Source: Leucosporidium creatinivorum
Lineage: Eukaryota; Basidiomycota; Microbotryomycetes; Leucosporidiales; Leucosporidiaceae
Assembly (NCBI GenBank): GCA_001600635.1
Contig: BCKL01000007.1
Coordinates: 706,303-770,302 of the forward strand
Direction of reading: 5' to 3'
DNA: 64,000 bases
This document shows positions 1-64,000 of the stretch, in pieces. Made by a program: the position numbers and the translations under genes. Below the pieces are notes generated by a model, which had not been told where the DNA came from, made no database searches, and saw nothing but the letters and a program-made list of their open reading frames with translations. Numbering within the stretch: the first letter of the stretch is position 1; every line of letters begins with the position of its first letter.

Positions 1-149
1 GCGTCCTGTGGGAGTGCAGAGGTGGTCAGCATTGTCCTGCAGCTCGAAAGGAGGCATCAGCTGCTCAGGCCAAGGGCGCTGAGAGCTGCTGAGGGCCCGC
101 ACCACCGTTCGGAGGGGCGCAAGTGAGCTCACCTGTTCATCTCCAGCAT
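1..149 (-). CDS. Probable 5' end of an unidentified minus-strand gene (partial)
   Basis: A candidate first exon (149-133) begins at an ATG and ends at a GTGAGC donor. A branch/acceptor pattern ending in CTGCAG follows at 42-37, and a second exon runs from 36 off the window edge. In this frame the peptide starts MLEMNR and continues TMLTTSALPQD. The frame is also open upstream of the ATG (reading ATVDEI before it), and another ATG lies at 243, so the true start is unresolved and a further 5' intron is possible. I recognise no family. The evidence is splice consensus and an open frame only. Confidence 0.3.
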
Positions 150-487
150 GATCTCGTCGACTGTAGCATTGCGGAACTGTCAGCCTACAGAGAGGGCTAG
201 CGAGCTGAGCTAGAGAGGACTGACTCTTCTCGCTGATTCCCATCTTGAGAGTATCGCTTTAGCGGGGTTGGGTGTGTAGAGGTCTTGGCGCGGTAAGAGT
301 AATCCGAAGCAGCTGTAGCGGACCGGCGGGGAGACGAGCGAAAGTGGACGAGGTCAAGCCGTGAGCCGCAACTGCTCTCTCCTTCTTACGCTCTCCTCGT
401 CTAAGACTCGTCAACTTCAGCGCTCGTAAACAGGCTCGGTAGGACAGTACAGATTCATAGCAGCTTGGCGTGTAACTTTCAGCCAAC

Positions 488-2158
488 ATGGTGAGTATCC
501 TACAGCTCCTCAGGTCACTCCGCTCGCTGACCTCGCTCGTCTTGTCCTGCAGTCTGTCCTCTTTGAGACGTCGCTCGGCGACATCATCGTGAGTAGCTCT
601 ATTACTAGCTGTTTTGACCCCTGCTAACCCACTACACTTCGCACAGGTCGACCTGGACACGACGCTCTGCCCGCGCACCTCGCTCAACTTCCTCAAGCTC
701 TGCAAGGCGTACCGCTACAACTTCTGCTCCTTCCATAACGTCATCAAGGACTTCATCGCTCAGACTGGCGACCCCACCGACACCGGCACGGGCGGCTCCT
801 CCATCTTCAACCAGCTCCCTCGCTCCTCGCCCGACTACTCCCCTTCGCCCTTCTTCAAGCCCGAGGTGCTCCCTACCCTCAAGCACACAGCTACGGGAAC
901 CCTCTCGATGGCCATCGCGGGAGAAGGCGAGGGAAGGGGCGCAGGCAGCCAGTTCTTCCTCACCCTCGCGCCGAACCTCGACTATCTCGACGGCAAGCAC
1001 GCTCCCTTCGGCACGGTGATTGAGGGAGAGGACACGCTCGTCAAGATCAACGAAGCGTTCACGGACGGCGAGGGCAAGCCTCTGAGGGACATTAGGATCC
1101 GCCATGTCGTCGTTCTCGGTGCGTGATCTCTCCCGCTCCCTTTCCTCACCACTCGACTGACCGCTTCTCCTTACAGACGACCCCTTCCCCGACCCCGTCG
1201 GCCTCGACGTACCCGAAAACTCGCCCGTCCCCACTGTCAAACAACTCGCCTCCCTTCGTGTCGGCGACGAGGAAGAGATCGAGGAGACTGGCGACCCCGA
1301 AGCGCAGGAGGAAGCCCGTCGTGCTCGCGACGCCCGCGCCCAAGCCCTCACCCTCGAGATGGTGGGCGACCTCCCCTTCGCGGACGTGGCACCACCAGAG
1401 AACGTCCTCTTCGTCTGCAAGCTCAACCAAATCACCAAGAGCGAGGACTTGGAGCTCATCTTCTCAAGGTTCGGCACCATCATGTCGTGCGAGATTATCT
1501 GCGATCAGAAGACGGGCGACTCGCTCCAGTATGCGTTTATCGAGTTCAAGGAGCGGGAGGAGGCCGAGAGGGCGTACCTCAAGATGGACAATGTGCTCGT
1601 CGACGATCGCCGAATCCACGTCGACTTCTCCCAAGTGAGTACTTCCACGCGTCTCTCTCTCTTTCGGATTGATAGCTGACCCTCATCGTCTCATAGTCCG
1701 TCTCCAAGCTCCACAACTCGTACGTCTTCAACAAGACCGGCGGTCGACCACCACCAAACAAGGGCGGCGGGCTCTCCTCCTCGTCTCGACGGAGGGACGA
1801 CTCTCCTCCTTCCTCCCGCTCGCACCGAGGCGCCAGCCAAGGCGACATGGTCTTTGATATGGGCGATGTGGACGATCGTGAGCGTCAGCGAAAGCGGGAC
1901 AGGTACGACGACCGTCGAGGAGGAGGGGGTGGAGGATACGAGTCTCGAGGGGGAGGAGGGAGGGATGATAGGGAACGTGGAGGATACAGCTCGAGGGGCG
2001 GCGGAGGAGGAGATAGGAGGGACGATCGGGGAGGGGGAGGCTACAGGGATGACCGAAGTGGATATGATTCGCGAGGCGGAGGCGGCGGGGGAGGAGGAAG
2101 GCGAGACGACGGCGGGCGGAGACGATCTCGTAGCCCGCGTAGGGACAGGGACCGCTGA
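488..2158 (+). CDS. PPIL4: Cyclophilin-type peptidyl-prolyl isomerase with RRM (PPIL4/CYP6 type)
   Basis: Exons 488-490, 553-588, 647-1118, 1177-1634 and 1697-2158 sum to 476 codons plus stop. Residues about 1-165 are a cyclophilin domain: it opens [17 protein letters not shown], with [19 protein letters not shown] and [10 protein letters not shown] typical of the PPIL4 branch. An RRM follows at about residues 245-322, with RNP-like strands VLFVCKL and LQYAFIEF. The tail (from about residue 370) is Gly/Arg/Asp-rich with many RGG and DRR repeats and ends in an [10 protein letters not shown]-like stretch. The family is nuclear and linked to pre-mRNA splicing. The first exon is only the ATG, immediately followed by an intron; the conserved N-terminus requires that join. 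Family assignment is secure; the RGG tail as an RNA-binding or phase-separating element is inference. Confidence 0.93.
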
Positions 2159-2270
2159 GCTTCATGCGCAAAGCAGTCGGCCGAAGCAGTCAGCTCGTGT
2201 TCGCCTCGCGAAGAAAAAGAGCTGTCGTGAGCGCCAGCAGCGCTAATATCGTCGTTTCTACTCGTAATGT

Positions 2271-3954
2271 CTACTTGACGGGGTTCCGGCCCCATCGTCC
2301 TGAGCTTGACCTCGTTGGTGTTGCGCTCCCTCGTCCTGAGCTCGTCTTGGCTTTGGCCGCCGCCATCACGAGGTCCTGCGAAGCGAAGGAGAGTCAGCTG
2401 GAGTTCGAGCTTCACAAAAGCTTCGACCGACTCACCTGAATCATGCCGTTATACGTCTCTGCATCTCCCACCTCCTTCTCCCTTATCAGAAGCGCATGCG
2501 TAAGCACCCCACTCGCCTCATTGCTCAACGCTTCGATCTCCTCCCTCAGCGTCTTCAACTTGGCCACGCTCAACAGCACCAAGTCGTCCGCTCCAATCGC
2601 ACAGACTGCGTCTGCTCGTTTACGATCCAGTGGTGGAGGGAGGGCAGAGGCGCGTTGTCGTTCGCGGTCGGCGAAGGGGGTGCTGGAGCGGGAGGGAGGG
2701 AAGACCGAGGAAGGGGAGTAGGGCGCGCCTGGTGGTGTAGAGGAGCGAGGGCCTGAGGGAGAGGCTGAGCGGATGGACGGGGAATTGTTGAGGGTGTTGA
2801 TTTGGGAGGGGAGGACGAGTGACGCGAGAGGCTTGGAGTCGGCCGACTGGGAAGGGAGCAAGGGTCAGCCGAGGTCGGAGAAAGGCGAGGGCGCTGTTAC
2901 ATACATCGTCGAGGTTGATGGGAATACCCAGTGCAATGAGATGCTCGCGTCGGATGCGAGATCTCCGCCAGTCGAGAGGCCGAAGTGGTGGGAGCGAGGA
3001 GAGGGTCGAGAGCAGTCCGCGCCTGCGAAGCCGATGTCAGCTGCTGCGCTCGAGCCGAGGGAGCAGTCTCGCTAGCACTCACAGTGGCTCGTTGACCAAC
3101 ACTTGCGCCGCGCCTTCCACCTGTCGTTCAGGCTCATCCGATACAGCCTCAGCAGCTCCGGGGTAGACGCCGTCGAGGAAGCCCTTCAGCTGCTCACTCA
3201 TCGTTGTCTTGGAAATGTTGGACAGGTCGAGCTGGAGCGGCGCATACCCTGACCTTGTTGTAGACGCGATGGGCGGCTGAGGCTGAGGTGGTAGGGGAGC
3301 TGCCGCCTCCTCGACGAACGATCCAGCTCCAGCGAACGCGTCGTCCTCGCCTGCTCCCATATCCCCAGCGTCGAAGTCGCCGAAGTCTCCAAAGTCATCG
3401 TCGTCTCCTCCTCCTGCTCCCGCCTCGCCGAAATCGTCAAAGTCGTCGTCGAACGAGTCTCCCACAGCGTCGGCGGTTGTTGATGGCGGTTGGTCCATCT
3501 CGTCGTCCGAGAAGTCGTCCATTGGGGGTCCATCGTCCAGAGGAGGTAGAGCCATGGATAAGGCGACAGGTTTGAGAGGGGAAGAAGGAGCGGTGGGCTC
3601 TGGTGCAGAAGGAGCCGGCTCGTCGTCGTCGCTCAGGCCTCGAGGCTCGTCGTCCAGAGGCTGTTCGGGAGCAGGCGCCTCGCCTTGTTCCTCTCTGGTC
3701 TCATTCAGCTGTTCGTCTTCATCCGCTTCTTCCTCCTGCACCGGCTCTGCTTCCTCCTGCTCCTCGACCGGCGAGCCAACAAGCTGATCCTGAGTGACGG
3801 CGGCTGCTGGCTCCTGGTCGATTTGATCTGGTGCAGCTTGCCAGTCGGGCTCTGTGGAGTCTTGAGTGCTGATGGAAAGGGAAGGGGATGGTGCTGGTAG
3901 GCTCGGAGTCTGTACAGGTGAAGGCGAAGCGTTGCCCCATGGATTGTCGTCCAT
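2271..3954 (-). CDS. Acidic clathrin-adaptor accessory protein, aftiphilin/Laa2-like (tentative)
   Basis: Exons 3954-3083, 3022-2905, 2846-2436 and 2375-2271 sum to 501 codons plus stop. Residues 1-200 are disordered and very acidic, with two phenylalanine/aspartate clusters (DSFDDDFDDFGEAG and DDDDFGDFGDFD). Such [DE]xFxDF patterns are used by aftiphilin-like accessory proteins to bind gamma-ear domains of AP-1/GGA adaptors. A conserved-looking block around residue 320 reads REHLIALGIPINLDD. The C-terminal part has a short predicted coiled coil (VAKLKTLREEIEALSNEAS) and ends in a basic tail. I infer a cytoplasmic trafficking role at the trans-Golgi or endosome from the motifs. The exact ortholog, possibly the fungal Laa2/DUF5102 group, is not certain. 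Confidence 0.6.
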
Positions 3955-4268
3955 CCTCGCGAGTAACTCTACAGCAGTGAGCTAGCCTGCTTGAGAGGTC
4001 GCTAGTCGTGGATGTAGCTCGTCCTAGCTGGTCTGTAGTCGGTGATCGCAGTCGTCACGAGGCGAGGAGAAGAGCGAGCAAGTTGAGGGAGAAGCGAAAG
4101 AGCTGCGAAGCGCCTCGATCTGCTGTAGCTTGTACAGGAGCTTCAGGCTGTTTCTCACTATCTCATACTTCGTAAAACGCCTGCCTCCCTTTCCTGAGGG
4201 TCCAAGCTCATCTCGACAAACCCCCTCGGCTTGTTCTCTCTGCTCCTTTCCCTCCTTCTTCATCCTCG
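3955..4268. promoter_or_regulatory. Divergent intergenic promoter region
   Basis: This 314-bp gap separates two genes read outward (minus gene starting at 3954, plus gene at 4269), so it must hold both promoters. It contains pyrimidine-rich runs just before the plus-strand start and several CTGTAGCT/AGCTACAG words, but no TATA box I would trust. Confidence 0.5.
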
Positions 4269-5396
4269 ATGTCGCTTCCAGCACCACATCTCGGCGAGCT
4301 GCAGGAGGAGAAGAAAGACAAGGGAGAGGAAGCGATTGAGCACCAGTCTGCTGCAGACATGAGCGACACATCGCACGCTGAGTGAGTTTCAAGCAGCGCC
4401 GAACTCCTCTCTCGCTTCGCTGACTTCCTGGTTGCAGAGCCTTCACTTTCCACGACGCCGTTCAGATCTACCAATGTGTATCAGAGAGGAGGAACACTTT
4501 TGATGTACTGCTGTGGACGACCCCGGCGACCGGGCTCACTTCTCAGGCTTTCCTCTTCACGACAGCGGTAAGCTCTTTCCCAGCAGGAGCAGATGAATAG
4601 GGCGCTTCGGCAGGGCTTCCCAGCATCCGTTTTGGTCTGACAGAAGCGGAGCCCGTTTCCCTAGCATCGTCGCGTGAGCTGACCATCTCTCGCCGACCCT
4701 CGCAGCTCGCCGGCGACTCGTCTCGCGCTGCTCGTATCATCTCGATGGCTCTATCGATCCTCATCACCCTCCTCACAATCCAGCTCTTCACTCGTCAGCT
4801 CCAGGTGAGCCTCGCTACTCTCCCTCCTGACCTGGAGCCAAGTTGACCCTCCTCTAACCTGCAGGCCGAGGATGCCGACCGACGCTGGGTGAGTTGTTTT
4901 GCTTCGGATCGACTTGCGTTGAGCAAAGAGCTAATCCGAATGCTACAGCTCGAAGATTGGGAAGAGCGGCACAAGCTCGATGAGGACAACAGAAGCCACG
5001 GAGCGAGTTGGGCGAGGGTGCGTGATCTCGGCGATGATGTTTCGCTCGACTCAGACGTTTTGCTGACCTCTTGGCACTCCATCACTCCTTATACAGTATC
5101 AAGCACATATCCCTGACCCTGCTCGACATTGTGAGTTTCTCGTTGCTGCCATTTCGTCAGCGCCGAAGCTCACGCGACTTCTCCCTTCGACAGTCGGCTT
5201 CCTCACTAAGGCGTCGGCGTTCACCTGTACGCACATCGCTTCTTCAAACTTACACAATACCTTCCACTCACTCGCTCCTCACCCAGACTGGGCCAACGGT
5301 CTGCTCGGCTTCGGCGTCGTCGCGATTCTCGTCCTCCTCTTTTCCATCTTTCGCGAGGAATCGCTCGTCGTCTGTGGCAACAAGAAGAACATCTGA
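4269..5396 (+). CDS. Small polytopic membrane protein, conserved-type, function unknown
   Basis: The gene has about seven exons. The first (4269-4381) encodes a charged N-terminus beginning MSLPAPHLGELQEEKKDK. Next come AFTFHDAVQIYQ, FDVLLWTTPATGLTSQAFLF (hydrophobic) and IISMALSILITLLTIQLF (a clear membrane helix). A strongly charged loop (LEDWEERHKLDEDN) leads to a last helix, GLLGFGVVAILVLLFSI, and the protein ends CGNKKNI. Junctions were placed by GTGAGT/GTGCGT donors, CTGAC branch sites and frame continuity; the last two introns are less certain. The layout of two N-terminal helices, a DxxWLExxE-like charged loop and a C-terminal helix resembles uncharacterised fungal membrane proteins I have seen, but I cannot name a family. 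Confidence 0.7.
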
Positions 5397-5601
5397 AGTC
5401 GCCTACCTCCCTCTCTGTACTGCCATAACCTTCGCCTTCGCAAAAGTTGGTCCGTGCCCTCCTGCAGAGAGAACGGCGCCAGTCCGGCTCCGAGGAGAGG
5501 CGGCCAAAATTGACAAGGGGCGGTTGGCGCAGGCCGCCGTGTGAGGAAAGAGCCGTCGAACGAGTGTCTGAAGCTGAGCAGCAGCAGAGGTAGAATCAGT
5601 C

Positions 5602-7700
5602 ATGGTGAGTGAACCCCCTGGACCGGCGGCTCGGCGATGCTGGCTGGGAGGAAAGGACGGGCGCCGGAGTGCGGAGTGCGTCTCGAGGACGCAGAAGAAG
5701 TCAAGAAGTCGGATACAGCAAGGTGCAGAGAGCTGTAGAGAGGTGGATCGGTGCATATTGAGGGAGTGAAGCCTCGCTTGAGCATCGCCGAGCTTCCCTT
5801 TCAACGCAGACGAGCACCTCGTCGACAAAGCTAACTCGCTGCCTTCCTCCCTTCATCCAACAGTTCATCCCTACTCCTCTCTCTCTCTTTACCTGGATTT
5901 TTACCGTGAAAGGATGGGTCGTTCTCCAGTCCCTAACGATGTGCATCGTAAGTCGGCGCAGAAGGAGCCGCTTTCTCGAGGTGGAGCTGACCGCTTCGTA
6001 AGCTGCAGGGGTACTTCCTCGTCGCTTGGGTATTACGGAAGATGGTCTGGAACTTCGTGGCGTGAGCTTCTCGGCCTCTTCCTCCTTCCTGGGTCGCAAC
6101 TCGCCGAGCATGATCATTGGCAGCCGGCTCATCTACGGGCTGCCTTCGAACACAGCTGACTTAGGTTGACTTCCCAGAGCTGCCTTCCAAGATATTATCA
6201 CCTACAATGCTTTCAAAGTGAGAACCTGCTTACCCCTTGCCGCAGCGTCTGGCGGCTTTCGGCGCTCAGTACGCTCGCTCGGAGGCCGGCTCATACTGAT
6301 GCTGCTCTTTGCAGACCATCCTGAACGAGTGGATCCCCATCATCAAGCTGTGGTTCTACTTCTCTCTCGGTTACTCCTTCGTCGGGCTGTGCGGGGTGAG
6401 TTTGGAGTCTCTTAAGTGCGTCGAGCTCGGCGATAATTGACGAGCAGTTCGCAGGCCGTCGGCGCCATCACGGGCTTCCTACGTACGTTCGAGAGTTTTT
6501 ATTCGTCTTTCTCCCCCTGGCTGACTGCTCTTCTCACTGCGTAGCGGTACTCTGGGTGTAAGGATGCGCTGAAAGTGCGAGCATCTGCGCCGAAGCTAAC
6601 TCTCTTTGCGCTGCGCGGCAACAGCTACTTCATCTACCTCCTTGTCACATGGTGGGTGGTCTTGAGAGCTCTTGAACGTCCCTCTAACACTTTTGTCTGC
6701 AGGGGATTGAACGCCTGGCAGCTTTACCTCCGCGTGAAGGCGATTTTGGCACTAGAGGGGACCATCAAGACGGCCTGGTGAGTTCCCTCTCTTGATTGTC
6801 TAGGATCACCGCTGACATTTGCGGCACAGTAACACTGTCGGCAAGTTTCTGGGCCTCGGGAACTGCGACGACCTCTTCAGCACGATCCACGACTACACGA
6901 TTGAAGGTGCAATAATTGTGCTCTGCCTACAAGCCACCACCTTGATTTGTACTGGAATCCTCAGTGAGTTCAGCCCCTGCTGAGCCCGTCACTTCGCCGC
7001 TCGGCCCTCCCGGCGTTTGGTCTTGTCCTCCTCGTCGGCTTTTTGAGCGTGCTGACCTCATTCGCCCTCCCCTCCAACAGTCCGACGCGAGTACCTCAAG
7101 ACCGGCTTCCTTCTCACCGGCATGTTTTCATCGGCCGAGGAGGTCGAACGTCGCAAGAAAATGATGGCGGATCGGAAGGCCGGCCGAAAAGAGAAGAAGG
7201 CGGCCAAGAAGGCAAGCAAGAAGCAGCAGGCGCTAGGCAAGGAAAACCATTCTGTCCACGTCGAACTGCGGGCGAGTCAACGAATGCATGCGGCGGCGCT
7301 GGAGGCGGAAGAAGAGGTGATCCCGATGCGACGGATGGACAGAGAGGGAAGGCGACAGCGGCAGCTCGAGAGCTCAGAGGACGATGAAGAGCGGGACGAT
7401 GCGTTTGAGCTGCCTCGCCACTCCTCTCGGAGACCAGACGACTCGGAGGAAGAGCTGTACGATGCGCCGGAGGATCGGCGACGGTTCGGAGGAGGAAGGC
7501 AGGCTCGGTCGATGAGCCTTTCACACAAGAGCTCGCCGCCTGCGTATCGGCCGGAGGAGGAGAGTACTAGGCGGCGGTCGGGAGCGGATTGGGAGAGCGT
7601 GAGGGAGCAGGCTGGGCGTGATGCCTGGAGCAACGAGGAGAGGAGCATCGGTCGGCGGCGAAGCAGAAGTCGAGGGAGGGAGGCAGGTGGCTCGGTGTAG
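5602..7700 (+). CDS. Multi-exon integral membrane protein with long basic/serine-rich tail, function unknown
   Basis: Exons 5602-5604, 5864-5947, 6009-6061, 6178-6217, 6315-6395, 6455-6482, 6545-6557, 6625-6651, 6703-6777, 6830-6963 and 7081-7700 keep frame throughout and give 385 residues. Residues 1-190 carry several hydrophobic segments: PLSLFTWIFTVKGWVVLQSL, IIKLWFYFSLGYSFVGLCGA, VLWVYFIYLLVTWGLNAW and GAIIVLCLQATTLICTGIL. The last exon encodes a charged cytoplasmic-type tail that starts with a Lys-rich run (RKAGRKEKKAAKKASKK) and continues acidic, then Arg/Ser-rich. Odd points are the one-codon first exon followed by a 259-nt intron, and a 13-nt exon at 6545-6557. I recognise no family. 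The tail could be a regulatory or scaffold domain, but nothing in the sequence proves a function. Confidence 0.72.
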
Positions 7701-8353
7701 ATGAGTAGATTATAGCTGGAGTCACTACACTTTTCGACATCAACCTTGTGCTCGTGAACTCAGCAAGTAACGCCGATGTCGCTGTGAGGAGAGGGTCGAA
7801 GTCGGAGGTGAGCTCGGCGCCGGCCCTGCCCCCTCGAGCTCGCCTTACTAGGATTCTCGAAAGGTCGGGGGTGAAACATCGAATCCAGCGGTGAGCAATT
7901 GCAATGGGACTTGGCGAGCGCATTGACGAACCGCTAGCGTGTCGAGGTGCATCGTAGCGACGCAGACCGAGAGGGTTTGCAGCGAGCTCCGGGCCACTGC
8001 CGGCACGCCAGGAAGCGTGACCCGAGCAGTGCTCGTCTTGGCGTATCTGGCTTGCGGCTTTTGCGGCTGTAGGTTTGGAGCAGCCCGTCAGCTTGGAACC
8101 GAACGAAGCGCGAGCTCGGCGAGGGCTCACCTTGAACCTCCGGCGCAGAGGTGAGAGAGCTTGCGCGAGCAAGGGAGGGGCTAATGCGGCTCAAGCAGCA
8201 GACTCCCTTGTGACGGGCAGCGCAACCGTGTCTCTTTGCATGCCCTTAGGCGAGATCTCCTCGGGGAGGAGGGTCGCCTCGCCGCCTCGGCGCTCGAAGA
8301 AGAAGTGCGCCAGGGTGTCCTCAGGAGGTATCGTCCGAAGCGAGCCCGTCTCC
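7701..8353. other. Convergent intergenic region, no gene seen
   Basis: This gap lies between the stop of the plus-strand gene at 7700 and the stop of the minus-strand gene at 8354. Open frames exist on the minus strand but have no start context, splice logic or recognisable protein. It probably holds 3' untranslated sequence of both genes. Confidence 0.5.
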
Positions 8354-10460
8354 TTATTCGGTAGATTTATCCACGCTGCGGAGACGAAGAGAGTCAGCGA
8401 TGTCAACGCAGCTGGAGCTCGGTGAACCTGCCATCGCGAATGAGCTTGAGTGTAAGCGGCAAGTAGAAGAGGGTGTAGATCTAACAAAGAGTTGTCAGAT
8501 GAGGCTTAGCGTAGAAGGGTACAGGTCTGCTGACCCAGACGACGAGGAACGCGCTACACTCGACCTGGAGTGGAAGACACGTTCAGCTCTGCCCTCGCCG
8601 AGGATCCGAGAATCGCCATTGAGATACTTACAGCTCCCCAGCGAACAGGATGAGATCTTCCGAGAGTAATAGTTGGAACGCTGATGGCCCAGCCGAAGCA
8701 TGTCGCGAAGAGCAGGCCGCCGAAGATCACTTTAAGCGAAGGTCAGCGATCGCCGAGCCTCGACATTGTGCTCTACTCACTGGCAAAGCTGATCTGGAGT
8801 TGGGAGAAGGTCAGCGGCGCTCAGAGAATACGGATGAGGGGTAGCGTACCTGTATGACCGTAGACGAGGCGTACTGGAGCGATTGCACCCTTTGCGCCCG
8901 AGCGACACCGTGTGCGGCCAGCTCACGAACTTGCGCATGGGAGGGACGTCTTGAGCCAGCTCCCATCACGGGAGACATCTCTTGCATGTCTGAGGATGTG
9001 CATCAAACAGCAAAGGTCAGTGGTTGGATTAGACGGTGGCCCGCCGACCAACGAGCCCCAGGGTTCGGCGAACGACTTGCGCGGGATATTGGACTCACTG
9101 AAGTTGATCTGCTTCCGCATGACGTAGTACAGGTTGAGTGCTACCGTGTTGATCTGTTCCAAAAAGACGGAGAGTCAACATGAGCAGATGGCCGACTTGA
9201 GAACCGAGGGCCGAGCTCACGATGGCAGTGATGCCGACGATGGCGGCGTAGAGAGCTTTGGTCGCGGTAGAGAAACTGTGGGAAACGGGTCAGAAGATGG
9301 ATCTGAACCCAGCGAGCTCACCACACACCCAAGATAGCGATGCACCGCGCGAGCAAACTCGGAGAATTCGGGAGGAAGCTTTAACGGGGTCTGGGGAGTC
9401 CAAGCCGCCTCCAACTGCTCCAGTAACGCGTGCAGCTCATAGTACAAGGTCCATACACGTTTCCATCTGCGAGAGTGAAGCAGGTGAGCGTGCAATCGCA
9501 GCCGAGAGACGACGAAGCGCTCGCCGAACCTGGTTGTCGTGACTGCTGCTAGGGTCTGGGACAGAAGCGAGGTCAGCCGAATAGCCACACAGCATAGACC
9601 GTGTAGACGCACCAGCAGAGGGATGAACATGAATGCTGTCGAGGCAAAGTAGGCGGTATTGGCGAGAGGGGCGACCCATCCACCCCAAGCCTTCCCCTTG
9701 CTCTCGAGAACAACCAGATGTGACTGCAGCACGCTCCATCCACTGAGCCAACCATGCAGTACCAATGGGAAGAAGGCAAAGTTGCGCCATCCAGCGGCCT
9801 GAGGGAGAGAGGTCCGGTCGCCGTATAGCTGAGCGAGCAGAGGAGGCGAACGAGGCGAGCAATGGAGGTAAGGGGGAGACGGGAAGGTGCGGAGAGGAGA
9901 AGCAAGTCAGATTAGCGCATCACAGGGGTAGCGTCAAGCTGCCTAGACTCCACAGGCGAATCTAGGCAGCTCGGCGCTAGCTCGGCGATGCTCCACAATC
10001 CAGCTCATCCCACGCTGCACGTCCAACTCACCTCGTGCAGTCGAATCACGTACGCTAGAAAGATGAGAGTGCTGGCAAACACCATGATCATGTTGATAGG
10101 TCGTTGATGGGTCACGAGGAAGCGCTGGTTCTCCGACCGCTTGACCCACTTGGCCAACCACAGCCGCTCCTCTTTCCGTCGGAACTCAACGAGAAGGATC
10201 ACAAAGCGAACGATGGTTAGGAAAGCGACCCTGTTCCGTGCGAGGTTTAGTACGGACTTGGCTTCCCGGCGCTCGGCGACCGAGGGCACTCACACGCCCA
10301 GCAGAGTAGCAAGGATGATGATTCGGACCCGAAAGAGACGACCAGGCGAGTCGTATACAGCGTCCTCAATAGCCGCAAGGTCTAATGAAAGGCGAGAAAT
10401 TAGCAGCTGAGCTTCATCGGAAAGGTGGGACAACTCACAAGGCGAGTAGGGGTTGGCCAT
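8354..10460 (-). CDS. Orphan seven-helix membrane protein (GPCR-like topology, family unknown)
   Basis: The gene has at least 13 short exons from ATG at 10460 to TAA at 8354, about 380 residues. Hydrophobic segments in order: RIIILATLLGVVAFLTIVRF; NMIMVFASTLIFLAYVI; FAFFPLVLHGWLSGWSVL; ANTAYFASTAFMFIPLL; ALYAAIVGITAIINTVAL; VIQISFAMIFGGLLFATCF; and AFLVVWIYTLFYLPLTL. That is seven helices. Loops are basic after helix 1 (EFRRKEERLWLAKWVKRS), and there is a 50-residue hydrophilic loop between helices 5 and 6. A 13-nt exon (8781-8793) encodes ISFA plus one base, and one intron of about 200 nt separates helices 2 and 3. No signature of a known GPCR class is visible, so receptor, transporter and enzyme remain possible. 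The exon-4 donor (GTGTGT) was chosen to keep helix 5 in frame. Confidence 0.65.
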
Positions 10461-11596
10461 CGCCGAGCCCGCCAGCGCGTCGGGAAGGTCGACTATATGA
10501 CCTTGGCCTCTGGGTTGCTGAGCACGAGGAGCAGGAGTAGTGAAGAGAAGAGGCAGAGGACAGAAGTAGAAGCGTCAAGTCGCAAGCCGCGAGCAAGTGT
10601 TGTCTCATCGCGAGTTCATTTGGAGTCGTGATCGCAGGTCGCCGCCTCTCGCGTGCCCATGGAAGCTGTATCGAAGCTGATTGGTCTCTTCTGAAAGGTG
10701 GTGGTGAATTTTGGCTGGAGGTAGCGGCGGACCTAAGGCGTCGATGCATGAAGGGCGAGCTGAGTCGACCGAGCGCCGAGCTTCTTCGTCTGAAGCATCG
10801 ACTTGGAAAGGAGGCGAGATTTCGAGTCTGCTCTGCGCCTCTGAGCTCTCGATCTAGATCTTCCAGATGTTCTGTGGCTCTCTCAAAGGCTGCTGGAAGC
10901 CTACAGAGCCTGTCAAGCCCTCTGCTCGGGAAGAGGAGGCGACCGAGCTCTCGCCAGCGCGAGCTCGGCTGAACGTGCGGAGCTGCTCGGGGCGCGCGAA
11001 GGGAGCAGGGAGGGCTCAGCACTGTGAAAGGATACAACGTGCACGCTGCTAGCTTCACACAGCGAGGGAAGCGAACCTCGGCGGCGGAGAAAGAGGTCGC
11101 CCTCGCCCCCAGATAATGACGAAGCTGTTCGGCGTGAGCAGAACAAGTTTTTGCTCGAGGGGCCTGCAGCGATGTACATTCAGCTATGTATCGCTGTAGA
11201 ATCGTTATCGCCAGAGAGTGTTGGGAGCTTGATGCCTGCGAATCGCCGAAGGAGCTGGAGCTGCGAAGGACGGCTTGAAGCTCAAGAGTCGACTTCGCTC
11301 TTTGCTTTCGACCTCCACCTCTAGATTCACTCGCGCTCTCATTAGATTGCTACACAAGCAGGTGAGCTCCGCCTTTGTAGTACTGCAGCGCGTGACCTAC
11401 AGCTCTGACTTCTGACGTTCAAATTCCAGACCTCAAGAGCTCGTTCGTACCGCCAGCACCCTCGCTTCGAAAGCTCTCTTCTTCTTCTTCCTACCACTTT
11501 CACCCGCTGCACCGTCTTCGCCACTCTCTGCTACCAGTGCTCGCTCGCTCTCCCCTTCGCTCAGCTCTGCACTCCCCCCGCACCAGCTCATCAACA
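10461..11596. promoter_or_regulatory. Long divergent intergenic region (1.1 kb)
   Basis: It lies between two outward-reading genes, so both promoters are here. The minus-strand open frames have low-complexity translations without motifs and look non-genic. A possible 5'-UTR intron of the downstream phosphodiesterase gene is at about 11362-11429 (GTGAGC donor after an exon ending AAGCAG, acceptor TTCCAG), followed by a CT-rich stretch leading to the ATG at 11597. Confidence 0.4.
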
Positions 11597-13182
11597 ATGG
11601 CCGCCGTCGCCGTTTCGCTTCCTCCTGCGCCTACGCCTACCAAGCCACCACTGGAGCACAAGACTTCTTACGAGGGAGAGCTCCCTTCCTGCTGGGGTCA
11701 CCGCGGCGTGAGTTGCCACCACAAAAGGCGAGAGCCGAACTAATTGAGGTCGCGTTGTTCCTCCTGGCAGGCCTCCGCCGCCTACCCGGAGAACACACTG
11801 GCCAGCTTCGAAGCCGCTATTCGCGACGGCGCCGAAGGCATCGAGTCTGGTGAGCTGCAGTTTCCCAGCCCTGTCTTGAGCTCGAGCGACAGTCGGTCCC
11901 CCTTCGCGCGTGCGGGTGCACGTTCGGCGTTCGAAAGCGACGGCGGTGCAGGCCTGACGACTAGGAGGAGGAGGAGCAGGGAGGCTTTTATACATCTCTA
12001 ATGGAGCTGTCGAGCCGCGTTCTGTAGTGGACGACGCGCTGGGCCCGCCACCCCATACTTCGCGGTTGACGGTCGGACCTCCTGACCGAACTTTGACCTT
12101 GATCGCCTGACCTCGCCACTGACCCTCGCTCGACTACAGACGTACACATCACAGAAGATTCCGAGATTGTCATGTTCCACGACCCTCATCTCGACCGCAC
12201 CACCAACGGGACCGGCCGGATCCAAACCCAGCGCTACCACGGCGTACTCGACAAGCTCGTCACCAACAAGAGCCCTCATCAGAAGGTGCGTTCGCGTGTC
12301 ACCTAAGTCGCTTGCCAGCTCGAGCTGATCATCCCCCCCCCGTCGAACAGATCCCCACCTTCCGCGAGACCATCGCTCTCCTCATGCGCCCCGAGAACAT
12401 GAAAGTCTTCCTCAACATAGACGTTAAAGTTGACAACGACCCCCAGAGACTTTTTGCCCTCATGCATGAGGTCGTTTCGAGCTACCCCGATTTTGAGACC
12501 GTCCTCGCTCCTCGCCTCGGTTCGTCTTCGCCGAGGTCCTCCCTTGTCGCTTCAAAGCTGACTTCCACTACCCATAGTCCTCGGTCTCTGGCATCCCAAA
12601 TACGTCGAGCCCGCCACCCGCCTCATCCCCTACATCCGCCTCACCCACATCGGCATGAGCCCCGCCCTCGCTCGCAAGTACTTTTGGGACGCTTGCGGAG
12701 CTTTCTCGATGAACTTTAGCTGCTTGGTGGGAGCCGATGGCGAGTCATTCAGGAAGGAGTGCAAGGCGGCAAACAAGGATCTCTGTAAGTTCTCGAACTC
12801 GCTTCGACTCGGCTCGGCGATGGCTCGGCGCTGACCTACGTTCGCTTCTGCAGACGTCTGGACGGTCAACAAGCGCGCCGAGATGATTGAGGCGACCAAA
12901 TGGGGCGCCAAGGCCATCCTCACCGATCGTACGGCCGAGTTTTTGAAGCTGCGCGAGCAGATGAACGGTGAGCGACACCTCGGCTTCCTGTGCTCTCGGC
13001 GAATGTCGTGGCTGACCCGTCTCGATTTCGCAGAGGATTGGCTCGCCGTCAGCGCAGAGACGACATGGAAGTTCCAATGGACGTCCATCTGGTACACCTC
13101 GCTCGCCAATTACCTCCTCGCATCGTGGGAGCGCTACGTCCTCACCCAGGCTGCTGGCGAGTTCAAACTCGTCGGTCGGTAG
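11597..13182 (+). CDS. Glycerophosphodiester phosphodiesterase family protein (Pgc1-like)
   Basis: Exons 11597-11707, 11771-11849, 12140-12285, 12351-12519, 12578-12784, 12854-12967 and 13034-13182 sum to 324 codons plus stop. The GDPD TIM-barrel signatures are all present. The catalytic HRG is in CWGHRG (residues about 33-37). PENTLASFEAAIRDGAEGIE is followed by D-V-H, giving the metal-binding Glu/Asp pair, and FHDPHLDRTT supplies the catalytic second histidine. VWTVNKRAEM near the end is the family's C-terminal strand. The last 35 residues are aromatic and hydrophobic (WTSIWYTSLANYLLASW), suggesting membrane association as in yeast Pgc1, which degrades phosphatidylglycerol; other members hydrolyse glycerophosphodiesters. 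The family is certain, the substrate inferred. Confidence 0.9.
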
Positions 13183-14611
13183 TCTCCACCCTTTGCTCTT
13201 ACCCCTCTCGCTGTTACATAGAATGATACCCCCTGCCTCTCCCCTCCTTAGTGCTCCCCCAACCCATTCCCTCGTTTGTACCCTCTCTTGCTTCCCCCGA
13301 CGGACCCTACCACTAGACTTTTCCCCCAATCGAATCGTTTCATTGAGCTCTTTGTTACATGTGAAAAGCGAGCAGCGAGCGGTTGTCACCAGCGCCGACG
13401 ACATCTCGCGAGCGGCCGAAGAAGGAGCGAGTCGGCTGTTCCAGGAGAAGAGGATCGACGAGTCCACTCGGCTTTGCTTCCTGCTCCTCACTCGATTCGC
13501 TTGACACCCCGCCTTCGACCTCGGGAACGCTCGATCGACCTACAGCAAGCGTTACAGCAGCCTTCGCAGCCCTCAGCTCCCTCAGCTCGCTCGCCCACCG
13601 GCTGCTTGCTCCGCGGAGCTCGCTCTTTGTCACCAGCTCTAAACCACCAACTTACTCACTATAAGCTCCACAAAGGCGACTCTGGCTTCTCTCCTCCTTC
13701 TTCGACGTCCGGGCCCCCTTCCGCTCCACAAATCGATGGCCAACGAGATGGACGAGGGGGAGGGGGGAGATGGCATCGCTGGAGAGGGGGACTGAGCTCC
13801 AGGAGCGGGGTGCTGGGGTCAGTACTGGGGTACAGGTAATGCTGGAGTAATATTGGGACGAAGCCGCTGTACTGTAGTACACAGGTGCGGCTGCTTGGTG
13901 GACGACCGGAAGAGTGGGCCGGCGCGCGTTAAGGGTTCTCACGGGTAAGTCGCTTTTCGCTCGCTTCACAGAGGTCTTGGGACGCTGAGCTTTGGCAGGG
14001 TGGGAGGAATAGAACTAATACAGCTCCCTGCTTTTCCTACAGCTCGTCCATGCCTTCCAACGACCTACAGCCCTGTTGCCTCGGTCCTAAGGCTTCGAAG
14101 CGCCCACGCCGTCCAATTCTCGCCCAACCCTGGGGTAACTTGGAGGGCCGACTTGCTCCGCATGGAGCCGCGGTCTGTTTATGCAGGTCAGCCGATGCTG
14201 CAGGAGGAGGGAGTTCGGAGGAGCAACGGGAGCAGGTCGGCAGGGAGGGCTAGCTGCACCTCCGAGAGCTCCACCGGCATGCAACGCGACTCGCTTCGCA
14301 CAGTTTACGGTCAAGCGCCGCCGGCAGAATACCGGGCTATTCTGGAGAAGGGGGCTTGGGCTCGTGGGGGCCGCCAGCAAATTCATCGGGTCCCCGGAGG
14401 GCATGCAGAGGTGGACAACATTCCGTTCTGCTCTTTTTCTCTCCTTCCACACTTCTCTCGACACCTCTTCGACTTCTCCCTGCCTTCTCTGCCCCGCTCC
14501 GAGCAGCACCTCTCACTCTCCGACTCATCGCCGACGCTCCGAGCTTCCCGGCCCCCTTCAGCTCACCCGCCCCCAACCGCGCTCCAACCCGCTCATCAGC
14601 GTCTCTACACC
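13183..14611. promoter_or_regulatory. Tandem intergenic region upstream of the MFS gene
   Basis: This 1.4-kb stretch lies between the phosphodiesterase stop and the ATG of the transporter at 14612. Long open frames cross it, including one in frame with the transporter, but the translations are compositionally odd and no conserved N-terminus is gained. The last 150 bases before the ATG are C/T-rich, like other 5' UTRs here. Near 13800-13880 there is a run of GGGG- and CAGTACTGG-type words with no assigned role. Confidence 0.4.
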
Positions 14612-16743
14612 ATGGTCAACTTCCTCAAGGGCAGCAAGACTGATGCCGTTACCGACGAGCACTACGAGAAGAACACTTCGGCCATCGCCAACGAGGATGG
14701 AGGTCTGGTCGACCGACCTCGTCTCGAGAAGCGTCTCGTTCGCAAGCTCGACATGCGTTTCTCTATTCTCATCGTGATCTACATCCTCAACTACATCGAC
14801 CGCAACAACGTCTCGGCCGCCAGGACCAAGGGTTTCGAGGAGGATTTGGCTCTCACTGGCTCGCAGTACCCCACGGTGCTCTCGATCCTGTACGTCGGTT
14901 ACTTGCTCATGCAGATCCCTTCCAACATGGTAAGCTCCAGTGGTGTGTAGCTTGACTCGCGCTGACCTCCTTGACAGATCGTCCAATACACCGGCCGGCC
15001 CTCCATCTTCTTGCCCGTCTGCATTGTGCTTTGGGGAATGATCTCGATGACGATGGCTGTTGTCGACAACTACATCGGTGCTCTCATGGTCCGCTTCTTC
15101 CTCGGGTGAGTTGTCGTTGCTTTCTATGCGCGGCGGCGCAAGCTGGCCCTGCTCGGCGACGTCGACGGAGGCTGATTTTGCCCTCCCACCCCTCCCCTTC
15201 TTCACTGCACCATTTCTGTAGGTTTGTGGAAGCGGCCTTCTTCCCTGGAGCGCTCTTCTGCCTGTCCAAGTGGTACACGAAGGGAGAATACGGTGTCCGA
15301 ACCACCGTCCTCTACTGCGGTTCTTTGATCAGCAAGTGAGTTCAGATCCTTTCCTCCTCACGCCCCTCGATCACACCACATTCCTTTTGAGTGTCCCTAC
15401 GGCTGGTCTCGCTCTACTCCCGTACACGCTCGATGTGTCGTCCGCCCTGATTCATCGTGCTCGGCGCTCGGCGCTCGGCGCTCGTCTCGGGAGCTCCAAG
15501 CTGACCTCCTTCTCCGCCGCAGCGCCTTCGGACCTCTCATTGCCGCCGGTATCCTTGGTGGCATGGAGGGTATTCGCGGCTACCGCGCTTGGGAGTGGCT
15601 CTTCCTCATTGAAGGCGCCGCCACCATCTTCGTCGGCTTCCTCGCGATTCTCGTGAGTTTGCTGTTCTCCTCGGATCCTTCTCTTCCCAAGAATATCCTT
15701 TGAAGCTTTCCCTCCTATCAGATCCTCCCCGACTTCCCTCACAACACTCGCGGTCTCAGCAACGAGGAGAGGTCGCTCGCCGAGCTCAGGATGACCGAGG
15801 ACTTTGGAGGCAAAGACGAGGACACCACCACTCCTATGCAGGCCGTTGTCGCCGTTCTGACCGACTACAAGGCTTGGGTCATGGCTCTCTCCCTCACGTC
15901 GATGGTCGTCTCGCTCTCCTTCAACCAGGTGAGTTTCAGCTCGGCTCGGCTCGGCGCGGAAGCTGGGCGCTCTTTAGCCCCGGTTTTGGCGGCGCTCGCT
16001 TCGCCCTCTCCTCTGTGAACGTCAATGCTAACCTCCGTCGCTCCCAACCCACAGTTCTTCCCCACCCTCACCCGCACTCTCGGCTACTCCAACACCGTCT
16101 CGCTCCTCCTCTGCGCCCCTCCCTTCTTCTTCGCCACCATCGTCGCCTTCGTCGTGTCTCGCCACTCCGATAAGACTCAGGAGAGGTGGGCCCACGTGAT
16201 GGGGCCGCTCGCTGTCGGAATCATCGGATTCATCATCGCCATGACCACCCTCAACACGGCTGCTCGCTACATTTCGCTGTTTCTTATGGCTCAGGTGAGT
16301 CTCTGTAGCTTGCTGTGACATCCCCCGTCGCTAAAGGGCTCCCCCGCAGAGCTACGCCGGCTTCGTCTGCCTCTACGCCTGGATCCCGACTACTTTCCCT
16401 CGCCCTGCGATGAAGCGTGGTATTGCCATCGCGTTCATCAATGCCTTCAGCCAATTGGGAAACGTCGCCGGAGCCTACATCTTCCCCAAGGCTTGGGGCC
16501 CGACGTTCCAGAAGTCCTAGTAAGTCCCGGCGGAGAAAACGATCCAGCGCCGAGCTGACCTCCGGCCTCCTCTCCTACAGCGGAATCTGCATCAGCTGCT
16601 TTGTCGTCTGCATGGTCGGCATCACCTTCCACCGCTTCACCCTCCAGCGTCTCAACAAGAAGCTGGACGCTCAGGATGCCGCCGGCGAGGTCAACGTTCT
16701 CTCGGGCGTCGAGTTCCCTCGCGGCTTCCGCTACGTTCTGTAA
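14612..16743 (+). CDS. MFS transporter, anion:cation symporter (Dal5/Tna1-type) family
   Basis: Exons 14612-14929, 14978-15105, 15222-15335, 15523-15652, 15722-15928, 16055-16294, 16350-16519 and 16581-16743 sum to 489 codons plus stop. Family marks: VRKLDMRFSILIVIYILNYI followed by DRNNVSAART in helix 1; QYPTVLSILYVGYLLMQIPS followed by NM in helix 2; FVEAAFFPGALFCLSKWY in helix 4; the RAWEWLFLIEGAATI segment; and a PDFPHNT loop. The family imports carboxylates, allantoate, nicotinate, vitamins or dipeptides by proton symport at the plasma membrane. Nothing here defines the substrate. Intron 3 (15336-15522) contains a triple GCTCGGC repeat. A decayed relative of this family lies at 61869-62320. 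Confidence 0.92.
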
Positions 16744-17549
16744 TCGGCTACTAGTAGATAATCACGCACTAGGCTATGTAACACGAGTCTCGGGATACTT
16801 TGGCTTGAGAGCAGGGAGAGCAGCTCCTCTCGACAGAAGTTCGGCGATCTCTCGGCAGCCCTCCATCTCCACAGCAAGCAGTCCCGCGGCTTGTCAGAGG
16901 TGCATCAGAAACTGGCTAGACGGGTTTCATGATGAGCGCGAGCTTCAATGCAACGTCCTGAAGAAGTGACGAGCGAGCTGAGCTCCAACTCGCGCCGAGG
17001 CTCAGCACATCACTCACGTCTCGCCTGTAGTCTTTCTGTTCGATGCGCTGAGTACCCCGAGGGGCAGAGTCACCGTTCGGATTAGTGTGCAGAGGCTTAC
17101 GGGTGTCCTGGCAACCCGGCGCAAGAAAGTGCCCTCCTCCGACTCCCGAGCTCCGAGCTGAGCGGGCTCCGCCTTCTTTCACATCCTAGACTTCGCTCTG
17201 TCAGTGCGGTCTTCGCCAGCGAGCACCCTGGGTAGCCCGAATCGCAATGCAAAAAGGTCAAGCCTGCGATGGTTGGCTTGCAAGCTTCCTCCCGCGCTCC
17301 AGCTGAGTCTGCTCCTCATCGCCGAGCCGACGTTTTTCGGGCTACAGAGCAAGCACTTGTAGCTTCCTGACGTCGGAACAGTGCTGTGCACCTCCACTGG
17401 ACCACTAACGAGCTACAAATTCTCGAGCCCCCTTGTGAGCTCGGGTCACACTTGTGCTCTTTCCCTCGAACTGCTCTCAGGCTTGGACTTGCCCCCCCCC
17501 ACCTCATCACCTCATCTCTCGCCTCCCGCTCTCGCTCGCAGGACAGTAC
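16744..17549. other. Intergenic region before SWR1
   Basis: This 0.8-kb stretch has no supported gene. It holds the 3' end of the transporter gene and the SWR1 promoter. Just before the ATG at 17550 there is a poly-C tract and a CTCGCAG acceptor-like site, so a 5'-UTR intron is possible. An upstream in-frame ATG at 17454 would add a non-conserved leader and was not preferred. Confidence 0.4.
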
Positions 17550-20500
17550 ATGGCACCACGCAGGTCGTCGGCTCGAAGGCAGTCGGCCAACGCCGCTCCG
17601 CCACCAGATGAGCCCCAGGCGATGGACCTCGACGAGCAGCCCCCAGCACTCCCGAACGGCTTCGCAGGGATCGAGCTACCGCCGCTCCCAAACGGCGCAC
17701 ACCATTCTGTAGTCGACTCTTCCTTCCACGACGCGAACCTCCTCCCTTTACCTCCCCTGCCAACTCTCAACGACGCGCCTGCCGCTCCCTCCAGCTCAAA
17801 GCCCCCTCCCGCCGTGTTCGGCACTTACACCGCTCTGCCGACCATGTTCGGCAACATGCACAATCTGCCTGCCCGCCCCACCCCGCGCAAGCCTGCAGGA
17901 GCGAGCAGCGCAGCTTCCTTCTTTCCCGAGGCCTCGACGTCTTCTCAGGCTTCGACTTCACAAGCAGCGCCTGCTCGCCAGTACTCGCAGAAGGAGATTA
18001 CAGCCTGGAGGAACACGCAAGTCGATGAGAAGCAGGCAGAGGTGCGTCTAGAGCTCGAGGTAGTCGAGCTACAGAACTGCAGGGCAGAGCTGACCTTTTG
18101 ACGTGGGGGGCTGTAGCTTGCTGCCATCGTCGACCGCCACGACGACCATGTCCGCGAGCTCTTCCACCTGGATCGCTTTGTAACGCTGATCGGATTCGAC
18201 CCTACCGTCGCCAAAGGTGCGGTCGCTCGCTCTCGCGGGTTCAATGGAGCGAGAGCTGACGTTTCCAACCTACAGGCGACAAGTCGGACGTCTTCACCTC
18301 CTTCCAGCACAACTACGACCTCTTCGAGAATGCCGCTCCCGCAGTGGAAGGCGAACGCACTGGTCGACGAGCAACTCGACGCGCTGCTACAGATCGCAAA
18401 GTTGGCCTCCTCATCCAGGCCGAGACGACGCCCTCCTCTTCGCGCAAGAGACTCGACTTCAAGGGCAAGGGACGAGCAGAGGAGCCCGCCTTGATGTTCG
18501 AGTCGCCCGCGCCGGTGCAGGCGAGCGGAGACGCGGTCGGCGACCTCAAGCGCAAGCGCAGTGGTGGAGGACGACCGAAGAAGGGAAGGAGGAGCATGGT
18601 CAGCGCGGAGGAGACGCCAGAGAAGTACGTCGACTACAGCAGCTACGCTGCACCAGCCCCTCAGATGAATATGGGTGCTCGGCCGCCGAGAGGGCAGCAC
18701 TCCTTCGCTTCCGGCTCGGCCCTCAATTCGCTCTCCCTCCCCGAGGACACCATCGTCGTCTCCCTCGCCGAGCTCTCCGCCTTCTACCAACGGCCTCCGA
18801 GCCCCCAGGCCGAGCCCGACAGCAAACGGGCCAAGGGCACGCACGGCGGCGACCAGAGCGTCACCTACTCCCACCACCAGCAACTCCCTCCTCTCGCACC
18901 TTTCGAAGGATCCATCCCCAGCCTCTTCGCCACCTACTTCAACACCAACGAGGACGAGGACGTCGAGCCACCACCTCCCGAAGAGGAACTTGACGAGCGC
19001 GCCGAGTACGACGCCGAGATCCTCCTCCAGCTCGATGCCCTTCGCGCCGAGGGCGTCGAGCTCTTTAACCCCGACCAGACCCGCTCCGTCGAGCCAGATC
19101 GCCTTCCCGACCATCAGCAGCACCTCGTCGAGCAAGCGCTTCACTTCGGCAAGCTCGTCCACGACGAGCGCAGGTCTCACATCACGATGGGACGCAAGAT
19201 CGGCCGCATGGTCCTTAACCACTTTGCTGGACTGAGGGGCAAGGAGGAGCGTATCGCCAAGGACGAGGAGAAGAATCAGAAGGCGCTCGCTCGCTGGACG
19301 ATGAAGGAGGTCAAGAAGAAATGGAAGCTCGCCATCAACGTGAGTGATTGGGTGAGGCTTCGGAGCTGAGGCGCTTGCTGACTTGGAGACATTTACAGGT
19401 CGTCAAAGCTCGTCGGAAGGCCAGGCGCAAGGAGGAGCAGGATCGCCTCGGCAAGGAGCAGCTCAACCTTATGCTCGACAAGTCTACCACGATGCTGCAG
19501 GCGCAGCAGGTCGAGATGGCCGGCGAGTCCCAGTCTGATTCCGAAGAGGAGGAGGAGGAGGAATCAGATGCTGATGAGGAGCAGGAGGCAGCCAGCGAGG
19601 CCGCCACCGAAACCGATGCTGGATCGCCCGCCGCAGAATCCTCACCTCCGCCACCAGTGCGCCCGGGGCCTCCGACCCGCGCCAACGGTGGACGTCCCCG
19701 TCGCGGTCGCTCTACCCTCTCCATCTCCGCCACTCCCCTCGATTCTCCCGCCGAGTCGCCCCTCGCCTTGGATGAAGCCGATGGCGAGGACGACGTCTTT
19801 GATGGCCCCGAGGACGACGGTCGAGATCAGGAGGACGAGAACATGGAGGCCGAGATGGAGGCAGAGGATGAGGAGGACGACAGCGAGCTGGGCGGTCTCG
19901 CCGAGGAGGCCGACATGCCGATTGAGGAGCTTCTTCGTCGCTCGGGCTACAGCGCTATGGTAGCGGCCGAAGAGGGAGGAGAAGGAGAGGCCGAGGTCGG
20001 CACCCCCATGGAGGACGACCAGTCGAACGCCACGCCCGCCGTCGAAGCTTCCGCTCCTCCCTCGGACTCGGCGGCCACCCCCGCGCCTGATCTTACGGCT
20101 GAGGAGGCGGAAGCTGAAGCCATGTCGGAGTTTGGCTCAGATGGCGATGGAGCCCGTGACGATGAGGATGAGCAGCTCGAGGAGGCGATGGAAGCCGAGG
20201 AGGCAGGCGCCGCTTCGGACGACAGCGAGATGGACGGACTCGCCGAGGACGCCGATTTGCCTATCGAAGAGCTTATGGCGAAGTACGGTTACGGACCGCC
20301 GGACGATTCAGCCCTTGGCGCTGCCGACTCTCCCATCATCGAGGATTTCAAGGTCGACATTCCCCTCACCAACGGCAACCACATCGAGGAGATGGAAGAC
20401 GAGACGGCTCAGTCCACCCCTGCCGAATCGCCGGCTGCAGAGGAGGAAGAGCAGGAGCAGGAGCAGGAGGAACAATCTGGGGAAGAGCCCGAGGAGGACA

Positions 20501-23447
20501 ACTTGCCCGTCGAGAAGGCCGCCAACATTCGGCCGCCGTTCCTCCTTCGTGGATCCCTTCGCCCGTACCAGCAAGCCGGTCTCGAATGGCTCGCTAGTCT
20601 CTACACCAGCGGCGTCAACGGGTGCGCTGCCTCCTCCCTACTGTACAGCTCGGGCCTTCGCTGACACGCTTCTCGTCTCGCAGCATCCTCGCCGACGAAA
20701 TGGGACTCGGGTTCGTTTCGGCCTGCGGTGCTCGTCGCTCAGCGCGCTAACTCATCTTCCCTCATCCACAGCAAAACCATTCAGACCATCTCGCTCCTCG
20801 CCCATCTCGCCTGCGACAAAGGCCAATGGGGTCCGCATCTCGTCGTCGTCCCCACCTCGGTCATGCTCAATTGGGAGATGGAGTTCAAGAAGTTCCTCCC
20901 CGGTTTCAAGATCCTCACCTACTACGGCACGCAGAAGGAGCGCAAGGAGAAGCGTCGCGGCTGGAACACCGAGAACCACTTCCACGTCTGCGTCACCTCG
21001 TACCAGCTCATCCTCGCCGACCAGCACATGTTCCGCCGCAAGCCATGGCACTATATGATTCTCGACGAGGCGCACCACATCAAGAACTTCCGCTCGCAGC
21101 GCTGGCAGACCCTCCTCGGCTTCAACGCTCGCCATCGCCTCCTCCTCACCGGAACGCCGCTGCAGAACAACCTGATGGAGCTCGTGAGTTCGCCTTCGCT
21201 CCTCGTCGCTCGGTCTCGCTAACATCCTCACCTTTCGCAGTGGTCGCTACTCTACTTCCTCATGCCTCACGGCCTGATGCAGGACGGCAAGGGACCCTTC
21301 GCCGACCACGCCGACTTCCAAGCCTGGTTCTCCAACCCGATGGAGAAGGCGATCGAGACCGACGAGGTTATGGACGAGGAGACAAAGGCGACCGTCAACA
21401 AGCTGCACACCGTTCTGCGGCCCTACCTCCTCCGCCGCCTCAAGTCCGAGGTCGAGACGCAGATGCCGGGCAAGACCGAGTCTATCATCTACTGCCGACT
21501 CTCCAAGCGCCAGCGGTACCTCTACGACGACTTCATGAGCAGGAGCGCCACTCGCGAGACGCTCGGGTCGGGCCACTTCCTCTCCATCATCAACTGCCTC
21601 ATGCAGCTTCGCAAGGTGTGCAACCACCCCGATCTGTTTGAGGTGCGCCCCATCGTCACATCCTTCGCCATGAATCGCTCGGTCGCCAGCGAGTACGAGA
21701 CGAGCGAGCTCCTCGTTCGCAAGCGCTTGCTCGACGACGAGCCCATCGCCAAGATGGACTGGTCGACCCTCACCCTAGTCAAGCCGGATTTCGAGGCGGA
21801 GACCTCCTCCATCGCTTCGCAGTCGCTCCTCAACCTCGACGCCGCTCCTCTCCTCTCCACCCTACATGAGACCCCCATCGACTTTGACATCTCCACCCCA
21901 CCGCCTCACGACACTCAATCCATCGCCGGCTGGAAGCGCTACCACGCTTGGAGCAAGCACGAGTCGGCCCTCACTCGCCTCCAGCGCATGTCGGTCGTCA
22001 ACACCCGTCGCTGCCGCAGCGCCAAACCCTTCTTCGGCCAGGAGCTCCTCTACACTCTCCGCACGCCCTCTCGCGAGCACACGATCCTCCCCTCCGACGT
22101 CCCTCGCAACCCTCTCCACACCCTCTCGGCCTCTACCATCCTCCCCGGCCTCGTCAAGTCGCTCAACACTCGCGCTGAGCAGTCGGATGAGCTCGTCGCC
22201 AAGTTTGGCTTCGTTACGCCAAAGGTCAAGGCTGCCGACATGCCTCGCCACGCCCTCGCTGGACTCTCCGCGCCCCAAATCCAGGAGATCGAGGCCGAGG
22301 CGCCCGTTGACATTCTTCAACGCGCCAGCACCAAGCTCTCGGTCGCCTTCCCCGACCGCTCGCTACTGCAGTACGATTGCGGCAAGCTGCAGAAGCTCGA
22401 CGAGCTCCTGCGCGAGTGCAAGGCCGGCGGTCACCGCGTCCTCATCTTCACCCAGATGACCAAAGTCCTCGACATCCTCGAGGAGTTCCTCTCCTTCCAC
22501 GGCCACCGCTACCTTCGACTCGACGGATCGACCAAGATTGAGCAGCGTCAGATCATCACCGAGCGCTTCAACTCGAACGACAAGATCTTGTGCTTCATCT
22601 CGTCGACGAGGTCAGGTGGACTCGGCATCAACCTCCAGGTGCGTTTATCTGTTTCTCTGAGCTCTTTCACACTCACTGACCCGTCTGCATCATAGGGAGC
22701 CGACACCGTCATCTTCTACGATTCGGATTGGAATCCTGCTCTCGACCGCCAGTGCCAGGATCGGTGCGTGCCTAGCACTCCGATATCGCCCTACAGCTAG
22801 CTGACATTCTCCTCCCTTCTGCAGTGCTCACCGCATTGGTCAGACTCGCGAGGTGCGCATCTGGCGCTTCGTCACCGAGCACTCGTTCGTCTACTCCCTT
22901 TGCCGCGTCTTGTACACTACCTGACCCTTTTCGACTACCCAGCATCGAGGAGAACATGCTCAAGAAGGCCAACCAGAAGCGTCGTCTCGACGAGCTCGTC
23001 ATCGCCGAAGGAGACTTCACCACCGACTACCTCGCCAAACTCGACTGGCGCGACTACCTCGACGAGAATCAGCTGGCAGAGCTCGGTGTCGATGGCGACG
23101 ACCCCAACGGCGGAGGACCTGGAAGCGGACCTCAGCAGTCGGCCGCCGAGATTCGTCAAGCTCTCGCCGCCGCCGAGGATGAGGAGGATGCCGTCGCAGC
23201 CAAGGCGGCCGTCGCTGAGCTCGAGGTCGACCAGTCCGACTTTACCGAGCAAGGACCTACCGGTGCGGGAGGGGTGGCGTTAGGCAAGGTTGTTGGGGGA
23301 GAGAACAGCGCCAGCGCGAGTCCGGCGGTGGGAGCGGGAACGCCGATGGAGGAGGAGGAAGAAGAGGAAGAGGAGGATCCGTTGAAGGGCACGATCGATG
23401 GGTACATGCTCAATACGGTGGAGGAGTACTGGGACGACCTTGCTTGA
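17550..23447 (+). CDS. SWR1: SWR1-type Snf2 ATPase, H2A.Z-depositing chromatin remodeller
   Basis: Ten exons (17550-18041, 18117-18216, 18276-19339, 19399-20621, 20684-20710, 20772-21183, 21241-22638, 22696-22763, 22825-22884, 22943-23447) sum to 1782 codons plus stop. An HSA-like region around [20 protein letters not shown] precedes a long acidic stretch with two LPIEEL-type motifs. The ATPase follows: [14 protein letters not shown] (motif I), LDEAHHIKN (DEAH), [15 protein letters not shown], then about 250 residues of insertion, which marks the INO80/SWR1 class. The second lobe has [36 protein letters not shown] and [18 protein letters not shown]. The complex exchanges H2A-H2B for H2A.Z-H2B in nucleosomes near promoters. 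Exon 5 is only 27 nt and encodes the middle of motif I. Assignment is secure. Confidence 0.96.
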
Positions 23448-23610
23448 TACTTTGTAGCGTAGTGTAGATTTGGTTTAGCCGCCAGTAACGAGCTTGTTCT
23501 TCGCCGTCCCGCCTTTCGCTTGTTACGAGGATCTGCCTTCGAAGAACCTCTCTGCTCTTGGTCTCTGAGCCTTTACAGTGACCCGTGAAACTCGGAACTC
23601 CCTTGCAGCT

Positions 23611-25130
23611 CTATGAAACGAGGAGCGCGGCGGCAGCTGCGAAGGCGAAACGAGAAGTTAGCTACCGCCTGAGGCTGCTCGTCCAGGGGGTACAAGCTCA
23701 CCTCGGCTCACATCCAGCTCATTCCGCTGCAGCGCGTTGATGACTGCTTCTCGAGGCTGATCCTGCAACACGTGAAAGGGTCAGCACCGAGACGGCGAGT
23801 TGGGGAAGGAAGCTAGCTCACAGGGAAGATGGCGCTGAGCTCGGCGATTTGTCTGTGAAGCGAGAAGAATCAACTGTAGCTTTATGAGGGGGTTCAGAAG
23901 CTCAACGTACGCTGCTGTTGGAGCGCTCTGAGCGCCGGTGATCCCTTGCGCCCACTGCTGCACGAAACCAGGTGCAGCTGGAGGGGCTTGCGGTACTGAG
24001 GGTGCCGCAGTGTTTGGCGGTGGTACATCAGGAGCTGCCGGTGCTGGTGCTGGTGTAGGAGAAGCCGTCCCGGCCATCGTGGCTGGCCTTCTCGGCGCTG
24101 CCGCGGGTGCTGCTGGAGGTGCTCCAGCCATCCCAGTGGCGCGCATGAAGGCCCCGCTATTGGGAAATGCGACGACGGGATTGCCCATGATCATATCTCG
24201 CTGGGCCGCGGCGATGGGACGACGAGGCATTTGCTCCTCGCCGAGCAGTGGGGTGAACAGGCGAGCGAGGAGGTCGGTCAGGCGCTGGGAGATGCGGTAG
24301 CGGCGGATGGAGAGGAAATTGGAGAGGTAGAGTTGCGAGGTGAGGACGCCGATGAGGGAGACGATGATGGACGCCGGAGGTTGGGAGGAGATAAGCTGAG
24401 AGAGAAGGACAAGTGTCAGGGAGGCTTGACGGAAGGGAAGGAGACATGAAAGAAACGCACCTGCACGGCAAGGACGTAGCCTGCTATCCTGTTGGTAATC
24501 TCCACACCGAAGACCTTCCAGTGAAAGCTGGTCGGGATGAGCCGACGCGACTGAAAGCTGTCGAGCGCCGAGGGGTGGAGATGGTCAGCTTCGGCGAGCT
24601 AGGCAGCTGCTCAATAAGAGAGCGACTCACAAGATGGAGAAGATGACGGCGAACGGGCCTGCAGGGATGGTGTGGAAGCCGAGCCTTGAGCCGAGAATGA
24701 GCGCCACGAGCTCGAGGACGGTCGCCAGGATGGCATTGACAACGAGGAAGCTCTGGGTGGTGTACAGACACGTCAGCTAGAAGCTTCAATGTAGTCCTTC
24801 CGCTGCGAAGAGAGCTCACGGCGAACTTCCTGCTGCCGAAGGAGCGCTCGACGGGGACGCTGGTGTAGAAGAGCAGCAGCACGCCGAGGAAGAGCTCCGA
24901 GCTGTTGGCAAAGACGAGGTGGTGTACTGGTAGCCTCCAGAGTTGATGATCGCGCGTTAGATGTGGTGAGATGGGCACGTTGAAGAGGTACTGCCTCGAG
25001 GCGACGGCAGCGAGAACGGACCAAGAGCAGAGGACGATAATGAGTCCTGTAGAGCAGGAAGGTCAGCCTGAGCGAGTTGTAAATACTACTAGAGCTCACC
25101 TTTGGACACGGGCGCCCCTGCAAAAGTCAT
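23611..25130 (-). CDS. DSC2: DSC E3 ubiquitin ligase complex subunit 2 (rhomboid-like, UBA domain)
   Basis: Exons 25130-25100, 25046-24820, 24752-24631, 24557-24461, 24395-23911, 23852-23822, 23762-23702 and 23636-23611 sum to 359 codons plus stop. The N-terminal half is a rhomboid-pseudoprotease/UBAC2-like membrane domain: LWRLPVHHLVFANSSELFLG, then FYTSVPVERSFGSRKFA, the arrangement typical of derlin/UBAC2 relatives, and FAVIFSILFQSRRLIP. A long Pro/Ala-rich linker (residues about 215-315) leads to a C-terminal UBA/CUE-like helix bundle: IAELSAIFPDQPREAVINAL ending NELDVSRAAAALL. Dsc2 acts in the Golgi/ER Dsc ligase, which supports SREBP processing and membrane protein quality control. The start lies 85 bp from the start of the divergent MTG1 gene. 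Confidence 0.85.
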
Positions 25131-25215
25131 CCCTGACCCGTTGCGAACAGCGAGTTGCGAAGCGGAGGGCAACAGACGGCAGCTCGTTGGCTTCCCGCCT
25201 CGTCTTGCTCGTCGA

Positions 25216-26897
25216 ATGCCGCCTCGTCTACCGATCCCGCCGTTCGTGTTCCCTACGCTACCATCAACATGGTACATCGGTGAGCAGCTCGTACTCGAGC
25301 TCACCTTCGCGCAAGCTCACCACCTTTCTGTGCTCGCTGTTCGACAGGCCATATGTCGCGCGCTATGCGTGAGATGCAGCTTATGATCCAGGCGCAAAAG
25401 GTCGACTTGGTCATAGAAACACGCGACGCTCGCATGCCTCTCACTTCGACAAATCCAGCGTTCGAGCAGCTCCTCAACTCGGCTGGCGGGCGAGGGGCAG
25501 GCATTGCCAAACGTCTGATCGTCTACAACAAGGCAGACCTGGCTCAGGAATGCTTCGAGCAGGTGCGGATGCTCTGGCTGCCTCGTAGCGAAGAAGCGAG
25601 CTCACCTTCTTCCCTCCTCAGCCTCTCGCTCGGGCGTTGAAGAAGCATGGCCAGCAAGATGTCATTTTCACCGACTCGAGGTCGGATGCTGAAGTCAAGC
25701 GACTGCTCAAGACTGCGATCAGTACGCACAAACCTCGTCCGCTCCCTACTCCGAAGCTGACCCTGCCCTCCGTTCGCAGAAATGGCCGACCGAGAGCTCG
25801 ATGGGCCGGAGGATCGCATCTCGATGCTCATTGCAGGTATGCCCAACGTCGGCAAATCGTCCATCCTCAACTCCCTTCGTCGTGTCGGCGTACGGAAAGG
25901 TTCGCCCGACCCATCTCACTGCTCGCCATTGGTCGCTGACCGTTCTCGCGCTACAGGGAAAGCCGCTTCGACCTCGTCGATGCCAGGCCACACTCGCCGT
26001 CTCTCCACCGTCATCAAGATCTCGGAGAAGCCTCCCGTCTACATCTACGATACGCCGGGGATCATGGTGCCCTTCCTCGGACGAGGGACGAAGGGAAACG
26101 AAGCGGCGCTCAAGCTGGCGCTGACGGGAGGGATCAAAGAGTCACTGTTTGAGGGTGACACTGTGTCAGAGTACCTGCTCTGGAGGTTGAGGATGAGGTG
26201 CGAGATGCGCGAGGAGGGATACACTGAGGGTGAGCTGCTGCCGCTTCGGCGTTGAACACTCAAGCTAGTCGCTGACGCTTCACGCACAGAGGACCTCTTC
26301 AAGTCGCTCGCCCTCCCACCCAGCACACCACTTGATTCCCCCTCCCTCTTCCTCGAAGCGCTTGCCAAGCGCCTCTCAGCCATGCGCAAGGGAGGCGAGC
26401 CCGACACCGACTTCGCTGGTCGTTGGCTGATACAGGCGTTCCGCGAGGGCAAGCTCGGTCGATGGACGCTAGATAGTATGGGCAGGGGTGGGGAGGCAGT
26501 GGATGTGCAGGAGGAGTTCGGGCTGGCTGAGGAAGAGGGAAGGCAGCCGAGGGCGGTGGAGTGGAGTTATTTGAGTCGGGACAAGGAGGTCGAGAGCCAC
26601 TCGGCCGAGGTCGCTGCCATTGCCACCGACGACACCAGCCCTCCTCCTACCTCTCCCGCCACCCCTCTCACCACCAACATGAACACCGCCGTCGACGAGG
26701 CCGTCTCAAGCTACCTCGCTGTTCAGTTGGCTCCCACCATCGCCGACCTCTCGGGCCACCAAGCCAAGAAGCAGGAGAAGGCAGACCAGGCTCGCGTTCG
26801 CGACATCAAGCGCAAGTCTCGCGCTGTAGCGTCAGTGAAGGGACCCGGAGGCGGGATTCAGAGCGCGAGGAGGAGGAAGTATCGCCGAGGCGACTGA
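25216..26897 (+). CDS. MTG1: Mitochondrial ribosome-associated GTPase 1
   Basis: Exons 25216-25279, 25348-25562, 25622-25721, 25780-25899, 25957-26229 and 26290-26897 sum to 459 codons plus stop. It is a circularly permuted GTPase of the YlqF/MTG1 family: WYIGHMSRAMREM near the N-terminus, DLVIETRDARMPLTSTNP, VYNKADL (G4), then GMPNVGKSSILNSL (G1 P-loop), PGHTRR (G2) and YDTPGIM (G3). The C-terminal extension (residues about 360-459) is hydrophilic and ends in a basic tail. MTG1 acts at the mitochondrial inner membrane in large-subunit assembly. A longer in-frame start at 25102 would run into the first exon of the divergent DSC2 gene, so 25216 is preferred, but the mitochondrial targeting region is then very short. 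Confidence 0.9.
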
Positions 26898-27027
26898 GGT
26901 GGGGGTCGGATTCGCATTAGATCGCATGTCCTCTCCGTCTTTCCATTTTGTTGTAGCTTTATAGGGTAGTGTACAAACACACAAGCACACTTCTTTGCAC
27001 TCCTCGCCCTCGCCTCGAGACCAACCA

Positions 27028-28212
27028 CTACTCGTCGTCCACGAAATCGGCGAGCAGCTGCTTCTTTTGTGCCGCAACGATGAGCTTCTCCATCTGCTCC
27101 ACCGTCAACAGCGTTGGTGGCCTCAGGTCCTCCGCCTTGAGCACGCTCAAGAAGCCGTTGCCATTCTGCGCTGCTGCCTCGGCGTCCAACTTGGCCTTCT
27201 TTGCCGCCTTGGTCGCTGCCGCTGTCGCTTTCCGCTTGCCGTCGGCCGTGGGAACGTCGGAGGATGTTGTAGAAGAAGCGGATGGGTCGTCGAGGGAGAT
27301 GAAGGCGGCGGTGGGGAGCGAGGGAGGAGGGTCGGGGAGGGAAATGTTGCTGTCGCGGAGGTTCTCGAGGGCGTCTTCCCATGCTGTTAGGTAAGCAGGG
27401 GTTAGCGAGAGATCGAGGGGATAAGGCGAACAAGCAAACGCACCTTCAGCCTCCGCCTCCTGCTCGTACTTGATCAAATCGCCATCCTTCTCATCCTCGT
27501 CGCCGTAGTAGGCCGGACCCTGATTGCTGAAGGCGTCGTGGCGCTGATGCTTGTAGGTCTCGGCCTCGGCACTCTCGGCAGCTGTGGTAGAACCAAGTCA
27601 GTCAGCTCCGAGAGCGAGCTGAAGGGAGCGGAGACGGCTCACCATTCGATGCGAACAGCTCTTTGACTCCCGGCAGCTCCTTGGCGCGACCGAAGTACCT
27701 GGAGAGGGAGATCATAGTCAGTATGATAGCTCGGTGCTGCTCGTGGACCGCTGAGTTCACTTGTAGCCTCGCATGCCGGGCACTTCCCTCCCCTCGCCGT
27801 CCGTCATCTTGCCCGCCGCGCGCTTGTAGTTGGCTCCTCCCAGCGAGATGATCTGGTTCTCCCAGTGGTGCTTCTCCCTCAGCAGCTTGTTGATCTCGTC
27901 GTTGATGTCGCGAACCTCGTAATCCGTAAGGTGGTCTGAAGGGAGGGGCAAACACAACAGCGAGAGCTGGTCAGTTCATGTAGCCTGTTGGCTGGGAAAA
28001 ATGGGAGCAGACGTACCATCCTGAATCTTGGAGACCTTCCTGCTGACCTCGCGCAAGATCTCTCCACGCCAACGCTCGCACTGGCGCAAGTCCTTGCAGC
28101 TCGAAGCGACTCGAGGGCGACGGTCTGACCTGCCCGAGAGGCCCAACTCGGCTGCCTGAGCCTCGCGGAAACGGAACAGCATCGACTGCGACTTCTCCTC
28201 ATTACGAGCCAT
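27028..28212 (-). CDS. ISY1: Pre-mRNA-splicing factor ISY1
   Basis: The model has at least five exons from ATG at 28212 to TAG at 27028. The N-terminus MARNEEKSQSMLFRFREAQA is the Isy1 signature. It is followed by CERWRGEILREVSRKVSKIQ, YEVRDINDEINKLLREKHHW and IISLGGANYKR, all diagnostic, then a variable acidic C-terminal half with a Lys/Ala helix (KRKATAAATKAAKKAKL) and VEQMEKLIVAAQKKQLLADF at the end. Isy1 belongs to the NTC/Prp19-related spliceosome and influences fidelity around the first step. It is convergent with MTG1, with 130 bp between the stops. Confidence 0.93.
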
Positions 28213-29474
28213 CTTGACGAGAAGCGAGAGCGAAGACGAGGGGGAGTTGGAGGGGCAGGCGAGAGTTGAAGTGCTGGAGACGAGAGTGTGGGCTGGGCTG
28301 TAGCCGAGTAGCTCTGGTACGGTTGCGCTGGTGCTGTCCTACAGACGAGCGAGTTGTGACAGTGACGAGGAGTTGGTGGGAGCGCAAGCTTGCTTAAGCC
28401 TGGACGCGCTGAGTCGTCGCCCCTTGACCTCCGTTGAATCTCGTTGAATCGCTCGACTTGACTCGCTCAGCTTGACAGGATCTTGAGGCATATCAGTGCA
28501 CTGCAATATCGCCTGCAGAACTCAGTCGCGCTGCTCGCTTGCCTCGAAGGGCTGCTCGACGTGCTCAGACTCCGCTGCTGCTTGAATCGTTTCTCCCTCT
28601 CCTCTGCACCGATTTATCGGAAGGCAGAGCTCGAGAGGCCGGAAGAGCTCGGTTTAGGGGTTGGAGCAAAGGCTGCAGGATCCTTCGAGCGGGTAGCGGA
28701 CTCGACTGCTCGGCGCCGGCGGGGATGACTCTCTTCGAGCCCAGAGGGAGCAGGTCTCGCATTCAGCTCCTGTGAGGAATGTGTGGGGGGTCAGGATACC
28801 CACGGAGCAACGCCTGAGCTCTCGGTTGGTCCTAAAGCTGGCAATGAAAGTGCCGCTTCGACCCCGAATCGTTTGCCGAAGCACCGGTGGTTTGCTTTCG
28901 ATGGGGGCAAGGCTCGAGGATCGCACGGGGCGACATATCTCGAATATCTACGATGGAGATAAGTACTCGCCCATCGACTGCTTCCATCTGCTCGGCAACA
29001 CGAAGCAGAGCGAGGTCCTCGACCTTCGGCGTTCGATCACTCCCCGCTGCCCCTTCCCTTCCTTCTGTCGTGTGAAGTCGAGCGGACCAAGCGAGCGACT
29101 CTTCCATGATACGGCCCAGCACTGCTGCACCGCCTGCTGTAGCTATAAGCTTGGCCTTCTTCAGCCGCTGCTCCTCCCCTCGGCGCTCCCTCTTCCTTCT
29201 CTCCTCGCCTACACCGCCACTAGTCAGCTGAGGAGCGCTACAGCAATCAATTGAGGCGCACAAAGACGGTTATGGACTTCGTGGATCCCTGCTTCCCGTG
29301 AGCTTGGCAGCTCCCTACAGCCTCGACGATGTCTCAGGCAAGCTCTCGATTGAGTGGAAGCCTCAGGGGCACCGCTGGTGATCGTCTACAGCGTCTTTTC
29401 CTCTCGCCTTCTCTCTCTTCCTCTTGACTCTCACTCGTATCCTCACACGCCGACTAGCCCAGCACTCAACAGCC
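28213..29474. promoter_or_regulatory. Divergent intergenic region (1.26 kb)
   Basis: It holds the promoters of ISY1 (minus) and the secreted cysteine-rich gene (plus). A few open frames on both strands have arginine- and serine-rich shadow-like translations and no splice support. A C/T-rich tract with CTCTCTTCCTCTTG words precedes the plus-strand ATG at 29475. Confidence 0.4.
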
Positions 29475-30588
29475 ATGCTCATTCCCATCTCGGCGCTCCT
29501 GCTCGGCGCTCTCTCCTTCGCTTCCACCTCCCTCGCGCAGACCGTCTCGCTCCCCACCACCCCCACCGGTGGCTGTACGTTACCTCTTCATTCTTGACTG
29601 TCACTATCACCCACTGACCTCTCGCCTCGCTACCCCACCTCTTTCACTGCTTCCACCTCACAGCCCTCGGCTTCTTCTACCAAACCCGAGACTTCTGCGC
29701 TCGCGCCGCCCCGGGCACCGTCCTCGGCCTCACGACCAACGGTAGCGGCGAGCCCTCCTGCGGCTGCATCGACCCTGGGACCGGCACCGAATGCTCCAGT
29801 CAGAACGTCGCCGACGCCGGGCAGACGATCTGCCTCGTTGCTTCTACGTATAATTCGGGCGGTAGCAAGCTGAGCAGGACTGCTAAGTGCGGGACTTGTG
29901 ATCGTAGGGCTGGAAGTCCGGGTGCGAGGTCGATTCAGTGAGTCGGTGTGGCATCTCGGCGATAGTTCGACCGGCTAACGCTCGTCGTCGGCGCAGTTGC
30001 CAGGACCTCTTCACCCTCGGCGAGACGATCACCTCGGGTACCTGTCGCCAGGTCAGCTTCTTTCTCCCTCTTCTCTGCCTTGCGACGAGTAGCTGACCCT
30101 CCCGAATGGCAACACAGGGCGAATCGCTCTACCAAACGAGCACGACAGGCAACTACGGCATCTGCTCCTGCTACTCCTCAGCCTCCGCCGCTGGTTCCGG
30201 CGCTAAACTCTGCCCTCGACCCAAGGCCAACGGCTCCGAAGCCTTCTGCCGCCGCATGTGAGCTTTCTTGCCTTCGCCGAGCCTTTCGCCAAACTCGGGC
30301 TGACCTGTCTTCTCTTCTCTTCTCCCCGCCCTCAGTGTCGAGCAATTCACCAACGGCGGCAAAGTCATCGCCTACAACGGCGCGGCGATGGGATGCCACA
30401 TGCGCTGCAACAGTGGGTTCCATGAGAGTCCGGCTGAGAAGCCGATTACTTGCTGCAAGGCGGTGAGTGCTTCCGATGCTCGCTCGACTCGAGGATTCGG
30501 TACTGATGCTATTGTCTCACTCGCCGTGCAGGGATTCCGATCCAACTCGTCGGGTGTATGCTCCCAGTCGACCGATGGCAAGCAGTAG
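29475..30588 (+). CDS. Secreted cysteine-rich protein, function unknown
   Basis: Exons 29475-29574, 29664-29937, 29997-30051, 30118-30257, 30336-30462 and 30532-30588 sum to 250 codons plus stop. A classical signal peptide begins MLIPISALLLGALSFAST, with likely cleavage after SLAQ. The mature part has about 18 cysteines in pairs such as CGC, CGTC, CSC, CHMRC and CC, no membrane segment, and one N-glycosylation sequon (NGSG). The sequence FFYQTRDFCARAAPGTVLG starts the mature domain. The even cysteine count and spacing suggest a disulfide-stabilised extracellular protein. It could be a cell-wall protein, enzyme inhibitor or effector-like protein; I do not recognise the family. The last exon adds a short Ser-rich tail. 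Confidence 0.82.
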
Positions 30589-30838
30589 AAGGACGAGGGA
30601 GAGGGAAGATGGAGCGCCGAGCGTCGAGATTGGGTGGGACTGCGGCGGTAAAGACTGTTATACTGTACAATGTAAGGCTATGAGGAATCAATCTGCATCT
30701 CATTCAAACGTTCATCCTCGCCCGAGGAGCTGCAGAGCGAACGTGTGGCTGAATCTCTTCTCGCTCGGCCCTCGCTCTCAACCTCCTCCCGCTCAAGTTT
30801 GTACGCCAATAACCTACAATACAGCTTCCAGCATCGAT

Positions 30839-32222
30839 CTAACCCCTCCTAGCCTTTCCGGCCCTCACTACCGCCTTATCGAAAGTATTCTTCCTCCCCT
30901 TCTTCATGCCTCCGGCGCCCGCCAGTCCCGCCAATCCAGCCGATCCCGCATCCTCGGCGGTCGTGCCATGAGTGCTCGTCTTGGCCTTCTTGGCCTTCAT
31001 CCCCTTCATCTGCTCATACGCCCCACTAGCCCTCTCCCCACCCATATCGCCCAACAGATCATCAAACTCGGCTCCAAATCCACCGAGCCTCCGCTTGCCA
31101 CCTCGTCCAGCTCCCAATCCACCGAACGCGACTTCCTCCTCCTCGTTCCTGCGCTTCTTGGCGTCCTTCTTGGACATGCGCATGCGCGTGAAATTGTCCA
31201 TCTCGTAGTCCTCGACTTGCTTGAGATGACGGGCGGTGCCAGACGAAAGGGAAGGGTCCACCGTGACGGAGAGTCCAGAGGTCGATTCGCCGTAGGGGGT
31301 CGAGCCGGAGAGACCGGCAGACATGTCGCTGATCATGTGCGAGGGGAGGGCGCGCTTGGGCTTCTTGCCTGTTGGGTCGGAGAGGGGAAGGTCAGCTTCG
31401 GCGCTTCTCTACTCGGCGAGGGAAGATTGGGCAGGAGAGTAGGGAACGCACCCTTGGCGGGTCCCTCGGTGTAGGGCATGGCGGCCACTCGTGGAGGGCG
31501 GTAGACGCCCGATTTGGTGGCCGTCTCGTCCTCGTCGTCGTCCGAGCCATTCTCCGAGCCGTGACGGTCCATCATCAGCGCCGAAGGGTTGGGACGGAAG
31601 GCAAGGGGGTCTTTGTATAGAGTAGAGAGGTAGAAGGAAAAGGTCAGCAACTGTTGAGGAGCAAGGGAGGAAGGACAGAAGAACCCACCATTCGCAACGT
31701 CGTCCTCGTCCGCTCCATCAGCCGCCTGATCCGCCTTCCTGACCAACTTCTCAATCTGATACTTCAACTTGCCCTCCAACGGCGAGATCTTCTCGAGTAC
31801 GACCCTGAGCTTGACGAGGGAAGCGACGACCTCTTGGCCCTCGGTCGAGGTGAGGGATTGGGAGGTGAGCTTGAGTTGGAAGAAGGCGAGGAGGTGGTGG
31901 AGGTAGGAGAGGAGCAGTTGGTTCTTCAAGGAGAGGAGTGAGATTCCTGTAGGGTAGGATAGCTCCGAGGTGGACGAGAGGCTGTTGCGAAGGAAATGCG
32001 GGTGGTGAGCGAGAGAAGCGAGAGGAGTAGCTCTGCAGGCTGGTTGAGAGTACTGTAAGCTGATGAAGTACAGACGTACCTCTGTTTCCAACCCTGAACT
32101 CCCTGCCTGACGCCCTTTACGCCATCTTTGATGTCTGCGAGGAGAGACCTGACCGTGTCGATGTCCTGTCGAGGAACAGCGTCCAAGCTAGGGGAAGGGG
32201 AGCGGGATGCGCTACTGGACAT
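30839..32222 (-). CDS. LCP5: Sas10/Utp3/C1D family protein (Lcp5/neuroguidin-like)
   Basis: Exons 32222-32080, 31981-31689, 31610-31452 and 31368-30839 sum to 374 codons plus stop. The Sas10/Utp3/C1D domain is seen in GISLLSLKNQLLLSYLHHLL and LVKLRVVLEKISPLEGKLKY followed by QIEKLVRKAD. The middle reads DPLAFRPNPSALM then GVYRPPRVAAMPY, the hallmark of Lcp5/neuroguidin proteins. The C-terminus has MRMSKKDAKKRRNEEEE, GGLGAGRGGKR and FDDLLGD, and a final basic tail. Yeast Lcp5 is in the small-subunit processome. A longer in-frame start at 32339 is possible, but the leader is not conserved-looking. It is convergent with the secreted-protein gene. Confidence 0.87.
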
Positions 32223-32576
32223 GGCTTGCTGCTGAGGCTGATGTCCTACAGAAACGAGAGTCGAAGTGAGGCAGACGAGTAGAGTACTGAAGGGAGAGAG
32301 GCGTCTCGGGGCAAAAGTTGGAGGGAAGGGGAGACGCACTCTTGGCTTTCTGCACTTTACTACTCGGCTACAAATCTCTCGTTAAATAGACTCGTAAGGC
32401 TGATATAGCTGGCCTACTGCTCGTTACTGCTCGCTAACCGCGTTCTGTTGCCCTTTAGTTGTTCCCTTCCGACCTTCTCCTCGTCTCGTCTCGTCTCCTC
32501 GTCGCTCGTCTCGCTACTCTTGAGCGGCTTCAACTCTACTCGCATCTCCAGGTAGCACACTCTACTACATTTCATC

Positions 32577-33394
32577 AGTAAGCTCCTCTTCACCTACAGC
32601 TTAGAGCTACACAGCTAACGCGCTCCCTCGTCTTTCTCGCGCGCTCCCTCACCTCTTCAGTGGTCAACTTGCTTGGAGCTACCTTGCCCGACCGCAAACT
32701 CGTAAAGGTGATTTAATCTCAAGCTGCAGCTCATTCGACTCCCCCAGCTAACCCGCTCTCTGCTACTACAGATTGCGCTACTCGCTTTCCACGGCATCAA
32801 CCACCACACCTCTGCGCGCATCATGGCCCGCCTCCAATTCCACGACCAACTGCGCGTGGCCGACCTGTCTGAACCCCAACTCAACAGCCTCTCCGCCTTG
32901 CTCTCCGCCCCCGCCGCCGCTCCCCGTCCATCCACCCCTCTGCGCCCCTTCTCCCTCTCCTCCTCGCCTTCCTCCTCCTCCGCCGAGCTCACCGCCCGCG
33001 ACCCCCCACCTCCTCAAGCAGACCCCATCACCTCCCTCATCATCGAAGAGGACCTCCGCCGGCAGATGCGCGCCGATATTGCTCATCATCGGACGATTGG
33101 AAACTTGACGGGAAGGCAGCATGCCATGGGACTGCCGGTCAGGGGGCAGAGGAATAAGACGAATGGAAGGACGGCCAAGAGGTTGAATAGGATTGAGAGG
33201 AGGAACTTTGGGACCATGGTTGGTGGGGGAGCTGGGTGAGTTCTTGGAAGAAGGGCTCGGCGATGATTGAGGATGTGGATGGACCGAAGCTGACCAGTCT
33301 TCTCCGCTACCGCAGATCATCATTCGCTGGCTCGAAGGTGCTCGGAGAGCTGAGGACATTGCACGCTTCCCAGGGAAGGCCATCGCTGTGGTAG
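32577..33394 (+). CDS. SWS2: Mitochondrial small-subunit ribosomal protein uS13m (Sws2 type), start codon split by an intron
   Basis: Coding exons: 32577 (only the A of ATG), 32661-32707, 32772-33235 and 33316-33394, 196 codons plus stop. The join makes MVNLLGATLPDRKLVKIALL, then HGINHHTSARIMARLQFHDQ, the S13 N-terminus. DIAHHRTIGNLTGRQHAMGL followed by PVRGQRNKTNGRTAKRLNRI is the conserved tRNA-contacting C-terminal core. Between them is a Pro/Ser-rich insertion of about 45 residues (ALLSAPAAAPRPSTPL...). If the last intron (33236-33315, GTGAGT donor, CTGAC branch, CGCAG acceptor) is not removed, translation stops at 33239 after GGGAG. Splicing adds 26 residues ending PSLW, reminiscent of the NPSLW end of yeast Sws2. 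Confidence 0.88.
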
Positions 33395-33861
33395 AAGTCG
33401 AGCAGGGGAGGAGGAAACTATCCGAAATTCGAAGCTCGCCTTCGCTATCACTGCTGGGGAGAGCGGGCCAACTGTAGCACTGCTGTGCTTGATGCTCGTC
33501 GCGAGGGGTGTTCTCCATGCGCGGACGGCTTTACAGAGCAAGTCAGAGGGATCAGGCTTCCCTCCGAGCTTTCGCCGAGCCAGAGGGGTTCGAACTGACC
33601 CTCACCTCTGCGCCGGTCCTCGCAAAGATGCGCAGGACCTCTGTGCCATTTTACACCGGTCTGCAGCCGGCAGCCAAGCTCCCTAAAGACGACGCCGGCT
33701 GTATGCGACCGGTCCACTTGTGCTGAGCGCGAGCGCCGGCGCGGCGCCCTCTTCGAGCTGCTCCAGCTGTCTCTTTCCCTCTAGCTTCGCTTCTGCACGG
33801 CCTCAGAGCAGCTCAATCGCACCCAAGCTACAGCGCAGCACCCCCGCCACTTTGATACGCC
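33395..33861. other. Tandem intergenic region, no gene seen
   Basis: This 467-bp stretch lies between uS13m and the oxidoreductase gene at 33862. Short open frames have no support. A CT-rich stretch and a CTACAGC word lie about 40 bp before the downstream ATG. Confidence 0.45.
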
Positions 33862-35501
33862 ATGTCCACCACCAAAGGCAGCTCAGCTCCGGCTCGCGTC
33901 CTTCGTGTCGGCATCGTCGGCGCAGGAGAAGTCGCTCAGACTACTCATGTGAGTAGAGCAGGCTTGAAGCAGGCTCGGAGAGGACGACAAGGAACGTACC
34001 TGACCACCTCGCCCTACAGCTCCCGACTTTGCAACAGCTCAACCGCTTGTTCAAAGTCGTCGCGCTGTGCGACGTCTCCCAGGACTCGCTGAAGCACTGC
34101 GCAGAGAAGTATGGGATTCAGAAGACGTACAGCCATTTGTAAGCCCTTTCTGTGCTCTAGTACCGAGCTGCCGCCTTCGAACGCTTTCGCTGACCTCACC
34201 GCTCCCTTCGAACAGCTCCGACATGGTCAAGGACCGTGAGATTGACGTGATAATGATCCTGACCGCTGATGAGTATCATGTCAGTATCTTCACTCTCTGC
34301 GAGAGATTTCCAGAGCTGTGCATCGCTGATCTCGGCGCTGCTTCGCCCTTCTCAACTTGAACAGGCCGCCTACGCCGTCGAAGCTGCCAACAATGGCAAA
34401 GCCGTCTTCATCGAGAAGCCCATGGCTCTTACTCACGCCGACGCGCAATCCATAATCGACGCCGAGGCTCGTAACAAGGTGGGTTCTGCTCGCTCGGCGC
34501 GCAGTCTCGGCGGCCAGGCAGCTCATCCGTTCTGCCACAGGTCACCATTTTTGTCGGCTACATGAGGCGATACGCTACTGCTTTCGAGGTGGCCAAGAAG
34601 GAGATCCAGAGCATCAAGCAGATCGACTACGTCCGCGTGAGGGACATTATCGGTTTCGTGAGTTCTTCCCTGCTCTCGCCTCAGGATGTCGATGGCTCAT
34701 GCTCGGTCCCTACCATAAAGAACCACCTCTTTGTCGACCAATCCGGCTTCTTCCCCGCCAAATTCACCGACTTCCCCCCTTCCTCCACCTCCGACCGCGT
34801 CGCCCGAGCAGACGCCATCGCTCAAACCGCGCTGGGAGAGCTCGCCAAAGATCCTCGGAACGTGGGACTGTACCGCCTGCTTGGTGGACTGGGATCGCAC
34901 GACCTGTCGGCGATGAGGGAGCTCATTGGGCTGCCAAGGAGTTGCTTCGCTGCGACAAGGCCGAGGGAGGCGCCGTTCTTGACTGCGCTGTTCGAGTATG
35001 AGGGGTTTACTGCGCTGTATGAGACGGGGATTGATAGTGATTGCTAATGATCTTTCAACGCGGAGCCAAGCTGACCCTGTTTGCGCGCAGGTGTGGCCAA
35101 GTTTGACGCTCACATCGAGGTGCACGGCGATGGCAAGAGGGTGAAGATTACCTACGATACGTGAGCTGCCGGGTTTGCTTGACCTTATGCTCGTGCTGAT
35201 CCGTGCCCTCTTGCAGACCCTACATCAAGGGCCTTCCCATCACCGTCACCATCCTGGAAGCCGACTCGGAGGGCCACTTCCAGGAGCGAACGATCCGCCC
35301 GACCTACAAGGTGCGTTGCTGTTACTCCCTCCTCACTGTTAGCCAGAGCTGACTTCTTGATCTTTACAGGACGCCTACACGATCGAGCTGGAAGAGCTGT
35401 ACAAGTGTATCGTCGACGGCGCGCCGTGCAAGACTTCGCCGAGCGACGCCGCCGAGGACCTCAAGATCTTTGACATGGTCATGGGGGCTCTCAAGAATTA
35501 G
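33862..35501 (+). CDS. Gfo/Idh/MocA family NAD(P)-dependent oxidoreductase (A)
   Basis: About nine exons from ATG at 33862 to TAG at 35501. The N-terminal Rossmann fold has VGIVGAGEVAQTTH (GxGxxA-type dinucleotide loop), then VVALCDVS. VFIEKPMALT holds the EKP motif whose lysine is a family catalytic/NAD-binding residue, and GYMRRYATAFEVAKKEI follows. The C-terminal alpha/beta domain includes GGLGSHDLSAMRELIGLP and ends DAAEDLKIFDMVMGALKN. The family oxidises or reduces sugars, inositols, polyols or diols. One acceptor (before NHLFVD, about 34720) is weak. It is convergent with a second, dissimilar family member at 35838-37542. Substrate unknown. Confidence 0.85.
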
Positions 35502-35837
35502 AGGAGAGTACACTGGGTGTAGAGGTAGTCTTTTGTCATGCACATAGCTTCGCACGTAGCTCACTCGCTGCCGGCGAGAGCCTCGAGAAAGACCTTCGCG
35601 AGGGGCGAAATGTCCTCCTCTGTTCAGCTGACATAGGTCGGATGTGCTAGCAGTCCGAAGAACTGCACATGCCACTGGTCTGGAAGGTGGTAGCTCTGGA
35701 CTTCACAGCTTGTCAATGAGGACAGGACGTGCTCGGCCGAGCCCGGCCGGCGAAGAGGAACGATTTTCGGCGCGAGTTTCGTACAGGGAATCGCCGTTAT
35801 TGCACCTCGCTTACATGCCATTTGCAGCTAGCTATCC
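35502..35837. other. Convergent intergenic region
   Basis: This stretch lies between the stops of two convergent Gfo/Idh/MocA genes. No gene or structured element is seen; it should hold both polyadenylation regions. Confidence 0.5.
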
Positions 35838-37542
35838 TCAGAGCACTGCCTCGAGCCCAGGCGGGTACTTGTAGCCTGCTTGTTCTCGCCAGGTGTCGAG
35901 CAGCTGCGAAGGCGTTTGCCGATTAGCACGAGCCAAGCTATGAGACGAAGCCGAACATCACACCTTCATGGTGAGAAGAGTCTCTGCGTGAGGCATGCGC
36001 GTATTCTCCGTCTCACCGTCACGAATGGAGCGAGCGACAGCGTCGGCTTCCCAATGAAGTCCGAAACCTGTCGGTGAAGGCAGTTAGCGTCGTTCACTCA
36101 AGCAACAGCCTAGCTACTCACCCTGGATAGGAAAGTCAAAGGTTTCCTCCTTGTACTCTGCAGCGAGAGGGCCGTCTGTCGTGTTGGTCCGAAGGACGAT
36201 GGAGGTCGGCCGAGAGGTTGCGAAAGGCAGGATGAGCGAGCTGTGAAGGTCAGAGTCAGCTGTGTGATTGATGCACTACATAGGAAACAAGTGCTCACCC
36301 CTTCGTACCAACGACTCGAACGCAGACGTCCGCAGGGGTGGTGATGACCGTGTTGCACGTCACTGAGCAGCGCCGAGGTCAGCCTCAAGCCGCTCACGAG
36401 AGGGGGAAGAGCTCACAAGTGGCACGCGCGACCAACTTGTCAAAGTCAAGAGTCATGGTGGAGAACAAGTCCACGCCGGTGGCCGGATGAGGGACCATGG
36501 ACGAGGAAATACGAGACGGCTCAGCGAGATTGTTCTTCGGATGGTGGTAAAGTGCGAGAATGGCCTGTTGAGAGTGTCGGATAGCTGTCAGTCCCAATGT
36601 CTTGTTATCAATAAGCCCGTTGAAGACCCACCCAGAGCATCGTATAGGGGCCCAGATCAAGTTGAGCTCCGCCAGCGAGCTCGGCGTTGAAGACACGATG
36701 AGTCTCAGGAAGGGTGCCGTAAAACGCCATACCAAAGTCAGCAAAGACCTGTCGGACATCTCCGATTGCTCCGTTGAACGCCAGCTCCTGAAACTTGTAA
36801 GCGAGAGGGAAGAAGCGAGTCCAAACGCCTGACGGTTCAGAAGTCAGCGAAAGGCGCCGAAGCAGCGGCTTAGGAGGACTCACCTTCCATCAAGAAGCAG
36901 CCCTTCGACTTGGCAAGATCAATGAGGTATTTGGACTCGGCCGCGTTGAGAGTGCAAGGCTTTGAAGGCAGACGATCATATGAGCTCGGCGCCGAGCTGT
37001 CTTCTAGAGACCATGGGCTCACCTTCTCAATCAGGACGTTCTTTCCTGCCTCGAGGGCTAGCTTCCCCGCCGAGAAGTGCTTCGTGTGAGGTGTAGCAAT
37101 GTAGATGATGTCGACGTCCTGCACCGAGAGATGATGAGAGTTGAGCTGCCGAGCTCTCCGCCGGACAGGCAAGACAGCTCACCTCGCGAGCCACGAGCTC
37201 CTCGTATGATCCTACAGCAACGGGAAGCTCCTTGACCTGTCCCGAGATCTGAGCGTGAGCACCCTTGGGCGCGTGATCGGCGATGAACTGCTCGGCTTTG
37301 GCCAGATCGCGAGAGGCTACAGCTGAGATGGAATGGGTGACGTCGGAAACATCTCGTCCTGCAGGGTCGAGTACCAAGTCCTGTGCAGTCAAAGTTTCAG
37401 CAAGCTAGCGATAAGCGGTTCGAGAGGTCGCCGGTCTAGTCGGCCGAGGTGGACCCACCTTGCACATCTCGGAGGCGATCCAGCCTGCACCAAGCACTCC
37501 CCATCGCAGTACATAAGGTTGTCGAGAGATGGAGGTAGTCAT
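35838..37542 (-). CDS. Gfo/Idh/MocA oxidoreductase (B), dihydrodiol/D-xylose dehydrogenase-like
   Basis: About ten exons from ATG at 37542 to TGA at 35838. The N-terminus reads VLRWGVLGAGWIASEMCK (GxGxIA dinucleotide loop), then SAVASRDLAKAEQFIADHAP, DIIYIATPHTKHF and KNVLIEK joined across an intron to PCTLNAAES, so the EKP motif is split by an intron. The C-terminal domain has EGVWTRFFPLAYKFQELA, GDVRQVFADFGMAF and GAQLDLGPYTMLW, the pattern of the dimeric dihydrodiol dehydrogenase / NADP D-xylose dehydrogenase subgroup. The protein ends WREQAGYKYPPGLEAVL. It starts 401 bp from the divergent Zn2Cys6 regulator. Sugar or trans-dihydrodiol oxidation is inferred from the subgroup. Confidence 0.85.
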
Positions 37543-37943
37543 TGCTTCGATGAAAGGAGAGGAGAGCGAGAGAGCCTCGTCGGCGTCGAGTCGAATCACG
37601 CCGGTGCATTTCGAGGCGGGCTGATAGCTGAGGCACGGATCAGCAAGGTGGAGCAGCCGAGCAGGTACAGAAGTGGGTACTTTTAGATCGAGCCGCCTGA
37701 CGAACGGAAAGAGCGATAGAAGGTCAAGAGAACGCGCCGTCGCCGCTGCCGTCCCAGAGGCTTCGCCCAGGGGGAGCGAGGACTGAAATGGCCAGCTGTC
37801 CATAGAACTACAGAGCGTCAATAGGCATACCAGTATTCTCAGACCCTGCACAAGCTGCCCCTCTGCAGCAGACTACGAGGCTTCGCGAAAGACTCCTCCG
37901 CCGGCCTCTCGCCTTTCTTGCTCCTCGCTCGTCCTTCGCCTCG
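37543..37943. promoter_or_regulatory. Shared promoter of oxidoreductase B and a Zn2Cys6 regulator
   Basis: This 401-bp divergent region lies between the ATGs at 37542 (minus) and 37944 (plus). It is the obvious place for autoregulatory sites of the adjacent regulator. I looked for paired CGG/CCG triplets and saw several isolated ones but no convincing inverted repeat of fixed spacing. Confidence 0.45.
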
Positions 37944-40900
37944 ATGACTGAATCCGCCGCGTCAACATCGGCAGCACAGCCAGTAGCATCGACCTCCGCT
38001 GCTCCTGCGACATCAACGCCCTCCAAAGAGGCCAAGAAACAAGCGTAAAAACGCACCGGCGTCTTTCTTCGGCCTGTTGAAGCTGACCTTCCTCGCTCCC
38101 TAGCTGCCTGGCGTGCCGAGCGATCAAGGTGATATCTGTCCAGCTTAATACCGCTTGACTGTGCTGATCTACAGCATCCTTTTAGGTCCGGTGCTTGCTG
38201 CCCGCTGCCGAGACGCTTCCCGGCTCTCGCTGCACACGATGTATCCGACTCGACTTTCGGTGTGAATATGGGTCGTTGGCACCGCGGGGACGCAAGCCAA
38301 AGGACAGGTGCGTTCTTCTGCTGTACCTCATTCGCAAGCCAAGCAGGCGTAGCTTGGCCGTCAGCGCCGAGAAGGGGGAGGGGACACCGAGCCGACGAGG
38401 CTGACTTGCTCCCGCCGCAGATCTCTCAAGTCGAATTCAGGGAGCACAGGTACGGTTCTGCTCGTTCCGCTTACTCATCTGTCAGCTCACCGTGTGCTCG
38501 CCTCGGCAGCTCAACCCCAGCCGTTCATGCCGGCGGCGCCTTCGGCCCCGATGCTTCTCATCGGTACAGGCGGCATTGTGAACCCACAAGATCCTCATAG
38601 CTGGTAAGCCCTGCGTACATCTCGCCGCTGTGCCTCGACTGACGAATTTCGTCCCCAGGACTAACTCGCTGCCTCCGTCTCTGCGCACGGTCCCTGCGCC
38701 GAGCAGCGAGACTCATCAGTTTCCGCTCCGACCTGCCGTCGCCTTCTCTTCAGCAGCGTCTCCTATATCTGTCGGCACCCATCCTTCACCATCAATCGGC
38801 AGCACTGGCGCTGCAGAGCCCAAGACCCTCTTCGACAACTCGGTTCTCTCGCTCGTCGAGGCAGCCGAGGCAAGGTCGTCGGCTGGTCACGCTGCACCGC
38901 CGCCTGTACCCAGGTCGATTGTCCAGCATGCCTACTCGGATCCGGTGGATCTTCGTGAGTTGAAGACGGGGGTCGTGAGGAGCGATTCTGTGCGTGAACT
39001 GACCTAATCTCATCCTCTTCGCGCAACTCAACAGGCGTGCTCGGCCTGCTCGAAGCCCAGCAGCTGTTCAAAGACTTCCACGCCTATCTGAACCCCTTCA
39101 TCATCCTCTTTGACCGACATCTACACACCACCGAATGGGTCCGCTCCACCTCGACCGTGCTCTTCTCGGCGATCCTCGCCGTCTCGGCCAAGTTCTTTCG
39201 GCCGACCCTCTACCCGACTTTACTCGCGCATGCTCAACAGCTCGTAACTCGAGGGATAGCAGATGCTCTGTCACAGATCGGACTCGTTCAAGCCCTATGC
39301 CTGCTCACCTATTGGAAGGTAGCCGCTTCTCCCCTCCCTCCGCCGAACCTCCTCCCCCCCACCCCCCCCTCCCCGATCTGCTCCCAGCTACCTTGCTCAC
39401 CTCTTCTCTCGCCTCACTCCTATCACAGGAACCAGAAGACAACTCGGCATGGATGAAGATTGGACTCGCCATCCGCCTTGGCTATCAGCTTCGTCTGCAT
39501 ACTCGGCGACAGACAGCCCTGCCATCCGCCGAGCACGAGGCGCGCTTGGTTCTCGACCGAGAGCGTACATGGTACTGCTTGATCTGCTTCGACTTTGCCT
39601 ACCAGTGAGCTCACCTCCTTCGTCTGTTGCGAAGACCGACGCTGACATTCCGCGCCTCGCAGTCTGCACGACGACGAAGCGACTCAGTACACGCCCACAA
39701 TGACCTCGGCGAACGGGCTGCATCTTGACAAGTGGCTGAGCGAGGACCTGCTGTACGATTGCCCAGACGACGTGCAACTTGCGGCGTCCATCGAGTGAGC
39801 CGAGCGCTGCTCTTCGTCGCCGAGGGTTCTGGCTGATCCTACTCAATCCCGCAGGATCTGCAACATCAACGCCGTCACGCCTGCTATTCAGTCATCGGCA
39901 TCTGAGGCCGCGACACGAGCGCTGGTCAACCACCAGACCAACTCGCTTAGCTGCGTCTACCGAAAGTACCTCGAACCGACGTGTAAGTTCTTCTAGGTCA
40001 ACCTCAGTCAATCTCGCTCGCTTCTCTGACTGAAGCTCTTCACCTACAGCACCGTCGCATCGCCTGGCCGAGTCTCGGTCCATCTACAAGCTCAAATTTC
40101 TCTACCTCTCCTCGCTCGTCTCGATTGGCAAGGCTCACCTCGTAGCTACCGGCCTACGGGACGACCTCGTCTTGGCCGACTTCTTAGTCCGCGCCGCTAA
40201 TATGACGTCCTGCGCCGTCGAACTTGCCGACAACAACCTCCTCACCTATCTACAGGACACGACCGCCGTTGTCCTCTTCAAGTTCGCCGAGTTCCTTGCT
40301 CAACTCTTCCCATTGGTCAGCGAGGTCAACCAGCGGTCCATGGTGGAGTGGATGACGGCAAGTGAGTGCTGGCAACCCTCTCGAACTCTCTCCTCGCTTC
40401 GGCTCGGCGCTCCCCTCAATGCCGAGCTGTCCAAACAGTGCTGACCCATCTTCGCCCTCGCAAACAGTCTACTGCGCATGTAACCGAGCAAAAGACAACC
40501 AAGAGAACGGTGTCCCCGCCATCCTCGCTCGCTTCTTCCGCCTGGCGATTCGAGCTTTGTCAAACTCGATCCCACCGACTCGACCTTCTTCGCCGGGTCT
40601 CGAGCTTGAGGGGATGGTGGGAGGGACGGACAATGGTCTACTACCTCCGGCGCCTGCACCCGAGAACCCCTTTGACGGCTTGGGAGGTGCATTGGTGAGT
40701 TGTCGAAAGCTCGGCGCTTCATGGTCCATCGCTAACCACACCGTCCTACAGGAGCAAGACCTCTTCCCTGACCTGCCAGCCCTATCGGGAGGTCTCCTCG
40801 ATACGCTTGACACAAGCTACTGGTGAGCTGTCCCTCTTTCTCCTTCATCTCGGCGCTCGCTGACCCCTCGCTCGCCTCGGCAGGGAATCGGTCTTTCCCG

Positions 40901-41028
40901 GCTACAACAGCGATAACTGGGCGTGGCTCGATCCTCAGAGTACGCTGATTCCAAGTCAATCGGATGGAGGGCTTGGGATGGACGGGCAGCAGGCGTCAAT
41001 GATGGAGGGGCATGCGAGCGCTGAGTGA
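37944..41028 (+). CDS. Zn(II)2Cys6 fungal transcription factor
   Basis: About twelve exons from ATG at 37944 to TGA at 41028. The binuclear zinc cluster is assembled over two introns: CLACRAIK, VRC, then RCTRCIRLDFRCEY, giving Cx2Cx6C-x15-Cx2Cx6C, followed by a basic GRKPKDR. A Ser/Pro-rich linker leads to the fungal-specific middle homology region: LFKDFHAYLNPFIILFD, STSTVLFSAILAVSAKFF, ALCLLTYWK, WMKIGLAIRLGYQLRLH and ERTWYCLICFDFAYQ. The C-terminal part is Asp/Pro/Gly-rich and could be an activation domain. It is a nuclear DNA-binding regulator. Its divergent position next to a sugar/diol oxidoreductase suggests, as inference, that it controls that gene and possibly the second oxidoreductase. 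Confidence 0.88.
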
Positions 41029-41216
41029 GGATTGTCGGGGCTCGGTGGGCACCTGTTGTAGTGAGATGAGAGCAGAGGTAGCGTATAGCATATGTCGTAT
41101 CAAATCATGTCGTAGCATATCTGCGCCGTTCAGTAGCGGGCAAAGAGAGACGAGTTGGCTTCTCTCTTTTCCCTCTGCTCAAGCTCGGCGCCGAGAATCC
41201 CCATCAACCTGAGTCA

Positions 41217-42030
41217 TTACAGCTTGACGTCTCCCTCCTTTGGTGCCTGCACCTCGGATGTGGTATCACTCTTCTCCTTCTTCCATGTCTTTCCACACTC
41301 GGCAGCATGGTCCTTGAGCAAGTTGGCCTCGTAGGGGTGCTCGGCGTCGGGGAAGATGAAGAGGCGTTCTAGCCGTTTTGCGCGCAGGCGGTTCTTGGGA
41401 AGCATTCCTGAGACTGCTCGTCGGATAATCTGCGGTGTCAGAGGATGGTCAGTAAGCGAGCAGAAGATCGTGACGGGAGCCTGCGAAGGCTCGAGCGGGG
41501 GAGGAATAGCAAGGACGAGAACCCACCTCTTCGGGCTTGTTTGCCATCATCGTGTTGTAAGGAATCTCCTTCAATCCTCCTGGGAAGCCCGAGTGATGCC
41601 TGTACAGCTTCTGCTCCGCTTTGCGTCCCGAGACTGCTACCGAGCGAGCGTTGGTGACCACGACGTAGTCTCCACAGTCGTCTGTAGGGGAGCAGAGCAA
41701 TGTAGAAGTCAGCTCGAGCTGTCCCTCTACCGGCCTGTAGCTCTGCAAGAAGAGCGAAGGGGGACTGACTGGCTTGGTCGTAAATGGGCTTGTGCTTGCC
41801 CATGAGGGTGATGGCGATGCGGGTGGCCATCCTACCGAGCACCTGCTCCGAAGCATCTACTGACCGCCATGTCCGAGCGTAGGCGAGAGCCGTCTGTAGC
41901 AGAGCAAGAGCGAGCTTGTCAATGAGATTTGCTCGGAGGGTTAAGAGCAGCGAGAGCTGTAGGGACGTACGTTACCGACTGCGGTGTTGGGAGTGAGCCT
42001 TGCTGGCAGCGAACGAGTGAATTTGGACAT
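41217..42030 (-). CDS. MRPL23: Mitochondrial large-subunit ribosomal protein uL13m
   Basis: At least four exons; the first is 42030-41971 and the second 41893-41770. After MSKFTRSLPARL the protein reads TALAYARTWRSVDASEQVLG, RMATRIAITLMGKHKPIYDQ, then DCGDYVVVTNARSVAVSGRK, QKLYRHHSGFPGGLKEIPY and IIRRAVSGMLPKNRLRAKRL, the core L13 signatures. The charged C-terminal extension reaches TAA at 41217. The intron after the first 20 residues separates the presumed targeting leader from the ribosomal domain. The start lies 105 bp from the divergent PP4 gene, a very compact shared promoter (42031-42135). Confidence 0.93.
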
Positions 42031-42135
42031 GTAGATGATCAAGAGACGGTAGAAGAAGGAGCGAAAGCCAAGTGCGCCGGTTCGCCTCCGACTCTCAGCT
42101 CTCATCGCGCGTCGGGTGGTTCGGATCTTGTCTGC

Positions 42136-43867
42136 ATGTCTAGTGTCTCCAGCTTAGACCGGTAAGTCGTTGAGCTATGTAGCTCAACAGACGCCTCGCT
42201 GACCCTCACCTTGCCGCCCTACAGGCAGATCCAGCAACTCAAAGACTGGCGAGTCGGCTCTCCTCAGCTCTCACCCAGCTCGGCTCTCGGCTAACGCGTG
42301 ATCTCTACCATCTTACAGCCAGCTAATCTCGGAGCAGCAAGTCAAGGAGCTCTGCTTGAAGGCGCGCGAGGTGAGTCTACAGCACGCGACCCCTTCAGAC
42401 GCGCTTGCTCATCGCTGCCTCTCTCGGCAAACAATCTCCCACAGATCCTGGTCGAGGAGGCCAACGTACAATGGATCGACTCCCCCGTAACGGTAACCGA
42501 CTCTGTAGCTTCAAGCGGCTGGACGTGAAGCTGACTGGACTGCTCTCATGGCCTTCAGATCTGCGGTGACATTCACGGCCAGTTCTGGGACCTCCTCGAG
42601 CTGTTCAAGGTCGGCGGAATGTGCCCAGACACCAACTACCTCTTCCTCGGTAGGCTGCTTGCTCACCTCGCCCCTTCGAAGCGCCCGCTGACCGTTCCGG
42701 CTTCGCACCCCTCCTCTCTCCCCCAGGTGACTACGTCGACCGAGGCTTCTATTCGGTCGAGACGTTCCTCCTCCTCCTCGCTCTCAAAGTCCGCTACCCC
42801 GACCGCATCACTCTCATCCGCGGCAACCACGAATCGCGGCAGATTACGCAGGTATACGGCTTCTACGACGAATGCCTGCGCAAGTTTGGGAGCGCCAGCG
42901 TGTGGCGGTACTGCTGTGAGGTGTTCGACTACCTCAGTCTGGGTGCTGTCGTCGATGGCAAGGTCTTCTGTGTGCACGGAGGTCTCAGTCCGAACGTGAC
43001 GAGCTTGGATCAGGTGAGTTCGGCGCCGAGAGGGGAGTGCGGTCGATAGGAGGAGGACCTGCTCATCGCTTGAGACTCTCTGAGCACCGCCTAACGAGAC
43101 CACAAATTGACTCGACCTCTACTTCCTCCACAGATCCGCCTCATCGACCGGAAACAAGAGGTCCCTCATGACGGAGCAATGTGCGATCTTCTGTGGTCGG
43201 ATCCAGATGGTGAGCTTGAAATCAGATGTTCATGCGATGGTAGACGACTTGCTGACCTGTCGCTTTACACAGACATCGAGGGCTGGGGTCTATCGCCGCG
43301 AGGCGCAGGCTACCTCTTCGGCGCCGACATTGTCAAGACGTTTGCGCACGCCAACGGCCTAGACCTCATCGCACGAGCACATCAGCTGGTATGTTGCGCC
43401 GGTGCATGTTGTGCAGAGCCACATCGCTGACTTGCTCTCGCTCCACAGGTCATGGAGGGCCACAAGCTCATGTTCGACGACCTGATCGTGACCGTCTGGA
43501 GTGCACCAAATTACTGCTACCGGTACGTCTTACCTCATTACTACTTTCTCTTCCATCCCCGGCCCCCTCCTCTGTTTGTTCCCGACCCGCCGAGCCTCGG
43601 CGCGACACCTCGGCGATGACGAGCCTGCGCTGACTCTCGCCTCCCTTCTGTAGCTGTGGCAACGTCGCTTCAATACTCGAGCTGGACGAGAACCTCAACC
43701 CGACATATCGGAGCTTCGACGCAGCAGCGCAGGTGAGCTCACTGTCCCGCTTACTCTCCCGCTTCCTCTCCCTCGCCGTTCCAAGCTCCCAAACTCACGC
43801 TCCTCTCTCTCTACAGGACACCCGCGGCATTCCCGCGAAGAGCATCTCTGTTCAATACTTTCTCTAG
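42136..43867 (+). CDS. PPH3: Serine/threonine protein phosphatase PP4 catalytic subunit
   Basis: About nine exons from ATG at 42136 to TAG at 43867. The protein starts [17 protein letters not shown]. Catalytic metal-binding motifs are intact: [16 protein letters not shown] (GDIHG), GDYVDRG split by an intron, [20 protein letters not shown] (GNHE), FCVHGGLSP, and [10 protein letters not shown] with [13 protein letters not shown]. Near the end is [17 protein letters not shown]. The C-terminus SVQYFL matches the methylated xYFL tail of PP2A-like enzymes. [20 protein letters not shown] and [20 protein letters not shown] favour PP4/Pph3 over PP2A and PPG1. Pph3 works in DNA-damage checkpoint recovery. 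Exon 3 begins at the second of two tandem acceptors (CAG then CCAG, start at 42323), needed to keep frame. Confidence 0.93.
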
Positions 43868-44287
43868 GCTCTCTAACCAGCCAGTATGAGTCGGCTCTCT
43901 CTTAGCAGGTCGGCCGGGGTCCGGAGAACTGGAAGGGGGATGTCGTTCAGTTATATGGAGAAGGGGGAGGTTCCCTTTCAGTTGTTTGCTGTGCCGGTGG
44001 TGTGTAGGCCCTGTAGGAATGTACTAGTACCGCATGCATGGGCATCGAGGAGTCGAACGAGGGCAGCGAGACGGCGCCGAAGCGAGAGTCGCTCGACCGA
44101 GAAGGGAGCTGAGGTGACTTGCGGCATCCAGGACCGCTTTCATTGTGCCCCAGCATGTATCTTAGAGCTGTCGGAATAGCTGTGCTGTCAGGTTCGCAAC
44201 TTCGCACCACTTATGTCGATGAGCCCAAGCTAAGCCAAAGCGGCGACTCGGAGATCACTCTCTCGCTTCGACGTCCTCCTCGAAACC
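43868..44287. other. Tandem intergenic region
   Basis: This 420-bp stretch lies between the PP4 stop and the methyltransferase start. Nothing gene-like is seen beyond unsupported short frames. It should hold the PP4 3' end and the methyltransferase promoter. Confidence 0.45.
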
Positions 44288-45742
44288 ATGACCGACTCTC
44301 CCGGCACAACACCCGCGACCGCCATCACCAGGCCCACCGACGAACCAGAGCCCTCTCGCGCACGCAAAGCTCGCATCGACTACAGCAGCAACAACCCTGC
44401 AGAGATCCTTGCGGCAAATCGCGTCGTCGCTTCGCCCTTCCAGGTCAGCAAGCACAAGAAGGATGCCGCTCGCAATTGGGACATCTTCTACAAGGTAGGC
44501 TGGCCGCTGCTCATCAACAGCGAGCAGGCGAGCTGAACCACCTTCGTCCCTTCTTTCGTAACGCTCGCAGAACAATAAGGACGGCTTCTTCAAGGATCGG
44601 CACTGGACAGACCGAGAGTTCCAAGTACTCTCGACGTTGGACACCCCCGAGGAGGGAGAAGGGAAGGGCAAGGGCAAGATAGTGCTCGAGGTGCGTCTGG
44701 CGAGCTCCTTCTCGGCGCAGCAGCAGGCTAACGACGATCATTCATAGGTCGGATGCGGTACTGGAGCGTTTGTGTACCCGTAGGCTACCTCTCTGCTTGC
44801 TCTTACCCCTCTCGAAGTTGACCTTGACCCTCGCAGGCTGCTCGAGCGCTACCCCTCGGCGCGATTTCACGCCTTTGACTTCTCCAAGCGTGCTGTAGAG
44901 CTCGTCAAGGTGCGTAGTATCTGCTCACAGGTTCATCTCAGTCGCTGATCAATCTTTGTCCCCCCAGAACCACCCCAAGCACACGACCGCCCGAGTTCAC
45001 GCCTTCGTCCACGACCTCACCTGCCCTCCTGGATCGCCGAGTCTACCTCAACAGCTCGCATCAGCACCCTCCGAGTTCTGGGAGCTATCTCCTCCCGCAT
45101 CGTCATCACCAGCCCCATCATCATCATCACCGGAGGCCGTTGGGGCAGCACTACCGCAACGGCCGGACATCATCTCCTGCGTATTCGTCCTCTCGGCTCT
45201 GCCACCATCCAAGCAAGCAGCAGCAGTTCAGTCTTTGGTACAAGTACGCTTCCTAGCACGGCTCCCTTCCTATAAGCTTCGTCTACTCGCCCCCGATAGT
45301 TCCACTGACCTCGGCGCTCCCTTCGCTTTCGCAGGTCCTCGCTCCCGGCGGCTCCATCCTCCTCCGCGACTACGCCCTACACGACCAAGCACAACTCCGC
45401 TTCCACGCCCTCCCTTCCAAGGGCTACGCCTCCATCCCCTCGCTCCTCTCTGGCCCCGTCCTCTCTGCCGAAGCCGACGCGCCCCCCTCACCATCCTCGA
45501 CCACCACCGACCCAGACGCCTCACTCGAGCTCGGAAAGCCGTGGTATCGTCGAGGAGATGGTACGATGACCTACTTCTTCACGCCCGAGGAGGTGGATGG
45601 GCTGATCAAATCGGGATGCGAGGAGGGGTGGAGGATGGAGGGAGACTGCACAGTCATTGAGATGGAGATGGCGAACAGGGCTGAAGGGTGGGGATGCACG
45701 AGGAGGTTCGTGCAGGGTAGTTGGAAGAAGGTCAAGGTGTAA
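44288..45742 (+). CDS. TRM140: tRNA (cytosine-32-N3) methyltransferase, METTL2/TRM140 type
   Basis: About six exons from ATG at 44288 to TAA at 45742. The N-terminal family motif is ARNWDIFYK joined to NNKDGFFKDRHWTDREFQVL, diagnostic for METTL2/6/8-type enzymes. SAM-binding motif I is LEVGCGTGAFVYP, followed by FHAFDFSKRAVELVK (motif II). Later come PDIISCVFVLSALPPSKQ and VLAPGGSILLRDYALHDQAQ followed by LRF, then WYRRGDGTMTYFFTPEEVD, all matching the family. A Ser/Pro-rich insertion of about 60 residues sits between motifs II and IV, and another (ADAPPSPSSTTTDPD) before WYRRGDGT. The enzyme makes m3C32 in tRNA-Thr and tRNA-Ser of other fungi. Confidence 0.92.
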
Positions 45743-45978
45743 CGTGGTGGTCATTCTGCCGATTCCGCTTGAAGAGGAGAGACAGGGTGCGGCGATGAGA
45801 GGCAGCGCCGAGTCGAGCTACTTCGCTGCTTTGCTATCGCCTCCAGCTCAATCCCACCCTTCGCAGTCTGATGTCGACCGGCGAGGATGTATGAGTGACG
45901 AAAGCACAAACGTTACAGCTTTACTACCCGAGCCGAAAAATCAAGCCCTTCTACTCCTCTCCCCTGCTCCCTGCTCGC

Positions 45979-48031
45979 TCACATCTTCGCATCGCGAGCG
46001 AGGAAGACGCGCTTCGAGTGAAGATGAGGCACCTGTGCGATATCGAGACCGTCAGCAGTCAATCTCTAGCCACCGATCGACCTCAGGCCAACTCACCTTC
46101 GACGGCACCTTGCTAGGATCATCGCTCGGCTTCTCCTCCCTTTTCTCAATCTCGACGTAATCGCGCTCTCCTTCTCCCACATACAGCTGACGAGGGCGCC
46201 AGATCTTGACACCGTTCTTCTGCAGCATGAGTTGGCGCCAGTGAGCGAGCCAGCCGACCACTCGGGGGATGGCGAAGAGGACGGTGAAGTAGTCGGGAGG
46301 GAAGCCGAGGGCTTGGTAGATGAGGCCAGACCAGTCTGTGTGGAAAGGAGAGGCGAGTTAGTGGGGCGCCGAGGGAGGTCGAAGGCGGATTCGGCGGGAG
46401 CTCACAATCGACGTTGGGATAAAGACGGCGAGAGACGAAGTACTCGTCGCTGATGGCAGCGTCGTGGAGAGCCATAGCAGTATCGAGGAGAGGATTCCTT
46501 CCAGTCACGGCGAAGACTTCCTCAGCGGTCCTGCAAGCAAGGAGAGGTCAGCGACCTGTCGCCGAGAAGAGCGAACAGGCTACTCACTTGCGAATGATCT
46601 TGCTGCGAGGGTCCGAAGTGCGGTAGATGCGGTGACCGAAGCCGGAGAGGACGACTTCCTTTTTCTTGACCTTCTCGAGGTAAGCAGGGACGTTCTCGGG
46701 CGAGCCGATGGCGGTGAGCATCCTAATGACAGCCTCGTTGGCACCTGTACATCAGCAGAGACGTGAGCTCAGGACCGTTACGAGTGAGATACGTCAACAA
46801 TTACTCACCTCCGTGAAGAGGGCCGTAGAGGGCAGCAGTCGCGGCGGCGACGGCAGAGTAGGGGTCGGCGAGCGACGAGCCAACCTGGAGCATAGCAGCT
46901 GCACTGCAGTTGAGCTCGTGGTCGGCGTGGAGGAGGAAAAGGATATCGAGAGCCTTGGCGATGACAGGATTCGGCCGGTAGTTGGGCTCGTTGAGGTGGT
47001 CGAGGAGGTAGAGATAGGTCTCAGTGTAGCTGAGCCCAGAGGGTGGGGCGTTGAAAGCACGGCCCTGGCGGATCCTGTAGGCCATGGCGCCGACGGTGAT
47101 GGCCTTGCCGAGAATCCTGAAGATCTGCTTGTCCATCACGGCGAGGGCTTCGGTCGTGCCCGAGCTGTAGAGCTTTTGGCCGGCGAGAGCGGGGTTGGCT
47201 TCAGGGGCGAAAGCTCCGAGAGCGGCGAAGGACGCGGTGAGGATGGACATGGGGTGAGCGTCGTACCGGAAGGCGCCGACGCTGTCAGTTAGAGGGTCAG
47301 CCTTCGGAACGACCCTTGCCGAAGCTGAAGAAGCGAAGCAAGAAGCCGACCTACATCTGCTCAACATCTCGGTGGACGTAGGTGTGGTGGAGGACCTCCT
47401 GCTCAAACAGCTTGAACTGAGGCTTAGTCGGTAGCTCGCCGTAGAGAAGAAGGAAGGCCGACTCGAGGAAGGTCGACTGCTCGGCGAGCTGTTCGATGGG
47501 GTATCCTCGGTAGCGGAGGATGCCGGCTTCTCCGTCGATGAAGGTGATGGTGGACTGGATGACGGCAGTGTTCATGAATCCTGTTGTAAGCCTCACGGTC
47601 AGCCTCGGTCGACGCCGGAGGGGGATCAAGCGGCAGCTCACCGGGGTCGTACACCCTAATGCCAGCCTCCACCTCATCCTGAGCAGAGTCTCCATCTCCT
47701 TGCTTCTTGTTGAGCTTCTTGAAAGCGGTTGCTGGGATCGAGTTGTTCTGCAGTCCGAGACGTGCCGAAGGTGGTGAGCTGTACGTCCTCAGCCGTGCTC
47801 CGTCTGCACCTCAATGCTAGGCTACAGGGAAGCAGCAGCAGCTAGGTAGAGCTCACCTCGATGTTCACCTGAATCGTCTTTCCCGTGCGATTGTCTTTGA
47901 ACCGCGGTAGATGCGAAGCGAAGGTCAGTTGGGGGAAGGTGAGCGTGCCGGCTCAGCTGGAGCTGTTCGTAGTACATACCGGTAACTGTGAGCGAGTTCT
48001 GGCTCGTTGGTGGTGCTACAGAGCGAGCCAT
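45979..48031 (-). CDS. Citrate synthase, peroxisomal/glyoxysomal type with C-terminal AKM
   Basis: Multi-exon gene from ATG at 48031 to TGA at 45979. There is no mitochondrial presequence: the protein begins [20 protein letters not shown]. Core motifs: [68 protein letters not shown] (active-site His), [13 protein letters not shown] (second active-site His), [15 protein letters not shown] and [18 protein letters not shown] (catalytic Asp). This is the bacterial/glyoxysomal subgroup rather than the animal mitochondrial one. The last intron (donor after DPSKVPSK) leads to a short exon encoding [17 protein letters not shown]. The final Ala-Lys-Met fits the PTS1 consensus, so peroxisomal function in the glyoxylate cycle or acetyl-CoA export is likely (inference). 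Confidence 0.9.
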
Positions 48032-48333
48032 TCGTTCAACGAGTACTGTGCAAGAGGCAAAGAAGCGCTGAGCGATCCCGGATCCCCCAGCCGTCTCGAC
48101 TTTCGGCGCTGGTGGGCTGAAGCCCGGGTAGGGTTCTGCCTGCTACAACTTGCCGAAGCAGCGTTAGGTCATCGACATTGGGCAGGCTGTAGCATTTCAG
48201 AGCCCGTCCTGGACCGAGAGCATCTCGGCGATGTAAAGTCGGAAAGGAGGCTTGCTCGAACCGCTCCTCCGCGAAGCTCAGCCCTGCGCTCTTCTCCTCC
48301 GCTCCCAACCCTCTTGACTTCACCTACAGAATC

Positions 48334-49204
48334 AGTGAGTAGTCTACAGCCTGTCAGCCTGTGCTAGCGTACTACAGAGCTGACCCTCTGCTCTCCTACA
48401 TAGTGACGTCCTCGCAATCGCTCGCTCAAGCTGCACTCAGCAGGCGCGGCCTCTACAATGTCGTGTGAGTGCAGAAGATGATAGCAGAGATCACTATAGG
48501 GCTAACAAGACTCTCCTACAGCCTCGGCACCGTCGCTGGTACCACCATCTGGCATTCGTTCATCAACGGACCTGTGAGCCGCTCGTCCACCTCCCTTCAA
48601 GCGCCTACAGAGCTGATCCGACCCTCCTACAACAGATCGCCTACAAGAACTTGCCCCGTCAGCAGTTTGGCAACTTGCAGTCTAAGCTGTTCCCTCCCTT
48701 CTTCGCCCTTCAAACCGGAGGCAGCGCGCTGCTCCTCGTCCTGTACAGTCGCGCCCACAAGCTGCTCCGCTCCGACCTCAACACCTGGCTCTTGAGTGGT
48801 ATGGGACTCGCCGGACTGCTCAACCTTACCCTCGTCGGACCTTGGACAACTAGTAAGGCGATCTTGAGCGCCGAGGCGGGGGCTTCGCAATGAGAGCTGA
48901 CCATCGCTCTTCTTGCACGGCTGCACAGAGATCATGAAGCGCCGACACCGTCTCGAGCGATTGGAGGGCACCACCTACGACGCCCCTGATGCCCCAGTGA
49001 GCTTCCTACAGCTTCTCATCTGCCGCGTGAATGCGTCTCGGTGCTGACCCTTCTCTCGCTCTCTCCTCGCAGCTTTCGTCCCAGATGGCCGCGCTCAACA
49101 AGAGCTTCGCCATCGCACACTCGGTTTCCTCCCTCCTCAACCTCGGCTTCCTCGGTGCATCAGTCAGCCTGGCGCTGCTCGTCGGAGAGTACGGCCTCGT
49201 CTGA
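48334..49204 (+). CDS. TMEM205-like (DUF4149) membrane protein, start codon split by an intron
   Basis: Coding exons: 48334 (A only), 48404-48464, 48522-48573, 48636-48852, 48929-48996 and 49073-49204, 176 codons plus stop. The joined start gives MTSSQSLAQAALSRRGLYNV. Four hydrophobic segments follow: LGTVAGTTIWHSFINGP, then FFALQTGGSALLLVLY, TWLLSGMGLAGLLNLTLV with GPWTT, and SVSSLLNLGFLGASVSLALL near the end. The GTTIWHSF segment, the FPxFFALQTG loop, GPWTT and the KIMKRRHRLERLEG loop are typical of TMEM205-like proteins. In the first intron the only ATG options would lose the conserved N-terminus. Function of fungal members is unclear. Confidence 0.85.
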
Positions 49205-49441
49205 GCAAGAACTCGGGCGAGCCTTGCGGAACGATTGGGAGACTCTAGCAGCACCCGGACGCTGTTGTACATACGCAACGAGCAATATGTATACACGATC
49301 ACGCCTTCTCTGCCGCCGCGATACTCTCCCCACTCGGCTTTTGTTCGAGGTTCCCTTTGTGCCCTTTCCCCCTTCCTCCTTCGCGTTTCGTCTCGTCTCT
49401 CTTGCTCTCCGTTTCGCATTCACAACTCGACAGACGACAAT

Positions 49442-50537
49442 ATGAGCAGCTCTCCCAAGTTCCAAGTCATCGGCGCCGGTCTTCCTCGCACTGGTGAGCT
49501 TTCCCCCTTTCGCGTCTCCCACCTCCGAGCTCGCTAACTTCCTCCTGCGCATCAACAAACAGGAACTGCCTCGCTGCGAGAAGCTCTCCAGATTCTCGAC
49601 TTTGGCCCTACAACGCACATGTTCGAATGCTGGAACTCTGCCGAGCTCAGCAAGCAGTGGATGGTCGCTTGTCGTCGTATCGCCGAGGGCGACAAGAATG
49701 TCGACTTGCGCCCATTGGTAGAGGGCTGCGGGAGCGGAGTGGATACTCCAGTGTCGGACGTCTTCATCGAGCTCGCGGAGCAGTTCCCCGAGGCCAAGGT
49801 GAGTACCGAGCAAGATTGGAGTCCAAACGCCGAACGAGATTGAAGCTGACCCGCTTCGCTACAGGTCGTCCTCACGCATCGACCAGCGAAAGAGTGGTTC
49901 AAGTCTTACTGCACCATGTCGTCGAGCCTGGGGTCAAGTTACGCGTTCTGGGTCTACTGGATTCCCGAGGTGAGTCGAGCTTCCCATCCCGGCTTCGAGT
50001 CTCTAGGCTGACTCTTCCGCTGCCTGCAGTGCTATTGGCAGAGGCAGATGTCGATGAGGGGCATTTTACCTCTCTGGCTGAGCAAGTACGGCTCGTTCGG
50101 CGAGCACATGATGGCCGCTCGCATCGAAGAAGCCAAGAAGAAGTGAGTCGCTCGCTCGGCTCGACGCAGCCTCAGCTGACGAAGCTCTCGCACGACAGCA
50201 TCCCCGCCGAGCGACTACTCATGTTTCAAGTGCAGGAAGGATGGGAGCCACTCTGCAAAGTTCGTTGTCTCGCCTTCGAGAGCTAGCGCCGAAGCTGATC
50301 TCGCTTTCTTCGCAGTTTCTCAACGTCCCCATTCCCAACCAGCCTTTCCCTCGCGTCAACGACACCAACGCCGTCGCTTCTTACATCCACGATAAAGTGA
50401 AGGCTGTACGTTCGCACCTCGCTTGCAAGCAACTCGGCGCCGAGGCTGACCCTTTCTTCGCGCAGGGACGTCGACGCTGGTTCTGGGTGCTCGCCGGACT
50501 GTCGGCTGCTATGACAGCCTACTACTGGGTGCGATAG
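49442..50537 (+). CDS. Sulfotransferase-fold P-loop protein with C-terminal membrane anchor
   Basis: About six exons from ATG at 49442 to TAG at 50537. The N-terminus KFQVIGAGLPRTGTASLREA is the PAPS-binding-loop pattern of the fungal sulfotransferase-like family. Next come EAKVVLTHRPAKEWFKSYC (3'-phosphate-binding region), YGSFGEHMMAARIEEAKKN, ERLLMFQVQEGWEPLCKFL and VPIPNQPFPRVND, all in the usual order. The C-terminus GRRRWFWVLAGLSAAMTAYY is a tail anchor or short membrane helix. Many fungal members are of unknown substrate, and some may not be active sulfotransferases. Family confidence is good; activity unknown. Confidence 0.87.
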
Positions 50538-50649
50538 ATTTGGATTGGAAGGGTGACGGAATGCAGCTGTCGTTCTCTTCCCTGCGCTCGTCGGTTTCGA
50601 CCGTCCTGCTCCTTGCTACGCTGTCCTTCCTCCATGTCTCCACCACTCT

Positions 50650-51451
50650 TCATCCTTCGTAGAAATCGACTCGCACCTTCTCAGTGACTCCAGGGCCATA
50701 GTCGAGCAGCCATGAGGTGCGGTTGATCCGATTCGTGTCGACCCCATGCGCTGACCGTGGAAGATCCACCGGTCCAGAGGGTTGTGGACGTGTTTATAGT
50801 GAGGATGGGCTGTGGATCACCGCATCAGCTATCTGCCAATCGACCCTTCTAGTCGAATGGGACTCACCGCCGAGCGTGACCATATGCACCGTGCCGAGGC
50901 CCCCCTTGGCTGGTCGTGGGAGTGTCAGCCATGGATAAGTTGCACCCTCGACGTCCCTCTCGGCCAGTATGGTTGCTTTGCCGATCTGAATGCACGGGAG
51001 GTCGTCTACAGCAGAGCACAAGATTAGGTTCGAGGCTCGGCGCAAGTTCGGCGAAAGCTCAAAGAGCCTACCCTTCCGTCGCAGACTTATGAACTCGCCC
51101 AGCCAGAGTCTGTCGTGTCTCTGCATGCTGTCAAGTATCAGCAGCGAGCTCCCTTCGAGCAAGAACTACGCCGAGCTGCGCCGAGGGAGGGGGAAGCGGC
51201 CCAGCGTGACGGCTTGCGGGACTCACAGGGATCTCGTGCTGTTGTAAGGACTGGTCGATGGTGGACACCATCCATCGGATGCGCTCTAGCAGCATGGATA
51301 GGTCCTCCTCCTTACCCGTCTGAAGGCCTCGCCTAAATTGTCGCTCGAGATCGGGCAAATGGTGGTGCCCGCTGACACCGGCGGTGTACTCGGGTGGCGG
51401 TGGAGAGAAGCGCCGATCTTGGGACCTTCCCTCAGCAACCGCGTCGTCCAT
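50650..51451 (-). CDS. Orphan small protein, function unknown
   Basis: Four exons from ATG at 51451 to TGA at 50650, about 170 residues. The first encodes MDDAVAEGRSQDRRFSPPPP and an amphipathic helix LSMLLERIRWMVSTIDQSLQ. A second short exon encodes MQRHDRLWLGEFISLRRK. The third encodes DLPCIQIGKATILAERDVEG and ATYPWLTLPRP. A last exon, reached by an intron of about 117 nt with no strong branch site, gives TNRINRTSWLLDYGPGVTEK and ends VRVDFYEG. The final acceptor was chosen because other acceptors give unlikely peptides. I recognise no family. Its neighbour at 51685-53227 is also an orphan on the same strand and ends 233 bp upstream. Confidence 0.5.
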
Positions 51452-51684
51452 AACGGGAGACTGATGCGAAGACGAGGAAGGCAAGAGCGGCCGAGCTGAG
51501 CACGAGAAATTGGCCTTCTCCGAGGAGCAGTGCAGGAGCCAGGTTTTTCCAAAAAGAAACGTTTTCCAGCGACATCTCCGTGAGCCGTACCAGCGCAAAG
51601 ACGGTCGGGAACGGTTCTCAGCATTTCGCCGAAACTCATCACCGAACTCGTTGGTTCGCTTTTAACTCATCTTTAACTCTAACC

Positions 51685-53227
51685 TCATTCCTTCCACCTT
51701 CCATCTCTGCCCTCCTTGAAAACTCTAGGCGTTCGTCCTTTCCCCAGCGACTCGAACTGATACACTTCGACCTCGTCGTTCGCTCCCGCCCGCGAGTGAG
51801 GCTCGAACGGGGTCCTGTAAGCGAAAGTGACCAAGATCCCATGCCTAGGAAGTCCAGCACCCTTCAACGACCACTTGGTGGCGATCTCGCGAGAGATATT
51901 GGGGAAGGTGGCCGGGCCCCGGTTGGAGCGACGATGGTGGCCGACCCTGCGAGGAGCGAGCTAGTGTGAGAACAGAAAAGCGTGGACGAGTAAGGAGCTC
52001 AACCCACCTGCTGAGAAAAGTCCACACGTCGGGCGGAAAGTTTTTGAAGGGTCGCTTGCCTATGAAACAAGCGCCGAAATGAGCGCCGAAATGAGCGCCG
52101 AGATGAGCGCCGAGAACGACGAGCGGCACAGAGAGCGGCAGGACTCACCAGAGCTATCTTGAAGGTCCTTAATCTCGACCTTGATCACTCGTGTACCATT
52201 TGCTCCCCATGCTCGCCTAGTCTTGAGAGCCAGACGGTCCGGCAGCATGTGGAGGGGGACAATCTCTCCCGGTGCTCCTGTTGTAAGCGACGCAAGGGTG
52301 ACGTTGATCCAGATACCGTCCCCCTTCGCTAAGACTTCTTGAATGTCGTCTTGTGCATGGTCCCGCCCAGCGCCTCCCTCATCTTCGACGTCCAAGGCTG
52401 CATCGCCGGGGGGAAAGGTCAGTGATCACGAAGGACAGAGGAAGACCCTGCGCGAGACTTCGACCTACATGGCGGCCTTGGGGATTCTACAGGAGAACTT
52501 AGAAATGAGTAACTTGCTCGCGAGCATATCAAAGCGAGTGCAAGGCCACTTACGAAGCTGGCCGACATCGAACGAACGAAGTTTAGTCCCTCGTAAAGTG
52601 ACACCTCGATTGTTGAGGATCTCGGGAAGTCGTCGAATCCGCATTGCAAGGTGCGGATGACTGGTCGTCGTTGGCAGTGGTGGTGGATCCGAAGCGCCTC
52701 GAAGTCGCCTGAAGAAGGAAGGCCGCCGAGGACTGAGGTTTGGAGCGGGGCCGACTGTGGTGTGTGTGGAGTGGCGGAAGTCAGCATGCTATATTGAGCA
52801 AGGAAGAAGAGAGCGAGGGTGTACCTTCGAAGACCTCGCTGCTCTGTGGGTACGGCGGAAGCTCGTCGACCACCGGCGCATCTAGTGGGTTCGGCGCTAG
52901 CATTGGCGCCGCCGCCGACGGAGCTGGTCCTGCCGTACCATCTTGAGACTCCCGACGACCATGTGACCCAGCATGGTTGTAAAAGGCGGACGGCGACTTC
53001 TCGGTGTTCCTCGTTGACGACCGAGTTGGGATGTTGAGAGCCGAACTTGAAGTGACTTGAGGTGCCGTCGTAGGGCGCGAGCGGCCTGGTGTGTTGCTTC
53101 CATCGTGGGAGTTTCGAGCTGAGATCGACGGTCGAGGAGAAGCCCAGCCCTCGAGGGCGCCCGAGTCGAAGAGGTGACGAGCGAGTCTGTCTGACTGGCC
53201 CGACCGAGCCGAGTTTGGGCGCGACAT
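51685..53227 (-). CDS. Orphan protein with disordered N-terminus, function unknown
   Basis: Six exons from ATG at 53227 (first exon to 52825) to TGA at 51685, about 390 residues. The N-terminal 135 residues are Ser/Pro/Asn-rich and disordered (MSRPNSARSGQSDRLARHLF...). An arginine-rich block, MRIRRLPEILNNRGVTLRGT, follows. An 18-nt exon (52469-52486) leads to GDGIWINVTLASLTTGAPGE, VPLHMLPDRLALKTRRAW and TRVIKVEIKDLQDSSG. The last exon encodes GLPRHGILVTFAYRTPFEP and VEVYQFESLGKGRTPRVF. The structured part is beta-strand-like. The frame is open well upstream of 53227, so a longer start is possible. Intron 52060-52148 is more than half filled by a 12-bp tandem repeat. Confidence 0.5.
52071..52118. 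repeat. Four copies of a 12-bp tandem repeat inside an intron
   Basis: Units GCGCCGAAATGA, GCGCCGAAATGA, GCGCCGAGATGA and GCGCCGAGAACG (plus-strand reading) lie head to tail. They sit within the 89-nt intron of the orphan gene at 51685-53227. On the transcribed strand each copy carries CTCGGCGC or TTCGGCGC, the motif that recurs in other introns of this window. Confidence 0.95.
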
Positions 53228-53527
53228 GAAGCGTCGCAGCCCAGAAAGGTCGAGGGTGTACCGTGAGTGGTAGTTGAAGACGAAGGGAGACCTAGGAGGT
53301 CGAGTAAGAAGCCAAAGAACGAGACAGAAGTCGAAGGGAGACGACGAGGAAAAAGCCAAGTCCGAGGAACCCCCTCTTTCAGTCGCTCCGCCCGGCAAAG
53401 TCCGGATGTAGGTGAGTAGCAGAGCGAACACGCGGCCAAGCTGTAGTACTTTAGCTCGGATCAAGACCTCTCCGACCTTTCTCGACTAGGTTCGGCGATG
53501 ATTGCTATGGCACGAGCTTGATTGCTA

Positions 53528-56132
53528 TCAGGCCTGAGGAGGCTGCTGCTGCGAACCCTTCTTCTTGGCTCGAATCTTGACAAACTTGGACAGCATCACA
53601 TCCACCTGCTTGACGACGTCCTCGCTCGTGAGCCATGCGCGGCAGTCGTCGGGACCGGCAGAAGGGTGAGCGAGCTGGAACTCGACGACGAGGCCGATGA
53701 TGGAGGCCATGGCGGGAGAGCCTTTGGTCGAGGGAAGGAGCTCGTTGATTTGCTTGCCCTGTGCGGTGGGAGAGCAAGCGAGGGACGGGCGGGCGAAGGT
53801 AGGGGGGAAGGGAGAGAAGAGGAGCGATGAAGTGAGGGCGAGGGCGAGGGCGAGGTCGAAGCGGGCAAGAAGAGGGAACGGAAGGATAGGGCAGATCAGT
53901 TGGCAAGTAGAGGTCAGCTAGAGCGACTACTCACGTCCAGCAGGGGAGCGTTGAAGGCGAGGGTCTCGAGTCGATAGCCGAGCGCTCGGTCGATGAAGCG
54001 ATTGTAGGCGGCGATGAGTGCCTCGGCTCGTGTTCGGTCTGGTAAAGGCGAGGCATATAAGTTCGTGATCTGCGAACGACGTTAAGCGAGCCGTGGACAC
54101 TCACCTGCACCAGCGTCAACGATGTCAACGACAAGACTCCAGAACAAGCTCACGTTCCACCGCGAGTGGAGCATGTCGTGCACGGAGGGGTTCCTCAGCA
54201 GTAGACCTAGATCGTGTGGGGTGAGTGAATCAGCTCCTCGTTTCCTGGCTACCGCGAGCTCGGCTCACCCATCTCTGCTCTCTCGCTCTCTCGCTCGATC
54301 GCTCCCTCTCCCGCAAGCTTCTGCACCCCCTCACTGAGAAGCATCTGCGCCTCCCTCGCTTTCCTCACCCACACCCAATCCGCCGTCGGTCCCTTGATGC
54401 CATCCCTCACGACCTTTTCGCCAATCCAAACCGTCTTCTTCTTCTCGACCACCTCGAGATCCCTCAACGGCAGCAGACCCGAGCAGAGGTAGAGTCGCTT
54501 GATAGTGGTAGGGTACACCTCGTTCAGTGCTGTCGCGGAAGGGTATGGGTCGTGGTGAGCGTCGGAGGAGTCGGAGAACGGGACGACGGTGAGTTGGAGG
54601 AGAGGGTGGAGCAGTGGTGTGGAGGTGTGGAGAAGGTCGGAGACGACTTGAGCGGCGAGAAGAGAGGTGGAGTGGTTTGGTGGTGCTGTTGGGGACGTGG
54701 GGTCGGAGACGGAGGTAACTTGCGAGGGGTCGTAGAGGAAGATGAGAGGATGGAGCTTGAGTCGGTCAATGAGCTCCATGGCGTAGAGAGGATCGCGGCC
54801 TTTGTGGCAAAGAGGCGGAGTCAGCGTCCGGGTTCGGAAGCGAAGGAGGCGACGGGCAGCCTCACCGAGCAGCATCTTCTCCAACTCCATCCCAACTCGC
54901 TCCCGACTGATCTTTTTGGGGTCCCGCAGAGCAGCCTACAGAGTGCACGAGATCAGCTTGAGAATCGGTGCGAACGCAGAGGACACCCACTCGAATCTCC
55001 TCCCTCTCGATCGCCTCAACCAGATCCTCATTCAGCACGAACTCCTTGCCGAACCGCGCTGCGAATCGTACGGCCCTCACGACCCGTAACGGATCATCAT
55101 GGAACGTCCTGAAGGGCTCTAGCGGTGTGCGAATGCGCTTCTGCTGACCGGGAACCAAGCCGAGATCGGCGAGACCCTTGCCGGTCTGGTCCTCGATTTG
55201 GCCGGTGCGGAGGTTGTAGAAGAGGGCGTTGATGGTGAGGTCACGTCGTTCGGCGTCCTCGACTGGACTTCCGAAGGCCTGTAGCGTCATTGGAGATCAG
55301 CGACGGCAATACCGGCTTCTGAGAGGGCGAGACGAACCACTGTCGGGATCCTGCTGCCCTCGGTGTAGACCTCCTGGCCACGTTGCTGCACCCAGTCGAC
55401 AGAGAGGTCGCAGACCATCGCCGTGGCCGTCTCGAGATGCTTCGACTGCTCTGGCTTGGCTTCAATCTTGGTGAGCTTGCCCATCTGCGAGGAAGAAGTG
55501 TCAACCTTAGTCGAGCAGGCTGGTGAGACTTGCACGTACCAGCTCGCGATGACCGACGGTATCGAGGTACCTCTCGAAGAGCATAGCGAACTTGAGGCCA
55601 GTAATGGGGTCGGGCGAGGTGGAGACGTCGATGTCGTCGGACTCGCGACCGAGGAGCTACAAGGAGGGGAAGCCGTGGGTCAGCAAGGGCCCGAGCAGGT
55701 AGCATAACACTACAGGTCGCCAGATCTCCGAGCTCTCCGCTGTGCTGTAGCTCCTCGACCGAGCCGAAGCCGAGAGGCGGGCTTCGCGACGAGTCGCTCG
55801 GCGTAAGCTCTCCGACTCACCTTGTCTCGTACCCAGCCTCCAGCGATCCTCAGCTCAACCTTCTCACTCCCTCTGAGCCCTCCAATCCAGTTGCCTGCCT
55901 CGTCCTTGAGCCTGAGCTTGTCGACCTCCTCTGGATGCTGGTCGACCCAGTCTGCGCACTGTACGAGCAGAGTCGCGAGTTTCTGCTCGTTGGGGTTGAG
56001 GGAGATGGTCGGCATGGAAGCTGCCATGGCGTAACAGCGGTGAAATGAGAGCTGCTGAGGAGTTGAACGAGCGAGGAGTTGACGGGGAAGGAGCGCGGTC
56101 GTGTGTCGTAAGAAGCGTAGGCCTGGCAGCAT
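53528..56132 (-). CDS. CCA1: CCA-adding enzyme (tRNA nucleotidyltransferase)
   Basis: About ten exons. TGA is at 53528. Two in-frame starts are plausible, 56132 and 56027. The catalytic head reads RIAGGWVRDKLLGRESDDID with V after it (GGxVRD and DxD motifs, split by an intron). Next come EAKPEQSKHLETATAMVCDL, RRDLTINALFYNL (RRD motif) and GLADLGLVPGQQKRIRTPLE, then DDPLRVVRAVRFAARFGKEF. The neck/body has SRERVGMELEKMLLG and RDPLYAMELIDRLKLHPLIF. The longer start adds MLPGLRFLRHTTALLPRQLL and ARSTPQQLSFHRCYA, an Arg-rich leader without acidic residues and with the look of a mitochondrial presequence. Starting at 56027 gives the cytosolic/nuclear form. Yeast CCA1 uses the same two-start strategy. 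Confidence 0.93.
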
Positions 56133-56327
56133 CAAGTGGCTGCAGCGAGCGAAGATCTGCAGGTCGTCTGGTGCGCCGGCCCTGCTGCTAAGTCGTGTCG
56201 AGTCGAGGTCAAAGTTGGTCGAGAAGCAGGTGCGGAACTCAGAAAAGGCGCGGCGCCGACGAGCTTGCTTTCGCTTCGACGTCTTCCTGCTGCTCATCTC
56301 GCTCGACTCTAGAAACCTACAGCAACC

Positions 56328-57338
56328 ATGCCTCCTCCACCTCAGATGCACGGCGCTGACGAGCAGACCATCTTCTCCAAGCGTGCGTCCCTTTTCCTCG
56401 ACCTTCTCCCCCGCGCCCGAGCTCTGCACCTCGACAATCGGTCTAAGCTCGAGCGCTCGATGGGCCCAGCGCTGCTGCAGCTTCGAGTCGAGTAGTGTGT
56501 GCTGTTCCAAGCTGCAGCATGGCTTCTGGACAGCGCAGGAGGAGCGCGGAGTGGGGAAGCTGGACTCGAGCTCGAGCTGGCAGGGTCGCAGAGAGACAGC
56601 AGGGGGGACGGGGCGTTGGTTCCGGAGGTCGGAATACTTTCTGGGAGTACGCGGGAGCTTCGTCGATGTGCTACGGGTGAGTCTCGCTTCTTTCCGCTTG
56701 CTGAGGTTCGCAGGCTGATCGCTCGCTTCTTCTACAGACCCTCGACACTATCACCCGATTCCAAACCTGTTCTGAGCGTTCCAGCTAACTATATCACGCT
56801 CGTCCATAGTCAAGATGGGAGCTACGATGGGAGGAATGGTCGGATTGACGATCGGCTTCCTCTTCGGAGGCTTTGCCATCCTTCGGTGAGCCTTCCCCGT
56901 TCACGATCCGGCTGCTCGAGTCGAGCGCATGCTGCTGGACCTACCCGCGCTGGGCTTGTCGCGGTCTCCTTGCTATCGAGCGCCGAGCTGACCTAGCCCA
57001 CCCTCTCTTCTCCCCTCCCTTGCCCTTCTTCAGCAACGGCGCTGGACCCCGCGGCTTCCTTCCTTCTCTCTCGGGCTACATGCTCTCCTCCGCCGCTACC
57101 TTTGCCTTCTTCATGTCGATCGGTGAGCGCCCTCTCCTAGATCTCGGCCGTCGCCTCGGCGCGAGCTGACCTCTCCTCACACCTTTCTACAGGTACCGTC
57201 ATCCGTACTGACGGTCTTACTATGCGCGAGTGGGCCGAGAAGGAGATCAGGGAGGGTCGAGCGATTGGAGCTGGAGGGATGGGAAGCAGCCCCGTGCTAA
57301 GGGAGTTTGAGAGGCGGAGGGCCGTCAAGGAGCAGTAG
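56328..57338 (+). CDS. MGR2: TIM23-complex subunit Mgr2 (ROMO1 family)
   Basis: Exons 56328-56382, 56810-56885, 57034-57122 and 57193-57338 sum to 121 codons plus stop. After MPPPPQMHGADEQTIFSK the ROMO1/Mgr2 domain reads KMGATMGGMVGLTIGFLFGG then FAILRNGAGPRGFLPSLSGY, and SSAATFAFFMSIGTVIRTD: two Gly-rich membrane helices with the family's GPRG turn. The hydrophilic C-terminus (EFERRRAVKEQ) exceeds the usual ROMO1 length but suits fungal Mgr2. Mgr2 gates lateral release of preproteins from TIM23 in the inner membrane. Intron 1 is 427 nt, far longer than the local norm. The start lies about 200-300 bp from the divergent CCA1 starts. Confidence 0.92.
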
Positions 57339-60132
57339 ATCTGCTGCTGCCTGAGTAACTAGTACAAGCATTCCCTCGTTAGTGGAGCTGCAGCTCGGTC
57401 GACTGGGAGACAGTGCAGCGAGGAAGTCCGAGCCTCGCCAAGTCTCCAAGTCGAGCTCGTCTCGCCCTCTCCTCTCTTTCTCTCCTGCCACATCCTTCTG
57501 GAGTGAGCCGTTGCGTGCAGCATCCTCAAGCATGGTGCTCTCGCTCTAGCGAGTGCAGGCCTCTGTAATAGGCTCTGCCACTGGATCAAGGCCCGACTCT
57601 TCCTCGCGTGAAGTGCTCGTCGACCTCCAACCTCTCTCAGCGAAGGATCGCAGCAGCAGTTGCTCCCGCTCTTGTAGCGTCGGGGAGCGATCTCACTCAC
57701 GATCCTGGGACGACCGCTTCAAGCCTCCCAACAGCTCTCGCAGCCTGCTCCTCGTTGAGCAAGCTCGAACTGATCAGAGCGCCCGAGGAGCTCGCTGTCC
57801 TTGGCCGCTCCTCAGCGATGGGAAGGCCGCTATAGACTTCCCACCCAACCCAAGCCATCCTAGTAGTGCATACCTACAGGCTGCTGCTCACACAGTAGCC
57901 TTTCGGAACGAGGAGCCGCGAGCAAGTGCTCCTCAAGCGTCGACGGGAGGCGCGCTACAAGTCCTCCCTCTCCTGCAGCTTTCGAGGCTGTGGGCTTCTC
58001 GGTGATCCCCAAGTGTACTGAAGTCTACAGGTAAGTATTCACTTCCTCGCTGGCTCGGTTGTAGTGCAGCGGAGCGCCGAGGGGAGAGGAGGAAAGGGAG
58101 AGGGAGCGCTGGAGCGTCGGAAGATGCAGCAGAGACGCTGAGCGAGCAGAAGGAGCTGTACATCAGCAGAGACTAGCTCAGATACCCTGTAGCTGAACCT
58201 CACCTGTCCTTCTATTCGCAGCGTCGTCGGTCTCTCTCCCAAGCTCGGCGCCCATTCCTTCGACAAGGCAAGTCTCTCTCGCTGCGCCCGCCACTCCCTC
58301 CTGTCCACCCCAAACGTTGGAGCTTTCAAGTACAGCCGGCTTTCAGGATGAGCTTCGAGAGCTATGGGGTTTGGGAAGGCGAGGGACGAGGTTTGCTTTC
58401 GCCGAGCCATGGGCGAGTGTTCAAATTGACGCTTCGCGCGGTGAGGCGAGCAAGCTGATGACTCCCGAGAGTCCCCAACCACGCCATCATAGCCTGCTGC
58501 TGCGTCGGGTCGCGCTCTACGCTTCGGCTGAGGGAATTGCGGAGGAGGGAGACTGGCGGGCCGTTTCTCCTTTCACCGAGCCGACATCGCTGACCTCTCA
58601 TCTCTGCCCGTGTCCTTGCTACCACGCTACTGAGAAGCTAAGAAGGGGGTATCCAAGCTCTTATTTCTATGCAGAAGGTCAGCCGGCTATCGTCTCGCTG
58701 TTCGGACGAGGAGCGCAACGCGAAGCTGCTCGCCGAGCAACGCTCTTCGCCGTCGCCCTAAGGGGGAGCTTCCGCGTCGCAGGGCAATTCATCGCAGCAT
58801 TGCGAGTACTCAAATGTATGAGTGAGGTCGCTGAGATGACTCGAGGCGTAAAGGGATGAAAGGAAGCTTGAGCCTGCGAGGGCGGTTGCTCCACTGGGCT
58901 CGGCTCGAGGGGCGAGGCCCGTACATTCGTGACAAGCAGGGTCAAGAGAGCTCTGAAGGAGCGCAAATTCCTTACAGAAGTGCTCAGTGTGTTTCTGCGA
59001 GCTGCGCGACTCGTAAGAGCAAGAGAAAGGTACTCGGCGCAGCCCAGCGGAAGGCTCGGTCGAGTCGCTCGAAGGGCTGAACTACAGATCCTAGGGTAGA
59101 CGTCATTATGTAGGGATACAGAGACTCCTCTCCCTCGAAAGCGTATGTAGCCGAGTAAGCAGGACCACAATTGACCATTAGTCTCGAGGGCTAACTCGGC
59201 GCTTACTCGGCCGAAATGCCCTGCCTCTTAAAAGACTCGACGTGTTCTGCGAGCTCTCTTTGCTTCCTCGTTCATCTCGCTCGACTCTTCGCTCTCGTCG
59301 ACACTTCTTCCTCTCTCAGAAAGACTGTCTGTTTCGTTACAGGCTCGGCTCGGGCTCGCCTCTTCACCAGCGGAGAGCTCAGAAGGAGGGAGGAGGAGCT
59401 CGAATCGCCTCCCTTCGATTCAGCACCTCGTGCCCGATGCGTTGTGTAGTGGGGTACAGCTCAACGCTGCTCCAGTCGACGTGGAGGCGGGAAGAAGACG
59501 GCCGCTTTTGGCACAGGCCCCTATCGCTCGGTGCAGAATCGATTCGGGCGAGGTGCTTTGCCCGAGCAGGATGGTGCGGAAGGAGGTCTGAAGGAATCAG
59601 TATGGTACTACATGGGCAGCTGGATGCTCTCGTAATGTAGCAGCGCCCACCCGTTCGAAGCGTCCTCGTCGTCGCCGAGGTCGAAGGGAGGGTGCTGTTG
59701 GGCTAGAAGAATGACGGAGGGTCTCATTGATTTCGTTCTCATGGCCAGCCTACCCTCCGTCACCATCCATGGCTTGCTGTGAGCCAGCTGACGAGGTGGG
59801 AGAGGACGCAGAAGAGGGGAATCGCGGACGAAAGGCTCGGTCGAAAGTGATCAGGCAGCTGTGAGGTCTGTAGGGATGCAGCTGTGCCCCTATCGACTGG
59901 TGCTTCTCCTATGGCCCAAGCTCAGCGACCAGCCAACCCTGCCTCGCCGAGCCCTAGCGGAGGACTACAAAAGGCTCTCGGAGAGGTCGCTCGTCTCTTG
60001 CCTTCCTACTTTTCACTGCTCTCTCAGCTCTACCCTCTGCGCTCCCTCCTGCTCGCCAGCACATCACTCTATACACTCCTCTCCAACTCTCACTACTACG
60101 ACCCTTCACCTCTTCCCTCCCCTCCCACCAGC
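57339..60132. other. Gene-poor region of 2.8 kb
   Basis: I find no gene here that I can support. Several open frames of 100-180 codons occur on both strands (for example 58317-58859 plus). Their translations are Arg/Ser/Ala-rich without motifs, and I could not link them into a convincing spliced model. CTGTAG/CTACAG words and GTGAGT-like sites are scattered, so an untranslated RNA or a poorly conserved gene is possible. The last 150 bases, C/T-rich, are the promoter/5' UTR of the gene at 60133. Confidence 0.4.
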
Positions 60133-61463
60133 ATGACCGTCAAGCTCCTCAAGCGGCCCGCTTCCTTCTCCAACAAGCTCCGCTCGAAGCTCGTGCGCAA
60201 GAACAAGGGCAAGGGCAAGAGCATCATCACCAGCATCTCTGCACCTGTCCTCATCTCGCAGAGTCGTTCCCCTGTAGCTGTCATGGTGAGTTTTCCTTCC
60301 TCCCGCTCTCGTCGCATTCCTCTCGCGCGCTCTCAAAATGACGAGGCTGACCCATGTCTCGCTTGTCGCACACAGATTGCCGGGCAAGACTTCATCAAGA
60401 AAAACACCTCAGACTCCTCCACGCCCGCCGAATCGCCACTCGTGGCCGAGGAGCAGCACACCCCTACCGACAACGCCGCCGAAGCCAGCGCCGAGCCGCA
60501 AGTCGAGTCGCCTACGCGTGTCGAGTCGCCTGCGCGTGTCGAGGTCTCTTCAGCCGTCGAGGTGGTCTGTGAGGGATTCAGTCAGCCGTCGAGGTGGTCT
60601 GTGAGGGATTCAGCAGCCGCGAGAACAAGGAAGAGACCTCGGCCGAGGAGCAGGAGAAGGAGGAGAAGGAGTCGAGCGCCAGCGATGGCGAGGACGCGCA
60701 CTCGGAGCACCTCTTCACTTCCTCGGACGACGACTCGGACAGCGACAGCACTCCCTCGGACTCGGAAGCTTCTTCCTCCTCTTCGCCCCCGTCCTCGCCT
60801 CCCTCAAGCCCTCGTCTCGACCTCGGCTCGCCCTTCATCGCGGAGGCCATCTCGCCCGCTCCATTCCCCAACCCTCCCATCGACCATGCAGCCCGCGCCG
60901 CTCGCACCATGCAACGCCTTCGCAGCAACCGCCCTCACATGCTTCTGGGCGAGGTCGACGAGCAGCTCAAGCAGCGGTCGCTCCGCTCGGACTACCGCCG
61001 CTCGACTCTCTCCAGCACTCCCGCTCCTCTCCCTCGCTCGCCTCTCCCCAGGGGCTCGTACACCAACAACACTCCTCGCGCTCCCGTGCGCCACGGCAGC
61101 GTCCTTCCCTCCCTCTCCTCACCTTCTCGCTTCGGCTACGACTCCTCCTCTCCCCGCCTCTCGCCCTTCCCCTCCTCTTCCGTTCGCCCTCGTCTCACCA
61201 CTCGCACCTCACCTCTCAGCACCACCATCGACGCTGTCTCAGAGGAGACCGAGGAGGAAGTCGAGGAGCACACGCCCTACAACTCGGCGCAAGACGACCG
61301 CTTCATCCACCTCGCCTCGCTTCGGTCGCCGAGGAAGGAGTTTGGCAGGAGGGAGGGCATGGAGCTCGATAGGGAGGACCTGAAGAAGATGATGGGGAAG
61401 GAGGTGGTCAGGTCGAAGGATGTGGGGGCGTGGGAGGAGGAGAAGAAGAGGGCTCGGGGCTGA
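60133..61463 (+). CDS. Serine/acidic-rich disordered protein, frame broken by a 32-bp tandem duplication
   Basis: Exon 1 is 60133-60285 (MTVKLLKRPASFSNKLRSKL, then a basic RKNKGKGK stretch) and exon 2 starts at 60376 after a GTGAGT/CACAG intron. The protein is disordered: Glu/Pro/Ser repeats (VESPTR, VESPAR), an acidic serine run (SSDDDSDSDSTPSDSEASSS), then SPRLDLGSPFIAEAISPAPF and a C-terminal conserved-looking helix YNSAQDDRFIHLASLRSPRK ending KKRARG at 61463. Between 60550 and 60613 a 32-bp unit is present twice, so the first part and the natural-looking last part are in different frames. Removing one unit would give one continuous 400-residue frame. Unspliced, the first frame runs on to 61383 with an Arg/Ser/Pro-rich translation typical of a wrong frame. 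No family recognised. Confidence 0.65.
60502..60537 (+). repeat. Two 18-bp tandem repeats coding VESPxR
   Basis: Units 60502-60519 and 60520-60537 are identical except one base (Thr versus Ala codon). They keep frame and encode the VESPTR/VESPAR pair in the disordered protein. Confidence 0.95.
60550..60613 (+). repeat. Perfect 32-bp tandem duplication in coding sequence
   Basis: 60550-60581 and 60582-60613 are identical over 32 bp. The length is not a multiple of three. Each copy contains CGAG|GTGGTC, so the segment between the two AG|GT points begins GT, ends AG and is exactly 32 nt long. Confidence 0.97.
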
Positions 61464-61868
61464 GGCAGGGGGCGAGGTTCAGACTTGGCGATGGGTGATT
61501 CTGGGCTCGTCGGCTGGGTAGTATCGTTATCAGTGGCCCGGTATCATATTGATTAGTGCTAGCATGTCGTAAAAGTATTTTCCTCATCCTTGCTCGGCTT
61601 CAGCCTGACCCAGGGAGAGCCAGAGATTGAGCGCCGAGTTCGAACGGCAGCCGACGAGAAGGCGGGTCGGTCCCTTCTCCGCCCTGACGAGCTATGACAA
61701 ACCCTGACAAGTTGTTCTGGGTCTTTCCGATCCTCGCGGTCACCTACAGCAACCCCGCTGAGCCCACTGTGGCGACCCGACATCGCCGAGCTGTGGACCT
61801 CGCTCTCCTCACTCGAAAAGGGCTACTCTCAAGAGCTCGAGAATGTGCGCCACAGCGCACACATATCG
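61464..61868. other. Intergenic region with possible extra 5' exon of the MFS pseudogene
   Basis: An open frame from 61694 (MTNPDKLFWVFPIL...) resembles neither an MFS N-terminus nor another known protein. No independent gene is supported. Confidence 0.35.
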
Positions 61869-62320
61869 ATGCAGCCTGGTCTTACGAAGTATCTTGACAC
61901 CCCTGCCTACCGCCGAGGCATGCGCAAGGTCGACATCTACGTGACTGGAGTCGTCTTGCTCCTCTACCTCTTCGCTTTTCTCGACAAGGCCAACCTCGGA
62001 AACGCAAGGGTAGCAGGACTACAGAAAGTAAGTGTTGTAGTGTTGAACTCTGAACTCCCATAGCTCCGCCGCCGCCGCTCAAGGGCGACTTGGCAGCTCG
62101 GGCTCGGCGTTGGCGCTTCTTGCTCGCTAGCGCGCTCCCTCTACAGGATCTGGGCCTCTCGTCAAAGCAGTGGTCGTTAGTACTCACTTGACTCTTCCCC
62201 ACCTACATGTTCAGCGAAGTAGGCCAGCCAATTCACTGAGCTCTAGCCGCCGAGCCGAGCCTGACCTTAGCTTCATCTCCTCCGAGATCCCCGTCAACCT
62301 CCGGCTCAAGCGTATCGGTG
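61869..62320 (+). pseudogene. Remnant of an MFS anion:cation symporter gene
   Basis: The first part reads MQPGLTKYLDTPAYRRGMRK, then VVLLLYLFAFLDKANLGNAR and VAGLQK, a clear allantoate-permease-type helix 1. After an intron it continues DLGLSSKQWSLVLT, a TGA stop (62189-62191), LFPTYMFSE, then across another intron IPVNLRLKRIG. Aligned by eye with the family pattern (DLGLxxKQxS...FFxxYxxxExPxNLxLKR), the stop sits exactly where a helix-2 residue is expected and everything around it stays collinear. After about 62320 no further transporter segments are visible, so at least two thirds of the gene is missing or unrecognisable. The local introns still look spliceable, so the decay may be recent. 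It belongs to the same family as the intact gene at 14612-16743. Confidence 0.75.
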
Positions 62321-62788
62321 TGTGGGTCCAGCCATCACTTCTGACTTGAATCGACCACTCCACGTCCTGTCACCTGAGAATCGGCAACCCTCTCGCGCAG
62401 GCGCACCCGCTCGTCGTCTCCACTCTCTCGTGCTCGGCGACCTCGGCGCTCGCTGATGTCGTCTTGCTCTCGCGAAGGGAGGTTTCCAGTGTGGCCCACT
62501 GAACAGCCTAGAGCTTTCCAAATCTCCAGCTGCCTCGGCATCCCGCGCGCTGCTGCATTACTCTCGCAGCTGGCATGCGAGAAGCCCGAGCATGCGCCTT
62601 CTCGTCCCTTCCCTCCACGCCAATCGGCCTCTACTGGCTCGACGAGCACCGTCATGAATCGTATACGAGTGTTGTTACAGTCCTAGCTCGTCCCTAGTCG
62701 ACTGCGGGGAGGTGGAAGGAAGTCGATGTAGAAAGGCGGAAGGCGAAGGAGGGGGGAAGGGGGCAAAGTGTGGCGGATCTGTAGGGTT
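62321..62788. other. Region after the MFS remnant, no gene supported
   Basis: This stretch may contain decayed downstream transporter sequence, but I cannot align any part with confidence. It also holds the 3' end of the minus-strand gene that stops at 62789. Confidence 0.35.
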
Positions 62789-63164
62789 TTAGAAGCGGTG
62801 TTTTGGTGCTGCTGCGTCGACTACAGGTGCAGTGATTCCTGCTGCTGCGTTGGCTTGCTCCTCCTGTTGTAGCGGAGCGAGTGAGGGTCAGCTTCAAGTG
62901 AGAGCGAGACGAGACGAGAGGTGAAGCGCCTACAGCCAAGTGCTTCTGCCATGCTGCTTCTCCTGCTGCCATAGTCTCGTTGTGAACGCGGTACATGCCA
63001 TACAGTCCGTCTAGAAAGAAGCAGAGAGAAAGGGAGATGAGCGAGAGCGGCGAGAGAGAGAGAGAGTTGAAAGAGTATAACGTACAGACTGACAAGCCAG
63101 CCAATCCTGATACGAGTACTCGATGAGCGATATCTGCTACTCCCAATCGTGCAATTCCTGACAT
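62789..63164 (-). CDS. Small single-pass membrane protein, possibly a COX14-like assembly factor
   Basis: Exons 63164-63086, 63010-62934 and 62863-62789 sum to 76 codons plus stop. The protein is MSGIARLGVADIAHRVLVSG, LAGLSVYGLYGMYRVHNETM, AAGEAAWQKHLAEEQANAAA and a short Ala/Pro tail ending KHRF. One central helix (VLVSGLAGLSVYGLYGMY) follows an amphipathic N-terminus with a HR pair, and a hydrophilic C-terminus follows. Size and layout match small mitochondrial inner-membrane proteins such as Cox14 (complex IV assembly), but similarity is weak and I give it only as a suggestion. Frame agreement over three exons and clean splice sites make the gene itself likely. Confidence 0.65.
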
Positions 63165-63280
63165 TGTTGAAGTGTTCAAGTGGTAATGAGGGGTAAGGAC
63201 AAGAAGTGCGTCGCCCCTTCGCCGCGCCTCTTTCCCTTCGCTCGAATTGTTACTGTTATTGAATCGACTTAGACAGAGAA

Positions 63281-64000
63281 ATGGCGAGCAATTCCACTCC
63301 TACTCGCACTACTAGCAGCAGGTGAGTCCTCCTCTTCTACCGTCCTACAGCTTGAGCTCTACTGGCCACTGACACGCAACTCTCATCTCTCCTTCGCTCC
63401 TACTCTCTCCCCCTCTACGCGCACTAGGGATGATGTCCTACAGTTTCTCGACTCTTTGGACGACTACTCGACACCTCCACCTCCTCCCACCTCATCCTCA
63501 TCTGCCACCAAACCCAAACCACCCTCAGCTTCAGCGCCCCTCGCCTCCAAACCCAGGCCTCCTCCTCCTTCTGCTACAGCTCCCGTCCCAGCAACAGCAG
63601 CAGCAGTAGCACCACCAGCACCTTCAACTACAGACGCTCAAGAAGCTCAATCCGTCCTCGACTTTCTCGACGAAATCACCCAACGCTCGGCCACCCCCAC
63701 CGCTCAAGTCAAGCCTCCTTCGGACTTGTCCAAGAAGCCTTCCGCTACTTCCATCGCAGGGCTCTCGAGGTCTTCCTCCAGGCAGAATGTAGCCGCTGCT
63801 GCTCCTCCCCCTAGGAAATCGACAGACTCGGTCCGCTCGCAGCGTAGCGTGCAGTCCTCCTCGCCCGCCGCGGGGGTCGCTCCTCCTCTTCCTACTCCCT
63901 CTCCCGCCGTCGCCGCTCCAGAACCCACCCCAGCAGCAGGTGGAGGCGGATGGGGCTGGAACTCGGTCTGGTCCCAAGCTTCCTCGGTCGTAGCCCAAGC
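63281..64000 (+). CDS. MTC1: Maintenance of telomere capping protein 1-like (partial, runs off the window)
   Basis: Exon 1 is 63281-63321 (MASNSTPTRTTSS), and exon 2 starts at 63428 and is open to the end of the window. The start reads RDDVLQFLDSLDDYSTPPPP, then a long Pro/Ala/Ser-rich linker, QSVLDFLDEITQRSATPT and, near the edge, GGGGWGWNSVWSQASSVVAQ. The paired FLDSL/FLDEITQ motifs and the GGWGW-SVW-ASSVV segment are typical of the fungal Mtc1/DUF5427 family. Yeast Mtc1 is linked genetically to telomere capping, and later to endomembrane trafficking. The C-terminal domain is outside the window. Confidence 0.82.

What the first reader, a model, noticed from the sequence alone, without database searches (positions are those of the whole stretch)
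60550..60613. 32-bp tandem duplication that has the exact form of a newborn intron
Seen: a perfect 32-bp head-to-tail duplication inside a coding exon shifts the frame (32 is not a multiple of 3). The repeat contains CGAG|GTGGTC, so between the two equivalent AG|GT points lies a 32-nt segment starting GT and ending AG. Splicing it out would restore the natural frame precisely. Established: internal duplication of an AGGT-bearing exon segment is a proposed route of intron gain. Inference: either a very young intron caught at birth, a disabling mutation, or a reversible length polymorphism. Against splicing: 32 nt is shorter than other introns here and has no CTGAC branch site.
Basis: partly seen in the sequence, partly recalled or inferred. 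Interest (0 to 1): 0.78.

Follow-up and report, generated by a model that had tools for sequence, protein, structure and literature searches.

The report
Frameshifting 32-base repeat, probably no intron
A short stretch inside a fungal-looking gene has been copied once in tandem, which garbles the rest of the protein; it looks superficially like an intron being born, but its splice signals and length do not fit this genome's introns, and sister genes carry other frame-breaking changes, so it is most likely an ordinary mutation in a redundant gene family.

Summary
In detail: 60550-60581 and 60582-60613 are a perfect 2 x 32-nt tandem duplication in exon 2 of a two-exon gene (ATG 60133, 90-nt intron 60286-60375, natural stop 61463). 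It shifts the frame and contains AG|GT, so 60562-60593 reads GT...AG. Two intact paralogues on the same contig have one copy, so the duplication is derived. The newborn-intron reading is not supported. Of 159 signal-selected introns in 260 kb of this genome the shortest is 48 nt; the candidate's donor and acceptor score below all 159, and it has no branch-site motif. A duplicated random 32-mer contains AGGT 13% of the time, and removing one copy of any tandem duplication restores the frame by definition. With both copies the shifted frame stays open (386 aa; paralogues 393 and 394), as synonymous shuffles predict. Three of 10 family members found on this contig are frameshifted, the other two by 1- to 4-nt changes that cannot be introns. 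A 14-bp stem encloses the duplication and may have prompted it. Best reading: a recent frame-changing tandem duplication in a redundant gene family. No RNA or read-level data were available.

The parts
60550..60581 (+). copy 1 of the 32-nt unit
60582..60613 (+). copy 2 of the 32-nt unit, 32 of 32 identical
60562..60593 (+). the hypothetical 32-nt GT...AG intron; donor score -1.98, acceptor score -4.03, no CTRAY or YTNAY branch motif
60133..60285 (+). exon 1 of the gene (ATG at 60133)
   Evidence: same structure in parA and parB
60286..60375 (+). ordinary 90-nt phase-0 intron with GTGAGT donor, CTGAC and CAG acceptor; 90 nt in parA and 89 nt in parB
60376..61463 (+). exon 2 up to the natural stop; with both copies present the reading ends instead at a stop at 61381-61383
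60502..60537 (+). second tandem duplication, 2 x 18 nt (17 of 18 identical by eye), in frame, also absent from both paralogues
60538..60551 (+). 5' arm of a 14-bp stem (one G-T pair) that encloses the duplication; 60540-60551 is exactly complementary to 60630-60641
60630..60643 (+). 3' arm of that stem
60601..60653 (+). best-scoring of 153 frame-restoring GT...AG pairs near the duplication (53 nt; donor 5.0, acceptor 2.62, no branch motif); a cryptic alternative to check in RNA, not claimed as an intron
57386..61613 (+). 4.2-kb block holding the gene, present three times on the contig (about 90% identical)
57417..60029 (+). upstream region shared at about 79-81% identity with five other fetched members of the gene family on this contig (and matched at a sixth, C7:369949-372472)

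Best explanation
An ordinary, fairly recent frame-changing tandem duplication in one member of a redundant, fast-evolving gene family. Shown: one copy in both closest paralogues; frame lost in the window copy; no adequate splice signals for a 32-nt intron; two other family members have lost frame by small changes. Inferred: the duplication arose by slippage or template switching during replication at a hairpin whose 14-bp stem encloses it, and the gene now makes a near-full-length protein with a scrambled 266-aa tail, or is on its way to being a pseudogene.
For: Both paralogues (contig ATG 701352 and 805886) have one copy and unbroken readings of 393 and 394 aa. The other exon length differences among the three copies are multiples of three (6, 18 and 3 nt; the aligner shows the 18 and the 32 as one 50-nt gap, which I split). 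Of 10 family members found on the contig 3 are frameshifted: this gene, L032 (4-nt tandem insertion) and L043 (1- and 2-nt gaps). None of 159 surveyed introns is below 48 nt or scores as low as the candidate at either splice site. The shifted frame is open for 264 codons against a mean of 222 in 2000 synonymous shuffles, so retention gives no early stop for quality control to act on. Constraint on the protein is weak in all three pairs (dN/dS 0.75, 0.53, 0.72). A perfect 12-nt inverted repeat encloses the duplication; 0 of 40000 random placements have one so placed, and the hairpin is also predicted for the one-copy paralogues.
Against: The window copy shows no extra sign of decay: since its split from parA it has 9 synonymous and 14 non-synonymous changes against 3 and 21 on the parA branch, 5 ambiguous, and no second disabling change. 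No transcript data. The hairpin test was chosen after seeing the hairpin. Assembly error cannot be excluded for any of the three frameshifts; some N positions occur in this assembly, among them in the family member L034.
Confidence: 0.78

Rival explanations
1. A newborn spliceosomal intron made by tandem duplication of an AGGT-bearing exon segment (the Rogers model): 60562-60593 is spliced out and the protein is unchanged.
For: AG|GT at both ends, GT...AG segment, frame restored, one copy in the two paralogues, no excess of amino-acid change in the window copy. New introns are reported to have weaker splice sites than old ones in Drosophila (PMC2809761, passages). GAG acceptors are not excluded: 6 of 48 in a set chosen by donor and branch.
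Against: 32 nt against a minimum of 48 in 159 introns, and none below 48 among 90 selected by branch and acceptor only. Donor GAG|GTGGTC lacks G at +5; no branch-like motif; both sites lie inside a predicted hairpin. Retention gives no early stop, whereas PMC2809761 (passages) reports a deficiency of new introns that would be invisible to nonsense-mediated decay.
Confidence: 0.03
2. Frame is rescued in RNA by a different cryptic intron near the duplication, for example 60601-60653 (53 nt).
For: Best of 153 frame-restoring GT...AG pairs; length in the normal range; donor GTGAGG (5.0) and acceptor GAGCAG|G (2.62) score near the 5th percentiles of the 159 introns (4.51 and 2.45).
Against: No branch motif. 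parA carries the same donor and acceptor 53 nt apart, where removal would break its frame (by eye).
Confidence: 0.03
3. A reversible length polymorphism: exact 32-bp repeats expand and contract, switching the tail of the protein between two frames.
For: Two identical copies; a second tandem duplication (18 nt) ending 12 nt upstream; both frames open for most of the exon.
Against: Only two copies; no sister strain to compare; the open second frame is what synonymous shuffling predicts, so it shows no selection.
Confidence: 0.08
4. Assembly or sequencing artefact at a hairpin.
For: Hairpin-forming DNA can be error-prone (general knowledge); N positions occur elsewhere in this assembly, though a withheld stretch would read N too; another family member is frameshifted by a 4-nt insertion.
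Against: A clean exact 32-nt duplication is not the usual form of a base-calling error (general knowledge); the 18-nt duplication beside it has a base difference between its copies.
Confidence: 0.08

Closest known systems
[quoted passage not shown] ATP2A1 case of Hellsten et al. 2011; potato RdRp, PMC4974935; fission yeast SPOG_01682 and SOCG_00815, PMC3629103)
   Same: Tandem duplication of an exon segment with a proto-splice site, giving GT and AG at the two copies, with the coding frame kept if spliced.
   Different: [quoted passage not shown] in potato the branch site, tract and 3' site come from an old intron. Here there is no transcript evidence, no branch motif, poor splice sites and only 32 nt. 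Rogers 1989 and Hellsten 2011 were seen only as described in PMC4974935 and PMC3443670 (PMC3265369 is not held).
Frameshifting small duplication in a multigene family (birth-and-death evolution; general knowledge, no paper consulted)
   Same: One of several similar genes loses its frame through a small duplication while sisters stay intact.
   Different: The shifted reading stays open almost to the natural end, so the product is altered rather than truncated.

Membership tests
Intron gained by tandem duplication | exonic tandem duplication carrying AGGT, giving GT...AG between equivalent points | tested here: met
   13% of duplicated random 32-mers would meet it
Intron gained by tandem duplication | derived state: relatives have one copy | tested here: met
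   parA and parB, same contig; no other species was available
Intron gained by tandem duplication | excision leaves the reading frame unchanged | tested here: met
   true by definition for any tandem duplication
Spliceosomal intron of this genome | length within the range of this genome's introns | tested here: not met
   32 nt; minimum 48, 5th percentile 55, median 66 in 159 introns. With donor and acceptor only, 1 of 123 candidates (28 nt) was below 48
Spliceosomal intron of this genome | donor and acceptor sites in the range of real introns | tested here: not met
   donor -1.98 (lowest of 159: 1.35), acceptor -4.03 (lowest: -1.63). Partly circular: the 159 were selected for G at +5 and a pyrimidine at -3. 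Selected without the donor, 61 of 90 have G at +5; selected without the acceptor, 6 of 48 end in GAG
Spliceosomal intron of this genome | branch-site motif CTRAY upstream of the acceptor | tested here: not met
   no CTRAY, nor the looser YTNAY, in the segment
Spliceosomal intron of this genome | spliced transcripts | not testable with these tools
   no RNA data
Pseudogene in a gene family | frame lost while paralogues keep it | tested here: met
   also two group 2 members
Pseudogene in a gene family | relaxed constraint or further disabling changes | tested here: inconclusive
   no further stops in the natural frame; 9 synonymous and 14 non-synonymous changes on the window branch against 3 and 21 on the parA branch, 5 ambiguous
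Reversible repeat (contingency) locus | copy number varies within the species or strain | not testable with these tools
   one assembly only

The most novel reading that the evidence does not exclude
The 32-nt segment is spliced at some level in spite of having no branch motif and being well below the smallest intron surveyed here, which would make it an ultra-short intron caught at birth with both parent copies still identical.
Probability: 0.03. Interest if true: 0.75.

Novelty: new member of a known kind. Interest (0 to 1): 0.15.

Why it matters
If it were a newborn intron it would be a rare snapshot of intron gain before the copies diverge. As it stands it is a useful warning: an AGGT-bearing tandem duplication that 'restores the frame if spliced' is expected in about one in eight duplications of this size here, so the form alone is no evidence of an intron. 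The surrounding gene family, in which 3 of 10 members have lost the natural frame while staying open, is a better subject for study than the repeat itself.

Tried and rejected
Rejected: (1) that the AGGT and GT...AG form is itself remarkable (13-15% of duplicated 32-mers). (2) That the long open alternative frame after the duplication shows a hidden overlapping gene: its length is expected from synonymous shuffles (fraction of 2000 at least as long: window 0.53, parA 0.34, parB 0.53). (3) That the lack of stops in the other shifted frame is special to this gene (window 2 seen against 9.1 expected, 0 of 2000 shuffles as low; parA 2 against 8.6; parB 5 against 8.0): 70 ORFs of the sample, from which this gene was not excluded, show 345 against 674 expected. 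(4) Microhomology at the junction: none. (5) A Pfam domain: none at E up to 0.1 in parA and a group 2 protein; for the window exon 2 only CDC45 at E 0.39, below its cut-off. (6) A known RNA in window 55000-64000: none at Rfam gathering scores.

Limits. The intron survey has no transcripts behind it: introns were picked by coding score over 20 codons on both sides plus motifs, lengths 20-160 only, so introns next to short exons or longer than 160 were not seen. The relatives are paralogues of one genome; no other species could be searched for this sequence. Papers were searched for the intron-gain model and small introns; no search was made for this gene family.

Scripts that failed or misfired: wrong file names; paralogues not reverse-complemented; wrong slices; start off by one; only its GC value is used; threshold too strict, 18 candidates; its sequence set and first codon scores fed the later calls; stopped at an N.

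Full report
What is there. The window is positions 706303-770302 of contig C7 of an unnamed 27.7-Mb genome in 63 contigs; window GC is 59%. CTGAC/CTAAC branch motifs and a median intron of 66 nt suggest a basidiomycete fungus; that is inference from general knowledge, and the species was not identified. The exact duplication is at 60550-60581 and 60582-60613. It lies in exon 2 of a gene with ATG 60133, an ordinary 90-nt intron at 60286-60375 and the natural stop at 61463. No Pfam family reaches its cut-off.

Ancestral state. The genome search finds two close paralogues, both on the same contig and the other strand: parA (ATG 701352) and parB (ATG 805886), in 4.2-kb blocks about 90% identical to window 57386-61613. 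Both have one copy of the 32-nt unit and unbroken readings of 393 and 394 aa. The window copy also carries an 18-nt in-frame duplication (60502-60537) that both paralogues lack (the aligner shows the 18 and the 32 as one 50-nt gap). So the two-copy state is derived. Zero differences between the copies is weak dating evidence on its own: 32 sites cannot exclude several percent divergence. The synonymous distance from the window copy to parA is 0.056.

Consequence. With both copies present the frame changes after about 120 codons and stays open to a stop at 61381-61383, giving 386 aa. The open length of the shifted frame (264 codons) is ordinary for this composition: 2000 shuffles of synonymous codons give a mean of 222, and 53% are at least as long. 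The mutation therefore scrambles the tail without an early stop. Constraint on the protein is weak throughout (dN/dS 0.75, 0.53 and 0.72 for the three pairs), and the window branch shows no excess of amino-acid change: 9 synonymous and 14 non-synonymous against 3 and 21 on the parA branch, 5 ambiguous.

Splicing test. The candidate is 32 nt, has no CTRAY or looser YTNAY motif, and scores -1.98 at the donor (lowest of 159: 1.35) and -4.03 at the acceptor (lowest: -1.63). Because the selection used the motifs, I relaxed it. Choosing by branch and acceptor only gave 90, of which 61 have G at +5 and none is below 48 nt. Choosing by donor and branch gave 48, with acceptors CAG 28, TAG 8, GAG 6, AAG 6, so GAG alone does not exclude an intron. 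Choosing by donor and acceptor without a branch gave 123, of which one (28 nt) is below 48. Against all sites in the sample, 72% of 26292 GTs score below the candidate donor and 45% of 42108 AGs below its acceptor, so the sites are unremarkable. Among 153 GT...AG pairs near the duplication that restore the frame, the 32-nt one ranks 36th; the best is a 53-nt pair at 60601-60653, also without a branch motif.

How surprising is the form. Of 19963 random 32-mers, 2641 (13%) contain AGGT when duplicated; in this exon 156 of 1056. The 260 kb hold 11 perfect tandem duplications with units of 12-120 nt, 3 of them with units of 20 nt or more, this one included; the other two have no AGGT on either strand and no coding signal on both sides. 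Scaled to 27.7 Mb, very roughly since it rests on three events, a few hundred such duplications, and a few dozen with AGGT on a given strand, would be expected.

Family context. The 2.6 kb upstream of the gene (57417-60029) also lies, at 79-81% identity, upstream of other genes on C7 with the same exon 1 pattern and phase-0 intron but a different exon 2. With the protein searches I count 10 members: three of group 1 and seven of group 2. The shared upstream region was seen at 9 of the 10; for the tenth (498484) one search lists none and only 134 nt upstream were fetched. Three members are frameshifted: the window gene; L032 (591845), by a 4-nt tandem insertion; and L043 (498484), by 1- and 2-nt gaps. 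Their products as they stand would be 386, 331 and 310 aa. Seven look unbroken: parA, parB, L033, L034 (with N positions), L035, L036 and C7:368633, the last judged from the match table only. In that table the matches at 266185 and 318028 (L033, L036) show one stop inside; I take these to be read-through of the intron, as the spliced readings have none. So loss of frame is tolerated in this family, or the assembly is imperfect; both undercut the intron reading.

Origin. A perfect 12-nt inverted repeat (60540-60551 with 60630-60641), extending to a 14-bp stem with one G-T pair, encloses the duplication, whose first two bases are the top of the 5' arm. None of 40000 random placements had a 12-nt pair so placed, 8 had one of at least 11 nt. 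The DNA fold of 60535-60646 has z -2.44, with 3 of 200 shuffles as good. The paralogues fold into the same hairpin with a mismatch (parA) or a wobble (parB) in the stem. Hairpin-associated slippage or template switching is a reasonable cause, but it is inference, and the test was chosen after seeing the hairpin.

Literature. PMC4974935 (first of five parts of the text, and passages) and PMC3443670 (passages) describe the AGGT duplication model and the ATP2A1 case. PMC3629103 (one passage) describes 24-nt repeats with new introns in fission yeast and names the proto-splice site AGGC, where PMC4974935 says AGGT. PMC2809761 (passages) reports weak sites in new introns and a deficit of new introns invisible to nonsense-mediated decay. 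PMC6161759 (passages) found no evidence for predicted Arabidopsis introns of 30 bp or less, and of 30 tested between 30 and 60 bp verified two of 59 bp.

Verdict. Observation confirmed; newborn intron very unlikely (0.03); a frame-changing tandem duplication in a redundant gene family is the best reading (0.78).

Noticed in passing
window 57417-61463; contig C7 183538, 266034, 318028, 368633, 433640, 498484, 591845, 701352, 805886: A family of 10 genes found on one contig, mostly tens of kilobases apart, with a shared 2.6-kb upstream region (seen at 9 of 10), a similar exon 1 and phase-0 intron, and two different types of exon 2 (low-complexity-looking proteins without Pfam match). Three members are frameshifted, with as-is products of 386, 331 and 310 aa.
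   Followed up: partly
window 57447-57986: A dispersed element of about 0.5 kb: matches of 83-89% identity on contigs C1, C2, C3, C5, C6, C8, C9, C14 and C30 besides C7 (47 match rows in all for the 2.6-kb query, a lower bound; one longer C6 match is 76%). In 11 copies it looks non-coding (114 of 133 gaps are not multiples of three), has blocks of near-perfect conservation, no Rfam match, and only 3 of 142 predicted pairs with changes on both sides. At the three places looked at on C3, C6 and C1 no long ORF of this gene family was recognised, and the protein searches match only on C7. Nature unknown.
   Followed up: partly
70 long ORFs of the 260-kb sample: Stops in the +2 frame of coding sequences are half as common as synonymous shuffling predicts (345 against 674), while the +1 frame is about as expected (311 against 324). 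Probably a codon-context bias (inference).
   Followed up: partly
window 61805-62323: About 520 nt beside the gene is repeated at C7:790752-791270 in inverse orientation, 88% identical. By eye one reading here resembles the start of a membrane transporter; not tested.
   Followed up: no
window 52070-52113: Tandem array of a 12-nt unit AGCGCCGAAATG, 3.7 copies.
   Followed up: no
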